From Rothia aerolata (GTDB lineage Bacteria > Actinomycetota > Actinomycetes > Actinomycetales > Micrococcaceae): a DNA stretch of 64,000 nt. Shown here in pieces: positions 1 to 64,000 of the stretch. A program made the position numbers and the translations under genes. Numbering within the stretch: the stretch's first letter is position 1; every line of letters starts with the position of its first letter. A model generated the notes under the pieces. That model was not told the origin of the DNA. It saw only the letters and a program-made list of their open reading frames with translations, and did not search any database. The stretch lies in the NCBI RefSeq assembly GCF_014635585.1, contig NZ_BMDC01000004.1:62001-126000 (forward strand). The letters are read 5' to 3'.

Positions 1-687
1 CTGTGAAACCTTCTCGAATGATGCCTGGCCTGTCAGCACCGCAACGATAGTTCCGCAGAAAATACCCAGCAGCACGGCCAGCTTAGAGAGCTTCTTGAAT
101 GCGGAGAAAGCCAAGGTGAAAACGAGAGTTACTGCCGCAAGTGCAATGTTGGACGGCGCCCCGTAGGTGGGTGCGTCTGCTATGCCGCCCATGGCCCATC
201 GAACGGCCACCGGGAGTAGGGAGACACCAATAACGGTGATGATGGTTCCTGTAACAACAGTGGGAAAGAAGCGCACAATCTTTGAGAAAACAGGTGCAAT
301 CACAACGCCGAAGATCCCGGCTATCAGCACGGCGCCAAAGACCGACTGCAGGCCGCCGTCACCGCTGGCGATGGTGGTCATGGTAGAAACTGCCGCGAAA
401 GAGACCCCCGGTACCAGAGGTAGTTTGGAACCGAAAAAAGGAATGCCCAAAGACTGCAGAATGGTGGCTGCACCTGAAACAAAGAGTGCTGCAGCAATCA
501 GCACCGCAACCTGGGCTGTCTCGAGACCTGCAGCTGTGCCCACAATCAGCGGAACAGAAATGACTCCGCCGTACATAGTGAGAATGTGCTGAAGGCCAAG
601 AATAATGTTCTGCCCCAGAGGGAGCTTTTCATTCTCTGGCAGAGTGATGGGTGCCGCGCTTTCTGAGCGATTGAGAGTTATCGACAT
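1..687 (-). CDS. NCS2-family urate/xanthine permease, 3' part beyond window edge
   Basis: Reading leftward from an ATG at 687, the frame stays open to the window edge, so about 229 N-terminal residues are visible and the C-terminus is missing. The sequence shows hydrophobic membrane spans and the NCS2 N-terminal pattern (LGQNIILGLQHILTMYGG, then a conserved LPLVPGVSF stretch). NCS2 proteins import urate, xanthine or uracil with a cation. It starts only 19 bases after the HIU hydrolase stop and follows OHCU decarboxylase on the same strand, so urate is the likely substrate. That assignment comes from context, because the substrate-deciding helices 8 and 10 are not in view. Confidence 0.85.
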   Translation of the reverse strand, partial: MSITLNRSESAAPITLPENEKLPLGQNIILGLQHILTMYGGVISVPLIVGTAAGLETAQVAVLIAAALFVSGAATILQSLGIPFFGSKLPLVPGVSFAAVSTMTTIASGDGGLQSVFGAVLIAGIFGVVIAPVFSKIVRFFPTVVTGTIITVIGVSLLPVAVRWAMGGIADAPTYGAPSNIALAAVTLVFTLAFSAFKKLSKLAVLLGIFCGTIVAVLTGQASFEKVSQ

Positions 688-705
688 AATCTGAATCCTT
701 TGCCT

Positions 706-1020
706 TTAGCTACCGCGATAACTTGAGATGGAATAGGGGGAGAGAAGAAGGGGAATATGATAATGACCGGTTTCTTGTACGAGAGAGACCGTAAGGCTGA
801 CTGAGTTCCAGAAGCTGGTTCGGGGGTAGTAATCGCCTATTTCAAAGACCAGGGTGTAGTCGCCGGTTTCAAGCTGATCAGGACCGAGGTCTGAAATACG
901 TCCGTCAGAATCTGTAGTTCCGCTGGCTATCTTTTGTTCGCCGCTGAACAGATGAACAGTGAGCCCCTCGGCCGGTGATCCGTTGGCCGTATCAAGAATG
1001 TGGGTGCTGAGAAAGCTCAT
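706..1020 (-). CDS. uraH: 5-hydroxyisourate hydrolase (transthyretin-like)
   Basis: This 104-residue protein has the size and hallmarks of HIU hydrolase. It begins with STHILDT (His7), has a central DSDGR motif (Arg about residue 41), and ends in the diagnostic C-terminal tetrapeptide YRGS. The family hydrolyses 5-hydroxyisourate, the product of urate oxidation, to OHCU in the cytosol. Its ATG overlaps the stop of the upstream uraD gene by four bases (ATGA), indicating translational coupling, and the permease gene follows immediately. No uricase gene is visible in the window; it may lie beyond the left edge. Confidence 0.95.
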   Translation of the reverse strand: MSFLSTHILDTANGSPAEGLTVHLFSGEQKIASGTTDSDGRISDLGPDQLETGDYTLVFEIGDYYPRTSFWNSVSLTVSLVQETGHYHIPLLLSPYSISSYRGS

Positions 1021-1514
1021 GCGTTCACCAACTTCTCAAGGCGGAGCAGGGAAATTTCTCCCAGCTGCTGTTTGCGTTCAAGCTCTTCTTGCTGGGGAGA
1101 ATTTTTCATGCGACGTTTGAGTTCTGAGAGCATTTCGGCACTATCTCTGCCGTCCGCGCGAATTAGGAATACGTGCCCAAATTGTTTCTCGTAACTGGCA
1201 TTGGCTGATTCCCAGGTGCTCAGATCAGAGTCTTGAACACCCTGCTGTTCCTGCCTGCTGTTTTCTGCTTCGACCACGCTGAGATTCTCGGGGGCTTTCT
1301 TCTCACCAATGCGGGGATGCTGACTGAGGGCTTCGGTTACTTCCTCTGCTGACCAGGTGGCGATATTTGCCTTAGCTGTTTCCAGTAGATCCTGGCGGTT
1401 GAGGTAGGGCCGTTGGTTGATGAGTGCGTGACTGAAAGCTGGAATGGAAACGCAGGCTTTCAGGTGCGGTTGCAAATCTGCGCTTGAAGTTTCGTTGAAC
1501 TCTTTGAGGTTCAT
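1017..1514 (-). CDS. uraD: OHCU decarboxylase
   Basis: 2-oxo-4-hydroxy-4-carboxy-5-ureidoimidazoline decarboxylase converts OHCU to S-allantoin. From the ATG at 1514 the protein is 165 residues, the usual family length. It carries HPRIGE (His66 as catalytic base) and the conserved FGHVFLIRADGR block near residues 112-123. The frame extends upstream to 1640, but the ATG at 1514 is preceded by a GGGAG ribosome site and begins MNLKEFN, typical of the family, so the shorter start is preferred. It is the first gene of a uraD-uraH-permease operon, and an RpiR-type palindrome lies about 110 bases upstream. Confidence 0.93.
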   Translation of the reverse strand: MNLKEFNETSSADLQPHLKACVSIPAFSHALINQRPYLNRQDLLETAKANIATWSAEEVTEALSQHPRIGEKKAPENLSVVEAENSRQEQQGVQDSDLSTWESANASYEKQFGHVFLIRADGRDSAEMLSELKRRMKNSPQQEELERKQQLGEISLLRLEKLVNA

Positions 1515-1623
1515 GGAAGCTCCCGAAGGTGTGGTGGTCTGTTGTGTTGGCACCAGCTTAGAAAAGTGAGACTTCGGGGCAGTTTCTCTGGCGTAAATGC
1601 TAAGTTTCAGTATTTTTAGTTTC

Positions 1624-1639
1624 TGTAATCTGAATTTCA
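1624..1639. promoter_or_regulatory. Candidate RpiR-family operator upstream of uraD
   Basis: TGTAATCTGAATTTCA matches the palindrome TGAAAT-N4-ATTTCA with one mismatch. The same motif occurs perfectly at 5762-5777 and 12271-12286. It sits about 110 bp before the uraD start, where a promoter would be expected. The assignment to the RpiR regulator at 9807-10640 is inferred from shared occurrence. Confidence 0.55.
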
Positions 1640-1676
1640 CATACCTGTGGTGTGGTTTTTACACCCCACCTAAATG

Positions 1677-1720
1677 CCATTTATCCCCCGTTCTGCCTAG
1701 TCAAAACGGGGGATAAATGG
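1677..1720 (-). terminator. Inverted-repeat terminator after dctA-type gene
   Basis: Perfect 16-bp inverted repeat (1677-1692 with 1705-1720, 12-nt loop), GC-rich in the middle and A/T-rich at its base, about 40 bases past the stop of the symporter gene. It separates the symporter from the uraD operon. Confidence 0.8.
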
Positions 1721-1758
1721 TCTCTCGGGAATCTCATGAAACAAAAGATTCAGTGCTT

Positions 1759-3132
1759 TTAGACCTTAGATTCTTTCTTGGAATCGCTCAGAATTTTCTC
1801 AAGTTCCTGAGTGATACCTTGATCGTCATCAGACTCTCGGAAAGGGACAGATGTATCTTTGCCAGTTTCTCGTGAACCAAGAACTGCATGTGCCTGATTG
1901 AGGTTGAGCTTGCCCTCCCAGCGATCTACTACAAATGTAGCCACGCAATTACCTGTCAGGTTTACAACCACTCGCATGGAATCCATGAGTCTGTCGGCTC
2001 CAAGCATCAGCGCTACACCTGATACCGGGAAAAGTCCCAGAGCTGCAGAGGTTGCAGACAGGGCCAAGAAGGCAGAGCCAGGAACGCCGGCCATCCCCTT
2101 CGAAGTCAACAGCAACACCGCCAAAGCAGTAATCTGCTGACTCAAGGAGAGATCCACGCCGAATGCCTGAGTCATAAAGACCAGAGAGATTGAGAGGTAG
2201 ATGGCTGAACCATCCATATTGAATGAGTAACCGGTAGGGAATACCAGGCCGGTAGTAGTGCGAGAGCATCCTGCACGATTGAGCTTATCCATCATGCGAG
2301 GCATAACAGCTTCGGTGGAGGCTGTACCCAGAGCTAGAAGGTATTCATCCTTGGTAAAGCGGAAGAACTTCCACAGGCTTACGCCGCCGCCACATCGGGC
2401 GATTCCGCCCAGAAGTAGAATGAAGAGAACCGCTGAAACATAGCAAGCGATGATGAGTTTGACGTAGGTGCCGATTGTTTCAATTCCGTACTGGCCAATA
2501 ATAAATGCAATGGCTCCGAAGGCACCCAATGGTGAGATTCGCATAATCCAGTTCATAATCTTGAAGAAGATTGAAAGAACGGTGTCGAAGAAAGCGATGA
2601 GCTGCGCACATTTTTCTTGGCCAACAGCTACTATCCCCAGGCCGAAGAGTACCGAGAATACAAGGATTTGCAGGATTTCATTCTCCGCAAAGGCGCCGAT
2701 GACGCTAACCGGAAGCATTCCCAGCAAAAATTCTGCGAAACCACCTGGTTTTTCTGCAGAAGTTTTTTCATCAAGAACGCTGGAGTCAAGACTTGATGGA
2801 TCAATGTTCAAGCCTGAACCGGGATTGAAAATATAGGCCATAGCCATGCCGAAGATTAGGGCAATTGTGGAGACTACCACAAAGTATGCCAGAGCCTTAA
2901 CGCCTACGCGCCCCACAGCTTTCATATCGCCAGCCTTGGCAATGCCGGTGACAACTACGAGAAAAACAATGGGGGAGATCACCATTTTGATGAGCTGTAT
3001 AAAGCCATCACCGAGGGGCTTGAGTGTTGCACCTGTGGTAGGCCAAAAGTGACCAATGAGAGTTCCCAGAAGAATAGCTACGCCGAGTTGAAAAAATAGG
3101 GATGAGAAGGTTTTTTGCATCTTTTGTTTCAT
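1759..3132 (-). CDS. dctA: Dicarboxylate/amino acid:cation symporter (DctA type)
   Basis: A 457-residue DAACS-family symporter, a glutamate-transporter-fold protein that imports C4-dicarboxylates or acidic amino acids with H+ or Na+. Family marks are the serine-rich GTASTEAVMPRMM hairpin region, GYSFNMDGSAIYLS, LTSKGMAGVPGSAF and NLTGNCVATFVVDRWEG. The C-terminal tail (last about 45 residues) is hydrophilic and acidic. The longest frame begins with TTG at 3141, but the ATG at 3132 (MKQKMQKTF) is preferred; neither has a strong ribosome site. It stands alone between a terminator and the racemase gene. Its position within the ureide cluster suggests uptake of organic acids co-used with, or released by, that pathway. 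Confidence 0.88.
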   Translation of the reverse strand: MKQKMQKTFSSLFFQLGVAILLGTLIGHFWPTTGATLKPLGDGFIQLIKMVISPIVFLVVVTGIAKAGDMKAVGRVGVKALAYFVVVSTIALIFGMAMAYIFNPGSGLNIDPSSLDSSVLDEKTSAEKPGGFAEFLLGMLPVSVIGAFAENEILQILVFSVLFGLGIVAVGQEKCAQLIAFFDTVLSIFFKIMNWIMRISPLGAFGAIAFIIGQYGIETIGTYVKLIIACYVSAVLFILLLGGIARCGGGVSLWKFFRFTKDEYLLALGTASTEAVMPRMMDKLNRAGCSRTTTGLVFPTGYSFNMDGSAIYLSISLVFMTQAFGVDLSLSQQITALAVLLLTSKGMAGVPGSAFLALSATSAALGLFPVSGVALMLGADRLMDSMRVVVNLTGNCVATFVVDRWEGKLNLNQAHAVLGSRETGKDTSVPFRESDDDQGITQELEKILSDSKKESKV

Positions 3133-3292
3133 AAAACCCAAGATACAAAATTAGGTTTTCACACTAGTCAACGTATAGTTTCACGTCTAAATCAGTTGAG
3201 TAACAACTTTGTTTCATATTTTTTTGCAGGTGGGAGCAGGGTATTTAAACATGGTGCCGAGGCACCTCTCGGCGACCGCACAAAATGAGATT

Positions 3293-4021
3293 TTAGACCG
3301 CGAAATCTTTCAGCAGTCCTGTGTATCGCTTAGCGGGCGGGAAGTCTTGTTCGCCCTTCTTGGCGGGCCTAAGCCCCAGTGAGACCAAAGTCTTGGCGAG
3401 CAGCAGCGCCGCGCTCACGCCGTCCACCACCGGAGCACCAATTGCGGCAGAAACTTCATCAACGTATTCAGCCATACCCGCGCATCCCAGAACCACAGCA
3501 TGGCTTTCGTCGGCTGCAAGAGCCGCACGCGAGGCCTCAATTATGGTCTCCAGAGCGTTAGACTCAGGCTTTTCTAAATCCAGCACCGCTATATCGCAGG
3601 CGTGCGCACCGGCACAGCGAGCACCCAGTCCGGTCTCATGTAAAAGGTACTCTGCGCGGCCAATGGTGCGTGCCAGGGTGGTAACAATCGAGAATTTTCC
3701 GCCCAGCAGAGAAGCTACGTGAAAAGCGCCCTCGGCAATACCGATTACCGGCACCGGGGAGATCTCGCGGGCAGCCTCAATACCGGGATCACCAAAGCAG
3801 GCCACCACAAAGGCGTCTGCACCCCAGTCCAGTCCGGATTTAATCTCGGCGAGTAGACCGGGTACCGAAAGCGCTTCGTCATAGTGAGACTCGATGGATG
3901 CCGGCCCCATGCTTGGCGAGACTACCTGCAGGTCGATCTCGACTGCGTAAGTAAAGAGGGAGCGCTCAATCAGCCTGGTCATGGACTGGGTGGTATTGGG
4001 GTTAATAACCTTGATTTTCAC
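3293..4021 (-). CDS. Asp/Glu/hydantoin racemase family; probable allantoin racemase
   Basis: This 242-residue protein belongs to the two-cysteine racemase family. The paired catalytic cysteines are visible as VVACFGDPG (Cys75) and VLGCAGMA (Cys180), and the N-terminus IKVINPNTT is typical of hydantoin/allantoin racemases. The enzyme would interconvert R- and S-allantoin so that the stereospecific allantoinase can use both. It starts with GTG 12 bases after the NCS1 permease stop, so the two form one operon divergent from the allantoinase operon. The family also contains hydantoin racemases; the allantoin assignment rests on context. Confidence 0.85.
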   Translation of the reverse strand: MKIKVINPNTTQSMTRLIERSLFTYAVEIDLQVVSPSMGPASIESHYDEALSVPGLLAEIKSGLDWGADAFVVACFGDPGIEAAREISPVPVIGIAEGAFHVASLLGGKFSIVTTLARTIGRAEYLLHETGLGARCAGAHACDIAVLDLEKPESNALETIIEASRAALAADESHAVVLGCAGMAEYVDEVSAAIGAPVVDGVSAALLLAKTLVSLGLRPAKKGEQDFPPAKRYTGLLKDFAV

Positions 4022-4033
4022 TCTGAGAACTTT

Positions 4034-5557
4034 CTATTTGGTAATCAGCTGGTCGGCTTCGGGTGTACTCGCAGCAAGAGCGGGCTTGATTTGGGGGTTC
4101 TTCTTTTCACAGGCGACCATGACTGCGTAGCTGATTCCGCAACCAATAAACCAGCTAAAGTCTGCTAACCAGCTCAGACCGGGAACCAGAGGTGATGCCA
4201 GAATTGCCGCGATAGCTGGAATCGCTGCGGCAATCAGGGCAAACAGAGCGTTTTTATTGTAGCCACCGGAGAACCAGTAGAGGCCCTGTGGGTTTCGGGT
4301 ATAAAGATCAGCTACTTTGACTGACTCTCGGGCTGCCTTGTAGTAGCCGGCAATCAGAATGCCGAAAAGGGGGCCAATCAATCCGCCCAGCAGACCCAGG
4401 GTGTAGTGGATTGCTTGATCATTGGCATACCAGTTCCAGGGTGTGAGAAAGATGGAGCCGACGGCCGCAATGAAGCCGCCTGCTCGCCAGGAAATTTTGT
4501 GGGGAGCAACGTTGGAAAAGTCAAAGGCGGGGGCAATAAAGTTAGCCACAATGTTGATACCCACAGTGGCCAGCATAAAGGTGAAGCCACCCAGAATAAT
4601 AGCGAAGGGGGTGCCGATTGCGTTGACGGTCTCGATGGGGTCGGTCATCAGCTGGCCAAAGACCGGCATGGTAGCCGATGCGGTGATCACGGTGAGCAGG
4701 GAGAAGAAGAGGAAGTTGACCGGAAGACCCCAGAAGTTGCCCTTCTTGACTGCCTCGTAGGAGTTTGCGAAGCGGGAGATATCGCCGAAGTTTAGCATGG
4801 GGCCAGAGAAGTATGAAACAACCAGGGCAATAGCGGTGAGCATGACCGGAATGGATTCTGCGAAGCCAAGTACGGGGCCGTTGGAGAGGTTGAGGGAGAT
4901 GTTGTTTACGCCGGCCTGGGAAACCAGGTAACCGGCCAGGACAATCATGACGACGTAGACTGCCGGGCCTGCCCAGTCGATGAATTTGCGGATTGATTCA
5001 ATGCCGTTCCAGAAGAGGATCGCCTGTGCCAGCCAGAGAATAAAGTAGCAGAGGTAGCCGACCGGAGAGAGCCCGAGAAAGCTGTGCTGGTCAACATCGT
5101 AGTAGGGTGCGAGGGAGGGCCAGAACTTGAGCAGGATGATTGCCAGGGATTCTGATGCGAGGAAGGTTTGCACACCGTACCAGGCAATTGCGATGATGCC
5201 TCGAATGATGGCCGGAATGTTCGCGCCCTTAATGCCGAAGATGGCTCGGTTGATCACGGGGTAAGGTACGCCGGTTACCTGCGAGGGCTTAGCCACCAGA
5301 TTCACAAAAATCTGAACCAGCACAATGCCGATGAAGAGGGAGACGAGAACCTGCCAGCTGGAAAGACCCAGCGCGAAAAGGGAGCCTGCAGTAACGTAAC
5401 CGCCGACTGAGTGGACGTCGCTCATCCAGAAGGCGAAGATGTTGTAGGATCCCCACCTTTGTTCTTTGAGCGGGACAATATCTTCGTTGTAGAGGGTTGG
5501 ATCATATTGCGCTCTATCTGCCTTAACAATGGGCTGCGTGGTAGTGCTCAAACGCAT
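4034..5557 (-). CDS. NCS1-family permease, probable allantoin permease
   Basis: A 507-residue NCS1 transporter with twelve predicted membrane spans. It shows the N-terminal NEDIVPL and the WMSDVHSVGGYV region seen in PucI/AllP-type permeases, then GVPYPVINRAIFGIKGANIPAIIRG. NCS1 proteins import nucleobases, hydantoins or allantoin with a cation. The chosen start (ATG 5557, MRLSTTTQ) has a GGGAG site upstream. The frame continues to an ATG at 5620 with a poor site, which would add 21 residues. It is co-transcribed with the racemase gene and divergent from allB across a region holding several RpiR-type palindromes. Allantoin as substrate is inferred from that setting. Confidence 0.88.
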   Translation of the reverse strand: MRLSTTTQPIVKADRAQYDPTLYNEDIVPLKEQRWGSYNIFAFWMSDVHSVGGYVTAGSLFALGLSSWQVLVSLFIGIVLVQIFVNLVAKPSQVTGVPYPVINRAIFGIKGANIPAIIRGIIAIAWYGVQTFLASESLAIILLKFWPSLAPYYDVDQHSFLGLSPVGYLCYFILWLAQAILFWNGIESIRKFIDWAGPAVYVVMIVLAGYLVSQAGVNNISLNLSNGPVLGFAESIPVMLTAIALVVSYFSGPMLNFGDISRFANSYEAVKKGNFWGLPVNFLFFSLLTVITASATMPVFGQLMTDPIETVNAIGTPFAIILGGFTFMLATVGINIVANFIAPAFDFSNVAPHKISWRAGGFIAAVGSIFLTPWNWYANDQAIHYTLGLLGGLIGPLFGILIAGYYKAARESVKVADLYTRNPQGLYWFSGGYNKNALFALIAAAIPAIAAILASPLVPGLSWLADFSWFIGCGISYAVMVACEKKNPQIKPALAASTPEADQLITK

Positions 5558-5923
5558 GGGGTTTCTCCCTTGGGCTGGTCTTTCGACAGGGCTAGCGGTC
5601 TGTGTTTTTTCACCATCCACTCTAAGAAACTAAAATTTCAGAAAGATAACCAGCTGTTGCGCCTGAGAAAAAATTGTGTTTTCAAAATGTAAATTGGTGG
5701 GCTACACCTCTAGTCAGCTACGTATTTTCGACCCACCCAAGCATTGATTTGAGCAAGAAGATGAAATAATAATTTCATACTGCTCGGAAACTTCTGTGAA
5801 ATTAATATTCCATAATCCTTAAATTTGAAACACTACTGTTACTTTTGAGTAATCGACTCGACTTGTGCCGCTTCTACAGTGGAGAGCAGACACCCACCTA
5901 GATCAATGACAGGAGATTCCTCA
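5558..5923. promoter_or_regulatory. Divergent control region between the allantoin permease and allB
   Basis: This 366-bp gap separates two divergent ureide operons and is clearly A/T-rich from 5630 to 5850. It contains two palindromes of the TGAAAT-N4-ATTTCA type (5762-5777 perfect; 5797-5812 TGAAATTAATATTCCA with one mismatch) and a weaker third (5625-5640). No convincing consensus promoter boxes stand out. The longest allB frame reaches back to a GTG at 5879, which I do not use as the start. Confidence 0.6.
5762..5777. promoter_or_regulatory. Perfect RpiR-type operator palindrome
   Basis: TGAAATAATAATTTCA is a perfect inverted repeat (6-bp arms, 4-bp spacer) in the middle of the permease/allB divergent region. 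The identical pattern occurs before the amidase gene at 12271-12286. Confidence 0.65.
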
Positions 5924-7276
5924 ATGCCTCAGCGCATCTCCGCAACTCAAGCTCTTCTTGAGGGCAGGTTTCAGCCCGCAAGCATTACCGTTGAGAACGG
6001 AAAGATCTCTGCTATTGATAGCTACGAACCGCGTGAGCAAGACATCTTTGTTGATGAGAATTACCTGCTCTTTCCCGGTGTTGTAGACACTCACGTTCAT
6101 CTCAACGAACCGGGCCGCACCCACTGGGAGGGCTTTGAATCAGGTACTAGGGCAGCGGCAGCCGGAGGTGCTACCACCGTCATCGATATGCCGTTGAACT
6201 CCATTCCCCCCACCACCACCGAAGGCGCTCTCAAGCTCAAAAAACAGGTGGCTGAGAAGCAGATTTACGTTGATACCGGTTTCTGGGGCGGCTTGGTACC
6301 CGGCAACCTGGGAGAGCTCAAAGACCTGGTAAAGGCCGGAGTCTTCGGTTTCAAATGCTTCACCCTTGATTCGGGAGTAGAGGAATTTCCTTCGGTTGAT
6401 GAGCAAACCCTTTATGAGGGAATGCGCGAAATTAAGCGTTTAGACTCGCTACTGGTTATTCACGCCGAACACGCAGAAACCATCGAAGCGCATGCTCTTG
6501 AGTCAGCGACGTCCTATACCGCCTTTGCCGATTCGCGCCCGCCGCTAGCTGAAGTGCAGGCTATCGAAATGGTGCTGAGAAACGTTGAAAAGACCGGCTG
6601 CCGCACCCATATTCTGCACGTTTCATCAGCGGAAGCACTTGAGGTTATTACTCAAGGCAAGAAGGCAGGTCTGCCGATTACCGCTGAAACCTGCCCCCAT
6701 TACCTGACCTTTGTGGCAGAAGAAATTCCAGACGGCGCATCGCAGTTTAAGTGTTGTCCACCGATTCGTAGCAAGAGCCAGCAAGATGCACTCTGGCGGG
6801 GCTTGCTCGACGGAACCCTAGATTTGATTGTCTCAGACCACTCTCCCGCCGATGCCGAGCAGAAGTTCAACGCCGACGGCGATCTGGTGCGGGCCTGGGG
6901 CGGCGTAGCCGGTCTGCAGGTGAGCTTCACAGCGGTAGCGGCAGAGGCAACCAAGCGCGGTATCCCGCTAGAGAAGGTAGCGCAGTGGATGAGTGCTTCA
7001 CCCGCAAACCTGGTAGGCCTCAGCCAAAAGGGTCGCCTAGAAGTGGGAGCAGATGCAGATTTTCTTATCTATAACCCGCTGGCCGAGCAGACCATCAACG
7101 CTCACGACCTGCAGCACAAAAATCCGATTTCGGCCTATGACGGCGCTCGCCTGCAGGGACGCGTTGAGGCAACGATAGTGCGGGGCGAGACCGTTTATGC
7201 CCTCGGTCAGTTCGCTCCCCGCCGCGGTACTTTTCTGACCACAACCACAGACTTTTCCCCGGCAGAGGCCAAGTAA
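5924..7276 (+). CDS. allB: Allantoinase
   Basis: A 450-residue cyclic amidohydrolase that opens S-allantoin to allantoate. The metal site is visible: DTHVHLNEPGR (His57, His59), the carboxylated lysine in GFKCFT (Lys144), then VIHAEH, HILHVSSAEAL, ETCPHYLTF and SDHSP. The N-terminal strand region (MPQRISATQALLEGRF) and LDPHVH-like motif place it in allantoinase rather than dihydroorotase or hydantoinase. The ATG at 5924 has AGGAG eight bases upstream; an earlier in-frame GTG at 5879 lacks such a site. It heads an allB-pucG-allC-rpiR transcription unit, with pucG 12 bases downstream. Confidence 0.95.
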   Translation: MPQRISATQALLEGRFQPASITVENGKISAIDSYEPREQDIFVDENYLLFPGVVDTHVHLNEPGRTHWEGFESGTRAAAAGGATTVIDMPLNSIPPTTTEGALKLKKQVAEKQIYVDTGFWGGLVPGNLGELKDLVKAGVFGFKCFTLDSGVEEFPSVDEQTLYEGMREIKRLDSLLVIHAEHAETIEAHALESATSYTAFADSRPPLAEVQAIEMVLRNVEKTGCRTHILHVSSAEALEVITQGKKAGLPITAETCPHYLTFVAEEIPDGASQFKCCPPIRSKSQQDALWRGLLDGTLDLIVSDHSPADAEQKFNADGDLVRAWGGVAGLQVSFTAVAAEATKRGIPLEKVAQWMSASPANLVGLSQKGRLEVGADADFLIYNPLAEQTINAHDLQHKNPISAYDGARLQGRVEATIVRGETVYALGQFAPRRGTFLTTTTDFSPAEAK

Positions 7277-7288
7277 GGAAGAAAACCG

Positions 7289-8515
7289 ATGACTGACATG
7301 ATTAACCCTCCCTACCGTCTTCTGATGGGCCCCGGCCCCATTAACGCTGATCCCCGCGTGCACCGGGCGATTTCGGCTGCGTTGGTTGGTCAGTATGATC
7401 CGGTGATGACCGACTACATGAACGAGACCATGCAACTCTTCCGCACTGTTTTTCAGACTGAGAACGAGCAGACTTTTCTGATAGATGGTACCTCGCGTGC
7501 CGGTATTGAGGCGGCTCTTGTTTCGCTGATTAAGCCCGGTGACAAGGTATTGGTTCCCTCTTTTGGCCGTTTTGGTTTGCTCTTGCAGGAGATCGCCCAA
7601 CGTGCCGGTGCCGAGGTTGCTGTGCGTGAGATTGAGTGGGGCACGGTGTTCACCCCCGAGCAGATTGAACAGGCCATTGTTGAGGAGAGGCCCAAGGTAC
7701 TGGCCCTGGTACAGGGCGATACCTCAACCACCATGAACCAGCCCCTAGAGGGTGTTGGCGAGATCTGCGAGAAGCACGGCGTGCTCTTCTACACCGATGC
7801 CACAGCTTCCATTGGTGGTAACGATTTGAAGGTTGATGAGTGGAAGATTGACGCCGCTACCGCCGGTTTGCAGAAATGCCTGGCTGGCCCCTCAGGCTCT
7901 TCGCCCATCACCCTCTCGGAGAAAGCTGTTGAGGTGATTAACTCCCGCAAAGTGATCGAAGCGGGTATCGCCTCTAAAGAGCAGGTTTTTGATGAGGTGG
8001 ATCGAATCCGTTCCAACTATTTCGATTTGGCTCAGGTAATGGACTACTGGGGCCCTTCTCGACTCAACCATCATACCGAGGCAACTTCTATGCTGTATGC
8101 GGCGCGTGAGTGCGCTCGTATTCTCAGCGAAGAAGGCATGGAACAGGCAGTGCAGCGCCACTATCACCACGGTCGCGCCATGCTTGAAGGCGTGAAGGCT
8201 CTGGGGTTGGAACTCTTTGGCGACCTTGAGCACAAGATGAATAATGTGCTGGGAGTTTATATTCCTGAAGGTGTGAATGGCGAGGACGTTCGAGCCGGTC
8301 TGCTCAATAACTTTGGTATCGAAATCGGTACTTCGTTTGGCCCTCTCCACGGCAAGATCTGGCGTATTGGCACCATGGGGTACAACGCGCGTAAAGATAC
8401 GGTGCTGACCACTTTAGCAGCTTTGGAAGCGCAGCTTAAGCGCTCGGGTGCTTCGGTGGTTGCAGGCGGTGGCACCGGTGCCGCTTTCGATTACTACACC
8501 GAGGTGGGTATCTAG
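7289..8515 (+). CDS. pucG: (S)-ureidoglycine-glyoxylate aminotransferase (PucG-like)
   Basis: A 408-residue class V aminotransferase. It has the MGPGP N-terminal signature, GTSRAGIEAAL for phosphate binding, DATASIGG, and the PLP lysine in GLQKCLAGPSG (Lys196). Related serine-glyoxylate transaminases share this fold, but the position between allantoinase and allantoate amidohydrolase points to PucG. As I recall the literature, that enzyme uses ureidoglycine and glyoxylate to give glycine and oxalurate. The start follows allB by 12 bases with an AGGAAG site. The stop overlaps the allC start by one base. Confidence 0.9.
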   Translation: MTDMINPPYRLLMGPGPINADPRVHRAISAALVGQYDPVMTDYMNETMQLFRTVFQTENEQTFLIDGTSRAGIEAALVSLIKPGDKVLVPSFGRFGLLLQEIAQRAGAEVAVREIEWGTVFTPEQIEQAIVEERPKVLALVQGDTSTTMNQPLEGVGEICEKHGVLFYTDATASIGGNDLKVDEWKIDAATAGLQKCLAGPSGSSPITLSEKAVEVINSRKVIEAGIASKEQVFDEVDRIRSNYFDLAQVMDYWGPSRLNHHTEATSMLYAARECARILSEEGMEQAVQRHYHHGRAMLEGVKALGLELFGDLEHKMNNVLGVYIPEGVNGEDVRAGLLNNFGIEIGTSFGPLHGKIWRIGTMGYNARKDTVLTTLAALEAQLKRSGASVVAGGGTGAAFDYYTEVGI

Positions 8516-9801
8516 TGGAACAGGCACAGATTCGTGAACACAATGCCCTGACCGAGCATAATGCGCAGTGGTGGAATGCCGCGGAGCGTGCGATTGACCG
8601 CTGTTTTGAGGTTTCTGCGATTTCTGCCATGGACGGCGGTATTGAACGTATTTATTTGACTCCTGAGCACCGTAAGCATAATGATCTCGCCGCTGAGTGG
8701 ATGCGCTCAGCTGGACTAGAAACCTTCGTTGATGCCGCTGGTACCCTGCACGGTGTGCTGGCTAGCTCCATGCCCGATGCTCCTACCCTCTACCTGGGTT
8801 CTCATCTTGATACTGTGCCCGATGCCGGTAAGTATGACGGTATTTTGGGCGTGACCCTGGCGATTGAGGTGGCAGAATATCTTTGCGGGAAGGACCTGCC
8901 CTTCAACCTTGAGGTGCTGGCTTTTGCCGATGAAGAGGGTGTGCGCTTTGGCGCTACCCTGCTGGGGTCTTCGGCTATGGCAGGTCAGTGGAACCCTGAC
9001 TGGTGGGATATTGAAGACGAAAACGGTATTACCATGCGGCAGGCTTTCGTGGAGTTTGGACTGGATCCCGAGCGGATTGGTGAAGCTGCAATTGATCCGG
9101 CCAAGACGGTGGGCTACCTTGAAGCCCACATTGAACAGGGCCCCTACCTTGAGGCCGATGACCAGCCTCTGGCCGTGGTCACCTCTATTGCCGGTGCACA
9201 ACGCCTGACCTTCACCGTAACCGGCGAGTCCCGCCATGCCGGCGGCACCCCTTACGAGTACCGTCAGGATGCCCTGGTAGGCGCCTCTCAAATGGTGCTC
9301 GATATCGAGACAATCGGCCGCGAACACGAAGTTATTGCCACCGTGGGTGAGCTCGAAGTCGTGGACGGTGCGGTGAACGTAGTGCCCGGTCTCGTTGAGT
9401 TCTCGCTGGACTTACGTGCGGCTTCAGATGAAGCACGCGACTCTGCTTTTGAAGCGATTACCGAGTCTGTGCGAGCCACTGCCTCAGCGCGAAAACTCAC
9501 GGTGAGCTGGGAACTTAACCACTCGGCGTCCACGGCCTACTGCGCTCCGCACCTACAGCGGGTTATCGCGCAGGGAGTCGCGGCGGCGCTGCCCACGCAA
9601 CCGGCGGTTGAGAGTGTGCCTCATATGTACTCCAAAGCCGGCCACGATGCCATGGCCATGGAGAAAGCAGTAGACGTAGGCATGCTCTTTCTGCGTTGTA
9701 AGGGCGGTATCAGCCATAACCGCCACGAAGACGTACGCCATGACGATGTTATGGCGGCCCTGGCCGCCTTCTCGCGGGCAGTCGAAGCCCTAGCAAAGTA
9801 G
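8515..9801 (+). CDS. allC: Allantoate amidohydrolase (M20 family)
   Basis: A 428-residue dinuclear-metal amidohydrolase of the AllC/HyuC group, which hydrolyses allantoate to ureidoglycine, CO2 and ammonia. Metal motifs are GSHLDTVPDAGKYDG (His97, Asp99, Asp108), ADEEGVRFG (Glu140/141), LEAHIEQGP and the late GISHNRHE. The dimerisation-domain motif SRHAGGTP is present. The usual SGAGHDA is SKAGHDA here. It starts with GTG overlapping the pucG stop, which is tight coupling. N-carbamoyl-amino acid hydrolases are close relatives; the operon decides the assignment. Confidence 0.93.
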   Translation: MEQAQIREHNALTEHNAQWWNAAERAIDRCFEVSAISAMDGGIERIYLTPEHRKHNDLAAEWMRSAGLETFVDAAGTLHGVLASSMPDAPTLYLGSHLDTVPDAGKYDGILGVTLAIEVAEYLCGKDLPFNLEVLAFADEEGVRFGATLLGSSAMAGQWNPDWWDIEDENGITMRQAFVEFGLDPERIGEAAIDPAKTVGYLEAHIEQGPYLEADDQPLAVVTSIAGAQRLTFTVTGESRHAGGTPYEYRQDALVGASQMVLDIETIGREHEVIATVGELEVVDGAVNVVPGLVEFSLDLRAASDEARDSAFEAITESVRATASARKLTVSWELNHSASTAYCAPHLQRVIAQGVAAALPTQPAVESVPHMYSKAGHDAMAMEKAVDVGMLFLRCKGGISHNRHEDVRHDDVMAALAAFSRAVEALAK

Positions 9802-9806
9802 CTACA

Positions 9807-10640
9807 ATGGGTGCTGTGACTGAGACCAACCTAATCGAAACCCGCATTCAAGAAAAGTATGAGCAGCTTTCCGCGCAGGAGCGCAAAGCCGCCCAAACTA
9901 TTCTGGAAAACTTAGAGGACCTAGCGCTGTATAGCTCCGCTGAAATTGCGAATAAAAGCGGGGTCTCTCGCCCTACCGTCTCGCGGCTTTACCGTTCGTT
10001 AGGGTTTGAGTCTTTCTCCCAGGTTAAAGAACACGCTCGGTCACAGCGATCTCGGGGTGTTCCGGTTGCCGGCGCCCCTACCGAATACTCTGAGCGAATC
10101 AGCGCCGAAATGGAACTTATTCAACGTTCGGCTTCTCTTTATACCGGTGCTGACTACTCGGAGCTGGTTTCTGCGGCTGTCTCTGCCGCCAAGATTGTAA
10201 TTATTGGCTTCCGCAACAACTTCACCTTGGGCCTGCACCTGCGCAACCAGCTCATTCAAGCCCGTGACCGGGTAGTGATGGTGCCTACCGCTGGTCAGTC
10301 TCTGGCAGAAGAACTAGCCCAGCTTGGCCCCGATGACCTGGTGATTCTCTGCGGCGTGCGCCGCCGCACCAATAATTTCCGTGAGCTGGTAAAAGCCTGC
10401 GCCAACTTACCCGGCACCTTTGCCCTGCTCACCGACCCGAGTGGTCGCCGCTATTCCGGCAAAGCAGACATCTCCCTCGAAATACCCGTAGAAACCAGCG
10501 GAGCTTTCGACAGCTATGCGGCCCACATGAGCTTCGTATCCGTCTTCGCCAACGAGGTACTAGAAAAAGAAGAGGACGGCGCCGCCCACGTTGAGCGAGT
10601 CACCGCCCTCTACGAGAGCTTGAGCGAGCTGGAAAACTAG
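9807..10640 (+). CDS. MurR/RpiR-family transcriptional regulator of ureide genes
   Basis: A 277-residue regulator with an N-terminal RpiR helix-turn-helix (residues about 43-66, SSAEIANKSGVSRPTVSRLY) and a C-terminal SIS domain (about 115-250) that normally senses a phosphosugar or other small ligand. It is the last gene of the allB-pucG-allC unit, five bases after allC. The first ATG lacks a good ribosome site, and GTG at 9816 is an alternative, so coupling to allC translation is likely. The TGAAAT-N4-ATTTCA palindromes at the ureide promoters are its probable targets. Its stop abuts that of the convergent amidase gene with no spacer. Confidence 0.88.
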   Translation: MGAVTETNLIETRIQEKYEQLSAQERKAAQTILENLEDLALYSSAEIANKSGVSRPTVSRLYRSLGFESFSQVKEHARSQRSRGVPVAGAPTEYSERISAEMELIQRSASLYTGADYSELVSAAVSAAKIVIIGFRNNFTLGLHLRNQLIQARDRVVMVPTAGQSLAEELAQLGPDDLVILCGVRRRTNNFRELVKACANLPGTFALLTDPSGRRYSGKADISLEIPVETSGAFDSYAAHMSFVSVFANEVLEKEEDGAAHVERVTALYESLSELEN

Positions 10641-12182
10641 CTAGTCTACAAAAGTTCTCCTGGCCCACTCCACCAGGGCTAGATCAGTATGGGCGGCAGC
10701 TACCAGGCAAATGCCCACCGGGGCTTTGCCCACCGATGTCTCCACCTCTAACCGAGGCACTGACAGGCCGGGCAGGCCACCAATTCCGGCAAAAGCAGTC
10801 AGGGAAAGAGTGTTGGCACGGACCATATTAATCTCTTCGGCACTCGCACCCAGACGAGGAGCAGCACCTGGAACAGTGGGCAGAGCAAATACTTTCTCGT
10901 TGGTGAGCCGGTTAATGAGTTCCTTCTGATGACGAAAATCCCGCTGGGCTACTTCAATCTTTTCGCGGTCTGTATCGCGAGCCGTCAGAAACCTCTGCTC
11001 AACAGCTTCGCCCAAAGCACCGGGATGCTCCTTAACCCAGGCTCCCCAAGACTCCCAAGCCTCTCCACACTGTACCAGGCGGAAAATCTCGTACAACTCG
11101 GCGGGCTTCTTAACACCGTGGTCTTGAAGAGAAATAGTCTCGTGGCTCAGCCTCCGCGCCGAAAGCTCCGCCCAGAACTTCTCTACCGTCTCTGGCTCAC
11201 ACAGCTCCAAAAACTCACTAGCCACGGTAAGAGTTTGAGGACTCAGCTTCTGCTCAGCCTCAAAGAACACGGAGGTAGTTTGATACATAGTTTCAGCATC
11301 ACGAGTCAGCCAGCCCACCGTATCGAAACTGGGCGCAAGAGGAAGAAGATTATCGCGGCTGACCGTACCGTGCGTCGTCCTCAAGCCCCAAAGCCCCTGG
11401 TAGGAGGCTGGCACACGAACCGAACCCGCGGTATCTGTGCCCAGACCAATATCTGCTAAACCGTTAGCTACCGCGCTGGCCGAACCGCCAGGGATTAACA
11501 GTGGGTTAGCGCCGTTGCGGGGAGCGCCATAGTGGTCGTTGAGGCCGGCAATACTGTAGGCAAACTCATCTGTGCGGGCAATGCCACGAACAGATCCGCC
11601 TGAATCGAGCAAAGCCTGTAGAGCCGGAGCGGTGGTGGTTTCAGGTTCCTGCTCTGCAAGATACGCAGGATTGCCCGCACCAATGGGCTGGCCAGCAACG
11701 GCAAAGAGATCCTTCACCGCAACGGAAAGACCTGTGAGAAGACCCTCCGCTTTGCGGGTCTGAATCAGTGGATCCCCCACCACACGCCACAGGGAAGTGT
11801 CAAAAGGCTTTGGCTTACTGCTCACGTGTGCGGCAGCAATCCGCCACTGTGAAACTTTCGTTTCATCTCCTATGGGCTCACTCTTACGCCAAAGCTGGGT
11901 CTGTAAACCGTGCCCGCCTCGGGCGAATTTTGAAACTGAAACTACAAGGGCTAGGCTCTCGGTAAGATTCCTAATTTCAATATTTTCGAGGGTACGTTGC
12001 TGAATTCCTCCACGGGTAGTGCGAAACTGCTGAATCTGTTCACTGCCCACCAGTAGAGCCTTTTCGTCCCCGCGAATGGTTTCCTCACCGCTCTCGAAAA
12101 AGTCAGCCAGCTTCTCTAGGTCATTTTCAGCCAGTGCCTTTTCGTAAGCGTGTACCGACTCAAGCAAGGTGGAATCTGTCAT
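10641..12182 (-). CDS. AtzH-like domain fused to AtzE-type amidase; candidate oxalurate amidohydrolase
   Basis: A 513-residue two-domain protein. Residues 1-125 resemble the small AtzH/HpxZ (DUF3225) domain; residues about 137-510 are an amidase-signature enzyme. The Ser-Ser-Lys triad is intact: VAVKDLF (Lys157), PGGSASA (Ser234) and GTDTAGSVRVPAS (Ser254). In Klebsiella hpx loci, HpxZ (DUF3225) and HpxY (AtzE family) are separate oxalurate-catabolism proteins; here they appear fused. Next to pucG, whose product can be oxalurate, an oxalurate or related ureide amidase is a reasonable inference but unproven. Its promoter carries a perfect RpiR-type palindrome about 90 bases before the ATG, placing it in the same regulon. 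Confidence 0.8.
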   Translation of the reverse strand: MTDSTLLESVHAYEKALAENDLEKLADFFESGEETIRGDEKALLVGSEQIQQFRTTRGGIQQRTLENIEIRNLTESLALVVSVSKFARGGHGLQTQLWRKSEPIGDETKVSQWRIAAAHVSSKPKPFDTSLWRVVGDPLIQTRKAEGLLTGLSVAVKDLFAVAGQPIGAGNPAYLAEQEPETTTAPALQALLDSGGSVRGIARTDEFAYSIAGLNDHYGAPRNGANPLLIPGGSASAVANGLADIGLGTDTAGSVRVPASYQGLWGLRTTHGTVSRDNLLPLAPSFDTVGWLTRDAETMYQTTSVFFEAEQKLSPQTLTVASEFLELCEPETVEKFWAELSARRLSHETISLQDHGVKKPAELYEIFRLVQCGEAWESWGAWVKEHPGALGEAVEQRFLTARDTDREKIEVAQRDFRHQKELINRLTNEKVFALPTVPGAAPRLGASAEEINMVRANTLSLTAFAGIGGLPGLSVPRLEVETSVGKAPVGICLVAAAHTDLALVEWARRTFVD

Positions 12183-12270
12183 ATGGCTGCCCCTTCTCTT
12201 CTTATCCTTAGATTAAGACCATTTTGGCCCTTAAGGCAGAAGGCAAGCCGAAGGAAACAGAACGGTTACA

Positions 12271-12286
12271 TGAAATATATATTTCA
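12271..12286. promoter_or_regulatory. Perfect RpiR-type operator before the amidase gene
   Basis: TGAAATATATATTTCA is a perfect 16-bp palindrome, matching the allB/permease site at 5762-5777 in both arms. It lies about 90 bp upstream of the amidase ATG. Confidence 0.68.
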
Positions 12287-12483
12287 AAAATGTTGAACTC
12301 TGAGGTAGGTAAGTTCTTCAGTCGAACCTTCTGAGTAAATTCCACTCAAGCCAAATTGGTGGGGTCAAGCCGTCAAAAACGGAGGGAAGCACTAGAGCCT
12401 GGCCCATGTTGTCCTTACTTACCTACGATGACCTGCTGTATTGGGGGGCTACCGCGCGACCTCCGGTGGTTTTAAGAAATAAC

Positions 12484-12524
12484 CCGTACTTCCCTCATTT
12501 CTCATTAGCATGAGGGAAGTACGG
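12484..12524 (-). terminator. Terminator of the alpha-galactoside ABC operon
   Basis: Perfect 15-bp inverted repeat (12484-12498 with 12510-12524, 11-nt loop), 20 bases after the stop of the ATPase gene. The following minus-strand bases are T-rich. Confidence 0.8.
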
Positions 12525-12544
12525 ATTAAATTCATGTGAGAAAA

Positions 12545-13657
12545 CTAAAGAAGATCCAAATTCTGCCCAGTTTTAACATCAAACATATGGGCGTGTCCCT
12601 CAGGCGAAATAAATAACCGATCAAATTGTTTGATATCGGAGCGGCCGGGGACACGCAGGATTACCTGCGCAGGGCGTTCTTCGCTAGTTTGCACCAGTTC
12701 GACAGGTACAGAACGAGGAATCGTTGCATACACATAAGCGTCTGCTCCGAGTTCCTCAACCAAATCAACATGCACAGGAAAGCCCTGGTCTTCCGAAACA
12801 ATCTTGACATCCTCAGGGCGCACACCGACGGAAATAGTATCGCTAGACAGCGCAGCTCGATGCTTTTCACTTAGCGGAATCACAGTATTACCCATACGAG
12901 CGCCTTCCGCATCAACGCTGCAACGGAAGATATTCATAGATGGTGAACCAATAAAACCAGCTACAAACTCATTAGCAGGATGATCATAGAGGTTACTCGG
13001 CGTATCTACTTGTTGCAGAACGCCATCTTTCAATACCGCTACGCGATCGCCCATAGTCATCGCTTCAGTCTGATCGTGAGTCACATAAACAGTGGTAACG
13101 CCTAACTGGCGAGTGAGTTCGGAAATTTGTGTACGGGTCTGTACACGTAGTTTTGCATCTAGATTAGAGAGAGGCTCGTCCATGAGGAAAGCACGAGGTT
13201 CACGCACGATGGCTCGTCCCATTGCTACACGCTGGCGTTGTCCACCCGAAAGTGCCTTAGGTTTACGGTCAAGGTACTGAGTCAAGTCCAATAGGCGAGC
13301 TGCCTCTTCAACTCGTCGGTTAATCTTATCTTTGGGAAACTTAGCAACCTTCAAGGAGAAAGCGATATTTTCTCGTACGGTCATATGAGGATAAAGCGCA
13401 TAGTTCTGAAAAACCATTGCAATATCTCGGTCTTTAGGAGCAACGTAAGTTACATCTTCATCACCAATAGTAATTGAACCATCGGTGACGTCTTCTAGGC
13501 CCGCCAGCATACGCAAGGTAGTGGACTTACCACATCCAGATGGACCCACCAACACTAGAAATTCACCGTCTGCAATATCGAGATTAAGGTTAGAAACCGA
13601 GGGACGCTCGGCCCCAGGGTACTGACAGACTACGTTTTCAAACTTGATTCCGGCCAT
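12545..13657 (-). CDS. Sugar ABC transporter ATP-binding protein (MsmK/UgpC type)
   Basis: A 370-residue ATPase for carbohydrate ABC importers. Walker A is GPSGCGKST (38-46), the signature is LSGGQRQRVAMGRA and Walker B is FLMDEPLSNLDAKLR. A C-terminal regulatory OB/TOBE region follows (from about residue 240, GVRPEDVK). It would power uptake of oligosaccharides through the two permeases encoded upstream. It is the last gene of a five-gene unit: alpha-galactosidase, two permeases, binding protein, ATPase. Actinobacteria often supply a shared MsiK ATPase from elsewhere; here a dedicated copy is in the operon. Confidence 0.92.
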   Translation of the reverse strand: MAGIKFENVVCQYPGAERPSVSNLNLDIADGEFLVLVGPSGCGKSTTLRMLAGLEDVTDGSITIGDEDVTYVAPKDRDIAMVFQNYALYPHMTVRENIAFSLKVAKFPKDKINRRVEEAARLLDLTQYLDRKPKALSGGQRQRVAMGRAIVREPRAFLMDEPLSNLDAKLRVQTRTQISELTRQLGVTTVYVTHDQTEAMTMGDRVAVLKDGVLQQVDTPSNLYDHPANEFVAGFIGSPSMNIFRCSVDAEGARMGNTVIPLSEKHRAALSSDTISVGVRPEDVKIVSEDQGFPVHVDLVEELGADAYVYATIPRSVPVELVQTSEERPAQVILRVPGRSDIKQFDRLFISPEGHAHMFDVKTGQNLDLL

Positions 13658-13683
13658 GACATGGACCTTTCAAAGTAATAGAG

Positions 13684-15051
13684 CTATTTATTGTCGCTAC
13701 TGGTTTCGAAAATAACGTTAATGGCGTCGTTGACTTGGGTAAGGCTTGAAGCTGGCTCACGATTTGCGTAGATATCTTCAAAAGCAGGAAGAAGCATTGC
13801 TCGAACATCAGGGCCATTGTGAGTGATAGGAAACTGAATGGTTTCACCCTCATTTACAGGGGCTTCAAATGCCTCAACAGGGATACCCATCTCCTCGAAA
13901 GCTTGAGAGGCCACAGGCGCAGCGTCCTTGCGCGAGGGAAAAACAATACCGGCTTCTGCGATCTTGGTTTGACATTCATTAGATGCCATGTAAGCAATCC
14001 ACTCCGCTGCACCTTCTTTATTATCAGAATTAGAAGCAATTGAATCGCCAAGACCGTTCATCATGGATGGTGCAGTACCATCAGGTCCGACGGGGAAACG
14101 CGCGGTATCGAGCTCCATATCCCCAGCAGCATAAGTTGCATTCATCCAAGAACCATCAAAAGCAATCGCCACATGGCCATTTAGCAATTGGTTGACCACC
14201 CCATCACTATTATTAAACTGACCATAAGCTGGCATATAACCCTTATCAATTAGGCCAAAGTACCAATCTATAGCTTCCTGCAACTTAGGATCATCGAACT
14301 GGTAGCGGTCACCCCAAGAAGGCGAATTGACCACTTTGCCACCGTTAGAAGCTACAAACGAGGCCCATTGTCCTTGACCGAAGGTTCCGCCACCGGAATC
14401 ATTAATTCCGATCCCATAAACCTCCACGTTCTTTTTATCGAAACCAGGTTCGTCTCCTCTTACACCGTTCTTATCAACGGTTAGGTGCGCGATGATATCT
14501 TCAAAGGAACCACCATCCTGAGGGTTCCACTCCCATGTATCAAGCTCTGTGGGAGAAATGCCCGCTTTTTCAAGGGTTTCAGGGTTGTAAAAGGCTGCAA
14601 TAGTATCCCAGTCCTTAGGCATTCCATACAAATTGCCATCCTGACCCGTCCATAAGTCGACCAACTCATCTTGGAACACATTAGGGTCCACATCGGCAGT
14701 AGCCTCATATTTCTCTAATGGTTCGATTACATTGAGATCAACAAACTGAGGATATTGTGAAACATGATCAGAAAATGCGTCAGGACCAGTATCAGCAATA
14801 AACCCTGCAGTTAGTAATTGCCAGTAGTCGTCCCAGCCATACTGAGTAATCTTGACCTCATAGTTGGGATTCTTTTGGTTGAAGTCAGAGGCACACTGTT
14901 CATAAGCCACCTGTTGAACAGGATCCCAAAGCCAGTAATCAATAACATTTGAAGATGCTTTGTCTCCATTAGTATCAGAGGCGGTGCAACCGGTCAGAGC
15001 CAAAAGTGCGGTAGCTGAAAGCGAAGTAAAACGACGTAATTTCCTGTTCAT
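13684..15051 (-). CDS. Sugar ABC transporter substrate-binding lipoprotein
   Basis: A 455-residue extracellular solute-binding protein of the MalE-like family 1. It begins with a basic segment (MNRKLRRF), a hydrophobic stretch and the lipobox LALTGC, so Cys22 would be lipid-anchored on the outer face of the membrane. The ATG at 15051 has AAGGGA upstream; the open frame extends to 15108 but lacks such a site. The ligand is probably an alpha-galactoside (melibiose, raffinose), judged from the alpha-galactosidase in the operon; sequence alone does not show this. It follows the permease genes, whereas most such operons place it first. Confidence 0.9.
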   Translation of the reverse strand: MNRKLRRFTSLSATALLALTGCTASDTNGDKASSNVIDYWLWDPVQQVAYEQCASDFNQKNPNYEVKITQYGWDDYWQLLTAGFIADTGPDAFSDHVSQYPQFVDLNVIEPLEKYEATADVDPNVFQDELVDLWTGQDGNLYGMPKDWDTIAAFYNPETLEKAGISPTELDTWEWNPQDGGSFEDIIAHLTVDKNGVRGDEPGFDKKNVEVYGIGINDSGGGTFGQGQWASFVASNGGKVVNSPSWGDRYQFDDPKLQEAIDWYFGLIDKGYMPAYGQFNNSDGVVNQLLNGHVAIAFDGSWMNATYAAGDMELDTARFPVGPDGTAPSMMNGLGDSIASNSDNKEGAAEWIAYMASNECQTKIAEAGIVFPSRKDAAPVASQAFEEMGIPVEAFEAPVNEGETIQFPITHNGPDVRAMLLPAFEDIYANREPASSLTQVNDAINVIFETSSDNK

Positions 15052-15061
15052 AACCGATCCC

Positions 15062-16003
15062 TTACTTGAGTCCATTAAAACCGATAGAGTTGACAATTCG
15101 CTTAGCAAAAAGCGAGAACAAAACCATCATGGGAGCAGCTGCTACCAAGGTGGCAGCCATAAGCCCGGCCCAATCAGTACCCGAAGTTGGAGTCTGTGCC
15201 CTGAAGATGCCCAACGCAACAGTCAACACACGGGATTGATCGGTATAGGAAACCATTAGAGGCCAGAAGTAGTCATTCCAAGCGGTCATATAGGTAAGAA
15301 TCCCCAGAGTAGCAAGAGGAGCCGCTGCCATAGGAATAATTACTTTAAAGAAAATGCCAATGCGAGAGATACCGTCGAGTAAAGCTGCCTCTTCAATCTC
15401 CCGAGGGATATTCATAAAAAATTGCCGTAAGAAAAAGATAGCAAAGGGCGTCATGAGCATAGTGGGCAATGCGATACCCAGCACATTATCGACTAATCCG
15501 AGTTCTTTAATCAGAACAAAATTAGGCAATAGGGTAAAGATAGAGGGAATCATCAAACCTGCGATAAAAATTCCAAAAACTGTATCTCTGCCTTTGAACT
15601 TCAGGCGGGCAAATGCATACGCAGCCATAGAACAAAAAAGTAATTGGCCAGCAGTAACTAAGGTCGCCACAATAGTTGAATTAAGGATATAACGCCAGAA
15701 GTTCATATCAGTGACAGTTCCACCCTCAGCTACAGCATCTTCAACTGACTGAGTGCCAAACACCCTCTGAAAACCGCCGGTAGAGAATTCAGGCGGCAGG
15801 AAAGAACCCGGCTCAGCATAAAGAGAGGCATTGGTTGAAAGTGCAGTGCGCAACATCCAATAAAAAGGGAAAAGGGTGATCAAAACCACGATTATCATCG
15901 CAACCCAGGCCAGAACTTTTCCAGGATTTGTTTTACGCTTACGGCGCTTTGTCAGATTGTTTTTCCTTGATACCTCAGTAGATTTAACACCAATTGATGT
16001 CAT
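15062..16003 (-). CDS. Carbohydrate ABC transporter permease (MalG type)
   Basis: A 313-residue inner-membrane permease with a charged N-terminus, six membrane spans and the EAA loop (EIEEAALLDGISRIGIFFKVIIP) that contacts the ATPase. It pairs with the MalF-type permease encoded nine bases upstream. The gene for the binding protein begins about ten bases downstream, so all three are co-transcribed. Substrate specificity (alpha-galactosides) is inferred from the operon. Confidence 0.92.
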   Translation of the reverse strand: MTSIGVKSTEVSRKNNLTKRRKRKTNPGKVLAWVAMIIVVLITLFPFYWMLRTALSTNASLYAEPGSFLPPEFSTGGFQRVFGTQSVEDAVAEGGTVTDMNFWRYILNSTIVATLVTAGQLLFCSMAAYAFARLKFKGRDTVFGIFIAGLMIPSIFTLLPNFVLIKELGLVDNVLGIALPTMLMTPFAIFFLRQFFMNIPREIEEAALLDGISRIGIFFKVIIPMAAAPLATLGILTYMTAWNDYFWPLMVSYTDQSRVLTVALGIFRAQTPTSGTDWAGLMAATLVAAAPMMVLFSLFAKRIVNSIGFNGLK

Positions 16004-16012
16004 AGTGCACTC

Positions 16013-16933
16013 CTAGTCCAAATCTGTCTCGCCCGCACGGGTAAGCTTGAACTGAATAAATGTAATAATGCCCAAGATGATTAATAGTCCAACAGACATT
16101 GCTGAGGCATAACCAAACTGGAAACGACCAAATGCCATATCGTAGATGTATACCTGCAAGACATTAGTCGCATTCGCGGGGCCACCACCGGTAGTCACTG
16201 CCACGGTGTCAAATACCTGAAACGAGCCAATAATCGTCATAATCAGAACAAGGGCCATAATAGGGCGCAATAGCGGCAAAGTAATAGAAAAGAAAATACG
16301 GGTTTCGCCAGCACCATCAGTACGAGCAGCTTCATAAACTGACTCTGGCAAAGTCTGCAAACCAGCAAAGATGAGTAGCGCGGTGTAGCCCATATGCCTC
16401 CACACATTAATTAAGGCAATGGTAGGAATCGCCCACGTTTCATCGGTCAAGAAGCCGATACGCTCCAGCCCTATACTTTCAAGTAAGTGATTGAAGATGC
16501 CGAGCTGGGTGTCAAGAATCCAGAGCCACACAAGAGCCGCAACCACATTAGAGACAAGATATGGAGAAAGAACGACACCACGTAGGAAAGTTGATCTGGT
16601 CAGACGATGCATCATCAGGGCAATCATCAAAGCCATTATGGTCTGGATACCGATGTTAAGTACTACGTACCAGACCGTCACTTTCATAGAATTCCAGAAA
16701 ACAGGATCTCGAACCAAACGTTCATAATTAGAGAGACCCACAAACTCTGCGGGAGTCAGCAGATTAAAGGAAGTGAAAGAAAGCCAAATTCCCCGGACAA
16801 GCGGCCACAGATAAAAGACTGCATAACCAATTGCTGCTGGAGCTAAGAATAGCCACGGCAGCCAAGGCTGTTGAACTCTCTTCCGTCTGGTAGCAGATGT
16901 GCGAACTTTTGATTCGCGAACCGATGTACTCAT
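16013..16933 (-). CDS. Carbohydrate ABC transporter permease (MalF type)
   Basis: A 306-residue membrane permease with about six spans and an EAA motif (VYEAARTDGAGETRIFFSITLP). Such proteins form the translocation channel together with a MalG-type partner. It follows the alpha-galactosidase gene after a 71-bp gap and precedes the second permease by nine bases. The gap could hold a processing site, but I see no strong hairpin in it. Confidence 0.92.
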   Translation of the reverse strand: MSTSVRESKVRTSATRRKRVQQPWLPWLFLAPAAIGYAVFYLWPLVRGIWLSFTSFNLLTPAEFVGLSNYERLVRDPVFWNSMKVTVWYVVLNIGIQTIMALMIALMMHRLTRSTFLRGVVLSPYLVSNVVAALVWLWILDTQLGIFNHLLESIGLERIGFLTDETWAIPTIALINVWRHMGYTALLIFAGLQTLPESVYEAARTDGAGETRIFFSITLPLLRPIMALVLIMTIIGSFQVFDTVAVTTGGGPANATNVLQVYIYDMAFGRFQFGYASAMSVGLLIILGIITFIQFKLTRAGETDLD

Positions 16934-17004
16934 AATGACCCCTGAAAATTCTTGTATTCAGTGCTAGATATTTTTGGTGCGTTTTAGTTGGTCTAAGGTC
17001 TGCC

Positions 17005-19212
17005 TTAGATAGCTTCAAAGTGTAGTAAGCGAGCCGATTCTGGCCAGAGAGCAGGCATATAGAAACCAACGTTTTCAATCATGCGGCCGGTGAGAACTTT
17101 AGATTCCTCTCGCGGCCACCAGAGAGGCTCAAAGTAGTGACCAAAAGGTTTCCCCGGCGTGACATCGCGAACTTTATAACGTTTATCGGGGTCTAGTCCT
17201 CTGAGGTGGAATTTACCCACTGGGTCTACATCTGAAGAAGCAATAGAGGTCAATGAGAAAAGAGCCTCTGACTGGTCCTGTGCCACCACACCTTGAATCA
17301 AAACAGATGGATCGAATTGGTCCATCCGTACTAAATCACCTGAGTGGATAAGTCTGCGATATTCCTTGTGAAACTCAATCCACGTCTTAAGTTCGCTGAG
17401 CTCTTCTTGACTTGCCTTAGCTAAGTCCCATTCCACACCTAAGTGACCCCAAATTGCAGTAGCCGCACGAAAATGTAAAGAATGGTAGCGACCAGTTGTA
17501 TGGGAGCTTCCAGAGGCTATATGAGAGCCCATCATTTCAGCTGGGACTAGTTGCTGAGTCCAAAGATGCATCTGTTGACGTTCCAATGGGTCAATACAAT
17601 CAGATGTCCATACGCGATCAGTATGCTGAAGCACCTCTAAATCAATGCGAGCGCCTCCAGATGCACACGATTCAATTTCTAGACCGGGGAAAGTAAACTT
17701 CAGCTCATCCATCAAGCGATAAGCAGCCAAAGTTTGTTTATGCATAGCAGGCTCACCGGTTACGGCATTGGAAGGTTCCAAAAGGTCGCGGTTGTGGTCC
17801 CACTTAATATAAGAGATACCGGGATTTTCTTTCAAAACGGCTACGATCTGATCACGAACATGCGCGTATGCTTCCTCAATACTCAGATTCATCACCTGTT
17901 GCGCGCGAGCCAGATGTGGGGCTCGCCCCGGAACTTGCAGAATCCACTCAGGATGTGCGCGTGCAATATCGGAGTCAGGGTTTACCATTTCAGGCTCAAA
18001 CCAAAGTCCGAACTCCATGCCTAGCTTATTAACATATTCAATCAGTGGAATTAGACCGTTAGGCCAGACATCCTCTGAGACGACCCAGTCTCCCAGCCCT
18101 GAAGTATCATCACGGCGAGAACTAAACCAACCATCATCTAGTACATAGCGTTCGATACCTATAGCGGCTGCGCGATCGGCTAGATCCTTTAGGCGGTCAA
18201 AATTATGATCAAAGTAGACTGCTTCCCATACATTAATAGTCACAGGACGCACTCGCTGAGGGTGTTGTTCACGTGAGCGCATCCATCGACGAATTCGAGT
18301 AGCTTGTTCGTCTTGGCCGTTGCCGAAAGAAGCATAAACCCAAGCACCGGTATAGCTCTCTCCTCGTGCCAAGTTAACTTCTCCCGGAAGCAAAAGCTCA
18401 GAGCCTCCTAGAAACTGTTGCCCCAGGAAAGAACGCTCAGCCCAAGTCCTATGTCCACCGGAGAAAGCAGTGTGGATGCCCCAAACTTTGCCTTTCTCAA
18501 AACCAAATCCGGCTTCACCGGCAGTAAGTATAAAAGCTGCATCAGCGCCGGTGCGGCCTTTGCGCCCCTCTCGCAAATGGACGCCGATATTAAAATCTGT
18601 GCGCTGGGGAGCACGTTCTTTACCCCAATGACCCCGAAAATCCTGCAGTTCGCTTGCAATGTTAGGAACGGGAAGAACGATACCTAGCTCACGCACGTTA
18701 TATGAATCGGCCACGGTGTTGGTTAGGCGTGCTCGGCACCGAATCAAGCCTGACTCAAATAGTTCAACTTCTATCTCAACCGACAGCCCAGCTTGTTCAT
18801 CATCCATGATGATTCTAGCCTGAGCTGCTCCTGCTTCAATCAGAGCACTTTCTTTCCGAACCGTACCTCTAGTTTCCAGGAAAAGTTGAGAAGTGATGAA
18901 TTTAGGTGACCAGCTGACACCTTTCCCTCGAGCTCCCTCTAGAGCAGTGCGCCCGTACCAGCCAGGTTCATGAGTAGCGAGCATATTGACCCGCACCGGT
19001 GCATCCTGATTATTCATAGAGAAGGTTTCAAGGTTACCGTCTACCAAGAGTTGAGCCTCTTCGAGAGTAAGTTCGCCCAGGTCATCGCCCCAATGTGTCA
19101 CCGCAGGAGCAAGGCCTCCCTGGAGGTCAAGCAATAAAGACACACCGGCAGAATGCAGATGAAGAATTGTGTTGTTTTCAGCACCAAGTTCGAAGATGTG
19201 TACTTCAGACAT
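17005..19212 (-). CDS. Alpha-galactosidase, GH36 family
   Basis: A 735-residue GH36 enzyme releasing galactose from melibiose, raffinose and stachyose. It has the N-terminal beta-sandwich (1-about 310), a TIM barrel beginning with YVLDDGWF (357-363), the nucleophile in YIKWDHNRD (Asp472), SCASGGARID, and the acid/base in VWTSDCID (Asp538). There is no signal peptide, so it acts inside the cell on sugars imported by the adjacent ABC system. It heads the importer operon and is divergent from the DeoR-galT-galK unit, linking release of galactose to its use. The length is typical for the RafA/Aga group. Confidence 0.95.
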   Translation of the reverse strand: MSEVHIFELGAENNTILHLHSAGVSLLLDLQGGLAPAVTHWGDDLGELTLEEAQLLVDGNLETFSMNNQDAPVRVNMLATHEPGWYGRTALEGARGKGVSWSPKFITSQLFLETRGTVRKESALIEAGAAQARIIMDDEQAGLSVEIEVELFESGLIRCRARLTNTVADSYNVRELGIVLPVPNIASELQDFRGHWGKERAPQRTDFNIGVHLREGRKGRTGADAAFILTAGEAGFGFEKGKVWGIHTAFSGGHRTWAERSFLGQQFLGGSELLLPGEVNLARGESYTGAWVYASFGNGQDEQATRIRRWMRSREQHPQRVRPVTINVWEAVYFDHNFDRLKDLADRAAAIGIERYVLDDGWFSSRRDDTSGLGDWVVSEDVWPNGLIPLIEYVNKLGMEFGLWFEPEMVNPDSDIARAHPEWILQVPGRAPHLARAQQVMNLSIEEAYAHVRDQIVAVLKENPGISYIKWDHNRDLLEPSNAVTGEPAMHKQTLAAYRLMDELKFTFPGLEIESCASGGARIDLEVLQHTDRVWTSDCIDPLERQQMHLWTQQLVPAEMMGSHIASGSSHTTGRYHSLHFRAATAIWGHLGVEWDLAKASQEELSELKTWIEFHKEYRRLIHSGDLVRMDQFDPSVLIQGVVAQDQSEALFSLTSIASSDVDPVGKFHLRGLDPDKRYKVRDVTPGKPFGHYFEPLWWPREESKVLTGRMIENVGFYMPALWPESARLLHFEAI

Positions 19213-19435
19213 AGCTACCTCTCATGCAGGATGAGTGTGTGATACCCAAATAGTGTTAAATATTGTTCGTGTGCACAACAGCTTACATGAATTTAAGGAA
19301 TATTCTAGATATGGATCACACTATGGAGACTATATTCGCCCGAATCAACCTCATCTCCTAGTTAATATGTTCACTTCTGTTCGTTTCGTGGCATAATTGC
19401 CTTAGGCCTCATACTGAACCGCGAAAGGACTCCTC
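19213..19435. promoter_or_regulatory. Divergent promoter region with TGTTCG repeats
   Basis: The 223-bp gap between the alpha-galactosidase and DeoR-regulator genes contains TGTTCG at 19264-19269, within the partly palindromic TTGT-N8-ACAA. It also has a tandem 10-bp direct repeat, TGTTCACTTC then TGTTCGTTTC, at 19368-19387. Direct repeats of this kind are usual DeoR-family binding sites. The same TGTTCG half-site forms a palindrome before galM (23776-23789). Binding by the adjacent DeoR protein is inferred. Confidence 0.5.
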
Positions 19436-20206
19436 ATGCTCCCCGAGATTCGCAAAAAGAAAATCCTGCAAGAAGTACAACAGCACGGCTCGGTAGAGGT
19501 ATCTGAGCTGGCTGAGGCGCTCGATGTTTCGGCCATGACCGTCCGCCGTGACCTTGCCGAGCTTGACGAGCAGGGCCTGATCAACCGAATTCACGGCGGC
19601 GCTGAGCTACCCGCGGTCTCCTTTGAACCCCAGTTTGAAGAAAAAATCTCCCTCAATGCCGGCGAAAAAACCAAGATCGCCGAGAAGGCTTTACAGCTCA
19701 TTTACCCCGGCCAGGCTGTGGGTATTGCCGGGGGCACCACCTGCCAGCGCATCGCCCAGAAGATTGCCGGTGAAAGCCAGCATGAGAATCTAACGGTGGT
19801 CACCAATTCCCTACCTGTTGCCCAGGTGCTTCACCAGACCACCAACCCCGCGCACCCCCGCGTGCTCCTCACAGGAGGCGAGCGCACGCCGTCCGACGCC
19901 CTGGTGGGTCCACTAGCCGAAAGCTCCGTGGCCAACCTCTACACCGACCTGCTCTTTATCGGCACCCACGGCGCTACCGAACAGGGTCTGCTGACCCCCA
20001 ACCTGCTCGAGGCGCAGACCAACCGCGCCCTGATTCACAGCGCCCACAAGGTTGTTGCGGTCTTCGATGGCTCCAAGTGGGGTACCGCCGGGCTGGCCCG
20101 CTATGCCGAGTGGGGCGACGTCCACACCGTTATTACCACCGGCGACCTGTCCCCTGAAGCCCTTACATCCCTAACCGATTCTGTCAGCGAGGTTATTGTT
20201 GCATGA
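19436..20206 (+). CDS. DeoR-family regulator of galactose genes
   Basis: A 256-residue DeoR regulator. The N-terminal winged helix (residues 5-57) carries the DeoR signature HGSVEVSELAEALDVSAMTV then RRDLAELDEQGLI, and the C-terminal DeoRC sensor domain (about 75-235) has GIAGGTTC and IGTHGATEQGLLTPN. Such domains sense phosphorylated sugars. It starts after an AAAGGA site and overlaps galT by four bases, so it is the first gene of regulator-galT-galK. It probably controls these genes, the divergent alpha-galactosidase operon and galM. Confidence 0.92.
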   Translation: MLPEIRKKKILQEVQQHGSVEVSELAEALDVSAMTVRRDLAELDEQGLINRIHGGAELPAVSFEPQFEEKISLNAGEKTKIAEKALQLIYPGQAVGIAGGTTCQRIAQKIAGESQHENLTVVTNSLPVAQVLHQTTNPAHPRVLLTGGERTPSDALVGPLAESSVANLYTDLLFIGTHGATEQGLLTPNLLEAQTNRALIHSAHKVVAVFDGSKWGTAGLARYAEWGDVHTVITTGDLSPEALTSLTDSVSEVIVA

Positions 20207-21384
20207 GTGCTGAAACCATCGAATCCCCCGCCACTGCCCACCCGGTGAAGGTAAGCCGGGGCACGCTCGCCGATGGTCGCGAGATTCTTTTCTTCGACGA
20301 TTCGCAGCCCTATCTTTCGGGCGAGAAGACGAGAGAGATTAAGGACGAGCGTCCGCTCGGGCCCCGCGAGTTACCTCCTTATGAGGCGGCGGCTGTGCGG
20401 GTTGACCCGCTGACCGGTGACTCTGTAGCTTTGGCGGCACACCGCATGAACCGCACTTTTCTACCCCCTGCCGATGAGGATCCTCTGGCACCGGCGGGGG
20501 TGGGCACCGTACCCTCGGAAATCCCTGAGGCCGACTACGACGTGGTGGTTTTTGAGAACCGTTTTCCCTCGCTTCAGGGTCCCTTGGAGATTCTCCGCGA
20601 TGAGCCCCTCTTTAAAGAAACCACTCCCGGCGGCCGCTGTGAGGTAGTGAGCTTTACTCCCAACCGTCAGGGCTCTTTCGCGGAGCTGGGCTTCAAACGC
20701 GCCCGCACGGTCATTGAGGCCTGGACCCACCGCACCCGGGAGCTCTCAGCCCGCGAGGGCATTAGGCAGGTCTTTCCCTTTGAGAACCGCGGTGAGGAAA
20801 TCGGAGTGACCCTGCACCACCCCCACGGTCAGATTTACGCCTACCCCTACCTGCCGCCCTATACCGCGGCAGTGGCGACCCGAGCGAAGGAATGGGCAAC
20901 CTCGGGGGCAGGTGACGATCTACTCGGCGATGTTCTGGCAGCGGAGTTAGAAGCGGGCGAGCGCATTGTGAGAGAAACTGAGCACTGGGTTGCCTACGTT
21001 CCCTTCGCCGCCAAGTGGCCGGTGGAACTGATGGTTATGCCCCGCCGCGCTGCCCGGGATTTCACCGAGCTCACCGATGCTGAAAAAGACGACCTCACCC
21101 ACCTCTATCTCGATCTTTTGGGCAGGCTCGACCGTTTCTTCGATGAGGTAGACCGTCTGCCCTATATCTCCGCCTGGCACCAGGCGCCGGTCAGCGGTGG
21201 AGAGAATATCTCTCGCATGTACCTGCATGTCTTCTCTCTCCTGCGCTCCCCCGGCAAGCTCAAGTATCTTGCCGGTTCAGAATCAGCTATGGCGGCCTGG
21301 GTTTCTGATACCACCCCCGAGCGCATCGCTGCCCGTTTCCGCCAGATAGCTCCCACCCCTCGCCCCGAAGGAGGCCTCTCATGA
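20203..21384 (+). CDS. galT: Galactose-1-phosphate uridylyltransferase
   Basis: A 393-residue Leloir enzyme exchanging UMP between UDP-glucose and galactose-1-phosphate. The active-site motif HHPHGQIYAYP is present, with the uridylylated histidine at His208. Other family motifs are VVFENRFPSL, and WHQAPV near the C-terminus. It is translationally coupled to both neighbours: its ATG overlaps the regulator stop by four bases and its stop overlaps the galK start. The DNA here is distinctly GC-rich compared with the alpha-galactosidase operon. No galE is present in the window. Confidence 0.95.
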   Translation: MSAETIESPATAHPVKVSRGTLADGREILFFDDSQPYLSGEKTREIKDERPLGPRELPPYEAAAVRVDPLTGDSVALAAHRMNRTFLPPADEDPLAPAGVGTVPSEIPEADYDVVVFENRFPSLQGPLEILRDEPLFKETTPGGRCEVVSFTPNRQGSFAELGFKRARTVIEAWTHRTRELSAREGIRQVFPFENRGEEIGVTLHHPHGQIYAYPYLPPYTAAVATRAKEWATSGAGDDLLGDVLAAELEAGERIVRETEHWVAYVPFAAKWPVELMVMPRRAARDFTELTDAEKDDLTHLYLDLLGRLDRFFDEVDRLPYISAWHQAPVSGGENISRMYLHVFSLLRSPGKLKYLAGSESAMAAWVSDTTPERIAARFRQIAPTPRPEGGLS

Positions 21385-22700
21385 GTGCTCGCTGGAAGCA
21401 AACCGCAACCTCCGAGGAGTTGCTGAACCGCGCCGTCCAGAATTTTAAAGCAACTTTCAACGTTGAACCTGCCGGCGTCTACTCGGCGCCGGGGCGGGTA
21501 AACCTACTGGGCGAGCACATCGACTACTGTGGCGGCACCGTGCTGCCCTTCGCCCTGCCCCAGCGCACCTTTGCGGCGATGGCCCCTCGTGCGGACGGGC
21601 AGGTTCGCGCCGTCACTGCCCAGGGGGACGCCGGGGCGGCGGCTTCCGGCGGAGAGGTTAAGTCGGTAGCGCTGGCGGAGGTGGAGCCGGGCAAGCTGAG
21701 CGGCTGGCTCTCCTACGTTGCCGGAGTTCCCTGGGCGATGGAGCAGGAGTCGCTGGGTTCCTTGGGAACTTTGGGCGCCGATATTGCCATTGACTCCTCG
21801 GTGCCGCTGGGGGCAGGTCTGTCTTCGTCGGCAGCCCTGGAATGCTCGGTGGCGGTCGGCTTCGACGACCTTCTCTCTGCTACCGATTCAAGCCGCGAGC
21901 GCCTGGCCGATACCGATTCTGGCCGGGCCGCGCTGGCCACCGCCTGCATTCGCGCCGAAAACGAGATTGCCGGAGCTTCAACCGGCGGTATGGATCAGTC
22001 CATCTCCCTGCGAGCCCAGCAGGGTGCCGTGCTGGCGATTGACTGCCGGGATTTCTCGGTGAAGCCGCTGACCATTGACGTTGATTCTGCCGGACTTGCC
22101 ATTCTGGTGATCGATACCCGCGCCCACCACAACCTCTCCGACGGGCAGTACGCCGCCCGCCGCGCGTCCACCGAGGTGGCCCGGGAGGCGCTGGGGCTTT
22201 CTTCCCTGCGCGATGCCTTCAGCGGCACCCCCACCCTGGCCGCCGCCGAGAATCTGCTGGCCGACTGGGACTCTCGCGTGGAGTCGCTGAACCTGCCCGA
22301 CTCGGTGGATCGCGGTGTGATTCGCGATGCCCTGCACCACGTGTGGACCGAGATTGCCCGCGTGGAGGAGTGCGTCGCCCTCTTCTCGGGCGGCTCGGTT
22401 TCCGCTGAAACTTGGGCCCGCCTGGGCGAGTTGCTCAACGGCTCCCACGACTCTCTGCGCGATCAGTACCGGGTCTCCTGCCCCGAGTTAGACCTTGCGG
22501 TGGACGCCGCCCGCGTAGCCGGTGCCCTCGGCGCCCGGATGACCGGCGGCGGCTTCGGGGGTTCGGCAATTGCCCTGGTTCCTTCCAATGAGGTGGAGTA
22601 TCTGGCGGAGTCGGTAGCCGCTGCCTTTGAGAAGGCCGACTTTACCCAGCCAGAATTCCTGGTGGCTACTCCCTCGGGGGCGGCGGGGAAGGAAGGGTAG
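21381..22700 (+). CDS. galK: Galactokinase
   Basis: A 439-residue GHMP kinase phosphorylating galactose. The N-terminal galactokinase signature GRVNLLGEHIDYCGGTVLPFA is complete, followed by the ATP-binding PLGAGLSSSAALE and the C-terminal motif MTGGGFGGSAIALV. The ATG overlaps the galT stop in an ATGA. It is the last gene of the unit and ends just before a long bidirectional terminator shared with the convergent galM. It is a little longer than the common 380-400 residues because of inserts near residues 70-95 and 175-190. Confidence 0.95.
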   Translation: MSARWKQTATSEELLNRAVQNFKATFNVEPAGVYSAPGRVNLLGEHIDYCGGTVLPFALPQRTFAAMAPRADGQVRAVTAQGDAGAAASGGEVKSVALAEVEPGKLSGWLSYVAGVPWAMEQESLGSLGTLGADIAIDSSVPLGAGLSSSAALECSVAVGFDDLLSATDSSRERLADTDSGRAALATACIRAENEIAGASTGGMDQSISLRAQQGAVLAIDCRDFSVKPLTIDVDSAGLAILVIDTRAHHNLSDGQYAARRASTEVAREALGLSSLRDAFSGTPTLAAAENLLADWDSRVESLNLPDSVDRGVIRDALHHVWTEIARVEECVALFSGGSVSAETWARLGELLNGSHDSLRDQYRVSCPELDLAVDAARVAGALGARMTGGGFGGSAIALVPSNEVEYLAESVAAAFEKADFTQPEFLVATPSGAAGKEG

Positions 22701-22759
22701 AGCTGGCTGGCACTATAGGTAGGCGGTCATCTCTCTAGGGCGCCTTGTTTCTTGCCTTT

Positions 22760-22819
22760 GGTACACATGGAGCGCGCCAGTACACATCTGTATGTGTACT
22801 GGCGCGCTCCATGTGTACC
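22760..22819. terminator. Bidirectional terminator with perfect 28-bp stem
   Basis: Perfect inverted repeat of 28 bp (22760-22787 with 22792-22819) around a 4-nt loop CTGT, between the convergent galK and galM genes. A T-run follows on the plus side (22825-22829). The arm itself contains GTACACAT twice. It is unusually long and perfect for a terminator. Confidence 0.85.
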
Positions 22820-22828
22820 GAACTGTTT

Positions 22829-23755
22829 TTACAGCTCAAAAATTCGCCAGGAAGCCGTATGGCTGGCACCCGGCTCTAAGGTGATGAGGTCGCGGCCGGT
22901 GTTGAAGGCGTTGGCGGGGGAGGTCATGGGCTCCACCGCCAGGCCGCGGCGCTGGGGGCCATCGGAATAGACCTGCAACCACTTAACCTCGGGGCCGAAA
23001 GCAAGGCCTACACCGCCGGTCTCAGAGCGCAAATAGGCTGTCGTTTCCCCGCTCTCAGCGTGCCGGATTCCGCCAAAGGCATGGTCAAAATCCCTGCCCA
23101 CCAAAGGAACCCCGGCGCTAAGATCAAGGTCCTCCGGCAACTCGGACTCCCCCGTGGGAATCAGGTTCTCATTGGTCTCAAGCACGGTGGAAACGGGTGC
23201 CTCGAAGGTCCAGGAATCAATTGCGCCGGGAGTCTCGGGCTCGCCTGCCGCCAGCAGGTAGGGGTGGGCACCCAGGGCGTAAGGAGCCGGCTCCTGAGCA
23301 CGGTTGCTTGCCCTAATCTGGGTCTCCAAGCCGCGAGCGCTGACCGTGTAGGTTGCCTCCAGCCGCAGGGCAAAGGGGTAGCCGGGAGTAGGTACCAGGT
23401 CTAGCACGGCGGTAATGCTCTGGGAAGACTCAGCCGCCGCGGCGTCGTCCTGAAAAGTCCACCGCTGCCACAACACTAGGCCGTGGTTGGCGTTGTTGCG
23501 CTCGACCTCGTCAATCGGCACCTGATAGGTTTCCCCGCGCCAGGTGTAACGGCCCGCTTCCAGGCGGTTAGGCCAGGGCGCTAGGACGGCGCCGCAGGCG
23601 GCCTCGCGCATAGCGGTTGCGGGCGAGGGCAGGACGAGCGCCCGCCCGCTGGGCCCGGTCAGTTCAGCTAGGTTTGCGCCCACCTGCGCGATGGTAGCAG
23701 TGTATCCACCGGCTGAAATAGTGGCGGTTGAGCCCTGGGGGTTGGCAGTGGTCAT
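22829..23755 (-). CDS. galM: Aldose 1-epimerase (galactose mutarotase)
   Basis: A 308-residue aldose-1-epimerase-family protein. Visible motifs are VLAPWPNRLEAGRYTWRGE (substrate arginine), NNANHGLVLWQRW (first catalytic His) and the second histidine in YALGAHPYLLA; the C-terminal EPMTSPANAFNTG carries the catalytic acidic region. It interconverts alpha and beta galactose, supplying the anomer used by galactokinase. It is monocistronic, convergent with galK, and has a TGTTCG palindrome 20-35 bases before its start, linking it to the galactose regulon. Confidence 0.9.
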   Translation of the reverse strand: MTTANPQGSTATISAGGYTATIAQVGANLAELTGPSGRALVLPSPATAMREAACGAVLAPWPNRLEAGRYTWRGETYQVPIDEVERNNANHGLVLWQRWTFQDDAAAAESSQSITAVLDLVPTPGYPFALRLEATYTVSARGLETQIRASNRAQEPAPYALGAHPYLLAAGEPETPGAIDSWTFEAPVSTVLETNENLIPTGESELPEDLDLSAGVPLVGRDFDHAFGGIRHAESGETTAYLRSETGGVGLAFGPEVKWLQVYSDGPQRRGLAVEPMTSPANAFNTGRDLITLEPGASHTASWRIFEL

Positions 23756-23775
23756 GGCGCGTCCTTGTGTAAAAA

Positions 23776-23789
23776 TGTTCGCTCGAACA
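23776..23789. promoter_or_regulatory. TGTTCG-N2-CGAACA palindrome before galM
   Basis: TGTTCGCTCGAACA is an inverted repeat of the TGTTCG element found in the alpha-galactosidase/DeoR divergent region. It lies 20-34 bases upstream of the galM ATG, close to where RNA polymerase would act. Confidence 0.5.
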
Positions 23790-23829
23790 CCACCAGTTTA
23801 GCGCCGGGGAAAGAGGCCCCTCAAGGCTT

Positions 23830-23889
23830 TGACCGGCAAGTGGCCCTGTGCACGGCCAAAAGCCCATACCCAGGGCTATTTCCCGGTCA
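23830..23889 (-). other. Three-way-junction RNA fold downstream of the kinase gene
   Basis: An outer 7-bp stem (TGACCGG 23830-23836 with CCGGTCA 23883-23889) encloses two hairpins, TGGCC/GGCCA (23841-23858) and AGCCC/GGGCT (23861-23877). It lies nine bases after the ribokinase-like gene stop and 75 bases before galM on the same strand. It may be a terminator or 3'-end element; only a short T-run is present. Confidence 0.4.
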
Positions 23890-23897
23890 GTAGCAGA

Positions 23898-24815
23898 TTA
23901 GAAGATCTCCCCGAAGCGCTCCCTAAAGTCCTCGCCGGTGGCATAGGACTTCTGGGTGCCCTGGCGGGTCACCGAGTCGCCGGCGTAGTAGTTGGCCAGG
24001 CGCAGGGACTCCGCAATGTCGCCGCTGGAAACCCAGAAGTGGCTAAAGCAGCCGATAAAGGCGTCGCCGGCACCGGTGGTGTCTTTGGCATCTACCGCAA
24101 TGCCCTCAATCAGCTTCTCGCCCGAGGCAGTCACCCAGAGCACCCCGCGGGCACCCAGGGTGACAATCACGTTCTTAATACCGGCATCTAGCAACACTGC
24201 GGCGGCGTTGGAAATATCCTCAAGGGTATCCACCGGCATGCCCGAAATGAGGGAAAGCTCGGTCTCATTAGGCACAATGAAATCTACTGACTTAACCCGC
24301 TCCAGAGAGAGCTCGGGAGCGGCAGGGGCAGGGTTGAGCAGCACGGGAATGCCCAGCTCCTTGCCCATCTCGATCGCCGCATAGACGGTCTCAAGGTTGA
24401 TTTCTAGCTGTAGAACAATGAGCTTGCACTTGGCGATGTCTTCGCGGGCATTCTCTAAATCCTCGGGAGACAGCAAGGCATTAGCGCCCTTGACGATAAT
24501 GATTGAGTTGCGCGACTGCTGGTCTACAAAGATTGGAGCAACACCACTGGTGGCATCGGTTTTGAGAATGTACTGATCGTCAATCCCGTGCTCTTTGAAG
24601 TTAGCGATGGTGTTATCGGCAAAAAGGTCATTGCCCACGCGGGTCACCATCAGCACCTCAGAGCCCAGCTTTGAAGCGGCAACCGCCTGGTTGGCGCCCT
24701 TTCCACCGCAGCCCAGCTGAAAATCAGGCGCCTCGATCGTCTCCCCCTCAGAAGGCATGCGGGTGATATAGGAAATCAAATCAACGTTGTTCGAGCCAAT
24801 GACTGCGATGTCCAT
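23898..24815 (-). CDS. deoK: Ribokinase-family sugar kinase, probable deoxyribokinase
   Basis: A 305-residue PfkB-family kinase. GCGGKGANQAVAASKLG, LLNPAPA, VPNETE and DTTGAGDAFIGCF (catalytic Asp251) define the ribokinase group. Several stretches (MPSEGETIEAP, FADNTI, GVAPIFV, ISGMPVDT) look closer to Salmonella deoxyribokinase DeoK than to E. coli RbsK. However, the sugar-contact Asn of ribokinase (here Asn10 in GSNNVDL) is kept, while as I recall DeoK has Met there, so ribose use cannot be excluded. It ends a permease-mutarotase-kinase operon; the mutarotase gene stops six bases upstream. No deoC or rbsD is in the window. Confidence 0.82.
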   Translation of the reverse strand: MDIAVIGSNNVDLISYITRMPSEGETIEAPDFQLGCGGKGANQAVAASKLGSEVLMVTRVGNDLFADNTIANFKEHGIDDQYILKTDATSGVAPIFVDQQSRNSIIIVKGANALLSPEDLENAREDIAKCKLIVLQLEINLETVYAAIEMGKELGIPVLLNPAPAAPELSLERVKSVDFIVPNETELSLISGMPVDTLEDISNAAAVLLDAGIKNVIVTLGARGVLWVTASGEKLIEGIAVDAKDTTGAGDAFIGCFSHFWVSSGDIAESLRLANYYAGDSVTRQGTQKSYATGEDFRERFGEIF

Positions 24816-24821
24816 GGGAGT

Positions 24822-25874
24822 TCACTCCTTAACCTGGTTTTTTGCTTCTGCTGCGGAGAGCAGTCCGGTCTCTACTTCAAATGTACGCTCTTCACCCGGC
24901 GCCAGGTGAATGAGCGTGCCAGAAGCTTCAGCGGCAAGGTAGCCCTCGGGCCGGGAAGTTCCCGGGAGCACAAAGGCTGAAACCTTCTGGTCGGGGTTGT
25001 GCAGAATCCAGCGGGTTGCCACGGGAAACTGCCGGGTGGGGAATCGGGTTATAAAAACCGTGCCATCGGGATGAGTGAGCGAAAATTCCGCTCTGTCTAC
25101 CTGCTCGTCGATGGCATCGGCAAAGTAGACGATTTCGGGGTCGAACTCCTCGGCGCCGTCCAGGGAGTTTGCATCGTAGTCGCCCGAGAGAATTCTCTCG
25201 TTGAGAACCTCCCACCGGGGAGTGGGGGTTACGTGGGCTGGTACGGTGCGGCGCAATTGGAAAGCACCCTGGGAGAGGTTATCGACCATACGCCCCCGGG
25301 GAACGAAGGCGTAATTCATGTGGCACATGTACTGCAGCGGCATAGGCGCGTAGGCGGAGAGGTTCTTCACCTTCATTCCGATGCGGAAGATGCCGGACGA
25401 CGCCGCCAGCGTCACCGTGGGTGCCGCGGCGTAGTGATGGCCAAAGCCCATCACATACTCGTGGTGCGAGCGCACCGTTACCGCGCCGTCGTCCTCAATC
25501 AACAGCTCGGCAGAGTCCATAGGCGCGCAGGGGAACTCGCCGTGCAAGGTGTGCGTGTCGTCGGGGGCTGGGCAGCCCGAGGCGAGCAGGCCCGAATGGA
25601 AAGAGAAACAACCGTAGGTTGCTTGAATCTCCGAGACGGGCTTGGGCTCGCTGAACATGTTGTCCATGCGCAGGCTGACCCCGTCGAACTCGGCGTTCCA
25701 GAGAATCTGGCCCATGAAGGGCAGAACCTCCAGAAAGCCGCGGGAGTTTTGCAGAATCAGCGACTCCACCCCCGAGGGGTAGGTGAAGGCGGAAACGCTG
25801 AACTCGCTGTTCTGCAAAACGGTTGTTTTTTCGGGGGTAAAGAGACTGCGGTGCAGCGGAATCAGAGTACTCAT
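24822..25874 (-). CDS. DUF4432 / aldose-1-epimerase-like protein (DeoX/DeoM type)
   Basis: A 350-residue protein of the galactose-mutarotase-like fold, DUF4432 family. It has LPFMGQILWNAEFDG, HGEFPC and YMCHMNYAFVPRG, with histidines at positions expected for mutarotase chemistry. In enteric deoQKPX loci a protein of this type accompanies the deoxyribose permease and kinase, and a deoxyribose mutarotase role has been proposed. Its ATG overlaps the permease stop (ATGA), and it ends six bases before the kinase gene, so the three are tightly coupled. The function here is inferred from this conserved neighbourhood. Confidence 0.78.
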   Translation of the reverse strand: MSTLIPLHRSLFTPEKTTVLQNSEFSVSAFTYPSGVESLILQNSRGFLEVLPFMGQILWNAEFDGVSLRMDNMFSEPKPVSEIQATYGCFSFHSGLLASGCPAPDDTHTLHGEFPCAPMDSAELLIEDDGAVTVRSHHEYVMGFGHHYAAAPTVTLAASSGIFRIGMKVKNLSAYAPMPLQYMCHMNYAFVPRGRMVDNLSQGAFQLRRTVPAHVTPTPRWEVLNERILSGDYDANSLDGAEEFDPEIVYFADAIDEQVDRAEFSLTHPDGTVFITRFPTRQFPVATRWILHNPDQKVSAFVLPGTSRPEGYLAAEASGTLIHLAPGEERTFEVETGLLSAAEAKNQVKE

Positions 25875-27256
25875 GCGCGCACCTTTCGCGAGGAACGGTA
25901 GAGGCCCCAGAAGTAGAGAGCCATAACCGCGAAGCAGACGATATTGATAATGAAGCTGAAGGACATCGAACCGGTGAGGTCAGAGATGAGGCCCTGGATT
26001 ACGGGAATGACGGCGCCGCCGATAATGGCCATGACGATCACCGCGCCGCCGGTTTCGGTGTAGCGCTTGTCTTCAATGGTGTCGAGGGTGCGGGCGTAGA
26101 TAGTTGCCCATCCAGGGCCCAGCAGACCCGAGGCCAGAACAGCCGCCCAGACGGCGGTGAAGTTGGGAACCGCCACCACATAGGCCAGTGCCACCACGCC
26201 AATGAGCGAGTAGATAATGAGCACCAGGTCTTCATTGATCTTGGTGATCAGAAGGTTAGCAACGAACTTGCCTACAAAGAATGCCACGTAGGCCCAGAGC
26301 AGGTAGTTAGTAGCGGTGCGCTCGTTGATGGAATCATCGAGGGTCAGTGCCAGGCGGATGGTGAAAGACCACAGGGCGGTTTGCAGGCCCACGTACATGA
26401 ACTGGGCGAAAATACCCGAGAGGAATTCTTTCTTCTTGAACAGGTAGCCCAGGGTTTCACCCAGCCCGGCAGCCTTCTCATGGTTGGTGGAGTCAAGCGG
26501 CTTGCTGGAGGGGTACTGGGTGATGGCGATGAGCAGAACCAGAACAATGAGAACGGTCAAGATCCAGCGGTAGGGTTCCAGGGTGCGCTGTAGCAGCTCT
26601 TCGGTGAGGCGTTGGGCAGCCACCGGGTCAAGACCCTCTAGCTGGTCTTCCAGGGAAGCACCCTCGGTGAAAATCAGGTACTTACCCAGCAGGGCGCCGG
26701 AGAAGAAACCCAGAGGGGTGAAGGTCTGCGAGATGTTCAGGCGCAGGGTAGCTGTCTTCTTGGGGCCAATCATCGAGGAGTAGGTGTTAGCCGAGGTTTC
26801 CAGGAAGGAAAGACCAACCGCCACTGCAAAGAGCGAGGCCAAAAAGACCGAATAGGTTGCAGCCTGCGATGCGGGGAAGAACAGCAGGCAGCCCAGAATG
26901 TAGATGGTGAGGCCAATCAGTAGGCCCGCCTTGTAGCTGAAGCGGCGAATCACCCGCGATGCCGGAATAGCAATCACAAAGTAGCCGCCGTAGAAGGCCG
27001 ACTGCACAAAGGCGGTAGCCACATCTGAAAGCGTGAAGATGTGCTTGAACTGGGCGATCAGCACATCGTTGAGGCTCGCCGCTGCACCCCACATAGGAAA
27101 ACAGATGGAGAGCAGGATGTACTGGAAAAGAGGGGTCTTGGTCAGGTAACCGTTGCGTAGCTGGCGGGAGGGGTCTTTGATTAACCCCCGGGTGGTATTC
27201 GGTACGCCGCGGTCTTCCGGAGTGTGGTTAGCCACCGGCTGTGACTTCATCGTCAT
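25871..27256 (-). CDS. fucP: FucP-type MFS permease, probable deoxyribose permease (DeoP)
   Basis: A 461-residue, twelve-span MFS sugar:H+ symporter of the FucP group. The N-terminal half has FPMWGAAASLNDVLIAQFK and SAFYGGYFVIAIPASRVI, family hallmarks. The ATG at 27256 (MTMKSQP) follows an AAAGGAG site. The frame reads back to 27421 into the regulator gene, but that extension is not plausible. FucP relatives carry L-fucose or, as DeoP, 2-deoxyribose; the accompanying DUF4432 and ribokinase-like genes and the absence of fucose isomerase favour the latter. An inverted repeat at 27333-27371 in its promoter is a likely SorC target. Confidence 0.85.
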   Translation of the reverse strand: MTMKSQPVANHTPEDRGVPNTTRGLIKDPSRQLRNGYLTKTPLFQYILLSICFPMWGAAASLNDVLIAQFKHIFTLSDVATAFVQSAFYGGYFVIAIPASRVIRRFSYKAGLLIGLTIYILGCLLFFPASQAATYSVFLASLFAVAVGLSFLETSANTYSSMIGPKKTATLRLNISQTFTPLGFFSGALLGKYLIFTEGASLEDQLEGLDPVAAQRLTEELLQRTLEPYRWILTVLIVLVLLIAITQYPSSKPLDSTNHEKAAGLGETLGYLFKKKEFLSGIFAQFMYVGLQTALWSFTIRLALTLDDSINERTATNYLLWAYVAFFVGKFVANLLITKINEDLVLIIYSLIGVVALAYVVAVPNFTAVWAAVLASGLLGPGWATIYARTLDTIEDKRYTETGGAVIVMAIIGGAVIPVIQGLISDLTGSMSFSFIINIVCFAVMALYFWGLYRSSRKVRA

Positions 27257-27332
27257 AGTGACTCCTTTGTCAGTTCTATGAGAAGAAATATATGCCGGCT
27301 TGCTGGGGCGGCCGGCCGAATTTTGGGCACAT

Positions 27333-27371
27333 ATGTTCCAATTCTGAATTGTTTTGGGAGGCATGGAACAT
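27333..27371. promoter_or_regulatory. Candidate SorC operator before the fucP-type permease
   Basis: ATGTTCCA (27333-27340) and TGGAACAT (27364-27371) form an 8-bp inverted repeat separated by 23 bp, between the SorC regulator stop and the permease start. The GAACATTTGT core also occurs in the polyol operon promoter (59683-59692, opposite strand). Confidence 0.5.
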
Positions 27372-27389
27372 TTGTAACTATTTTTCCGA

Positions 27390-28346
27390 CTAGAGCTGGA
27401 GTAGCCGGTGAGCCGTAGCAATATCAGTTACCAGCCGATTAGCGTAGCCGTAGCGGGCTGCCACATGAATAGCCCTCAGCTTCTCTTCGCCACCAGCCAC
27501 CAGAATCTTCTGCTCCTTGTGCCGCAAATCCGGCAGGGAGATGCCGAGGGTTCTGTTATTGAGCTCGGGGTTGCAGACCTGCCCCTTCTCATTGAGATAG
27601 CGCGAGCAAATATCGCCCACTGCGCTCTTTCTCAGCTGTGCTTTCTCCCGCTCCGTCATGAGCTCGGAGTCGAAAAGCACCGACCCGCTATCGGTGGAGC
27701 CCACACTATAGACAGCTATACGGCTAGAGGCCCCCATAGCCAGCACCTCTCCCACCTGCCGCTCATGGGCCTTAGCCCGCTTCTCTTCAAAACTGCAGAA
27801 GATAGCGGGGGCGTTGAGCCTGAAAACACTGGCACCGGAAGACTCGGCAAGCTGCCGGTAGGTTTTCTCGATGTGGTGGCTCTTGCTGCTGTGCGGGACG
27901 TCGCCGCGCAGCTGCACTACCCTCATACCGGCTATTTTCTGCGGGGTTAGCGCCTGGACGACCTCTGCGATAGTGGCTGACCAGGAAAGCCCGATAACGT
28001 CGCCCTCCCGCACCAGCTCCTCGAGAAGCTGGGCGGCGCTTCGTCCTAGCGCGTGGCGCAGGTCCATCGGGCCGCGACCGGCAACGCTCACCAGCCGCAC
28101 CTCGGCCAGCTTGTACTTTTGCTTGATGCGTTCAGTCAATAGCTGGTCATGCTCGCGCGGGTCAGCCACAGAAACCTGAATGAAGCCGCTTTCTTTAGCG
28201 TGGGTGAGCAGTTTCGAGACGGTAGGGCGGGCAATATGCAGAAGGGTGGCGACCTGCTGCTGGGAGAGACCCCGTTCGTGGTAGAGCTTGGCTACTTCAA
28301 GTGCCGAGATATCTCTGCGGGTCAGCCCGTACCGATCGCGTTTCAT
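27390..28346 (-). CDS. SorC/DeoR-type sugar-binding transcriptional regulator
   Basis: A 318-residue SorC-family regulator. The N-terminal helix-turn-helix lies at residues about 18-50 (AKLYHERGLSQQQVATLLHI then ARPTVSKLL), followed by a long sugar-phosphate-binding domain (about 60-316) with VGLSWSATIAEVV-like and YSVGSTDSGSVL motifs. It precedes the permease-mutarotase-kinase operon on the same strand with a 133-bp gap that has its own operator-like repeat, so it probably represses that operon until a phosphorylated sugar accumulates. A paralogue at 59760-60716 controls the polyol genes. Confidence 0.9.
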   Translation of the reverse strand: MKRDRYGLTRRDISALEVAKLYHERGLSQQQVATLLHIARPTVSKLLTHAKESGFIQVSVADPREHDQLLTERIKQKYKLAEVRLVSVAGRGPMDLRHALGRSAAQLLEELVREGDVIGLSWSATIAEVVQALTPQKIAGMRVVQLRGDVPHSSKSHHIEKTYRQLAESSGASVFRLNAPAIFCSFEEKRAKAHERQVGEVLAMGASSRIAVYSVGSTDSGSVLFDSELMTEREKAQLRKSAVGDICSRYLNEKGQVCNPELNNRTLGISLPDLRHKEQKILVAGGEEKLRAIHVAARYGYANRLVTDIATAHRLLQL

Positions 28347-28560
28347 AGCTACCTACTTTACGCGGAGCTTCAGCAAACAGCCTCTCTCCCCGCCACCTAC
28401 TGAAACCCTCTAAGCGACAAAAACCGCTCAAAACGCCGTGATACTCCCGAAGGATATGGGGCAATTAGGGGGACAATTTAACAGTTTGCCAGTTTTCGCC
28501 GGGGGCTAGCGGTAGCACTGAGGTTATCCTTATTATGACCGCCAACACCATCATCAATCA

Positions 28561-28810
28561 TTTTCGGTGCGCGGGGCGATAACAGAATAAATCCCGTGAA
28601 GTACCATGCAACCAGTCTGGGAGTCTCGCCTTGTTGACAACTTGCAGACCTCTTATCTGAGCAGGCTGCAAGGCTCTACTGCTGAAGCGCCAATCGGTGG
28701 CAAGCCTCGAATCCACAACCTGCCACCGTGCCAGCACCAAGAGCCACCAGGATGTTCTGTTAACCCCCGCCCGCTCCGAAGGAAGGTGTGGGCGGTCGCT
28801 TTTCTTTTTA
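28561..28810 (+). ncRNA. Candidate stand-alone structured RNA, family not recognised
   Basis: A roughly 250-nt plus-strand segment with ordered stems: GGCGA/TCGCC (28575-28579 with 28626-28630), CCC/GGG inside it (28593-28595 with 28619-28621), TTGCAG/CTGCAA (28642-28647 with 28666-28671) and GGTGGCA/TGCCACC (28696-28702 with 28721-28727). GGTGC/GCACC (28566-28570 with 28734-28738) could close the fold. An intrinsic terminator follows. The downstream gene is on the opposite strand, so it is not a leader or riboswitch. It does not resemble tmRNA, RNase P, SRP or tRNA. The start is approximate: TATTAT at 28531-28536 is only a weak -10 candidate. Confidence 0.45.
28764..28809 (+). terminator. 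Intrinsic terminator of the candidate RNA
   Basis: CCGCCC (28767-28772) pairs with GGGCGG (28790-28795), with further pairing TCC/GGA inside, followed by a T-rich tract 28800-28809 on the plus strand. The minus side lacks a T-run, so the signal belongs to plus-strand transcription. Confidence 0.7.
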
Positions 28811-28833
28811 AGTCGCCAGGCCTGAACGCCTAA

Positions 28834-29715
28834 TTAAGCCCTCTTCTTCAACATCTCAAAGACCACTGAATCGTCCTTACGCCCCAGACCTTCGCGACGT
28901 CCTCGAAGATAAACTTGTTCAGCCGCAGAAGCCAGTGGCACTGGCTGTTCCACCGCCCGGGCAGCATCGGTAACCAATCCCATATCTTTAACAAAGATAT
29001 TCAGTGCTGACTTCACCTCGTCAAAATTGCCCTCAACCATGCGAGCACCACGGTCATTGAACATGAACGACTGTGCGGCGCCAGCATTAAGTACCTCATG
29101 ACACTGGGCTATGTCTAGACCCATAGATTCAGCCAGAGCAAGGGCTTCTCCCGCAGCCGCAATATGTACACCACAAAGTAGTTGGTTAACCACCTTGAAA
29201 CGCTGTCCGTCGCCTACACGCGAGCCCACTACAGGGTAAGTAGAAGCCATAGCATCGAGCAGAGAGTGCACCCGACTAATATCCTCTGCAGAACCACCCA
29301 CCATCACCAGAAGGTCACCGGTGCCGGCGCGAGCAACACCGCCGGAAACAGGGGCATCTACAAAGCGAGTAGTATAGCTAGCCAAGCGTGCAGCAGAAGA
29401 CTCAACAGCGGCAGGACCTACCGTCGACATCACCAGAACTGTAGTTTCTGGTGAAAGAACTTCAGCTATGCCATCTTCCCCGAATAAAACGGCCTCAAGC
29501 TGTGCACCGGTTGCCACCATAATAACCACAACGTCAGCACCGGTTGCAGCATCACGAGAGGTTGAAGCCGAAGCAACCAGAGGAGCTACATTTTCAAGCG
29601 CCGCGGGGTCCATATCAAATGCAGTTATCTCGTGACCTGCTTGAGCGGTAACCAAAGCCATAGGCGCGCCCATTGCACCAAGGCCAATCCAACCGACCTT
29701 CAATGAATCAGACAT
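28834..29715 (-). CDS. ltnD: L-threonate dehydrogenase-like (3-hydroxyisobutyrate dehydrogenase family)
   Basis: A 293-residue beta-hydroxyacid dehydrogenase. It has the Rossmann motif GLGAMGAPM (11-19), substrate-site DAPVSGGVARAGTGDL and the catalytic lysine in FKVVNQLLCG. In DUF1537 pathways LtnD oxidises L-threonate to 2-oxo-tetronate. It lies 48 bases downstream of the tetronate kinase gene, with a TTGGAGG ribosome site. A short hairpin (29744-29758) followed by a T-run precedes that site and could tune expression of this gene relative to the kinase. Tartronate-semialdehyde reductase is the main alternative, but the neighbours favour LtnD. Confidence 0.85.
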   Translation of the reverse strand: MSDSLKVGWIGLGAMGAPMALVTAQAGHEITAFDMDPAALENVAPLVASASTSRDAATGADVVVIMVATGAQLEAVLFGEDGIAEVLSPETTVLVMSTVGPAAVESSAARLASYTTRFVDAPVSGGVARAGTGDLLVMVGGSAEDISRVHSLLDAMASTYPVVGSRVGDGQRFKVVNQLLCGVHIAAAGEALALAESMGLDIAQCHEVLNAGAAQSFMFNDRGARMVEGNFDEVKSALNIFVKDMGLVTDAARAVEQPVPLASAAEQVYLRGRREGLGRKDDSVVFEMLKKRA

Positions 29716-29763
29716 TTTTCCTCCAAAAAAATTTGTAATTACACGGATTTCAAATCCGATGAA

Positions 29764-31125
29764 CTATTGAACAGCTTCTTTCAGGCGTTCGATCACATCA
29801 GCAAGAGCCTCACGACCGCCCACGTTGCCGGGGAACACCACATAAGGTGTATTCAGCACTTCCTCGGGGGCATCTTGAGGAGTAAAAAGCGAAATCTGCC
29901 CTGCAAAAAACTGACCTTCAACCTCTGCCAACCGGATACCCAGCCCATGATGCGCAACCTCATGTGAGGTAATTCCGCCCTTCGCAACCACCCAGGCAGG
30001 TAGCGCCGTCCTCACTTTCTGCACTACTTCAACGACAGCATCAGAAACCGAGCGAGCAATAGCAAGAGACTCTGCGGGGTCATCAGTAGAAACAAGCTTT
30101 CTACTCGTATAAACCACTGAATCCGAATCAGTAAGAGCAGAGCAAATAGCCTGCGCCACCTCTTCAATGTGTGCTTCACGTTCAGCTGAAAGTAATTTTT
30201 CAACATTAAGCTCATGCTCTGACAGGCCAGAACGCCTTTGAACCTCTTGAAGTTGCTGCGTAGTAAGACCAACATGGGATCCAACCACCACTAGACCATG
30301 ACCTAGGCGCTCATGACTGATGTGGATATCGCCGGCCTCTAATACTTTTGCCCTCTGCTGCCCGGCCAGCGGGCGAACGAAAGACGGTCCGCAGCGACTA
30401 ATAAAAACCTTGCCTTGAGATTCAAGTTGAATCAGCGCGTCAGCAACAATTTCCATATCCGAGTATTCTGTGGCATTCACAACCACCCATTGACGGTTTG
30501 AAACCTCGCTAAGCAGTTCTACTACCCGATCAACACCGGCACGAATCTCCTCCAATGAAAGAGATAAAACAGAATCTGCAGGAACTGAACCGGCTGAGAC
30601 CTCCTCAAGAAATACCTTGAGATTCGAGTGAGAATAGCCGAAAGTAGCATCCTTGGCAAAGTCAGTATCCTCAACCTTGCGGGGCTCTCCGTCTACCATT
30701 GCATAGTGGATATCCCCCTCAGTAAAGCGGCCTGCTTCAATCATTGCCGGCGCAAAGATAAAGGCATCTACTGCCATTCCGTAGTCTTCCAGCGCATCTG
30801 CTAAAGCGTTGGGTTCTGCAATCACGTGACCGCGCAACGTTGAGTCTGAGCGAGAGACCAGGTGCAAACCAATATCCGCGGACTCTTGGCCATTCTGTTT
30901 AAACTTTTCAAGTACGCCGCTGACTATGCGCCTGTTCTTCTTCACAGCATCAGCTTCGTCCAATGCACGGGTATTGGTCAGCACAAAACATGCAGACGAT
31001 TCTTCGGAAAGTGTTTTCTGAATCAGCTCAGAGTCTTCTTCAAAAGCGACTGCAACCCCGCTCACACACTGGCTACCAGTAGGGTCATCATCAAGTACAA
31101 GTAGGCGGCGAGAAGAAGCAAGCAT
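29764..31125 (-). CDS. otnK: Four-carbon acid sugar kinase (3-oxo-tetronate kinase type)
   Basis: A 453-residue DUF1537 kinase. The N-terminal domain (1-about 240) starts with VLDDDPTGSQCVSG, the family's acidic substrate motif, and has the SRSDSTLRGH block; the C-terminal nucleotide-binding domain (about 270-450) has GSHVG, KGGITSHEVA and VVFPGNVGG. Family members phosphorylate 3-oxo-tetronates or other four-carbon acid sugars. It sits between the GntP permease and ltnD in one minus-strand operon. The usual downstream OtnC decarboxylase/aldolase and OtnI isomerase are not in the window. Confidence 0.88.
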   Translation of the reverse strand: MLASSRRLLVLDDDPTGSQCVSGVAVAFEEDSELIQKTLSEESSACFVLTNTRALDEADAVKKNRRIVSGVLEKFKQNGQESADIGLHLVSRSDSTLRGHVIAEPNALADALEDYGMAVDAFIFAPAMIEAGRFTEGDIHYAMVDGEPRKVEDTDFAKDATFGYSHSNLKVFLEEVSAGSVPADSVLSLSLEEIRAGVDRVVELLSEVSNRQWVVVNATEYSDMEIVADALIQLESQGKVFISRCGPSFVRPLAGQQRAKVLEAGDIHISHERLGHGLVVVGSHVGLTTQQLQEVQRRSGLSEHELNVEKLLSAEREAHIEEVAQAICSALTDSDSVVYTSRKLVSTDDPAESLAIARSVSDAVVEVVQKVRTALPAWVVAKGGITSHEVAHHGLGIRLAEVEGQFFAGQISLFTPQDAPEEVLNTPYVVFPGNVGGREALADVIERLKEAVQ

Positions 31126-31191
31126 CTGCTTTTCCTTTCATAGAGACGTAATCAAAATGGCACAGCTCAAAGGGCAGGCACTCGAAAATTA

Positions 31192-32598
31192 TTAAGCAAT
31201 CAACCCAACGAGGGGCCACATGATAAGAGTGACTACAAAGCCCACGATGGAGGTGTAAGTAGTAATAATGGTGTAAGACTTCAGGCCAGTTGAAACATCA
31301 ATTTTGTTGTAACGCGACCACACCCAGAAAAGGGAATCGTTCACGTGTGAAAGTGCCATAGAACCAACACCAATTGCCACCGTGACCAGCGCAATCTGCA
31401 AAGGGGCAAGTTCGAGGTTGGCCGCCAGAGGAGCAATCAGAGGAGCAGTGGTCAAAGTTGCTACGGTGGCTGATCCCTGAGCAGCACGAATTAGTGCTGA
31501 CATCAGCCAGGCAAGAAAGAGGATGTGTAGACCGGATGCTGCCAACATATCCGCAACCGCATCAGCAACGCCGGTAGTTGAAAGTACATGGCCGAAAGTA
31601 CCACCCGCGCCAGTAATGAGAATAACTGCCGCCACCGGAGGTAAAGCCGAATTAATAACATCTTCAGTTTGGGCAAGACCCCAGCCTCGGCGATAACCCA
31701 AAATGAACATGCACAGTAGAACGCCGATAAGCAGAGCCATAGGAGAGGCTCCAATAAACCCTAGGAAAATACGAGCAATGTTTTCCTCGGGCAAAGTCAT
31801 AGCAGAAACGGTTGCAGACATAATCAGCAACAGCGGAATCACAATCAAAGTAATAACCGTTCCAGTCTTTGGCGGGTTCTTAATGGCGGGGAAAGACTGG
31901 GTCTCAGGGTTATCGCTGTCTTCTTCTACACCGGTTGCTTGCATTTCTGCCTGGGCTACAGGATCAATCATGGGAACCGACGAGAAGACTCGCTTAGTGA
32001 AGAAGGGGATAGTGAGCTGAGAAGTCAGCCACATGATAATGGCCGGAATAATAGCAAGCAAAAGAACCATACCCACATTGGCGCCCATCAACTCTGCGCC
32101 ACCTACAATTCCGGGGTGTGGGGGCATGACAACATGCATGGTAAGGAGTGCCATAACAGTGGGCAAAGCGTAGGTCAGCATATTGCCCTGAAGACGGCGG
32201 CCCACAGAAAGAATAATAGGAATCAACACAATCAGTGCAACATCAACGAAAACTGGAATACCAAAGATGAACGCGGCAAGGCCCAGGGCCCAGGGAGCTC
32301 GCTTGGGACCGAACTTATCCAGCATGGTCTTAGCTAGCGCATCTGCACCGCCAGATACTTCAATGATGCGACCCATCATCGCGCCCAGAGTCACGATAAT
32401 TGCCACAGACCCAAGGGTCTTTCCCATACCCTCAGTAAGAGTGGGGACAACCTCTGAAAGGGGAATTCCTGCGATCAGGGCTAGCGCAACCGAAACAACA
32501 AGCAATGCCAGGAAAGGATGTGCCTTAACTTTAATAATGAGCGCCAAAATCACTGCAACCGCAGCTATGCCCAAAAGTACCAGCGTTGTGGGGGTCAT
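31192..32598 (-). CDS. GntP-family sugar-acid permease (tetronate locus)
   Basis: A 468-residue GntP transporter with about twelve to fourteen spans. Family motifs are VTLGAMMGRIIEVSGGADALA, VMPPHPGIVGGAEL and GAGGTFGHVLSTTGVADAV. GntP proteins import gluconate and related sugar acids with H+. The ATG at 32598 has GAGGATTTC upstream; a GTG at 32619 lacks support. It is the first gene of gntP-otnK-ltnD and divergent from the FadR-type regulator, so L-threonate or D-erythronate is the likely cargo. A second GntP gene occurs at 49429-50824 in another module. Confidence 0.9.
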   Translation of the reverse strand: MTPTTLVLLGIAAVAVILALIIKVKAHPFLALLVVSVALALIAGIPLSEVVPTLTEGMGKTLGSVAIIVTLGAMMGRIIEVSGGADALAKTMLDKFGPKRAPWALGLAAFIFGIPVFVDVALIVLIPIILSVGRRLQGNMLTYALPTVMALLTMHVVMPPHPGIVGGAELMGANVGMVLLLAIIPAIIMWLTSQLTIPFFTKRVFSSVPMIDPVAQAEMQATGVEEDSDNPETQSFPAIKNPPKTGTVITLIVIPLLLIMSATVSAMTLPEENIARIFLGFIGASPMALLIGVLLCMFILGYRRGWGLAQTEDVINSALPPVAAVILITGAGGTFGHVLSTTGVADAVADMLAASGLHILFLAWLMSALIRAAQGSATVATLTTAPLIAPLAANLELAPLQIALVTVAIGVGSMALSHVNDSLFWVWSRYNKIDVSTGLKSYTIITTYTSIVGFVVTLIMWPLVGLIA

Positions 32599-32737
32599 GA
32601 AATCCTCATTGATTCTCACGGTGAGCCCGCAAACTCTGCTATACAGCTCACAAAACTTATCTGATATCTAACAATTTAGGTGCCGGGTAGGTTAAAGTCA
32701 ATCGTGTAATAACAGGTCACCACAGCAGCAGGAAACC

Positions 32738-33439
32738 ATGAAACTTGCAGAAAAAGTCAGCGATATTATTCTCGACCGCATCGCCAGTGGTTACTACAGC
32801 ATTGGTCAACTCATGCCAGCAGAAAACGAAATCGCTGAAGAACTAGAAGTTTCACGACTAACCCTTCGGGAATCCATTAAGAATCTTGCAGCTCGGGGGG
32901 TTTTAGAAGTCCGCCACGGTAAACGAAACCGGGTTGCCTCTCCGGAGCAGTGGTCAGTAGTCGACCCGCAGCTTGCGCAGATTCGAGGAAAACTCACCGG
33001 AGATCCTATCGCTTGGATTACCCAACTGATGGAAGCACGGCACATCATTGAGGTCGGAGCCAGTGAGCTGGCAGCTACCCGCATTACCGATGAGCAGTTG
33101 GAAGAGCTAGAGCATTCTCTTCAGTCCATGCGCGAGGCAAATGAAAATCATGACTCCACCGCATCCGTCACCGCCGATATGATTTTTCATCGAACCATTA
33201 TCAAAGCGGCCAACAATGAATACATCAGCGCAACTTACGCGCCGCTAGAGGAGATACTCGAGACCGTACGGCGTACGACGTCGTCCTCGCCCGAAGTTAG
33301 AGCAGACGCAGAGCACTGGCACAGCGAAATATACGCGGCTCTCGTCGCACGCTCGCCCCAAAAGACTAGAGATGCCATGCGCTCTCACATGAGTCAAACA
33401 CTCAGCGCTGTCTACACAACCCATAAGGAGAATCAATGA
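32738..33439 (+). CDS. FadR-type GntR-family regulator of tetronate genes
   Basis: A 233-residue GntR regulator. The winged helix is at residues 1-75 (LMPAENEIAEELEVSRLTLR, then ESIKNLAARGVLEVRHG), and the FCD ligand domain at about 90-225 contains the metal-site pattern with His (FHRTIIKAANN) and HWHSEIYAAL. FCD domains usually bind carboxylic acids, which fits tetronates. The gene is divergent from the gntP-otnK-ltnD operon and overlaps denD by four bases. A small symmetric element, TATCTGATA (32658-32666), lies in the shared promoter gap and could be its site; this is only a suggestion. Confidence 0.9.
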   Translation: MKLAEKVSDIILDRIASGYYSIGQLMPAENEIAEELEVSRLTLRESIKNLAARGVLEVRHGKRNRVASPEQWSVVDPQLAQIRGKLTGDPIAWITQLMEARHIIEVGASELAATRITDEQLEELEHSLQSMREANENHDSTASVTADMIFHRTIIKAANNEYISATYAPLEEILETVRRTTSSSPEVRADAEHWHSEIYAALVARSPQKTRDAMRSHMSQTLSAVYTTHKENQ

Positions 33440-34395
33440 AGATTGTCGTAACCGGAGCAGCAGGATTTCTCGGATCCCAGGTAATTACCGAGCTACTCAA
33501 GCGTAAGGACGCCGGTGCATCACCAATTCCTTTTGACACAATCTGCGCTGTTGACTTAGTAGAAACCAGCGTCAGAGACCCTCGCGTTACCTCGATGGTT
33601 GGGGATTTATCTGATGCGGAATTTACAGCATCGATCATTGATTCCGAAGTGGTGGGAATCTATCACCTAGCAGCGGTTCTCTCCGGTGGATCAGAAGAAA
33701 ATTTTGATCTTGCTATGGCAGTTAACGTTGATGGAACTCGTAATCTGCTCGAGGCAACTCGCTCTTCAGGCGGTGTTCCGCGTTTTATTTTCACCAGTTC
33801 GCTCGCCGTCTTTGGCGGAACGATACCCGATATAGTAAGCCCCTTCTTCGCAACCCAACCTGACTCTACCTATGGTGCTTTTAAAGCAGTGGGAGAGATT
33901 TTGGTTAACGAGTACTCCCGCAAAGGCTTCATCGACGGTCGCATCTGCCGCCTACCAACCATTTCAGTTCGGCCGGGAAAGCCGAACTCTGCGGCGTCAT
34001 CCTTCGCCTCGGGGATTATCCGTGAACCACTAAATGGGCTGGAATCTATTTGCCCTGTTCCCCACGAAACAGCCATGTGGCTTTCATCGCCACGAGTAGT
34101 AGTAACAAACCTAATTCATGCTTTATCGCTTCCCGCGGAGTCTTTAGGAACCTGGCGCGGACTTAACCTGCCGGGCATTACAGTGACTGTGGATCAGATG
34201 CTCGCTTCCCTAGAAACTGTTGCCGGCACTGAGGCCCGTGCCCTGGTACGCGATGAATTTTCCAAACCCATCATGGACATTGTGTGCTCCTGGCCAGCAG
34301 CATTTGATGTGCAATCAACCTTAGACCTCGGTTTTGTAAGAGATACCAGTTTTGATGAGATGGTTCGGCAATATCGGGATGACTACGTTAAGTAG
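33436..34395 (+). CDS. denD: D-erythronate dehydrogenase-like (NAD-dependent epimerase/dehydratase family)
   Basis: A 319-residue extended SDR. GAAGFLG at residues 7-13 binds NAD, and STYGAFKAVGE supplies the Tyr-x-x-x-Lys catalytic pair. In D-erythronate use, DenD oxidises the acid before OtnK phosphorylation. The phrase IYHLAAVLSGGSEENFDLAMAVNVDG is typical of the DenD group. It is translationally coupled to the GntR gene (ATGA overlap) and ends before a terminator. With ltnD on the other side, the locus appears able to take in both L-threonate and D-erythronate. Confidence 0.87.
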   Translation: MKIVVTGAAGFLGSQVITELLKRKDAGASPIPFDTICAVDLVETSVRDPRVTSMVGDLSDAEFTASIIDSEVVGIYHLAAVLSGGSEENFDLAMAVNVDGTRNLLEATRSSGGVPRFIFTSSLAVFGGTIPDIVSPFFATQPDSTYGAFKAVGEILVNEYSRKGFIDGRICRLPTISVRPGKPNSAASSFASGIIREPLNGLESICPVPHETAMWLSSPRVVVTNLIHALSLPAESLGTWRGLNLPGITVTVDQMLASLETVAGTEARALVRDEFSKPIMDIVCSWPAAFDVQSTLDLGFVRDTSFDEMVRQYRDDYVK

Positions 34396-34426
34396 TAATG
34401 TTTACAAAGCAATTACGTAGAATCTA

Positions 34427-34464
34427 AGGGCTAATCGAACTGTAATCGATTAGCCCTCAGTTTT
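34427..34464 (+). terminator. Terminator after denD
   Basis: Perfect 12-bp inverted repeat (34427-34438 with 34446-34457, 7-nt loop) followed by CAG and a T6 run on the plus strand. It lies between denD and the convergent araE-type gene. Confidence 0.85.
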
Positions 34465-34474
34465 TTACAAATGT

Positions 34475-35896
34475 CTACTCAGAAACCCTATTTATAACCT
34501 TTCCATAGTCGCCATTATAAGCTTTCTGGGTAGGTATACTGTTGGTTTCAATATCTTCAAGGGTTCGCCCCTTTGTTTCAGGCACCCGAGTGCGTACAAA
34601 GAAAACACCTAGAATACAGATGATACCGAATATAGCAAAAACCATTTCCTGAGGCATCGAAGCAGTCATAATTGGGAAAAGAAGACCTACGGTAAATGAG
34701 CCGATCCAGTTGAATGAGGACGCAACCCCAGAAGCCCTACCACGGATAACCAAGGGGAAAATCTCTCCTACAATTACCCAGGTCAGCGGGGCCCAAGTGA
34801 ACGAGTAAAATGCAACATAGATACTCAAAAATACAACAATCATCATTGGGTTTGGATTATTTAATAGACTGTTGAGAATCGCAGGAAGCAAGAAAGATAG
34901 CCCCATTACTGTGCCTCCCACAGTAAGAAGTGTTCGACGGTTAAACTTATCTGCAATAGCCAAGAAAATCAGTGACCCCAAGACCAAAATAATTCCCTGA
35001 ACTATTGGCCACATTAGCGCCGAACTTGCTGCTGACCCCGTAGCAGTCTCAACTATCAAAGGAATATAATAAAAGATAGCATTTGCACCCTGGAATTGCT
35101 GAAATGCAGCTACTCCTACACCAGCAATTACTAAATAACGATATTTTCCATCAAATAAAGTTGAGAGTGAAGTATCTTTAGAAACTTTCGACTCAAGGCA
35201 AGCAGTCTCCCTAATAAGCTCCAGTTCATGCGCTACTTCTTCAGGTTTACGAATATACCCAAGAACCCGAAGCGCCTCAGACTCCTTACCCTGATTTATC
35301 AAGAACCGAGGAGACTCTGGAAGCCTAAGAACACCCAAAAATAGAATCACGGCAGGAATCGCTGCCATTGCAAGCATCACTCGCCAAGCCCATGTATCTG
35401 GAAGGTCTTTAAGGAGGAAATCAACGACATAGGAAATTAGCATGCCCGAGACAATCATTGTCTGATTGAGACCTGACAAACGCCCCCTAAGGTGTGCAGG
35501 AGAAAGCTCCGACATATATGCAGGCACAAGCGCCGATGCCGCTCCCACGGCAAGTCCTAAGAAAATGCGCGAGACAACCAAGAAGACGGTACCACCATCA
35601 GGCGCCATACCGCACAGAATCGACCCCACTGCAAAAATAATAGCCGAGATAAGAATCATCTTTCGGCGCCCCAGACGGTCGGAAAGTTGACCAGCCAAAG
35701 CGCCGCCAAAAATCGCACCAAACATGACACCGGAAGTAATCCAGCCTATAACCCCAGCACTATCTTGCAGGTTCCAGTCAGTCTGAAGAAAAGGCAGTGC
35801 CCCGGTCATAACACCAATGTCATAACCAAAAAGAATGCCTCCGAACGACCCAAAAAAGTAAATAAATTTACTGGAGATTTTCCTCTCATTCTCCAT
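34475..35896 (-). CDS. araE: Sugar porter MFS transporter, probable arabinose:H+ symporter
   Basis: A 473-residue member of the sugar porter (XylE/AraE) family with twelve spans. Hallmarks are GGILFGYDIGVMTGAL, DRLGRRKM, the PESPRFL at the end of span 6, QQFQGANAIFYY in span 7, and PETKGRTLEDIE at the C-terminus. An AGGAGCT site precedes the ATG. Immediately upstream lies a 16-bp operator (35994-36009) identical, in inverse orientation, to the one before araBDA, which is the main reason for calling it an arabinose transporter. The DNA is AT-rich relative to flanking modules. Confidence 0.88.
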   Translation of the reverse strand: MENERKISSKFIYFFGSFGGILFGYDIGVMTGALPFLQTDWNLQDSAGVIGWITSGVMFGAIFGGALAGQLSDRLGRRKMILISAIIFAVGSILCGMAPDGGTVFLVVSRIFLGLAVGAASALVPAYMSELSPAHLRGRLSGLNQTMIVSGMLISYVVDFLLKDLPDTWAWRVMLAMAAIPAVILFLGVLRLPESPRFLINQGKESEALRVLGYIRKPEEVAHELELIRETACLESKVSKDTSLSTLFDGKYRYLVIAGVGVAAFQQFQGANAIFYYIPLIVETATGSAASSALMWPIVQGIILVLGSLIFLAIADKFNRRTLLTVGGTVMGLSFLLPAILNSLLNNPNPMMIVVFLSIYVAFYSFTWAPLTWVIVGEIFPLVIRGRASGVASSFNWIGSFTVGLLFPIMTASMPQEMVFAIFGIICILGVFFVRTRVPETKGRTLEDIETNSIPTQKAYNGDYGKVINRVSE

Positions 35897-35993
35897 GGGA
35901 GCTCCTAAGTTCTATCAACATCGACCAGCATGCCCTCGCCAATCACCAGATGAGTGCACTTACGCTCCTTAGGCAGAGCGTCTTGTGGCCCAA

Positions 35994-36009
35994 ATGTTAT
36001 CGCTAACAT
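35994..36009. promoter_or_regulatory. AraR-type LacI operator before araE
   Basis: ATGTTATCGCTAACAT is the exact reverse complement of the element at 37203-37218. It lies about 98 bp before the araE ATG and has the imperfect palindromic form with a central CG expected of LacI-family sites. Confidence 0.75.
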
Positions 36010-36056
36010 GATTAACTATGAGCCTACTCAGTGATTCCAATTGTGTCAATGAAAAA

Positions 36057-37067
36057 TTACTGCATCACTGCAGTAGAGCTCCTGAGTGAAAGCGTGGGTG
36101 CCACCATTACCGAAGACGGCCTCTCACCCCTTATGCACTCCAAGACAGCCTCCATCACCTGCCGCCCCAATAAAGAAAAATCCTGACGTATCGTAGTCAG
36201 CGGAGGGTGAAAAAATTCAGACTCTGGAATATCATCAAAGCCCACTACGGAGATGTCTTCAGGCACCCTAACACCGGTACGACTAAAAGCTAGCAGAACC
36301 CCTAATGCGGTTGCGTCATTTGGCATAATTAGCGCACTGGGGCGCTTTTCCAAAGGGCGCATTGAAAGAGATACACCCAGCTCGTACCCAGTCTCAGAGT
36401 TCCAAGATCCTTCAAAAATTTCCGGTGTAATTCCAGCGCGGGAACATTCTGATGAGGCCCCCTTGAGTCTTTGCAAAGCATCAAGCCAATCTTCAGGTCC
36501 AGCCATAATAGCAATCCTCTTATGGCCAAGCCCAATTACATGACGAGCCGCAAGCCTGCCGCCCTCCTCTTGGTCGACTCCCAAAATATTCGGGAACTTA
36601 GGATTATTGTCCCCCGACCCAATCACCATCACAGGAACACCCACATCTAACGTTTGCGAATGTCGCACAAGTTCGTCTTTGGTGGCAATTACAACTATTG
36701 CCTCAACCGACCGATTAACACATGTATTAATCGCATCATTTAGGTCATCTACTCGGGCTCCTGCAAGGGTAGAAAGTAAAATATCATACCCATGCTTACG
36801 CGCAGCTTCCTCCAGCCCCGCAAGAGTAATCCTGGGGCCATATAGATAGGAGCCAACCGCAACAACTCCAATCAACCCAGATTTCCGTGTGACCAACGTA
36901 CGGGCGGCATTGTTACGCCTGTATCCAAGTTCAGCAATAGCTCTCTCTACCTTTTCACGAGTCTCAGGCCGCACATTGGGTAAACCATTGACTACCCTCG
37001 AAACAGTCTGGTGGGAAACGCCGATTGACTTTGCCACCTCTGCCATACTGGGACGACGCTCAGACAT
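36057..37067 (-). CDS. LacI-family regulator of arabinose genes
   Basis: A 336-residue LacI regulator. The N-terminal helix-turn-helix (8-32: MAEVAKSIGVSHQTVSRVVN) is followed by the hinge helix (RRNNAARTLVTRK) and a periplasmic-binding-protein-like effector domain (about 65-335). It is encoded between araE and the divergent araBDA operon, and both promoters carry the same 16-bp operator, so it is very probably the arabinose repressor (AraR role, though classical Bacillus AraR is a GntR-LacI chimera). The ATG has a GGAGACC site. The inducer cannot be read from sequence. Confidence 0.88.
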   Translation of the reverse strand: MSERRPSMAEVAKSIGVSHQTVSRVVNGLPNVRPETREKVERAIAELGYRRNNAARTLVTRKSGLIGVVAVGSYLYGPRITLAGLEEAARKHGYDILLSTLAGARVDDLNDAINTCVNRSVEAIVVIATKDELVRHSQTLDVGVPVMVIGSGDNNPKFPNILGVDQEEGGRLAARHVIGLGHKRIAIMAGPEDWLDALQRLKGASSECSRAGITPEIFEGSWNSETGYELGVSLSMRPLEKRPSALIMPNDATALGVLLAFSRTGVRVPEDISVVGFDDIPESEFFHPPLTTIRQDFSLLGRQVMEAVLECIRGERPSSVMVAPTLSLRSSTAVMQ

Positions 37068-37202
37068 AAAGGTCTCCTAGGTTCACCGACTTGAACAACT
37101 CATGGGGTATCTTGCATCCCTAATTTACAAGTTTCCTGCACCCAAAATCCTACATTGGAGCTTGCATCATTACTATTCATGAGGCAAGATAAGTGGTAGA
37201 AA

Positions 37203-37218
37203 ATGTTAGCGATAACAT
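37203..37218. promoter_or_regulatory. LacI operator in the araR/araBDA divergent region
   Basis: ATGTTAGCGATAACAT, the reverse complement of 35994-36009, lies 54 bp before the araB start and 136 bp before the LacI gene. One protein could therefore control araE, araBDA and possibly itself. Confidence 0.75.
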
Positions 37219-37271
37219 TGATTTGCGAAACCCTAGATATCCCCTCAACAGCTTCTTGAGGAAGAAGGTTT

Positions 37272-38888
37272 ATGATGTCAGATTCTCTGCCCTCCATAGC
37301 TAGAACGATTCAAACTGGCGAAACCTATCTCGGAATAGAGCTTGGCTCTACAAGAATTAAAGCGTCTCTCATAACACCTCAAGGGCATGAGATTGCTACA
37401 GGCTCTCACACATGGGAAAACCAAATTATAGAAGGGCACTGGAGCTACTCAGAAGAAGCAATCTGGACGGGGCTTTCAGCCAGCTATGCAGACCTAGCAG
37501 GTAACGTCCAGGAAAAATTCGGTGTACCGCTTACCAACATTAAAGGGGCAGGTATCTCAGCGATGATGCATGGCTATATGGCATTCGATGCTGATGGGAA
37601 CCTACTGGTTCCGTTCCGCACCTGGCGCGACACTTCTACAAGAAAGGCAGCTGATTATCTGACGGAACACTTAGGTGTCAATATCCCTCTTCGATGGTCT
37701 ATATCTCATCTTTATCAATCTATTCTTAATCATGAAGATCATCTAGATAGAATTAATTTTTTCACTACTCTATCTGGTTACATCCACTGGAAATTAACTG
37801 GTGAAAGAGTCCTGGGAATCGGAGATGCATCAGGAATGTTCCCCATTGACTCAAAAATTGCTAACTACAATCAGGAAATTATTCAGAAATTTAATAAAAT
37901 TGCAGGGAGATATCTACCTCACAACGATATTTTAGAATTGCTCCCTCAAGTCCTTCAAGCAGGACAAAATGCTGGAAATCTTACCATTGAAGGTGCAAAT
38001 TTATTAGATCCTACAGGCAAGCTTCAGGCAGGAGTCCCCTTTTGCCCTCCTGAAGGTGATGCTGGCACAGGAATGGTTGCTACAAATGCAGTAAGAATTC
38101 GCACCGGTAACGTCAGTGTGGGAACCAGCATCTTTGCAATGGTAGTCCTCGAACAACCTCTTAATAAGCTGCACCGCAATCTAGACCTCGTTACCACTCC
38201 TTCAGGAGAAGCAGTGGCTATGGTTCATTGCAACAATGGCGCAGACGAGCTCAGCAAATGGATTGGTCTGTTTAGTGAAGTTGCCCTAGCTTTCGGAACT
38301 AAAAAAGAGGTTAATATCAACGAGGCGTACGAGGCAATCCTTCAAGAAGCATTTAGTGGTAGCCCTGATGCAGGTGGGATTATCGTATACAACACCATAT
38401 CCGGTGAACCAGTCGTTGAATTATCCGAAGGGCGTCCTCTTTTCGCCCGAACATCTAATGCGCAACTTACCCTCGGTAATTTTATGCGGGCTCAACTTTA
38501 TAGCGTTTTTGCAGCATTGGCAATTGGTTTTGAAGATCTTCACGAAGAACAGGTTTCCCTAGATTTTCTTAATGCTCACGGTGGCCTTTTTAAAACTCCA
38601 GCTGTAGGTCAAAGGTTCCTCGCAGCTGCTACTCAAACCCCTATCGTAGTAGCTGAAAGCGCTGGCGAAGGAGGGGCTTGGGGTATCGCGCTACTTGCTT
38701 CATACCTCGATCATTCCTCGGAGAAATCTTTAGCTGACTACCTCGATCAAGAAATTTTCAAAGATTCTCACTCAACCACATTGGTGCCTAAACCTGCTGA
38801 TATAGCTGGATTCAAGACATTTTTGAGTCGTTATCGTTCCGGCTTAAAAATCGAGAAGACTGCAGTAGAAACCATCACAAATTTTTAA
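37272..38888 (+). CDS. araB: FGGY-family ribulokinase
   Basis: A 538-residue FGGY sugar kinase. LGIELGSTRIKASLI is the phosphate-1 motif; GISAMMHGYMAFD, RTWRDTST and the C-terminal FLNAHGGLFKTPAVGQRFLAA, ESAGEGGAWGIALLAS complete the fold. Annotation pipelines may call it xylulokinase, but the order kinase-epimerase-isomerase with araD and araA fixes it as L-ribulokinase of the type found in Lactobacillus and Bifidobacterium operons. The first of two adjacent ATGs follows GAAGAAGG. The gene is noticeably AT-rich in silent positions, unlike the neighbouring GC-rich modules, hinting at acquisition from a lower-GC donor. Confidence 0.88.
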   Translation: MMSDSLPSIARTIQTGETYLGIELGSTRIKASLITPQGHEIATGSHTWENQIIEGHWSYSEEAIWTGLSASYADLAGNVQEKFGVPLTNIKGAGISAMMHGYMAFDADGNLLVPFRTWRDTSTRKAADYLTEHLGVNIPLRWSISHLYQSILNHEDHLDRINFFTTLSGYIHWKLTGERVLGIGDASGMFPIDSKIANYNQEIIQKFNKIAGRYLPHNDILELLPQVLQAGQNAGNLTIEGANLLDPTGKLQAGVPFCPPEGDAGTGMVATNAVRIRTGNVSVGTSIFAMVVLEQPLNKLHRNLDLVTTPSGEAVAMVHCNNGADELSKWIGLFSEVALAFGTKKEVNINEAYEAILQEAFSGSPDAGGIIVYNTISGEPVVELSEGRPLFARTSNAQLTLGNFMRAQLYSVFAALAIGFEDLHEEQVSLDFLNAHGGLFKTPAVGQRFLAAATQTPIVVAESAGEGGAWGIALLASYLDHSSEKSLADYLDQEIFKDSHSTTLVPKPADIAGFKTFLSRYRSGLKIEKTAVETITNF

Positions 38889-38897
38889 GGATGGACA

Positions 38898-39614
38898 ATG
38901 ACAACCACTAATATCTCTGCCCTGACCAATGAAATCCGTCAAAGAATCCAAGAAGCACGCCAAAGAGTATCTGCATTACATGCTGAGCTACCTCGATGGG
39001 AACTAGTCGTATGGACAGCAGGTAATGTGTCAGAACGCGTCTATGTGTCAGAAACCAATAAACCTAGCAACGATGATGTATTTGTTATTAAGCCCTCTGG
39101 TGTGAACTACGAAAACCTGACCCCGGATTCTATGGTGGTGTGCAATCTCAACGGAGACCTTCTTGAAGGCAACTATTCCCCATCATCAGATACAGCTGCT
39201 CATGCTTATGTCTACCGAAATATGCCAGAAGTTGGCGGAGTAGTTCATACACACTCTACTTATGCCACTGCTTGGGCCGCCCGCGGAGAAGAAATCCCCT
39301 GTGTGCTCACCATGATGGCAGATGAATTTGGTGGACCCATTCCAGTTGGTCCCTTTGCCATTATTGGAGATAATTCTATTGGCCGAGGCATCGTCGAAAC
39401 TTTACGTAAAAGCCGCTCACCCGCCGTTCTCATGCAAAATCACGGTCCCTTCACAATCGGCAAAGATGCAAAAGCAGCGGTTAAAGCAGCAGTCATGGTT
39501 GAAGAAGTAGCTCGCACAGTTCAAATCGCAAGGCAAGACGGAGAAATAATCCCGATTCCGCAGGAATCCATCGATCGGCTTTACGACCGTTACCAAAACG
39601 TTTACGGCCAATAA
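38898..39614 (+). CDS. araD: L-ribulose-5-phosphate 4-epimerase
   Basis: A 238-residue class II aldolase/adducin-family enzyme. It has TAGNVSER, the VIKPSGVNYE loop, the zinc histidines in VVHTHSTYATAWA, and QNHGPFTIGKDAKAAVKAA. It converts L-ribulose-5-phosphate to D-xylulose-5-phosphate, feeding the pentose phosphate or phosphoketolase route. It starts nine bases after araB with an AAGGA site, and araA follows 33 bases downstream. OtnC of tetronate pathways belongs to the same superfamily, but this protein lies in a clear araBDA operon. Confidence 0.94.
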   Translation: MTTTNISALTNEIRQRIQEARQRVSALHAELPRWELVVWTAGNVSERVYVSETNKPSNDDVFVIKPSGVNYENLTPDSMVVCNLNGDLLEGNYSPSSDTAAHAYVYRNMPEVGGVVHTHSTYATAWAARGEEIPCVLTMMADEFGGPIPVGPFAIIGDNSIGRGIVETLRKSRSPAVLMQNHGPFTIGKDAKAAVKAAVMVEEVARTVQIARQDGEIIPIPQESIDRLYDRYQNVYGQ

Positions 39615-39647
39615 CAACACTCAGAATTATCTAAGGAGTACACGCTC

Positions 39648-41159
39648 ATGATGGAAAACCCATTTGAGAACAAGGAAATTTGGTTTCTTACCGGTAGCCA
39701 GGGGCTTTACGGGCAGGAAACTCTTAATCAAGTTGCAGAACAGTCACAGCAGATTGTAGCGGACCTCGATTCAGCTAAAAATATTCCTGTAAAAATTGTT
39801 TGGAAACCAGTTCTTACAGATTCAGACAAAATTCTGCGCACTATTCTCGATGCAGGTTCCAACGATAATGTAATTGGCGTTATTGCGTGGATGCATACTT
39901 TTTCCCCAGCTAAAATGTGGATTCGCGGTCTCGAGGCTCTACGTAAGCCTCTGTTGCATCTACATACTCAGTCCAACGAAAAACTGCCTTGGTCAACTAT
40001 TGATATGGATTTCATGAACCTCAACCAAGCAGCTCATGGTGACCGCGAATTCGGTTATATCCTTACACGAATGGGTGTCCCCCGCACCACCGTAGTTGGA
40101 TTTGCGGCGCATGAGGAAACCACCTCACGTATCGGCGTATGGGCGCGCGCAGCAACCGGATGGAACGAAACTCAGCATATGAAAATGGTTCGTTTCGGCG
40201 ACAACATGCGTGATGTTGCAGTAACCGAAGGCGACAAGACCGAAGCCGAAATTCGCTTTGGTGCTTCTATTAATACCTGGTCAGTTAATGAGCTGGCAGA
40301 AGCTGTAGAAGCAGTATCAGATGAAGTGGTTGACACCCTAATTAGCGAATATTTGGATCTCTACGAGATAGCTCCTGAGCTCTTGCCTGACGGCAACCGC
40401 CATGACTCACTGCGTTATGCCGCCCGTCAAGAAGCCGCAATTAGGGGCTTTCTCGAAGAGCAGAACGCAAGTGCATTTACCGATACTTTTCAAGACCTAG
40501 GTGCTTTGAAACAGCTTCCAGGGTTTGCTGTACAGCGGCTTATGGCTGACGGATATGGCTTCGGAGCCGAAGGCGACTGGAAGACTGGCATACTGATTCG
40601 TATCGCCAAAGTTATGGGATATGGTCTGCCCGGTGGCGCAAGCCTGATGGAAGATTACTGCTACAACCTGGAGCAGGGCGATGAAAAGATTCTGGGCGCT
40701 CATATGCTTGAGGTTTGTCCCTCTCTAACCTCTACTAAACCCACCGTAGAGATTCATCCGCTGGGAATTGGCGATCGTGAGGATCCTGTTCGTCTCAAGT
40801 TCAGCGCCGACTCAGCCTCGGGCGTTGTAATAGCTTTGTCAGATGTACGCGACCGGTTCCGTTTGACTGCCAATGAGGTTGAAGTTATTCAGCCAGATGA
40901 GCCCATGCCTAATCTTCCTGTAGCAAGTGCAGTTTGGAAGCCTGCTCCTGATTTCCAGACCTCAACTAATTGCTGGTTGGCTGCAGGTGCAGCGCACCAC
41001 ACTGTGCTAACTACTCAGGTCGGCCTCGAAGCCTGGCGTGATTTCTCTAAGATTGCTGGGGTTGAATTGGCTGAAATTACCGATGGAACAACAACTCATG
41101 GATTTGAAGAAACCCTGCGTTGGAATAATGTCTACTACCGAGTAGCACAGGGGTTCTAA
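39648..41159 (+). CDS. araA: L-arabinose isomerase
   Basis: A 503-residue enzyme converting L-arabinose to L-ribulose. It starts with [14 protein letters not shown], has [32 protein letters not shown] and the metal-site region with GAEGDWKT and [12 protein letters not shown], all diagnostic for AraA. An AAGGAG site precedes the two adjacent ATGs. It closes the araBDA operon and is followed by an 18-bp inverted-repeat terminator. Confidence 0.97.
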
Positions 41160-41193
41160 TCTAACGGGACAAGCTTTAGCTACACAGCACAAA

Positions 41194-41238
41194 GGCCAGT
41201 TTTATACCGATTCCACAAAAATCGGTATAAAACTGGCC
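41194..41238 (+). terminator. Terminator after araA
   Basis: Perfect 18-bp inverted repeat (41194-41211 with 41221-41238) around a 9-nt loop, between convergent araA and the alcohol dehydrogenase pseudogene. It could serve both. Confidence 0.85.
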
Positions 41239-41258
41239 ACTCGCTTTAAAAAGCTAAC

Positions 41259-42294
41259 CTACCAAACCGCCACCTTCATGCCGAAAGTACCCGGGGCAGG
41301 CGGGTTACTCATAGCGGCCATAGCCTCCGGCAGCTCCTCAAAAGAAATGCGGGAGCCCACGCTGCCGCTGAGGTCCAGCGTGCCCGAGGCAATCTCCTCC
41401 AACATCTGAGCGTAGTCAGCGATTGCTAGGCCGTGGCTTCCAAAAAGTTCTAGCTCTAGCCCGATGACCCGCCCTATCGGCAGGGGCGGGTTGGCGTCGT
41501 CCCCCAGCAAAAGCCCCACCTGCACGTGCCTGCCCTTGGGCCGCAGAGACTCAAGGGCAAGGGTTGCCGTGACGCGAGCGCCCAGGGCATCCACCGAAAC
41601 GTGGGCGCCGCCGTCCGTCAGCTCATGGACGCGGGCCACCGCAGCGTCATCGGAGAAAAGGGGCACCGCACCCAGCGACTCAGCCGCCGCAAGCGCTGCC
41701 TCGGAGCGGTCCAGCGCCACCACACGTGCACCGGCAGCAATGGCAATCTGCACGCAGGACAGACCAACGCCTCCGCAGCCGACCACTGCAACCCACTCCC
41801 CCGGTTGCATCCGCGCCTGCACGCGCATGGCGTGATAGGCGGTGCCAAAACGGCAGCCGAGACCGGCGGCCAGGTCGAAGGGAATTTCGTCGGGGAGTTT
41901 GACCAGGTTAGTGCCCGCCTGGGTCACCGCCACCAGCTCCGCCCAGGAGCCTTTCAGGTCGAAACCGGGCTGCTGCTGGTTGGGGCAGACGGGTATTGCC
42001 CGCCCGGCAGTATTGGCAGGTTCCGCAGGCAAAAATGAAGGGGGCGGTCACGCGGTCACCCACCTGAAAGCCCTTCACCGCCGGGTCGATTTCCTCAATG
42101 ACGCCGGCGAACTCGTGGCCGGGAATGTGCGGCAGATTCACGGTGCTATCGTGCCCCTGCCAGGCGTGCCAATCGCTACGGCAGACACCGGTGGCCCTAA
42201 CCCGAATGACGGCGCCGCCCGGCGGCAGGCGCGGATTATCGACTTCGGCTACAGTCGGCTGCTCGGTGAACCCACTAAAGGTAACGGCTCGCAT
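41259..42294 (-). pseudogene. Zinc alcohol dehydrogenase, broken by a frameshift
   Basis: Two overlapping frames together give one medium-chain zinc dehydrogenase of about 345 residues. The first part (from ATG 42294) has ATGVCRSDWHAWQG, PGHEFAGVI and the zinc-lobe CGTCQYCRAGNT. It then runs into wrong frame, while CPNQQQPGFDLKGSWAEL and the NAD site VGCGGVGLS continue in another frame. The break is at 41988-41991. Restoring a lost GT in CGTCTGC would yield AGNTRVCPNQQQ, matching the family, so a two-base deletion in a GTGT run is the simplest explanation. Real inactivation and sequencing error cannot be told apart. It is monocistronic and convergent with araA. Confidence 0.85.
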
Positions 42295-42393
42295 GGTCTT
42301 CCCCTTTGAATCTGCGTGTTTCTCCTAGAGTAGGGCGCCAAGCGCTCAAAGCGGGTTTGTGACGCCATCGAGTCAGGGACCAGAAGAAAGCTA

Positions 42394-42918
42394 CTACCCC
42401 GCAAACTTCCTCACCGCGGCAAGGGCCGCCGCGGCGACGTCGTCCTTGGAACCGGCAACATCAACCACAACACCGGCCTCGTCCTCACCCAGAGGCTCCA
42501 GGGTTGCGAACTGCGAATCCAGCAGGGAGGAGGGCATGTAGTGGTCCACGCGGGAGTCCATACGCTGCGCCAACACAGCCTTCTCACCCGTCAGGTGCAG
42601 GAAAACCACACGCCCGGTAGCCGCCCGCAAAATATCGCGGTACTTCCGCTTCAAAGCAGAGCAGGTCACCAACGTATTGTGACCGGCGGCGGCCTGCTCG
42701 GTCATCCAGGTCGCAATAGAAGCCAGCCAGGGAGCGCGATCGTCGTCGTTGAGCGGGGTGCCCGAGCGCATCTTGGCAACGTTGGCCTCAGAGTGGAACT
42801 CATCGCCCTCGGCATAGACCCATCCCAGATGCTGCTGTAGGTACTGGGCTGCCGACGTTTTGCCGGTACCGGAAACACCCATGATGACGACGTGGAGGGG
42901 GCTGTGAGTGGAAGTCAT
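42394..42918 (-). CDS. gntK: Gluconokinase, GntK/IdnK type
   Basis: A 174-residue P-loop kinase with Walker A GVSGTGKT (14-21), the gluconate-site EGDEFHSEANVAKMRSG-like block followed by PLNDDDRAPWL, SALKRKYRDILR and SRVDHYMPSSLLDSQ. It phosphorylates D-gluconate to 6-phosphogluconate. It lies downstream of idnO-idnD on the same strand but after a hairpin (42943-42972), so it may be expressed separately. It complements IdnD and IdnO, which deliver gluconate. A second, structurally unrelated gluconokinase candidate is at 51013-52479. Confidence 0.94.
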   Translation of the reverse strand: MTSTHSPLHVVIMGVSGTGKTSAAQYLQQHLGWVYAEGDEFHSEANVAKMRSGTPLNDDDRAPWLASIATWMTEQAAAGHNTLVTCSALKRKYRDILRAATGRVVFLHLTGEKAVLAQRMDSRVDHYMPSSLLDSQFATLEPLGEDEAGVVVDVAGSKDDVAAAALAAVRKFAG

Positions 42919-42942
42919 ATAACAATCCTAACCATTAAAAGT

Positions 42943-42972
42943 GGGTGCTCCCCTCATCAAAGAAGAGCACCC
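42943..42972 (-). terminator. Hairpin after idnD
   Basis: GGGTGCTC (42943-42950) pairs with GAGCACCC (42965-42972), eight bases past the idnD stop and before gntK. No long T-run follows on the minus strand, so it may be a leaky terminator or a processing structure. Confidence 0.55.
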
Positions 42973-42979
42973 TGAATAC

Positions 42980-44035
42980 CTAGAATTCCAGCAACACCTT
43001 GCAAGACTGCGATGAGTCTTTAGCAATTTCAAAGGCCGTGACTGCTTCTTCAAAAGGCATCACATGAGAAACCACGGGGTCAACGAACAGCGAACCATCA
43101 GCCAGAGCCGTCAAAACATCGTCGATTTCTCCATTGAAACGAAAACAACCGTGCAATTCTAGTTCGCGAGCAATAGCTAGTGACATATTCACCGGTTGTT
43201 CCCCAGGGGGAAGCATGCCCACCATCATCACGCGGCCACCGCGTACAACGCCGTTAAGCGCCGAATCCAAACCAAACTTAGAGCCAGACGATTCAAACAC
43301 TACATCCGCTTGAACTTTGGCAATCTCTTCATTGGTAGGAGCTTTGAAAACCTGGTTTGCGCCCAGCTCGCGAGCGCGATCCAGAGCAGAATCAAAGAGG
43401 TCGGTAGCGGTAATTTTGGTAGCGCCTGCACGCTTTGCAGCGGCGATGACTAGTGCGCCAATAGGTCCTGAACCAATCACCAGAACCTCTTTACCTGCCA
43501 GGTCACCGGCTCGCTCAACAGCGTGGAAAGCCACCGCGGCAGGCTCAGCCAGAGCAGCGGCACGCAGGCTCAAGCCGGCAGGCAGTTCACGCAGCATACG
43601 GGCTTCAAACACCGCGTGCTGGGAGAAAGCACCCTCGGTGTGGGGATCCTGGGCAGCTGAGCCCAAGTAGGTGGACCCCGGTGCCAGGTTAGGTGAGGAC
43701 GCCGGGTAGCGTATCCCTTCTACCTCATGAGGAGTTGCCGGATGAACCGCTACCAAAGCTCCCTCCGCAGGGCCAGATCCATCGGCGGCAGCAACCACTA
43801 CAGTGCCTACCACCTCATGACCCAAAATCATGGGATGCTTCAGAATCGAAACGCCAGCCGCTCCTTTGAGCCAATACCCCAGGTCAGAGCCGCAAATGCC
43901 ACCGTAAGCAATTCTGACAACCGCCTGGTTAGCTGCGGGAGCAGGAACCTCAAGGTCAACCACAGCAAGGCGACGATTGCCGTCCTCAGGAATAATCTGT
44001 ACCGCACGAGTATTTGTAGGAACCTTAGATGACAC
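42980..44035 (-). CDS. idnD: L-idonate 5-dehydrogenase-like zinc-binding dehydrogenase
   Basis: A 351-residue medium-chain dehydrogenase that should oxidise L-idonate to 5-ketogluconate. The catalytic zinc ligands are GICGSDLGYW (Cys48) and LGHE (His73, Glu74); NAD binding is VIGSGPIGALV. Oddly, the four-cysteine structural-zinc loop normal in E. coli IdnD is missing: the region after VAVHPATPH has no cysteine cluster. It starts with GTG and overlaps idnO by 11 bases, so the two are coupled. The stereospecific partner IdnO and the downstream gntK support the idonate assignment. Confidence 0.85.
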   Translation of the reverse strand: MSSKVPTNTRAVQIIPEDGNRRLAVVDLEVPAPAANQAVVRIAYGGICGSDLGYWLKGAAGVSILKHPMILGHEVVGTVVVAAADGSGPAEGALVAVHPATPHEVEGIRYPASSPNLAPGSTYLGSAAQDPHTEGAFSQHAVFEARMLRELPAGLSLRAAALAEPAAVAFHAVERAGDLAGKEVLVIGSGPIGALVIAAAKRAGATKITATDLFDSALDRARELGANQVFKAPTNEEIAKVQADVVFESSGSKFGLDSALNGVVRGGRVMMVGMLPPGEQPVNMSLAIARELELHGCFRFNGEIDDVLTALADGSLFVDPVVSHVMPFEEAVTAFEIAKDSSQSCKVLLEF

Positions 44036-44789
44036 TGGTCATGCCCCCATCAACATAGAGAGTTTGACCGGTAATGAAATCAGATGCCTCAGACGCCAGG
44101 AACACCACTGCGCCACCAAGATCTTCGACCTTGCCCCATCGGCCTGCAGGGGTTCGGGAAGCAACCCAAGCTGAGAATTCTTCATCGTTGACCAGAGCCT
44201 GAGTTAGCTCGGTTGCGAAATATCCAGGTGCAATTGCATTCACCTGAATACCCAAGGGTGAGAGGTCAGCGCACAGACCCTTCGTTAACATGACGATGCC
44301 ACCCTTAGTTGCCGAATACGGCGTGATGGAGGGGCGCGCCAGCTGAGACTGCACCGAACCAATGTTGATAATCTTGCCGCTTCCGCGCTCTTCCATGCCG
44401 GGAGCTACTGCACGAGACACCAGGAAAGCACTCGTTAGGTTTACCTCCAGGAGTTGCTGCCAGTCTTCCAAGGGAAATTCTGAGAACTTAGCACGCTTCT
44501 GCATGCCTGCGTTATTGACCAAAATATCGGGGGTACCCCAGTGGTCTGTGAGCTTCTTGACTCCCTCAGAGACCTCAGACTCAGAGGTGACATCGAAGGT
44601 AATAGCAAAGGTTTCTGCACCAGTGGCTTCTGCAATTTCAGTAGCAGTTTTCTCGACAGTTTCAACAGTGCGACCGTGCACCGCCACTTTTGCGCCAGCC
44701 TGCGCCAACGCGGTAGCGAGCGCCTTACCTATGCCTCGGGATGACCCTGTGACCAGGGCGGTTTGACCGGTGAGATCAAAGTTAGACAT
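44025..44789 (-). CDS. idnO: Gluconate 5-dehydrogenase (SDR)
   Basis: A 254-residue short-chain dehydrogenase. TGSSRGIGKALA (15-26) binds NADP, NNAG follows, and the catalytic Ser...Tyr-x-x-x-Lys is GSVQSQLARPSITPYSATKGG. NAIAPGYFATELT is typical of IdnO/Gno proteins, which reduce 5-ketogluconate to gluconate. It starts two bases after the MHS permease stop and overlaps idnD, giving an operon permease-idnO-idnD. Confidence 0.92.
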   Translation of the reverse strand: MSNFDLTGQTALVTGSSRGIGKALATALAQAGAKVAVHGRTVETVEKTATEIAEATGAETFAITFDVTSESEVSEGVKKLTDHWGTPDILVNNAGMQKRAKFSEFPLEDWQQLLEVNLTSAFLVSRAVAPGMEERGSGKIINIGSVQSQLARPSITPYSATKGGIVMLTKGLCADLSPLGIQVNAIAPGYFATELTQALVNDEEFSAWVASRTPAGRWGKVEDLGGAVVFLASEASDFITGQTLYVDGGMTSVI

Positions 44790-44791
44790 TT

Positions 44792-46231
44792 TTACTTCTC
44801 CTCAGTCTTAATAACGCGACGAGTTTCACCATCAAAAATCACAGCCGTGGAGCCGGTATTGGTGATTTGGAAACCATGAGAGTCAGTAATCACGGGGATT
44901 GACTCGGTGCGAGCATCCTCAATCATGAGCAAGTCACGACCAGCAGTTTCGGGTACCAAGAAGGTTGAGATTAGAGTGATCAGGCTCAAGATAAACATAT
45001 AAATTGCGAGAGGAACCCAAGAACCATCAAAAGCCTTGATGAGCGAAGCACCAATAATACCTGCGATACCACCGGCCAAAACTGCCGAAATTTCACGGGA
45101 CATAGCCACACCCAAGTATCGAGAACGGTTACCGAAGAGTTCGGGCAACATAGCACACTGGGGGCCGAGCATGGTATTTACGCAAATACCAATACCCACA
45201 GCAATGGTCAGAATAGTCAACCACTTATTATCCAGAGACAGCATATACCAGGCAGGGAAAGAGAAGAGAGTAATGAAAATAGCGCCAGTGCGGTACATAG
45301 TGCGGCGGCCAAATTTATCGGACAGGCTACCGGTGAAAGGAACGGAAAAGATACCGATGAGTGAGCCTAGTGCAACGGCGAGGGAGCCGGTGGTCTTGTC
45401 CTGAGTCAGCGGAGCAGTAGTTACGAAAGCGACAGCCACAGACTGGAAGAGGTAGGAACCACCGTTCTCAGCCATACGCAGACCAATGCCCTTGAATACC
45501 AGGGATCCGGAGTTCTTAAACAGTTCGGATAGGGGCTGACGAGCCACTTCTTTCTGGTTAGCTAGTTCCTGGAATGTGGGGGTTTCGTTGAGCTTTACAC
45601 GAATAAAGACAGCCACCAGAATCAGCAGAATGCTACAGAGGAAGGGAATACGCCAAACCCATCCCAGCAGGATTTCCTCGGGCAGGGTACCCATGTAGGC
45701 AAAGACGGCAGATGCCAGCAGGGTGCCGCCTTGAATACCAATAAAGGGCAGAGCAGCAAAGAAACCGCGACGCTTAACCGGAGCAACCTCAGCCATAAGA
45801 ACGGTAGAGCCGGCTTGCTCAGCACCGGCGCCCAAGCCTTGCAAAAGGCGTAGAATCAACAAAAGGGTAGGAGCCAGAACACCCACCTGCTGGTAGGTGG
45901 GGAGCACACCAATCAGGGTAGAAGAACCACCCATCAGCACAATGGTGACTACCAGAACAAACTTACGGCCGATCTTATCGCCTAGTACGCCAAAAATCAG
46001 GCCGCCCACGGGGCGAGCCAAGAAACCCACACCGTAGATAGCGAAAGACTTAATCAGACCGGTGGCAGGGTCATCGTTGGGAAAGAAAAGCTTACCGAAA
46101 ATTAACGCTGAAGCCAGACCATAGAGCGCGAAATCATAGTACTCCAGAGCGGAACCAACACTTGATGCGTAGGTTGCCCGCTTAAGCTGGGCCCCACGTT
46201 CTTTCTCTTCAGCAGTGAGTGTGCTGCTCAT
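44792..46231 (-). CDS. MHS-family MFS transporter (metabolite:H+ symporter)
   Basis: A 479-residue, twelve-span MFS protein of the MHS subfamily. YASSVGSALEYYDFALYGLA at the N-terminus, RPVGGLIFGVLGDKIGRK and LRLLQGLGAGAEQAGS are its hallmarks. MHS proteins import organic acids such as ketoglutarate, shikimate or citrate. At the head of an operon with idnO and idnD it probably brings in L-idonate, 5-ketogluconate or a related sugar acid. An AAAGGAG site precedes the ATG, and an IclR-type palindrome (46311-46324) lies about 80 bases further upstream. Confidence 0.9.
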   Translation of the reverse strand: MSSTLTAEEKERGAQLKRATYASSVGSALEYYDFALYGLASALIFGKLFFPNDDPATGLIKSFAIYGVGFLARPVGGLIFGVLGDKIGRKFVLVVTIVLMGGSSTLIGVLPTYQQVGVLAPTLLLILRLLQGLGAGAEQAGSTVLMAEVAPVKRRGFFAALPFIGIQGGTLLASAVFAYMGTLPEEILLGWVWRIPFLCSILLILVAVFIRVKLNETPTFQELANQKEVARQPLSELFKNSGSLVFKGIGLRMAENGGSYLFQSVAVAFVTTAPLTQDKTTGSLAVALGSLIGIFSVPFTGSLSDKFGRRTMYRTGAIFITLFSFPAWYMLSLDNKWLTILTIAVGIGICVNTMLGPQCAMLPELFGNRSRYLGVAMSREISAVLAGGIAGIIGASLIKAFDGSWVPLAIYMFILSLITLISTFLVPETAGRDLLMIEDARTESIPVITDSHGFQITNTGSTAVIFDGETRRVIKTEEK

Positions 46232-46310
46232 TGTTTATCTCCTTTGATAAACCCTGTGCCACTTATCACAGGTACCTTCAGCAACAAATCTAACACCTTG
46301 GGGAACAGTA

Positions 46311-46324
46311 TTCAACATATTGAA
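46311..46324. promoter_or_regulatory. IclR-type operator before the MHS-idnO-idnD operon
   Basis: TTCAACATATTGAA is a near-perfect palindrome. The matching element TTCAGCATTATGAA occurs at 48383-48396. Both flank the IclR gene and precede genes of sugar-acid metabolism. Confidence 0.6.
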
Positions 46325-46351
46325 CATGTGACCAGTTGTATCACGAGTAAA

Positions 46352-46392
46352 AAATAAGCCGCTCTGACAGAAAACTGTCACAGCGACTTATT
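46352..46392 (-). terminator. Terminator after the IclR gene
   Basis: Imperfect 19-base arms (AAATAAG-C-CGCT-C-TGACAG and its partner) around an AAA/AAAA loop, just past the IclR stop. Base pairs at the foot are A/T-rich, giving a T-run on the minus strand. Confidence 0.7.
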
Positions 46393-46414
46393 TCCTCTCT
46401 ATAAAGCTTCAGTA

Positions 46415-47233
46415 TCAAGTCGATTTACCCAACGACACCGCCGTCTGAAAACTCAGCGGATTGGTCAGCTTCTGCGCCAGCCGCTGAAGACTCTGTCCCA
46501 CCTCTTCAATACGCTCCTGCGTGGCCTCAGGGGCATTAATCGCAGCCCCCAAAGTTAGCTCAGCATCTGCCGAATTCCAGGGATCTAACGGTACAGCGAC
46601 CCCCACTAAGCCAGGATGCACACCTTCACGATCCACCGAGTAACCTCGAGTGCGGGTTAGCTGCACCTTACTCAATAGCTCCTGAATATCACGCACAGAA
46701 TATGCGGTGTGCAACTCGAAATGTGGGTACTGCTCATAGAGCCGCATAATTGTGTCGTCCTCCATTTTTGACAGCAACGCGTGCCCTACCGCCGTAGAAG
46801 ATGCGGGGAAACGTGAGCCAATGCCGGCAGCCATACGGTAGGGCGCCTGCCCTTCATGACGAGCCAAATAGAGAACATCAGCACGGTCGAGCATAGCAAT
46901 CTGTACCACCAGCCCCGAGAGCACCTCATCCCGCGCACACAGGTCATAGAAAGCCCGCACCTGGTCAAAACCACTCAGATAGGCGCCTGCCAGATTGAGA
47001 ATCTCGCGCCCCAGCAAGTAGCCGCTACCACGGCGTTCAATCAGTCCAGCTTCCTCAAGCGCCACACAAACGGTTAATGTGGAGGATTTCGCGGCTTCAA
47101 GTTCAGAGGCAATATCAGTAAGCGACCACTCCTTGCCCGGCGCTTTTGCCAGCACCTGCAGAAGCTGTGCAGCCCGAGCAACCGCTGGGGCGCCCGCCGA
47201 TGGCTTAGTAGAAGGCAACAGTATCCACCACAT
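46415..47233 (-). CDS. IclR-family transcriptional regulator
   Basis: A 272-residue IclR regulator. The winged helix (residues about 15-75) contains WSLTDIASELEAAKSSTLTV and LEEAGLIERRGSGYLLG, and the effector domain (about 90-260) has RHEGQAPYRMAAGIGSRFPA and VGVAVPLDP. IclR effector domains bind small carboxylic acids. Its ATG lies 28 bases inside the 3' end of the upstream D-2-hydroxyacid dehydrogenase gene, so the two are coupled; an internal TTG (47218) is a possible start. Two similar palindromes at the flanking promoters make it the likely controller of the idonate and hydroxyacid genes. Confidence 0.88.
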   Translation of the reverse strand: MWWILLPSTKPSAGAPAVARAAQLLQVLAKAPGKEWSLTDIASELEAAKSSTLTVCVALEEAGLIERRGSGYLLGREILNLAGAYLSGFDQVRAFYDLCARDEVLSGLVVQIAMLDRADVLYLARHEGQAPYRMAAGIGSRFPASSTAVGHALLSKMEDDTIMRLYEQYPHFELHTAYSVRDIQELLSKVQLTRTRGYSVDREGVHPGLVGVAVPLDPWNSADAELTLGAAINAPEATQERIEEVGQSLQRLAQKLTNPLSFQTAVSLGKST

Positions 47234-48302
47234 TAATCATGGGCTCGCCGTCAATAAAGGCGGTGAGATTACGGATGAAGATCTCAGTAATACGACGTGA
47301 TTCTTGGTCAGAAAGCGCCGCAGTATGAGGTGAAATCAGCACCTTGGGATGATTCCACAGGGCAGATTCCTTCGGCAGGGGCTCCACTGAAGTAACGTCC
47401 AGACCAGCAAAGGCCACAGTCTCATGATTTAGAGCCTCAATCAATGCCTCTTCGTCAATGACAGAACCACGACCCACGTTGGTCACAATGAGGCCGGACT
47501 TAGCAGCCTTGAAGAAGTCAGCATTTACCGCCCCTTCAGTCGAATCAGTACCGGGCAGTGTCACCACGATGGCATCAATTTCAGGGGCAGCCTCGACGAT
47601 AGAAGCCAAGGTAATCACACGGTCAACATTTTCAACAGGCTTTGCCGAACGAGAAGTGCCCCATACAGTAGCTCCCAGCGCCTTGAATTTCTTGGCAACT
47701 TCCTTGCCAATACCACCCAGACCAAGCACGAGTACTGTCATATCGGATATTTGGCGCATCTCCCAGCGGTTGGTAGGCCAGTTATGGTTCTTCTGGTCTT
47801 CAGCCAGCTTAGGCAGGTTCTTAGCACCTGCCAGAACAGCAAAGAGGGCAAACTCTGCCAGGGTTGAACCGTGCACACCGGCAGAGGTGGTAAAGGTAAT
47901 GCGGTCTAATTCTTCGCGAGTAAGATCTGCACCTTTAACTTGCGCACCACCACCGGCAGGCATAGTCTGCACATACTTCAAATTTGGGTTCGCCCGGACT
48001 GTTCGAGCAAGAGCAGACGGATCCATATCAGGAACCCCATAAAGGATATCCGCCGAGTCAAGCATTTCCTCAAATTCTTTTTGTTGCTCTTCAGTACGAG
48101 TGAACTCAGGGTCTCCAAAATGGTCGGCTGCAAAACGCATTGGGGGATACAAGTCTTGGTTTCGCACCACCTCAACACGGGGCTCGTTCTCCTCAATCAG
48201 TTTGCACAGTTCCTCAGAAACAGGCGATCCGATGACTACTCGATATTTACCGTTATAACGAGGCTCCCCCGCCGATACCTGGATGCGATGCTCGGAAGTC
48301 AT
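47205..48302 (-). CDS. D-2-hydroxyacid dehydrogenase (2-ketoacid reductase type)
   Basis: A 365-residue NAD(P)-dependent D-isomer dehydrogenase. The nucleotide-binding core has VLGLGGIGKEVAKKFKALGA, the catalytic Arg is in NVGRGSVIDEEAL, and the catalytic His is in SPHTAALS. The chosen ATG (48302, MTSEHRI) follows AAGGAG; the longer frame to 48380 has no support. The N-terminal domain is somewhat longer than in GhrA or GhrB. Given its setting beside idnDO it may reduce a 2-keto sugar acid (for instance 2-ketogluconate) or glyoxylate or hydroxypyruvate. The sequence does not decide. Confidence 0.85.
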   Translation of the reverse strand: MTSEHRIQVSAGEPRYNGKYRVVIGSPVSEELCKLIEENEPRVEVVRNQDLYPPMRFAADHFGDPEFTRTEEQQKEFEEMLDSADILYGVPDMDPSALARTVRANPNLKYVQTMPAGGGAQVKGADLTREELDRITFTTSAGVHGSTLAEFALFAVLAGAKNLPKLAEDQKNHNWPTNRWEMRQISDMTVLVLGLGGIGKEVAKKFKALGATVWGTSRSAKPVENVDRVITLASIVEAAPEIDAIVVTLPGTDSTEGAVNADFFKAAKSGLIVTNVGRGSVIDEEALIEALNHETVAFAGLDVTSVEPLPKESALWNHPKVLISPHTAALSDQESRRITEIFIRNLTAFIDGEPMINVVDTVAFY

Positions 48303-48382
48303 AAAGCCACTCCTTTGTGTTTCGGTCTGCAATAGCTTTTCAGATTTAACTGTTAGCCGTATCATAACTATTGTAAACACTA

Positions 48383-48396
48383 TTCAGCATTATGAA
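48383..48396. promoter_or_regulatory. IclR-type operator in a divergent promoter
   Basis: TTCAGCATTATGAA lies between the divergent D-2-hydroxyacid dehydrogenase (start 48302) and GarR-like (start 48444) genes, and matches 46311-46324 in both arms (consensus TTCARCATWWTGAA). Confidence 0.6.
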
Positions 48397-48443
48397 CACA
48401 AGCCTGCTGGTAGTCCCCTAGATTTTCGTGAAAGAGGCGCATC

Positions 48444-49337
48444 GTGGCACCTTCTCCCCGCATTGGAATCATCGGAACCGGAGCGATGGGGAAACCTATG
48501 GCCCAACATATCGCTACAGCCAACCCTAATCTAGTCTGCTATACCACCCATGACGGTCTTCCGCTAAGCACTCTCAAGGCGGCCTCTCACGTGCCCACGA
48601 ACTTTGACGTGGGGGCAGGCAGCGACGTCGTCCTCACCGTTCTGCCCGATTTGCCACAGTTACGTGAGGTACTCTACGGAGACTCCACCGGTGAAGACCG
48701 CGGACTACTTGCCGGTATTGGCAACCGCGACGTGCTACTAATCATTAGTTCATCATCATCGCCCGACGGCGTGCGGAAGCTGGCCGAGGAACTAACGGCT
48801 AGTACCTCAGTACGAGTAGTGGATGCCCCGCTTTCCGGCGGGGTTGAGGGCGCAGCCGCCGGTACCCTCTCGATTATGGTTGGAGGGTCTCAGGCCGACG
48901 CTACCCAAGCTATTTCTGTGCTCTCAGCTTGTGGCACCCCTGTGCACCTCGGCCCTTTGGGAGCAGGTCAAGTAGCCAAGGCCTGCAACCAGCTGATTGT
49001 TGCTGCCACCGTGATGGCAGTGGGCGAAGCTGCCGTTTTGGCCCAGCGTTCTGATTTAGATCTGCGCCAAATGTTTGAGCTTTTGGGCGGCGGTTACGCA
49101 GGATCTAAGGTGCTCACCACCAAGGCGTTCCGTATGGCAGATGAAGACTACGATGGTGGTGGTGCAGCTAAATACATGGTCAAAGATTTGGGCATTGCCC
49201 GTAGCATTGCAGAATCCACCGAAACCAACTCAGTGCTGGGCGGCCCCCTCTTCTCTGCCTTTGAAGAGCTCTCAGAATCTGCCGGACTGGGCGATAAAGA
49301 TATCTGTGTGACCCGTAAGTTCATTGAAGAGCGATGA
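48444..49337 (+). CDS. GarR-like NAD(P)-dependent beta-hydroxyacid dehydrogenase
   Basis: A 297-residue member of the 3-hydroxyisobutyrate dehydrogenase family. GIIGTGAMGKPMA (7-19) is the Rossmann motif, VVDAPLSGGVEGAAAGTLSIMVGG the substrate site, and GQVAKACNQLIVAA carries the catalytic lysine. It starts with GTG after GAGGCG. Relatives include tartronate-semialdehyde reductase and LtnD; here, divergent from the 2-ketoacid reductase and sharing an IclR-type operator, it probably acts on a sugar-acid intermediate. A strong terminator follows. Confidence 0.83.
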   Translation: MAPSPRIGIIGTGAMGKPMAQHIATANPNLVCYTTHDGLPLSTLKAASHVPTNFDVGAGSDVVLTVLPDLPQLREVLYGDSTGEDRGLLAGIGNRDVLLIISSSSSPDGVRKLAEELTASTSVRVVDAPLSGGVEGAAAGTLSIMVGGSQADATQAISVLSACGTPVHLGPLGAGQVAKACNQLIVAATVMAVGEAAVLAQRSDLDLRQMFELLGGGYAGSKVLTTKAFRMADEDYDGGGAAKYMVKDLGIARSIAESTETNSVLGGPLFSAFEELSESAGLGDKDICVTRKFIEER

Positions 49338-49363
49338 GGATTTCGCTGTTAGTTATTAACGCC

Positions 49364-49407
49364 AAAACCGGCTTTAAACGCTCATACTAGCGTTTAAAGC
49401 CGGTTTT
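49364..49407. terminator. Bidirectional terminator
   Basis: Perfect 19-bp inverted repeat (49364-49382 with 49389-49407) around a 6-nt loop, between the convergent GarR-like gene and gntP. The foot is AAAA/TTTT, and a T-run is present on each strand. Confidence 0.88.
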
Positions 49408-49428
49408 TCGTTGCTACCGTTGAGTGAC

Positions 49429-50824
49429 CTACCCCAGCGAAGCCAGCGCAAACACGCCCACCGCAATCACGAAGCCGACCAGGGCGATGAGAGTCTCCAT
49501 GACGGTCCAGGTTTTGAGGGTGGTTTTTTCGTCCATGTTGAAGAAGCGGCTCACCAGCCAGAAGCCCGAATCGTTGAAGTGGGAGAGAATCACCGAACCG
49601 GCCGCCACGGCAATCACCAGAGCCGCAAGCTGTATGTTGTTGTAGTCGGCTTGAGAAACCGCCGGGGCAATCAGGCCTGCTGCGGTGGTCAGCGCCACGG
49701 TGGCAGAGCCCTGGGCCACGCGCAGAATCGAAGCAATGAGGAAGCCCGAGAAAATAAGCGGCAGGCCAATGTCTGCCAGCACGTCGGTCAGGGCCTCGCC
49801 AATGCCGGAGGTACGGAGGACGCCGCCGAACATGCCGCCTGCGCCGGTAATGAGGATGACCGAGCACACCGCAGGCAGGGCCCTCTCCATGGTGTGTTGC
49901 AGGCCGAGCAGGTGGTCGTGGCGCTTGATGCCCAGCAGATACATCGCGAAGAAGGTGGTGATGAGCAGGGCAACCGGGGTCTCACCGATGAGGCGCAGCA
50001 GCTGGTACCAGAGGGCAGATTCGGTCTCCTCGCTCAAAACGCCACTGGTGAGCAGGGTGTTCAGGCCGGTGTTGAGGAAGATCAGAACCATGGGCAGAAT
50101 CAGCACAAAGAGAACGGTGCCGAACTTGGGCGGATCGTGCGGCTCTTCAGGAGCTTCTTCCTGGCCCATAATTAGCGGAACGTCCAGGTGGATTTTCTTG
50201 CCCACCACCTTAGAGAAGAAGTAAACGGCAAGAAACCAGGTGGGAATAGCCACGATGAGGCCCACCAAGAGGGTGCTGCCGACGTTGGCGTTAAAGAAGG
50301 CGGCGGCAGAAACCGGGCCGGGGTGCGGTGGAACAAACACGTGCATCACTGAGAAAGCACCGGCAACCGGAATTCCGTAGAGAAGCATGGAGCCGCCCAG
50401 CCAGCGGGCTACCGAGAACATAATCGGTAGCATCACCACCAGACCGGCGTCAAAGAAGATGGGAAAGCCAAAGAGTAGAGAGGCCACGCCCAGCGCCAGA
50501 GGTGCACGCTTTTCGCCAAAGACCTCAATCAGCTTCATTGCCAGCACCTGGGCACCGCCGGAATACTGAATCAGGGCACCGAGCATAGCGCCCAAACCAA
50601 CCAGCAGGGCCACCGAGGCAAGGGTGCCACCGAAACCGCTGGTCATGGCGGGAATAATCTGGTCTACCGGAATACCGGTAGCCAGTGCGGTCACCAGACT
50701 CACCAGAATCAGCGCGGGGAAAGCGTGTAGCTTCAGCTTGATAATAAGCAAGAGCAATAGCCCCCGCCGCGATAGCCAAGAGCGGGCCAGCCGTGAGGGT
50801 TTGGCTCCAGCCTTCAATCTCCAT
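49429..50824 (-). CDS. gntP: GntP-family gluconate permease with a frameshift near its 5' end
   Basis: A GntP permease of about 464 residues with typical motifs: VGLGAMLGALIQYSGGAQVLA, FVPPHPGPVSAAAF and GAGGMFGGVLRTSGIGEAL. The natural start is the ATG at 50824 (MEIEGWSQTL) after an AGAAGGA site, but that frame fails after LLAIAAGAIALA, and the body of the protein continues in another frame from LLLLLIIKLKLH. Removing one G from the G5 run (plus-strand C5 at 50761-50765) would join them as AIAAGLLLLLIIKLKL. So it is either a one-base insertion, phase-variable slippage or a sequencing error. A TTG start at 50817 in the main frame would lose the first membrane helix. Confidence 0.82.
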
Positions 50825-51012
50825 GAGGATCCTTCTCTAAGAATGAAAATGTGCTCTTATAGTGTGCCCCCTTAAAGTGAAAAAGCGCCTTTCCACAACG
50901 GGATATTACAAATTTGGTAAAAGTTCCGGCCGACTAGAGAACGTTCGTTCAATCCTTGCCCGCCACCGGTCAAGAAAGCAGAAACGGCAGTGCTTCAGAA
51001 GATAATTAATCC

Positions 51013-52479
51013 ATGGCATATTTCGGTTTTGACGTAGGAACATCCAGCACCAAGGCGGTTCTCATCGGCGAGAATGGCCAGCTACTCGATACCGCCACCG
51101 TTGAACACGCGGTCACCCGCGGCGAGCGCGGCCTGGTGGAGATGGGCATGGATATTTGGTGGCAGGAATTCAAAGACCTCTACTCCCGCCTGGTAGGCAA
51201 GAACGGGATAAAGGTTAGGGGAATCGGGGTCTCGGGTATGGGCCCCTGTGTGGGCATAACCACCGAAGCAGGCAAGCCTCTAGCCCCGGCTGCCCTCTAC
51301 GGTATTGACTGGCGGGCACTGACCGAGGTTGAAGAACTCACCGAGAAGTACGGCGAAGAAAACCTGCTTGCCACCTACGATTCGGCCCTGACCTCCCAAG
51401 CAGGAGGCCCCAAGGTCGCCTGGTTCCGCAAGCGCCACCCCGAGGCTTTTGCGGCGGGCGTTCGGCTCTTCATGCCTCACTCCTGGGTGATCTGGCAGCT
51501 GACCGGCGACTACGTGCTCGACCGCCACTCTGCCTCCCAGCTCACCCCGCTCTATGACCCCGCCAGCGGCGAGTGGGATTTCGCTAAGGTGCGCGAAATT
51601 GGTGGCGAGAATTTTCTTACCCCGCGCCTGGGCTACTCGAACGAGATCGCAGCCGAGACCCGCGCGTCCTCAGAACTGCCCGAACTTGAGGCGGGAATCC
51701 CGGTGATTTTCGGTTCCATCGACGCCTGGGCGGAGCAGGAGTCGGTGGGCGCGATTGCCCATCGCGAGCTCTTTCTGATGTACGGCACCACCCTCTTCTT
51801 GATTGCGAACGCCGAAACCCGCATGCGCCACCTCTCCATGTGGGGCACCACCGGCACGCGCGCTGGTACGCGCAATCTGGCGGGTGGGCTCGCGACCTCC
51901 GGTGCGCTCACCAACTGGTTCCGCGATCTCACGGGCGAGCGCGACTACGCCGCTTTAATTAAGGACGCCGCCGCGGTGGCTCCCGGAGCGAACGGGCTGC
52001 TCGCGCTGCCCTATTTTGCCGGGGAACGCACGCCGATTCAAGATCCCAATGCCCGAGGGGTGCTGCTGGGCTTGACCCTAGACCACACCCGCGGGCATAT
52101 TTACCGCGCCCTTCTAGAGAGCACGGCTTTTGCGGTACGGCACAACATTGAGACCATGGAGGTAGCTGGCGCTGAGATTGAGAGGATTACCTGTGCCGGT
52201 GGCGGCGTGAAGTCCCCGCTGTGGCCGCAGATTATCTCTGACGTGACCGGCCGTGCTCAGGTGGTTCGCAAGCACACCATCGGCGCTTCTTTTGGCGATG
52301 CTTTTATGGTGGCGCAAACCCTGGGTGCGGTGTCTGAGCTGGACGAGTGGAACCCTGTTGATCACCTGGTGCAGCCGCAGGATATTCCCCTCTACGATTC
52401 TCTCTACCAGGACTACCGCGCCCTCTACACGGCTACCGCCGACATCCAGCACCGAATGGCGGGGATACAGAATAGTTAA
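51013..52479 (+). CDS. FGGY-family gluconokinase
   Basis: A 488-residue FGGY kinase. FGFDVGTSSTKAVLI, GVSGMGPCVGIT, YGIDWRA, YGTTLFLI and TCAGGGVKSPLWPQIISDVT are the fold motifs. It is divergent from gntP, with 188 bases between the starts, so gluconate (or a similar acid) is the likely substrate, as in Bacillus gntK-gntP pairs. Xylulokinase would be the main alternative, but a true XylB is encoded at 53320-54708. The start has no strong ribosome site; the ATG gives a family-typical N-terminus. It ends at a shared terminator. Confidence 0.82.
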   Translation: MAYFGFDVGTSSTKAVLIGENGQLLDTATVEHAVTRGERGLVEMGMDIWWQEFKDLYSRLVGKNGIKVRGIGVSGMGPCVGITTEAGKPLAPAALYGIDWRALTEVEELTEKYGEENLLATYDSALTSQAGGPKVAWFRKRHPEAFAAGVRLFMPHSWVIWQLTGDYVLDRHSASQLTPLYDPASGEWDFAKVREIGGENFLTPRLGYSNEIAAETRASSELPELEAGIPVIFGSIDAWAEQESVGAIAHRELFLMYGTTLFLIANAETRMRHLSMWGTTGTRAGTRNLAGGLATSGALTNWFRDLTGERDYAALIKDAAAVAPGANGLLALPYFAGERTPIQDPNARGVLLGLTLDHTRGHIYRALLESTAFAVRHNIETMEVAGAEIERITCAGGGVKSPLWPQIISDVTGRAQVVRKHTIGASFGDAFMVAQTLGAVSELDEWNPVDHLVQPQDIPLYDSLYQDYRALYTATADIQHRMAGIQNS

Positions 52480-52489
52480 ATAAAAGGTC

Positions 52490-52534
52490 AATGGTGCAGA
52501 AAAGCTGTTTTAGGCACAGAATTTCTGCACCATT
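52490..52534. terminator. Terminator between convergent kinase and SDR genes
   Basis: Perfect 13-bp inverted repeat (52490-52502 with 52522-52534) with a 19-nt loop, placed between the FGGY kinase stop and the SDR stop. Confidence 0.75.
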
Positions 52535-52569
52535 TCAGCTTAACTACACCATTAGCCGAGCGAGATTAC

Positions 52570-53310
52570 TTAGACGGTAGTAAAACCACCGTCAATCACC
52601 ATGTTGGTGCCGGTGACCATAGCGGCATCATCTGATGCCAGGTAACCGACCATTGCCGCGATTTCCTCGGGCTGAGCAAAGCGGCCCACAGGAATCTCGG
52701 CACGAGCCTTCTCCCCCTTCTCCCCTGCCCAGGCTTTCTTACCCAGCGGGGTTTCCACCACGGTAGGTGACACTGCATTGACGGTAACGCCGCGTGCTGC
52801 CCATTCTAAGGACAGAGTATGGGTCATGCCTACAATGCCAGCCTTTGAAGCGCAGTAAGCAACGTGCTGGTCCAGGCCAATTACCGATGCCTGCGAAGCC
52901 ATATTGATAATGCGACCATAGCCCGCCTTCAGCATGGAACGCCCCACCGCCTGTGCCATAAAGAAAGAGGCAGTCAGGTTCACCGAAATGGTCTTATTCC
53001 AGTCTTCAGCGGTGAGCTCTTCAGCAGGTGCTAGGAACACGACTCCCGCCGAGTTCACCAGAATGTGCGGGGTGCCCAGCTTCTCCTCGACCTCATGCAC
53101 TACGGTCTCAGCGGCGCCGTCCTGCACCAGATTAGCTACAATGCCACGGTGGCCGGAACCGGGCAATTGATTCATGATCTCAGCAATGTTGGGCACTAGA
53201 TCGACTCCGGCAATGACCGCCCCGCGTTTAGCCAGATAGTGCGCAATCGCCAGGCCAATACCAGAAGCAGCGCCAGTAATAACAGCTATCTTCTTCTCGA
53301 ATTTAGACAC
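52570..53310 (-). CDS. SDR polyol dehydrogenase, D-threitol dehydrogenase-like
   Basis: A 246-residue short-chain dehydrogenase. TGAASGIGLAIAHYLAKRGA binds NAD, NSAG follows, and the catalytic set is MASQASVIGLDQHVAYCASKAG. SPTVVETPLGKKAWAGEKGE is characteristic of the D-threitol dehydrogenase group known from Mycobacterium smegmatis. It is the last gene of the six-gene polyol operon, starting nine bases after xylB. It probably oxidises a tetritol or pentitol to the ketose used by the kinases encoded upstream. The precise polyol is inferred. Confidence 0.83.
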   Translation of the reverse strand: MSKFEKKIAVITGAASGIGLAIAHYLAKRGAVIAGVDLVPNIAEIMNQLPGSGHRGIVANLVQDGAAETVVHEVEEKLGTPHILVNSAGVVFLAPAEELTAEDWNKTISVNLTASFFMAQAVGRSMLKAGYGRIINMASQASVIGLDQHVAYCASKAGIVGMTHTLSLEWAARGVTVNAVSPTVVETPLGKKAWAGEKGEKARAEIPVGRFAQPEEIAAMVGYLASDDAAMVTGTNMVIDGGFTTV

Positions 53311-53319
53311 GGTCTTCTC

Positions 53320-54708
53320 CTAAGCAGCTTCCGGGTAGAGCTTGTTACGGTAATTAATGTAATTACGATAAATTGAAGGCCGCTTTTCAGCAGAAACCTT
53401 AATCATTTCGGGTTGTTTCCATACCGGAGGTGTAACCTCGCCGGAAAGCGCCCAGGCTGCTTGACGGGCCGCACCAATAGCCACGAACTCTGCGGGTTCC
53501 GGCACGTAAATATCGATACCGAGTACCTGCGCCAGCACCTCACGGAATGCCTTGGACTTAGCACCGCCCCCAATCAGAATAATGCGATCAGGCTCAGCAC
53601 CGCGCTGGGCAACAATGTTTTCTAGACCTTCACGCACAGAGCATGCCAGCCCCTCAACCATGGCACGCGCCAGGTCTTTACGCTCAAAACCAGCACCTAT
53701 ATTGCCCAGGTGAGCCTTAGCGTGGGGCAGGTTAGGGGTACGCTCCCCCGCTAGGTAGGGAAGGAACACTGCCCCCTTGGCGCCGGGCTCTGCAGAGAGA
53801 ACCATCTCCGCCAGCTCATCGTGGTCAACGCCCAGAGTAGCTGCGGCGAAATCCATGACGGGCGCACCGTTGAGGGTACAGGCCAGGGGCAGGTACTTGC
53901 CAGTGGCATCGGCAAAACCAGAAACATTGTTCTTGTAGTCGGCCGCAGCAACGTCGGAAAGCATCATCGCAACAGCGGAGGTACCCATGGAAACTACCGC
54001 ATCGCCGTCCTGCAAATCGAGACCGAGAGCGGCACCCATGTTATCACCGGTACCGGGAGCAATCAGCGCACCGGATTCGGTCTTGCCAACCACTTCGTTG
54101 GGCTCAGCCAACTTTGGCAGCTCAATCTTGTGGCCGATTGCCCACGCAGCAATGGAGGTTTCCCACTGACGCTTGGCGGTGTTGTAGTAGGAGGTGCCCG
54201 ATGCTTCACCGTGGTCGGTGTAGAGCTCGTCTGAAGCGTTGAGCTGCATGGTCAGGTAATCGTGGGGGAGGGCAACCTTGGCCGCCCGCGCCGCATTCTG
54301 AGGCTCGTTCTTGCGAACCCACAGCATCTTGGTGGCGGTGTAGGCGGCAAGGGGCACGCTGCCCACATGCTCAGCGGCTCGCTGAGGACCGCCGAGAAAG
54401 GCGGTCAGCTCGTCAGCTTCAGGAGCTGAACGGGTGTCATTCCACAGCAGAGCATCACGAACTACTTCGTTGTTTTCATCGAGCAGAACCATGCCGTGCT
54501 GCTGGCCGGCAATCGCCACAGCGTCTGCCTTCTCTAGCAGTCCCTCGGTAACCTCATTGAGAGCCTTGACCCAGTGGGCAGGGTCAACCTCGGTGCCACC
54601 GGGATGGGAGGCACGCTTTTCCTCAACGATTTCGCCGGTTTCAGCGTTAACCAGCAGGGCTTTACACGACTGGGTGGAGGAATCGATACCCAGAACAAAC
54701 TGTGCCAT
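53320..54708 (-). CDS. xylB: Xylulokinase
   Basis: A 462-residue FGGY kinase. LGIDSSTQSCKALLV, AIAGQQHGMVLLD, LLWNDTRS and the C-terminal IILIGGGAKSKAFREVLAQV identify it as XylB. It phosphorylates D-xylulose to xylulose-5-phosphate. It begins one base after the polyol dehydrogenase stop and is followed by the SDR gene. No xylose isomerase is nearby, so its xylulose most likely comes from arabinitol or xylitol through the dehydrogenases of this operon. Confidence 0.94.
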   Translation of the reverse strand: MAQFVLGIDSSTQSCKALLVNAETGEIVEEKRASHPGGTEVDPAHWVKALNEVTEGLLEKADAVAIAGQQHGMVLLDENNEVVRDALLWNDTRSAPEADELTAFLGGPQRAAEHVGSVPLAAYTATKMLWVRKNEPQNAARAAKVALPHDYLTMQLNASDELYTDHGEASGTSYYNTAKRQWETSIAAWAIGHKIELPKLAEPNEVVGKTESGALIAPGTGDNMGAALGLDLQDGDAVVSMGTSAVAMMLSDVAAADYKNNVSGFADATGKYLPLACTLNGAPVMDFAAATLGVDHDELAEMVLSAEPGAKGAVFLPYLAGERTPNLPHAKAHLGNIGAGFERKDLARAMVEGLACSVREGLENIVAQRGAEPDRIILIGGGAKSKAFREVLAQVLGIDIYVPEPAEFVAIGAARQAAWALSGEVTPPVWKQPEMIKVSAEKRPSIYRNYINYRNKLYPEAA

Positions 54709-54709
54709 T

Positions 54710-56212
54710 TTACTTACCCAGAATCTTCTCGAGGGTCTTGATGCTACCTATTTCGTGCAGGGAGCGCAGTACCTCAAGGTAGGGGGTGGTGAAGCGTTCG
54801 TCATTGACGACGTCGCCAAAGAAGTCCTTATCGCGCAGGAAGGCGAGTTCGTCGTCACCAAGCTGAGCCTGGGCTGCGGCACGAACCTTTTTTTCTGTAT
54901 TATCGACGATGTTGATAGGCTCACCCTTTTCGTCGGTGCCCTCCGCGTAGCGTGCCCAGGAGGCAACAATCGCTGCAGAGAGCTCTACCTTGCCGCCGTC
55001 TTTGAGGTTGTCGAAGACAACGGGCATGAGCCACTTGGGGATGCGGTCTGATGACTCTGCACAGAGGCGGGGCACGGTGTCCTTGATAGCTTCGTTGGTG
55101 AAGCGCTCGATTAGGGTCTTGGCGTAGGCGTCTACGTCAGTGTCTGGTAGAGCATCGAGGGTGGGCATTGCTTCTTCACGCATGTAGCGTAGCAGCAGTT
55201 CTTCGATGAGGGGGTTGTTTACGGCGTCATCTACGTAGTGGTAGCCTGCCAAGTGGCCGAAGTAGCACAGGCCCTGGTGGGAGGAGTTGAGCATACGCAG
55301 CTTAAGCTTTTCGTAAGGCTCAACGTCGGAAACTACCTGCACGCCAACCTTTTCGTAGGCGGGGCGTACACCATCTACGAAGTTGTCTTCCAAAACCCAC
55401 TGAATGAAGTCTTCGGTAACCACGGGCCAACCGTCCTCGTAGCCGAACTTTTCAGCAACGTAGGCACGGTCATCATCGGTGGTTGCCGGGGTAATGCGGT
55501 CAACCATGGAATTGGGGAAGGGAACGTTCTCTTCAATCCAGCTTGCAAGTTCGGGGTCAAGCGCACGGGCATGGGCGGTGAACATCTTTGAGGCCAGGTG
55601 GCCGTTTGCCTGAATGTTGTCACAGCTCATCACGGTGAAGGGCTTGATGCCGCGATCACGACGCAGTTTCAGTGCGGCAACCACCAGGCCGAAGGTGGTG
55701 CGGGGGTTCTCAGGATCCTTGAGATCCTCAGCAACGGCGGGGGTGGACAGGTCGTATTCGTGGGTGACCTGATTGAAGTTGTAGCCGCCTTCGGTTACGG
55801 TCAGGGAAACAATCTTGATGTTTTCCTGGGCTAGGTATTCCACGGCGCCTGCGGGATCTTCGGGGGTCCATACGTAGTCCACAATAGAGCCGATAACTCG
55901 CACGTCCTCATTGCCCTGGGGGTCGCGGGCGGTGAGGGTGTAGAGGTAGTCCTGTTCTTTCAGGATGTCGCGCATACGCTGATCGCCTGGTAGCACACCC
56001 ATACCCGCGATAGCGAAGTCGGTTTCGCCCTTGTTTAGCAGTTCATCCAGGTACATGGCCTGGTGAGCGCGGTGGAAGCCACCCACACCAAAGTGCACGA
56101 TGGAGGGCTTGAGGTTGGAGCGATCGTAGGTCGGAATAGAGAAGGTGGAGCCTTCGGGAAGCTTGACCGAAGCCTTGATGTCCTCAAGGTTTACCTGGCT
56201 GAGCTTAGTCAT
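54710..56212 (-). CDS. Mannitol dehydrogenase-family protein (mannitol/D-arabinitol dehydrogenase)
   Basis: A 500-residue long-chain polyol dehydrogenase. IVHFGVGGFHRAHQA is the NAD motif with the family histidine, the central TEGGYNFNQ and CDNIQANG blocks are typical, and the catalytic Lys-x4-Asn-x2-His is KLRMLNSSHQ. The family oxidises mannitol to fructose or D-arabinitol to D-xylulose. Because a xylulokinase gene starts one base downstream and no fructokinase is present, D-arabinitol 4-dehydrogenase is the more likely role. It lies 46 bases after the RpiB-like gene. Confidence 0.92.
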   Translation of the reverse strand: MTKLSQVNLEDIKASVKLPEGSTFSIPTYDRSNLKPSIVHFGVGGFHRAHQAMYLDELLNKGETDFAIAGMGVLPGDQRMRDILKEQDYLYTLTARDPQGNEDVRVIGSIVDYVWTPEDPAGAVEYLAQENIKIVSLTVTEGGYNFNQVTHEYDLSTPAVAEDLKDPENPRTTFGLVVAALKLRRDRGIKPFTVMSCDNIQANGHLASKMFTAHARALDPELASWIEENVPFPNSMVDRITPATTDDDRAYVAEKFGYEDGWPVVTEDFIQWVLEDNFVDGVRPAYEKVGVQVVSDVEPYEKLKLRMLNSSHQGLCYFGHLAGYHYVDDAVNNPLIEELLLRYMREEAMPTLDALPDTDVDAYAKTLIERFTNEAIKDTVPRLCAESSDRIPKWLMPVVFDNLKDGGKVELSAAIVASWARYAEGTDEKGEPINIVDNTEKKVRAAAQAQLGDDELAFLRDKDFFGDVVNDERFTTPYLEVLRSLHEIGSIKTLEKILGK

Positions 56213-56257
56213 GGTGGGTTCCTTTCAGGAAAAAATTTCGTGAGAAATAGAGTGTGC

Positions 56258-56719
56258 TTAGCAGCCTTCGTAGTCGGTCAGAACTTTGACCTTGTCTGCT
56301 GAAGCGCTGGCTTCGTCGAAGGTGTAGCCAATCCATTCCTTGGCCAGGCGCAGTGCAAGGTGCTTGCCAATCACACGTTCACCCATACAGAGAATCTGGG
56401 CGTTGTTGGAGAGAACGGAACGCTCTACGGAGAAGGAATCGTGGGCGGTCACAGCGCGGATTCCCTTGACCTTGTTGGCGGAGATTGCCACACCCAGGCC
56501 GGTGCCACAGATGAGGATGGCGCGGTCTGCCTCGCCTGCCGCAATCTTCTCAGCGGCCGCGATAGCAACCGAGGGGTAGGGAGTATGCTCTTCTGCACCA
56601 ACACCTACATCAAGTACCGATGCCACGCGCTCGTCAGCTTCAAGCTGTTCCTTGATAGCGGTCTTGTAAGTCAGGCCGGCATCGTCACAGCCAACAATCA
56701 AACGAAGTCCTTCTGCCAC
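56258..56719 (-). CDS. RpiB/LacAB-family sugar-phosphate isomerase (D-erythrulose-4-phosphate isomerase-like)
   Basis: A 153-residue RpiB-family isomerase. [20 protein letters not shown] contains the active cysteine (Cys71), and [17 protein letters not shown] is the second family block. The usual N-terminal GSDHAG reads GCDDAG here, as in relatives outside true ribose-5-phosphate isomerase. In tetritol pathways such isomerases turn erythrulose-4-phosphate into erythrose-4-phosphate. It follows the DhaK-type kinase gene by 29 bases, matching that pathway. Ribose- or galactose-6-phosphate isomerase are alternatives. Confidence 0.88.
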
Positions 56720-56748
56720 GGTGAATCCTTTCGTGAATTTTCTAAAAC

Positions 56749-58443
56749 TTAGGAAAAGTAGGTGCCCAGCTGGGTCAGAATCATGCCCATGGAGGTTGCA
56801 CCAGGGTCGGGGTGGCCCACTGACTTCTCAGCGAGCGGGCGAGCACGACCCTTCTTGGGGCTCAGCACCGCGGTATCTTCTGCCTTTTGGACGGCAATCT
56901 GTGCGGCTTCCTGCCAAGCAGTGGGGAGATTAGAGTTTGAGTTGCCCAGGGCTTCAGTGAAGGGAAGCAGAGAGTCAAGCAGAGTCTTGTCACCGATTTG
57001 AGCTCCGCCCAGGGTCACCATGGAGTCAGCGAACGCCGCCACAGCCTCAGCCGCCTTTTCGGGAGCAAAGCTCTCAGCGGCGTCGTCTAGAGTATTAGCC
57101 GCCGTTTCGAGAGAAGCGCCCCAGAGCACGCCAGAGGTACCACCTGCCATCATGGCCCAGGCGCGTCCACCGAGCTTGAGCAGCTGGGAGGGACCGGCGG
57201 TTTCGGGAGCATTATCAATGGCTTCCTGCGCTGCCTCTGTACCGCGCACCATGCCGCGGCCATGGTCGCCATCACCAGCAAAGGCATCGATCTCGCCCAG
57301 GTACTGCTCTTTCTCACGCATGAGCTCAGCAATATCTGCAGCAGCCTTGCGTACCTGAGTAGCAAGCGCTGTTGCGGCGGCAGATGCCTCAACCTGGTCA
57401 TCTTCAGAAATGGTTGCAACCTTAGCGGTGTAGGTCTTTTCGATGGAGTCTAAAGGCTTGGGATCCTTGCGGTAGGCGCAAGCGTAAGCGGGAGCTGTCC
57501 AGGCTTCTTCGAGCTCGTCGTCCAGCCAGAGAACGGTCAGCGAAACGCCGCCCATGTCCAGGGATGTCACCAGCTCGCCCACCTCGGGGTCTACGATTTC
57601 GTAACCGGCCTCGCGTAGCTTGGGAGCAATGGTTCGATAAAGCAAGAAGAGTTCTTCGTATTTGGTGGTACCCAAACCGTTCACAATCACACCAATACGG
57701 GAGCCAGGGTTCTCGGGAACATCGGCCAGCACTGCTTTGGTCAGCATGGTGCCCAGCTCTTCTGCTGAAGTGCGTTTCTCATCGCGGATACCGGGCTCAC
57801 CGTGGATACCCAGGCCTACACCCATCTGACCTTCAGCCACGGTAAACAGTGGCACGTCAGCACCGGGCATGGTACAACCGGAGAAAGCCACACCTAGAGT
57901 GCGGGTGCGCTCGTTGGCCAGGTTACCGATGCGCTCTACCTCGTCAATGGACTTACCAGCAGCAGCCGCTGCACCCATTGCCTTGAACACAGTGAAGTCA
58001 CCGGCAATACCGCGGCGCTTCTCAAACTCGGGAGCTGAGGCAATATCGTCTTTGACCACCACAATGCGGGTATCAATACCCTCATTGTTGAGCATCTTGG
58101 CCGCGATACCAAAGTTGATGATGTCACCCTGGTAGTTACCAAAAGTCAGAATTACGCCCTTACCCTGGTCTGCCGCCTTAGCTACCGAGTACACGTGGGC
58201 AGCAGAGGGTGAGGTAAAGATATTGCCCACCACAGCACCGGCTGCAAAACCGGGGCCCACCAGGCCGGCGAAAGCCGGGTAGTGGCCAGAACCGCCACCC
58301 ACAATCACAGCAACCTGAGGCTCCTTAGGCGGCAGTGAAATAACGCCGCCGGGCACACCCACCAATCGATCCGAATAGAGATCCAAGAAACCTTCCAGCT
58401 GGTCATCTGAAAATTCTGCCGGATCGTTGAAAATCTTAGTCAT
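56749..58443 (-). CDS. DhaK-DhaL fusion kinase, erythrulose/dihydroxyacetone kinase family
   Basis: A 564-residue ATP-dependent kinase with DhaK (about 1-330) and DhaL (about 355-560) in one chain. GGGSGHYP (49-56) and the substrate-linking histidine in GLGIHGEPG (His214) mark DhaK; DGDHGRGM (391-398) is the Mg-ATP motif of DhaL. Single-chain enzymes use ATP rather than the PTS. In tetritol operons such kinases phosphorylate L- or D-erythrulose; dihydroxyacetone is the classical substrate. It lies between the erythritol dehydrogenase and RpiB-like genes, supporting the erythrulose role. Confidence 0.9.
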
Positions 58444-58478
58444 GGTGGATGTGCCCTTTCTGCGGTGGTTTTCTTTGA

Positions 58479-59615
58479 CTATTTAGCCAGCTGGTTGACT
58501 GCCTCGGTCAGTCCGGGAACAATGCTGCACTTGATGGAATCGCCCTGGGAGTCAGCCACGGTATCCAGGCCATTCTGGAACTGATCCAGCGGGAACTGGT
58601 GGGTGCAGATTTCGTCCAGAGGCAGAATGCCAGACTCAATAATCTTGACGGCGGTGGGCCAGGTGTGGGGGCCCAGGTGAGCACCGAAAACGTTCAGTTC
58701 TTTATCGTCAGAGATTATCGACCAGTCAACGGTTACATCGGAGCCAAAGACAGAGTACTCAACGTAGGTGCCGAGCTTACGCAGCAGGTTCAAGCCCTGG
58801 GGAACCGCCGAGGGGTGGCCGGTGCACTCAATGTAAACATCTGCGCCGTAGCCATCGGTCATATCCTTGATCTTCTGAACTGCATCTTCGCTCTTGATGT
58901 TGATAACCTCATCGGCGCCCAGCTTCTTAGCCAGAGCCAGCTTGTCATCAGACATATCCAAGGTAATAACCTTCAGGGGGTTCTTCTGGCGAACACCAAT
59001 CAGCGCGGAGAGGCCGATGGGGCCGGCACCCGCGATCACCACGACGTCCTCAAACTTAATGTTGGCGCGCTCAACAGCGTGCAGTGCGCAGGAAAGGGGC
59101 TCTGCGAATGCGGCGTGCTGGGGAGCAACATCCTTAGAAATTTTGTGCACTCGAGCCAGAGAGGGAACCAGCATGTACTCTGCCATGCCGCCATCCCAAG
59201 CCTTAAAGCCGAACATATCGTGGGGGCCGCACATCCAGTACTCACCGCGAATGCAGTAACGGCACTTACCGCAGGGAGCAATCTGCTCAATCACAATGCG
59301 ATCGCCAACAGCCAGCTGGTAGGGCTTGCCCTCGCTGTGAGCGGCCAGAGTCTCATCACTTGCAGTCACAATGGTGCCCGCAATTTCGTGACCGGCAATG
59401 CGATCATTCTCAGCCCACTGGGGGCGGTTCTCATCGCCCCAGAACTTAGGAGCACCGTGGTAGCACTTCAGGTCAGAAGCACAGATGCCCACAGCATCAA
59501 TCTTGATAATCATGTCAGTCTCGCCGGGAGTGGGAACAGGCACGGTTTCAAGAACATAGTTCTCGGGACCCTTCACAACAACGGCTTTCATTTCAGTGGG
59601 CAATGAGGTAGTCAT
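58479..59615 (-). CDS. eltD: Erythritol/L-threitol dehydrogenase-like zinc dehydrogenase
   Basis: A 378-residue medium-chain dehydrogenase. Catalytic zinc ligands are GICASDLKCYHG (Cys45) and AGHE (His76, Glu77); structural zinc cysteines are Cys115, 118, 121 and 129 (CGKCRYCIRGEYWMC); VIAGAGPIGLSALIG binds NAD. Sequence style (GAPKFWGDENRPQWAENDRIAGHE, split here only for display) agrees with EltD, which oxidises erythritol or L-threitol to L-erythrulose. The ATG at 59615 follows AGGAG; a GTG at 59621 overlaps that site. It is the first gene of the six-gene polyol operon and divergent from the SorC regulator. Confidence 0.87.
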   Translation of the reverse strand: MTTSLPTEMKAVVVKGPENYVLETVPVPTPGETDMIIKIDAVGICASDLKCYHGAPKFWGDENRPQWAENDRIAGHEIAGTIVTASDETLAAHSEGKPYQLAVGDRIVIEQIAPCGKCRYCIRGEYWMCGPHDMFGFKAWDGGMAEYMLVPSLARVHKISKDVAPQHAAFAEPLSCALHAVERANIKFEDVVVIAGAGPIGLSALIGVRQKNPLKVITLDMSDDKLALAKKLGADEVINIKSEDAVQKIKDMTDGYGADVYIECTGHPSAVPQGLNLLRKLGTYVEYSVFGSDVTVDWSIISDDKELNVFGAHLGPHTWPTAVKIIESGILPLDEICTHQFPLDQFQNGLDTVADSQGDSIKCSIVPGLTEAVNQLAK

Positions 59616-59667
59616 GGACACTCCTATGTATCAATGTCTGATGTCCCTATAATTCTCAGCCACCTTA

Positions 59668-59692
59668 GAACATATGTCAAGCACAAATGTTC
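59668..59692. promoter_or_regulatory. SorC-type operator in the eltD/SorC divergent region
   Basis: GAACAT (59668-59673) and ATGTTC (59687-59692) form an inverted repeat with a 13-bp spacer. The right half, GCACAAATGTTC (59681-59692), recurs as GCACAAGTGTTC at 62332-62343 before the polyol permease gene. Confidence 0.6.
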
Positions 59693-59759
59693 ACATATGA
59701 TTTTCCGGATAGGATTATCCTTAAATAAAAGACTCATACGCTAGAAAAGTATTTACTCA

Positions 59760-60716
59760 ATGCCCTCAACGAAAGACCTCTACGATCCCGAGTATCTCTA
59801 TGCCGCCGCTCGTCTCTACTACGAGGAAAATCAGGGTCAGTCCGAAATAGCCACCCAGCTCAAAGTTTCCCGCCCCACCGTCTCACGAATGCTCTCACAG
59901 GCTCGTGAAGCCGGAATTGTGCAGATTAAAGTTATTCATCCCAGCGCAGGCGCCTCAAGCAAACTAGCTTCCCGACTTGCCGAGGCCCTGGGGCTAGATC
60001 GATGCTATATCGCCCCAGGCCTTCAAACCGCCAACAGCGATGGCAAGCTCGGAGCAGGACTTGAACCCGTAGTATCTCAAGCTATTACCGACATGAATCT
60101 CGAAGTCGGTGATGGGCTTGTCATTTCTTCTGGTCTTGCCATGTATAACGTTTCTCGTATGAAGCTCCCCCAGCTACGCGGCGTAGTAGTTTCTCCTGCC
60201 GTAGGCGGTCTTGCCGAACCCGAAGCCTGGTTCCAGACCTCCGAAATCGCCAGGGCTTTGGCACAAAATACCGGAAGCACCTACGTTCCCCTATTTGCCG
60301 GCGTAATGCCCTCAGGACCTCTCTTTGATGCGCTACAGGACGACATCTCCTACCAACAAATCAAACACCTCTGGGCTACCGCTACCGGCATACTTGTAGG
60401 AATTGGCTCTCGAACCTCCGGGCGAACTTCCATTGCCTCGGCAATTCCCAAACAGTCTCTACACAGCGCAGAGTGCGATATCTGTCTGCATTTCTTTAAT
60501 GAGGACGGCTCAGAGATTAGCTTCCCAGGTGATGATCGCACCATCCGCATCCCCATGGAATATCTACATCAGGCTCCACACGTTATTGCTGTTGCCGTAG
60601 GTAATGAGAAAGTGAAACCAATCATCACCGCAGCCAAAACCGGTGTACTCAACGGACTCGTTACCGACGAACGCACCGCTACTGCAGTTTTGGCTCGGTT
60701 AGAGAATCAGCTCTAA
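59760..60716 (+). CDS. SorC-family regulator of the polyol operon
   Basis: A 318-residue SorC/DeoR-type sugar-binding regulator. The helix-turn-helix is at residues about 17-45 (YYEENQGQSEIATQLKVSRP then TVSRMLSQA), and the large C-terminal domain (about 60-315) contains GLVISSGLAMYNV, VSPAVGGLAEPE and GIGSRTSGR, expected for a phosphosugar-sensing fold. It is divergent from the eltD operon with an inverted repeat in between, and the polyol permease promoter shares half of that site. It is probably the regulator of the whole polyol module, comparable in place to EryD. Confidence 0.9.
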   Translation: MPSTKDLYDPEYLYAAARLYYEENQGQSEIATQLKVSRPTVSRMLSQAREAGIVQIKVIHPSAGASSKLASRLAEALGLDRCYIAPGLQTANSDGKLGAGLEPVVSQAITDMNLEVGDGLVISSGLAMYNVSRMKLPQLRGVVVSPAVGGLAEPEAWFQTSEIARALAQNTGSTYVPLFAGVMPSGPLFDALQDDISYQQIKHLWATATGILVGIGSRTSGRTSIASAIPKQSLHSAECDICLHFFNEDGSEISFPGDDRTIRIPMEYLHQAPHVIAVAVGNEKVKPIITAAKTGVLNGLVTDERTATAVLARLENQL

Positions 60717-60718
60717 GA

Positions 60719-60775
60719 GCTGAGGGTCCACTTTCAACCGTTTTTACCTCAAGCGGTTGAAAGTGAACCCTCAGC
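60719..60775. terminator. Terminator between SorC regulator and polyol permease genes
   Basis: 22-base arms (60719-60740 with 60754-60775) with a single mismatch, 13-nt loop, between two convergent genes. It begins directly after the SorC stop. Confidence 0.82.
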
Positions 60776-60800
60776 ATAGAGAGAAGTTACAGACTTTAGA

Positions 60801-62201
60801 TTACTGTTCCTTGATATTTACTCGACGCTCATTTGCAGCCTGGATAGCCAGAGCAGCAGTATCAGCATCGCGAACCTGCTGACGTTTAACCGGGTCATCC
60901 TGATCGGTACGCAAATTACCCACCATTACAAACGCACAACCGTAGAGAGCCACGAAGGTCCAGATCACTGCAGACTTCTGGGCGAAAGGCTCCCAGCCCA
61001 TAGCACCGGTAATGGAAAGAACAATAGACACTACCGAAGTACCCAGGAAGGCGGCACCACCAGCAGCAGTGGTGTACATAGCCATTGCCGCGCCGCGATG
61101 GTCAGGAGCATTAGCCGGCATAATCGCCCCCATCGGCACGAACCCTGCCAGACAAATACCGAAGGTAACACCTGCAATAACAGAGACAATATAGCCCCAG
61201 GTGGAGCCAGCAGGAACCATATGGGGAACATACCACCACAGCAGCAGACCACAAGCCGAAGCAAAAACACCGAACCAGCGAACGGTGTTGACCCAACCAA
61301 TGCGGTCGCCCACGTTCCCGAAGAAAGCATTGAAGAGAATGTTGCCCGCGAAGATAAAGGTGGTCATCAGCAACCAGCGGGACTGACCCCAACCCAGCTC
61401 ATCAGCAATAACAACAGGCAGAATCACGAACATACCGAACTGAGGCGCAGTGTTAATCAGGCGAATCAAGAAGCCCTGCATTACTTTGCGGTTTGAGAAA
61501 AGTAGACGAACACCAGAGAAAAGAACCTGAGAGGTTGACTCATGGGCAGGAGCAATACGCTTAGTACCATTCTCAGCATGGCAACCAAGGAACACCATTA
61601 GCGCACCAACAATAACCAAAGCCAGGGCAACCCACATGGCACCGTGCTCACCGGCAGTTCCACCACCAAAAGCACCAATCGATGCAATAGCAACTAGTGA
61701 ACCGATAGTAGGCAAACCACCGGTGAACATAACGTAGAACCAGCCTACAGAGGTACCCTGCATAGACTTCAGAGCAGTGATATTAACCCATACCAGGAAA
61801 GAGAAGGAGAAAAGTGGGTAAGCAAAACCACGCAAGAAGTAGGTAACACCCACCAACCAGAAGTTACCCGTACCCAGCGAAAGCAAGAAGGCAAGCTGGA
61901 AAATAACCCAAAGGGCAAAGCCAATCATCATGACTTTTTTGGGGCCCATCAAATCAGAGAGAACACCAGAAAGGTAGCTGGCAATCAGTGCTGCGAGCGA
62001 GTAAGAAGTGATGATGAAGGAAACAGATGCTTCAGTACTTCCCAAGACCTCTACCAGATGCGGGGTAATGAAGTTTGCTTCAACACCCAGGCCAATCTGA
62101 AAAATAAGAAGCCCCAAGAAGCCCCACTTAAGGACTCCGGGAATACCAATACGGTCGAGGAACTTGCCCTCGATTTTAGGCTGAGACGCTGAATTGCTCA
62201 T
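60801..62201 (-). CDS. RbtT/DalT/CscB-type MFS polyol transporter
   Basis: A 466-residue, twelve-span MFS transporter. DRIGIPGVLKWGFLGLLIFQ at the N-terminus and GPKKVMMIGFALWV after span 2 fit the ribitol/arabinitol (RbtT/DalT) group. The ATG at 62201 follows AAAGGAGCG; the longer frame to 62264 has no such site. It should import pentitols or tetritols for the neighbouring operon; the shared GCACAARTGTTC element upstream links it to the SorC regulator. Exact polyol specificity is unknown. Confidence 0.87.
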   Translation of the reverse strand: MSNSASQPKIEGKFLDRIGIPGVLKWGFLGLLIFQIGLGVEANFITPHLVEVLGSTEASVSFIITSYSLAALIASYLSGVLSDLMGPKKVMMIGFALWVIFQLAFLLSLGTGNFWLVGVTYFLRGFAYPLFSFSFLVWVNITALKSMQGTSVGWFYVMFTGGLPTIGSLVAIASIGAFGGGTAGEHGAMWVALALVIVGALMVFLGCHAENGTKRIAPAHESTSQVLFSGVRLLFSNRKVMQGFLIRLINTAPQFGMFVILPVVIADELGWGQSRWLLMTTFIFAGNILFNAFFGNVGDRIGWVNTVRWFGVFASACGLLLWWYVPHMVPAGSTWGYIVSVIAGVTFGICLAGFVPMGAIMPANAPDHRGAAMAMYTTAAGGAAFLGTSVVSIVLSITGAMGWEPFAQKSAVIWTFVALYGCAFVMVGNLRTDQDDPVKRQQVRDADTAALAIQAANERRVNIKEQ

Positions 62202-62331
62202 TGCGCGCTCCTTTGACTGTGCGTGGCCCACCCTGCAACGACGGGCTAAGAATATAAGGGGCACTCAGCTTCACCGTTGAGGTAGATTTGCCCCTAAGTT
62301 CATACATTAGAATAAAAGGAAATTATGTTCT

Positions 62332-62343
62332 GCACAAGTGTTC
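62332..62343. promoter_or_regulatory. SorC-type half-site before the polyol permease
   Basis: GCACAAGTGTTC, one base different from the eltD promoter element, lies about 130 bp before the permease ATG. A further ATGTTC at 62325-62330 and GAACAT at 62359-62364 surround it. Confidence 0.5.
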
Positions 62344-62461
62344 TGAGCATTTGTTTATGAACATCGGTTCATCAATCTCTTCAAGGTGTACTTTTCGGCC
62401 AATAAAACCGCTCCCCCTATTGCCCCAAGCGCACCTCACCCCGCCAGGTAGAGTTAACCCC

Positions 62462-62935
62462 ATGTCTGAATCTGAAGAAATTGCCCGCATAGAGCACCAG
62501 CCCGCGCTGGTGGTGGCTGGGCTTCGCGAGACCGTTGATTCTGCCGCCGGAACCTCTGAGCTGTGGAAGAAGGTGGTTGATTCCATCAAGCTCGCCGGTG
62601 CTAGCCCCGAGCACGCCCAGCAGATAGCGATTGTTTTTGGCGCTAACGCTGAAAACAAGTTCGATTTTATGGCCGGCGTGGTGGTCGATTCCCGCGAGAG
62701 CGCTGAGAAGCTCAGCCTCAATGCGGCTGAGGTACCCGCGGGAGAGTACGCCATTGTGGACGTCGCCGGCCCTGCTCCTCTAGCTGCGGCAACCGGCATG
62801 GACTATCTGCTGGGTACCTTCTTGCCCCAGCGCGGACTACGCGCCGCCGGCCCCACCCTAGAGGTCTTTGGCCCCGGGAACACCAATGCTGAGGACTACA
62901 TGATGCAGGTGTGGATTCCGGTGCGTTCTCTTTAA
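62462..62935 (+). CDS. GyrI-like / AraC effector-binding-domain protein
   Basis: A 157-residue stand-alone effector-binding (GyrI-like) domain. The pattern of EIARIEHQPALVVAGLRETV, a central KFDFMAGVVVDS, PAGEYAIVDVAGP and the late PTLEVFGPGN matches SOUL/GyrI-fold proteins that bind small hydrophobic or drug-like molecules. There is no DNA-binding part. The frame is open back to 62288, but the ATG at 62462 gives the expected N-terminus; its ribosome site is poor. It is divergent from the polyol permease and not obviously connected to it. A specific function cannot be named. Confidence 0.72.
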   Translation: MSESEEIARIEHQPALVVAGLRETVDSAAGTSELWKKVVDSIKLAGASPEHAQQIAIVFGANAENKFDFMAGVVVDSRESAEKLSLNAAEVPAGEYAIVDVAGPAPLAAATGMDYLLGTFLPQRGLRAAGPTLEVFGPGNTNAEDYMMQVWIPVRSL

Positions 62936-62939
62936 AGGC

Positions 62940-62996
62940 CGAACGGTGGATTTTAGGCTTAAAATCGCCAGATTTAAGCCTAAAATCCACCGTTCG
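62940..62996. terminator. Bidirectional terminator with perfect 24-bp stem
   Basis: Perfect 24-bp inverted repeat (62940-62963 with 62973-62996) around a 9-nt loop, between the convergent effector-binding protein gene and the glutamate dehydrogenase gene. Confidence 0.87.
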
Positions 62997-63010
62997 ACGC
63001 CGTATAGAAC

Positions 63011-64000
63011 CTAGCTCACCGCTCCGCGCAGAGCGCGCAGGGCTACCGAGAGCACGGCCAGGCGGGGGCGGCCGTCTGCGCCGGGGGCGGCGTCCTCAAT
63101 ATCCGCCAGGGTGGTATCAACCCGGTTCACGCGCACCGGGTGCTCCTGAACCCAGGAGCGCAGAATGCTATCTGCTTCTTCTCCCGATGCCGGTACTTCG
63201 CTCACCGACTCGTCTCGGATTACCGCCCAGGTAAGCGCTGCGGCTACCTCGTAGAGGTCATCGCGCAGGGCTGAGCGGGCCAGGGTCTCCCAGCGGTCGG
63301 TGCGAGGCAGGTGAGATACCTGGGTGAGCAGCGTATTAATGCCGAAGCGGTCATAGACCGAGAAGTAGATATGGGCCAGAACCGGCACATCTACCTCGTG
63401 GGCCCGGGCAGTGCGCACCACGTCCATCAGCGCAAAGGCTTCAAAGCTACGAATCCAGGCCACCAGCAGATCTTCGGGTAGACCCCATGCTTCGGCGCGG
63501 TCGCGCTGGGCACGCACACGGGCCCGGGATCCCTCGGAGAGGTACTGGGGCAGGTTGGCCCGCAGTTCACGCACCTGAATGTAGCGGTTGATATTCTCCT
63601 CGATGGGGGTTCCCACCACCACCTGGCGCTCGGCAATAAACCAGCGCACCAGACGGTCGAGCACGCGCTGCCAGTCGCGAATAACCGCCTGCCAGCCCTC
63701 CAGCGGAATGGAGGCGGGCAGGTTGCGGTGAGCTTCGGCTGACTTATCAATCTCGAAGAGGTCGCGGGAGACCATGAAGGCGCGGGCAATCGCGTCTACC
63801 GAGGCACCGGTTTCTTCCTGAACCCGGAAGACGTGGGTGATACCGGCGGTATCGACAATCTGGTTAGCCACCCTGGTGCAGATGATTTCCTTGCGCAGCG
63901 GGTGGGAGTCCAGGTATTCCCCGAATCGCTCCACCAGCGCCGGCGGGAAGTAGTCGCGCAGCACCTGGCCCAGGTAGGGGTCATCGGCAAAGTCGGTCTT
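63011..64000 (-). CDS. NAD-specific glutamate dehydrogenase (large type), C-terminal part
   Basis: The frame is open to the right edge, so only the last about 329 residues are seen. The segment begins DPYLGQVLRDYFPPALVERF and contains SHPLRKEIICTRVANQIVDT followed by AGITHVFR, a conserved C-terminal stretch of the roughly 1,600-residue bacterial NAD-GDH family (S. clavuligerus/Pseudomonas GdhB type). The enzyme deaminates glutamate to 2-oxoglutarate. The catalytic core lies outside the window. It is convergent with the preceding gene and separated from it by a strong terminator. Confidence 0.93.
   Translation of the reverse strand, partial: KTDFADDPYLGQVLRDYFPPALVERFGEYLDSHPLRKEIICTRVANQIVDTAGITHVFRVQEETGASVDAIARAFMVSRDLFEIDKSAEAHRNLPASIPLEGWQAVIRDWQRVLDRLVRWFIAERQVVVGTPIEENINRYIQVRELRANLPQYLSEGSRARVRAQRDRAEAWGLPEDLLVAWIRSFEAFALMDVVRTARAHEVDVPVLAHIYFSVYDRFGINTLLTQVSHLPRTDRWETLARSALRDDLYEVAAALTWAVIRDESVSEVPASGEEADSILRSWVQEHPVRVNRVDTTLADIEDAAPGADGRPRLAVLSVALRALRGAVS

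Follow-up and report, generated by a model that had tools for sequence, protein, structure and literature searches.

A terminator-like hairpin inside an imperfect inverted repeat between two catabolic modules

The gap between ltnD and a SorC-family regulator gene in the DNA analysed here (the window, 64,000 nt in full) had been predicted from its stems and its T-tract to hold an orphan structured RNA with its own terminator. The question raised by this locus is whether an RNA gene is present, or a plain spacer in which a terminator and a fold happen to lie. An RNA gene requires transcription and selection on structure. On the evidence set out below, we lean against the orphan-RNA interpretation of the region.

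Genomic setting of the spacer

On the minus strand, the spacer is bounded by the 3' end of ltnD at 28834 and by the SorC-family regulator gene, which starts at 28346 (Table 1). The original prediction had rightly placed ltnD on the minus strand, pointing the other way, but overlooked the second flank, which is the SorC-family regulator. ltnD closes a gntP-otnK-ltnD set, from which a GntR-type regulator is divergent. The nearest plus-strand gene start downstream is at 32738, with none within 3.9 kb, so that the region is not the leader of any plus-strand gene, as had been proposed. A terminator scan of the spacer likewise found no minus-strand T-tail terminator between ltnD and the SorC-family gene, in agreement with the earlier claim.

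Table 1. Features of the spacer and its flanks (positions of the window)
Feature	Coordinates	Strand	Basis and remarks
SorC-family sugar-responsive regulator gene	27390-28346	minus	one flank of the spacer
Intergenic spacer, 487 nt	28347-28833	.	between the SorC-family regulator gene and ltnD; ORF list, Pfam
TAAATT with extended -10 TG	28475-28480	minus	plausible promoter element of the SorC-family gene, score near background
TATTAT, best plus-strand -10-like hexamer	28531-28536	plus	no convincing -35, background-level score
5' arm of the inverted repeat	28537-28598	plus	repeat finder, folding
Inner hairpin CTTGCAG/CTGCAAG with upper stem	28641-28672	plus	MFE helix list
Inner stem-loop with the GGTGGCA/TGCCACC stem	28673-28744	plus	repeat finder, folding
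3' arm of the inverted repeat, holding both strands of the terminator-like hairpin	28745-28797	plus	repeat finder, folding
Terminator-like hairpin CCGCCCGC.CC / GG.GTGGGCGG, 7-nt loop	28767-28795	plus	folding, T-tail scan
T-tract TTTTCTTTTT	28800-28809	plus strand only	sequence
ltnD, 3-hydroxyisobutyrate-dehydrogenase-like	28834-29715	minus	other flank of the spacer

The gntP-otnK-ltnD set is present in ten other congeneric genomes. The spacer is absent after ltnD in all ten, and what follows ltnD varies among them, which indicates that the junction is unconserved. Since it differs from that of the relatives, the spacer represents a lineage-specific junction. Two congeneric genomes, G027 and G011, have this regulator directly next to an FGGY kinase gene that is transcribed divergently from it, with a gap of ~0.1 kb. 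The FGGY kinase lies here at 51013-52479, 22.7 kb from the regulator (27390-28346), and arabinose, threonate-type and other sugar-acid modules are found between the two. A regulatory region that fires in the plus direction elsewhere thus now faces ltnD. The spacer was also considered as a remnant of the FGGY kinase of G027 and G011; this was rejected, as no convincing alignment was obtained and an intact kinase is present at 51013.

A second ltnD-like dehydrogenase (48444-49337, ~35% identical to the first) lies beside a second GntP permease (49429-50817), 20 kb from the first set. The frame of this permease (49429-50825, minus strand) has a TTG start. Judged by eye, the initial ~20 residues seem to be out of frame, and an ATG at 50824 opens another frame that resembles, also by eye, a permease N-terminus. 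This suggests a frameshift or an assembly error near 50745.

The arms, the inner stems and the role of chance

Repeat finding and folding delimited a 261-nt imperfect inverted repeat at 28537-28797. Two nested inverted pairs found by a repeat search (28537-28552/28782-28797 and 28574-28587/28755-28768) combine into a single long imperfect duplex with the arms 28537-28598 and 28745-28797. Its strongest part is the outer helix 28537-28552/28782-28797, which continues to 28598/28745. The 5' arm reads GACCGCC-A-ACACC-A-TC ... TTTCGG-T-GC-GCGGGG ... TAACAGAAT ... ATCC-C-GTG. The original prediction had put its stems where they are indeed found, but it began the structured region too late and missed the outer arm pair. 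The predicted GGTGGCA/TGCCACC stem is present at 28696-28702/28721-28727 and actually comprises 8 bp (CGGTGGCA at 28695-28702 and TGCCACCG at 28721-28728). The several nested stems described around it are present as well, but the inner region folds no better than chance (z of -0.4 to -0.7 on the plus strand and -0.9 to -1.2 on the minus strand), and the inner nested stems are not evidence for a structured RNA.

The plus-strand minimum free energy of 28537-28797 was -108.9 kcal/mol, compared with -80.0 ± 4.8 kcal/mol in dinucleotide shuffles (z -6.0, reached by 0 of 300), in a test whose ends had been fixed after inspection and chosen as the best. With the ends fixed in this manner, the minus strand gave a z of -4.6, and the arm duplex reached -63.2 kcal/mol against -29.7 ± 5.9 kcal/mol in shuffles (0 of 500). 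Because the ends had been chosen by looking, the comparison was repeated with the whole 487-nt spacer shuffled and each shuffle free to pick its best arms. In this search-corrected test, the arm-duplex value was reached by one of 160 shuffles and the plus-strand minimum free energy by four of 160. The structural excess is modest but real-looking after search correction. It arises almost wholly from the arms, which had not been part of the original prediction, and these arms are probably a genuine feature.

A chance fold, in which two segments of a G+C-rich spacer happen to pair and were noticed as many windows were read, is an improbable alternative. A search-corrected p of ~0.01-0.03 for this single spacer speaks for it, as do the frequent terminator-like sites in shuffled sequence (see below) and an equally strong arm duplex (-63.7 kcal/mol) that the window contains in a GC-rich stretch at 21601. 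On the other hand, in a survey of 333 sliding windows covering part of the sequence, this region was one of only a few to give z below -4, and the other, non-overlapping places of this kind were long simple hairpins (22757, 41194) or another strong inverted repeat near 1677.

The terminator-like hairpin and its upstream competitor

The hairpin at 28767-28795 alone folds with -19.9 kcal/mol (local z -5.1) and is followed on the plus strand by TCGC-TTTTCTTTTT. A G+C-rich hairpin and a T-tract are thus found on the same strand, and the predicted intrinsic terminator with a plus-strand T-tract was recovered as a terminator-like hairpin both by folding and by a T-tail scan, where it scored -20.3 kcal/mol and was one of the four strongest hairpins in the window. 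In shuffled sequence, the same type of scan gave 6-12 hairpins of -15 kcal/mol or lower with a T-rich tail per 64 kb, both strands included, and a stricter consensus terminator scan of the window did not list the hairpin at 28767-28795. The candidate terminator faces away from both neighbouring genes and thus serves no annotated transcript.

Elsewhere in the window, a 31-bp hairpin, near-perfect and with a loop of 4 nt (22757-22822), is the strongest fold among the surveyed windows. Similar hairpins of 19-25 bp, located at 41194-41238, 49364-49407, 60719-60775 and 62940-62996, resemble two-way terminators of the genome.

Since the 3' arm contains the terminator-like hairpin, this hairpin and the outer helix are mutually exclusive. 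At equilibrium, the calculated probability of the outer helix was 0.9996 for a transcript starting at 28537, and that of the outer pairs was ~0.54 for a transcript starting at 28543. The local hairpin may still win during transcription. As to the origin of such a transcript, the hexamer TATTAT sits just upstream of the 5' arm. The best plus-strand promoter score, 14, equals the background median and was reached by 67% of background pieces, and promoter scoring found no plus-strand promoter above background in the region.

These observations bear on the reading of the region as a species-restricted small RNA of ~260-275 nt that would extend from near 28537-28543 to the T-tract and form a rod closed by the long helix. 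The fixed-end fold, with a z of -6.0 on the plus strand versus -4.6 on the minus strand, the mean probability of 0.88 for the predicted pairs of the plus-strand fold, the T-tract terminator at the 3' end and the position of TATTAT all fit such an RNA, whereas a background-level promoter score, an inner part at chance level and search-corrected support of just 1 to 4 in 160 do not. Moreover, the helix that closes such an RNA would compete with its terminator hairpin for the same 3' strand, and an RNA begun at 28537 would have its terminator blocked by the outer helix. Taken together with the lack of relatives described below, we regard this small RNA as unlikely, though it is an alternative of some weight. 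Less probable still is an extended version, namely a SorC-linked, species-restricted regulatory RNA of ~260 nt whose closing helix would sequester its own terminator's 3' strand, switching between a short terminated RNA and a read-through transcript antisense to ltnD-otnK-gntP and thereby coupling the two catabolic modules. A transcribed switch of this type would act on a threonate-type operon as an antisense regulator, one that the RNA libraries of today fail to recognise; the evidence given here falls short of it.

Relatives, preferred reading and comparison with known systems

The region had been described as belonging to no recognised RNA family, and the Rfam search now run agrees: Rfam 15 gave no match at the gathering score in the window and none up to E = 10 in 28300-28900. 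ARAGORN found no tRNA or tmRNA gene in the window. No 6S RNA (RF00013) scored over the cut-off in 35 congeneric genomes, and none was found in the own genome at E values up to 10.

The original prediction had called for an alignment across Rothia genomes, and no relative was found by sequence among 35 congeneric genomes. The same applied to 295 genomes of the family (own genus included) and 396 genomes of the phylum, so that the region had no sequence relative in ~700 genomes in all. The best sequence matches elsewhere were words of 31-35 nt within unrelated coding sequences (gltX, a DinG-like helicase and an amino-acid decarboxylase, the genes being read by eye from translations). A single-sequence covariance model found only short local hairpins of 20-105 nt elsewhere. 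Plasmid and phage records held no relatives of the region, the window no second copy, and viral contigs no match to a 25-mer pattern of the arms, a 16-mer pattern being too unspecific. A scan of contigs returned SorC relatives only, all of them distant and from other genera. Both the sequence result and the structure-model result speak against the small RNA discussed above.

The earlier idea that the region could turn out to be a decayed gene was examined by six-frame, family and genome searches and was not supported. A minus-strand frame (28561-28833) is open for 91 codons and the short DNA words mentioned above match coding sequences of gltX, dinG-like and decarboxylase genes in other genomes, as a protein-gene remnant on either strand might. 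However, the six frames compared with Pfam/NCBIfam gave nothing beyond noise, PHROGs (three frames) and PDB (two peptides) gave no matches, and the 91-codon frame had scattered weak matches only, none of them in congeneric genomes. This reading is close to refuted.

We consider the chances about even that the region is a lineage-specific spacer at a catabolic-module junction with a plus-strand intrinsic terminator, which lies inside an imperfect inverted repeat of chance or relic origin. This reading is favoured by the strong hairpin and its T-tract on the plus strand, with no plus-strand gene within 3.9 kb downstream, and by the position of ltnD opposite a regulatory region that fires in the plus direction elsewhere. 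In addition, the junction is unconserved, neither the sequence searches nor the structure model gave a relative, and the inner fold does not exceed chance. At this spacer, the threonate-type module meets the SorC-family regulator. We infer that the plus strand is transcribed and that the hairpin ends this transcription: RNA would arise within the SorC regulatory region or past it, by divergent or antisense initiation, reach 28767-28809 and be released there. Such a release would keep stray transcripts from running antisense through ltnD-otnK-gntP, and the folded upstream segment would have no conserved RNA function. Three observations argue against this spacer reading. The arm pairing beats 159 of 160 search-corrected and 500 of 500 fixed-end shuffles, and a mere spacer needs none; the outer helix would, in the equilibrium model, disable the terminator in a transcript from 28537; and no plus-strand promoter scores above background.

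The region resembles a decayed non-autonomous MITE-like element of 261 bp, with ~55-60 nt of terminal inverted repeat on each side and a terminator-like end, in that imperfect inverted repeats bound a gene-free 261-bp segment. The middle is unstructured, both strands fold strongly, as expected of an inverted repeat in DNA, and the junction where the segment sits is not the same in the relatives. It differs from such elements in being a single copy in its own genome, absent elsewhere, and in having no target-site duplication of at least 4 nt within 3 nt of either end. A MITE-like origin is therefore doubtful, a little more so than the small RNA and a little less so than the chance fold.

Among RNAs of known function, Ms1 and 6S are rod-like RNA polymerase-binding RNAs (PMC9130861, PMC4191392), and Ms1 is reported to show synteny with an HAD-IB hydrolase gene (PMC9130861). 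The region shares with both the size range and the long closing helix. In contrast to Ms1, it is flanked by the SorC-family regulator and ltnD instead of an HAD-IB hydrolase, and it is not conserved in the genus, unlike Ms1 with its conservation in closely related species.

Finally, the region resembles intrinsic (Rho-independent) terminators in its G+C-rich hairpin followed by a one-strand T-tract, located at a module boundary. It differs from them in that the T-tract starts 4 nt past the stem, in its orientation away from both neighbouring genes, and in that an arm far upstream offers the 3' strand of the 28767-28795 hairpin a second pairing partner. A terminator at the module joint, taken alone, would provide a small example of the insulation of catabolic modules after rearrangement.
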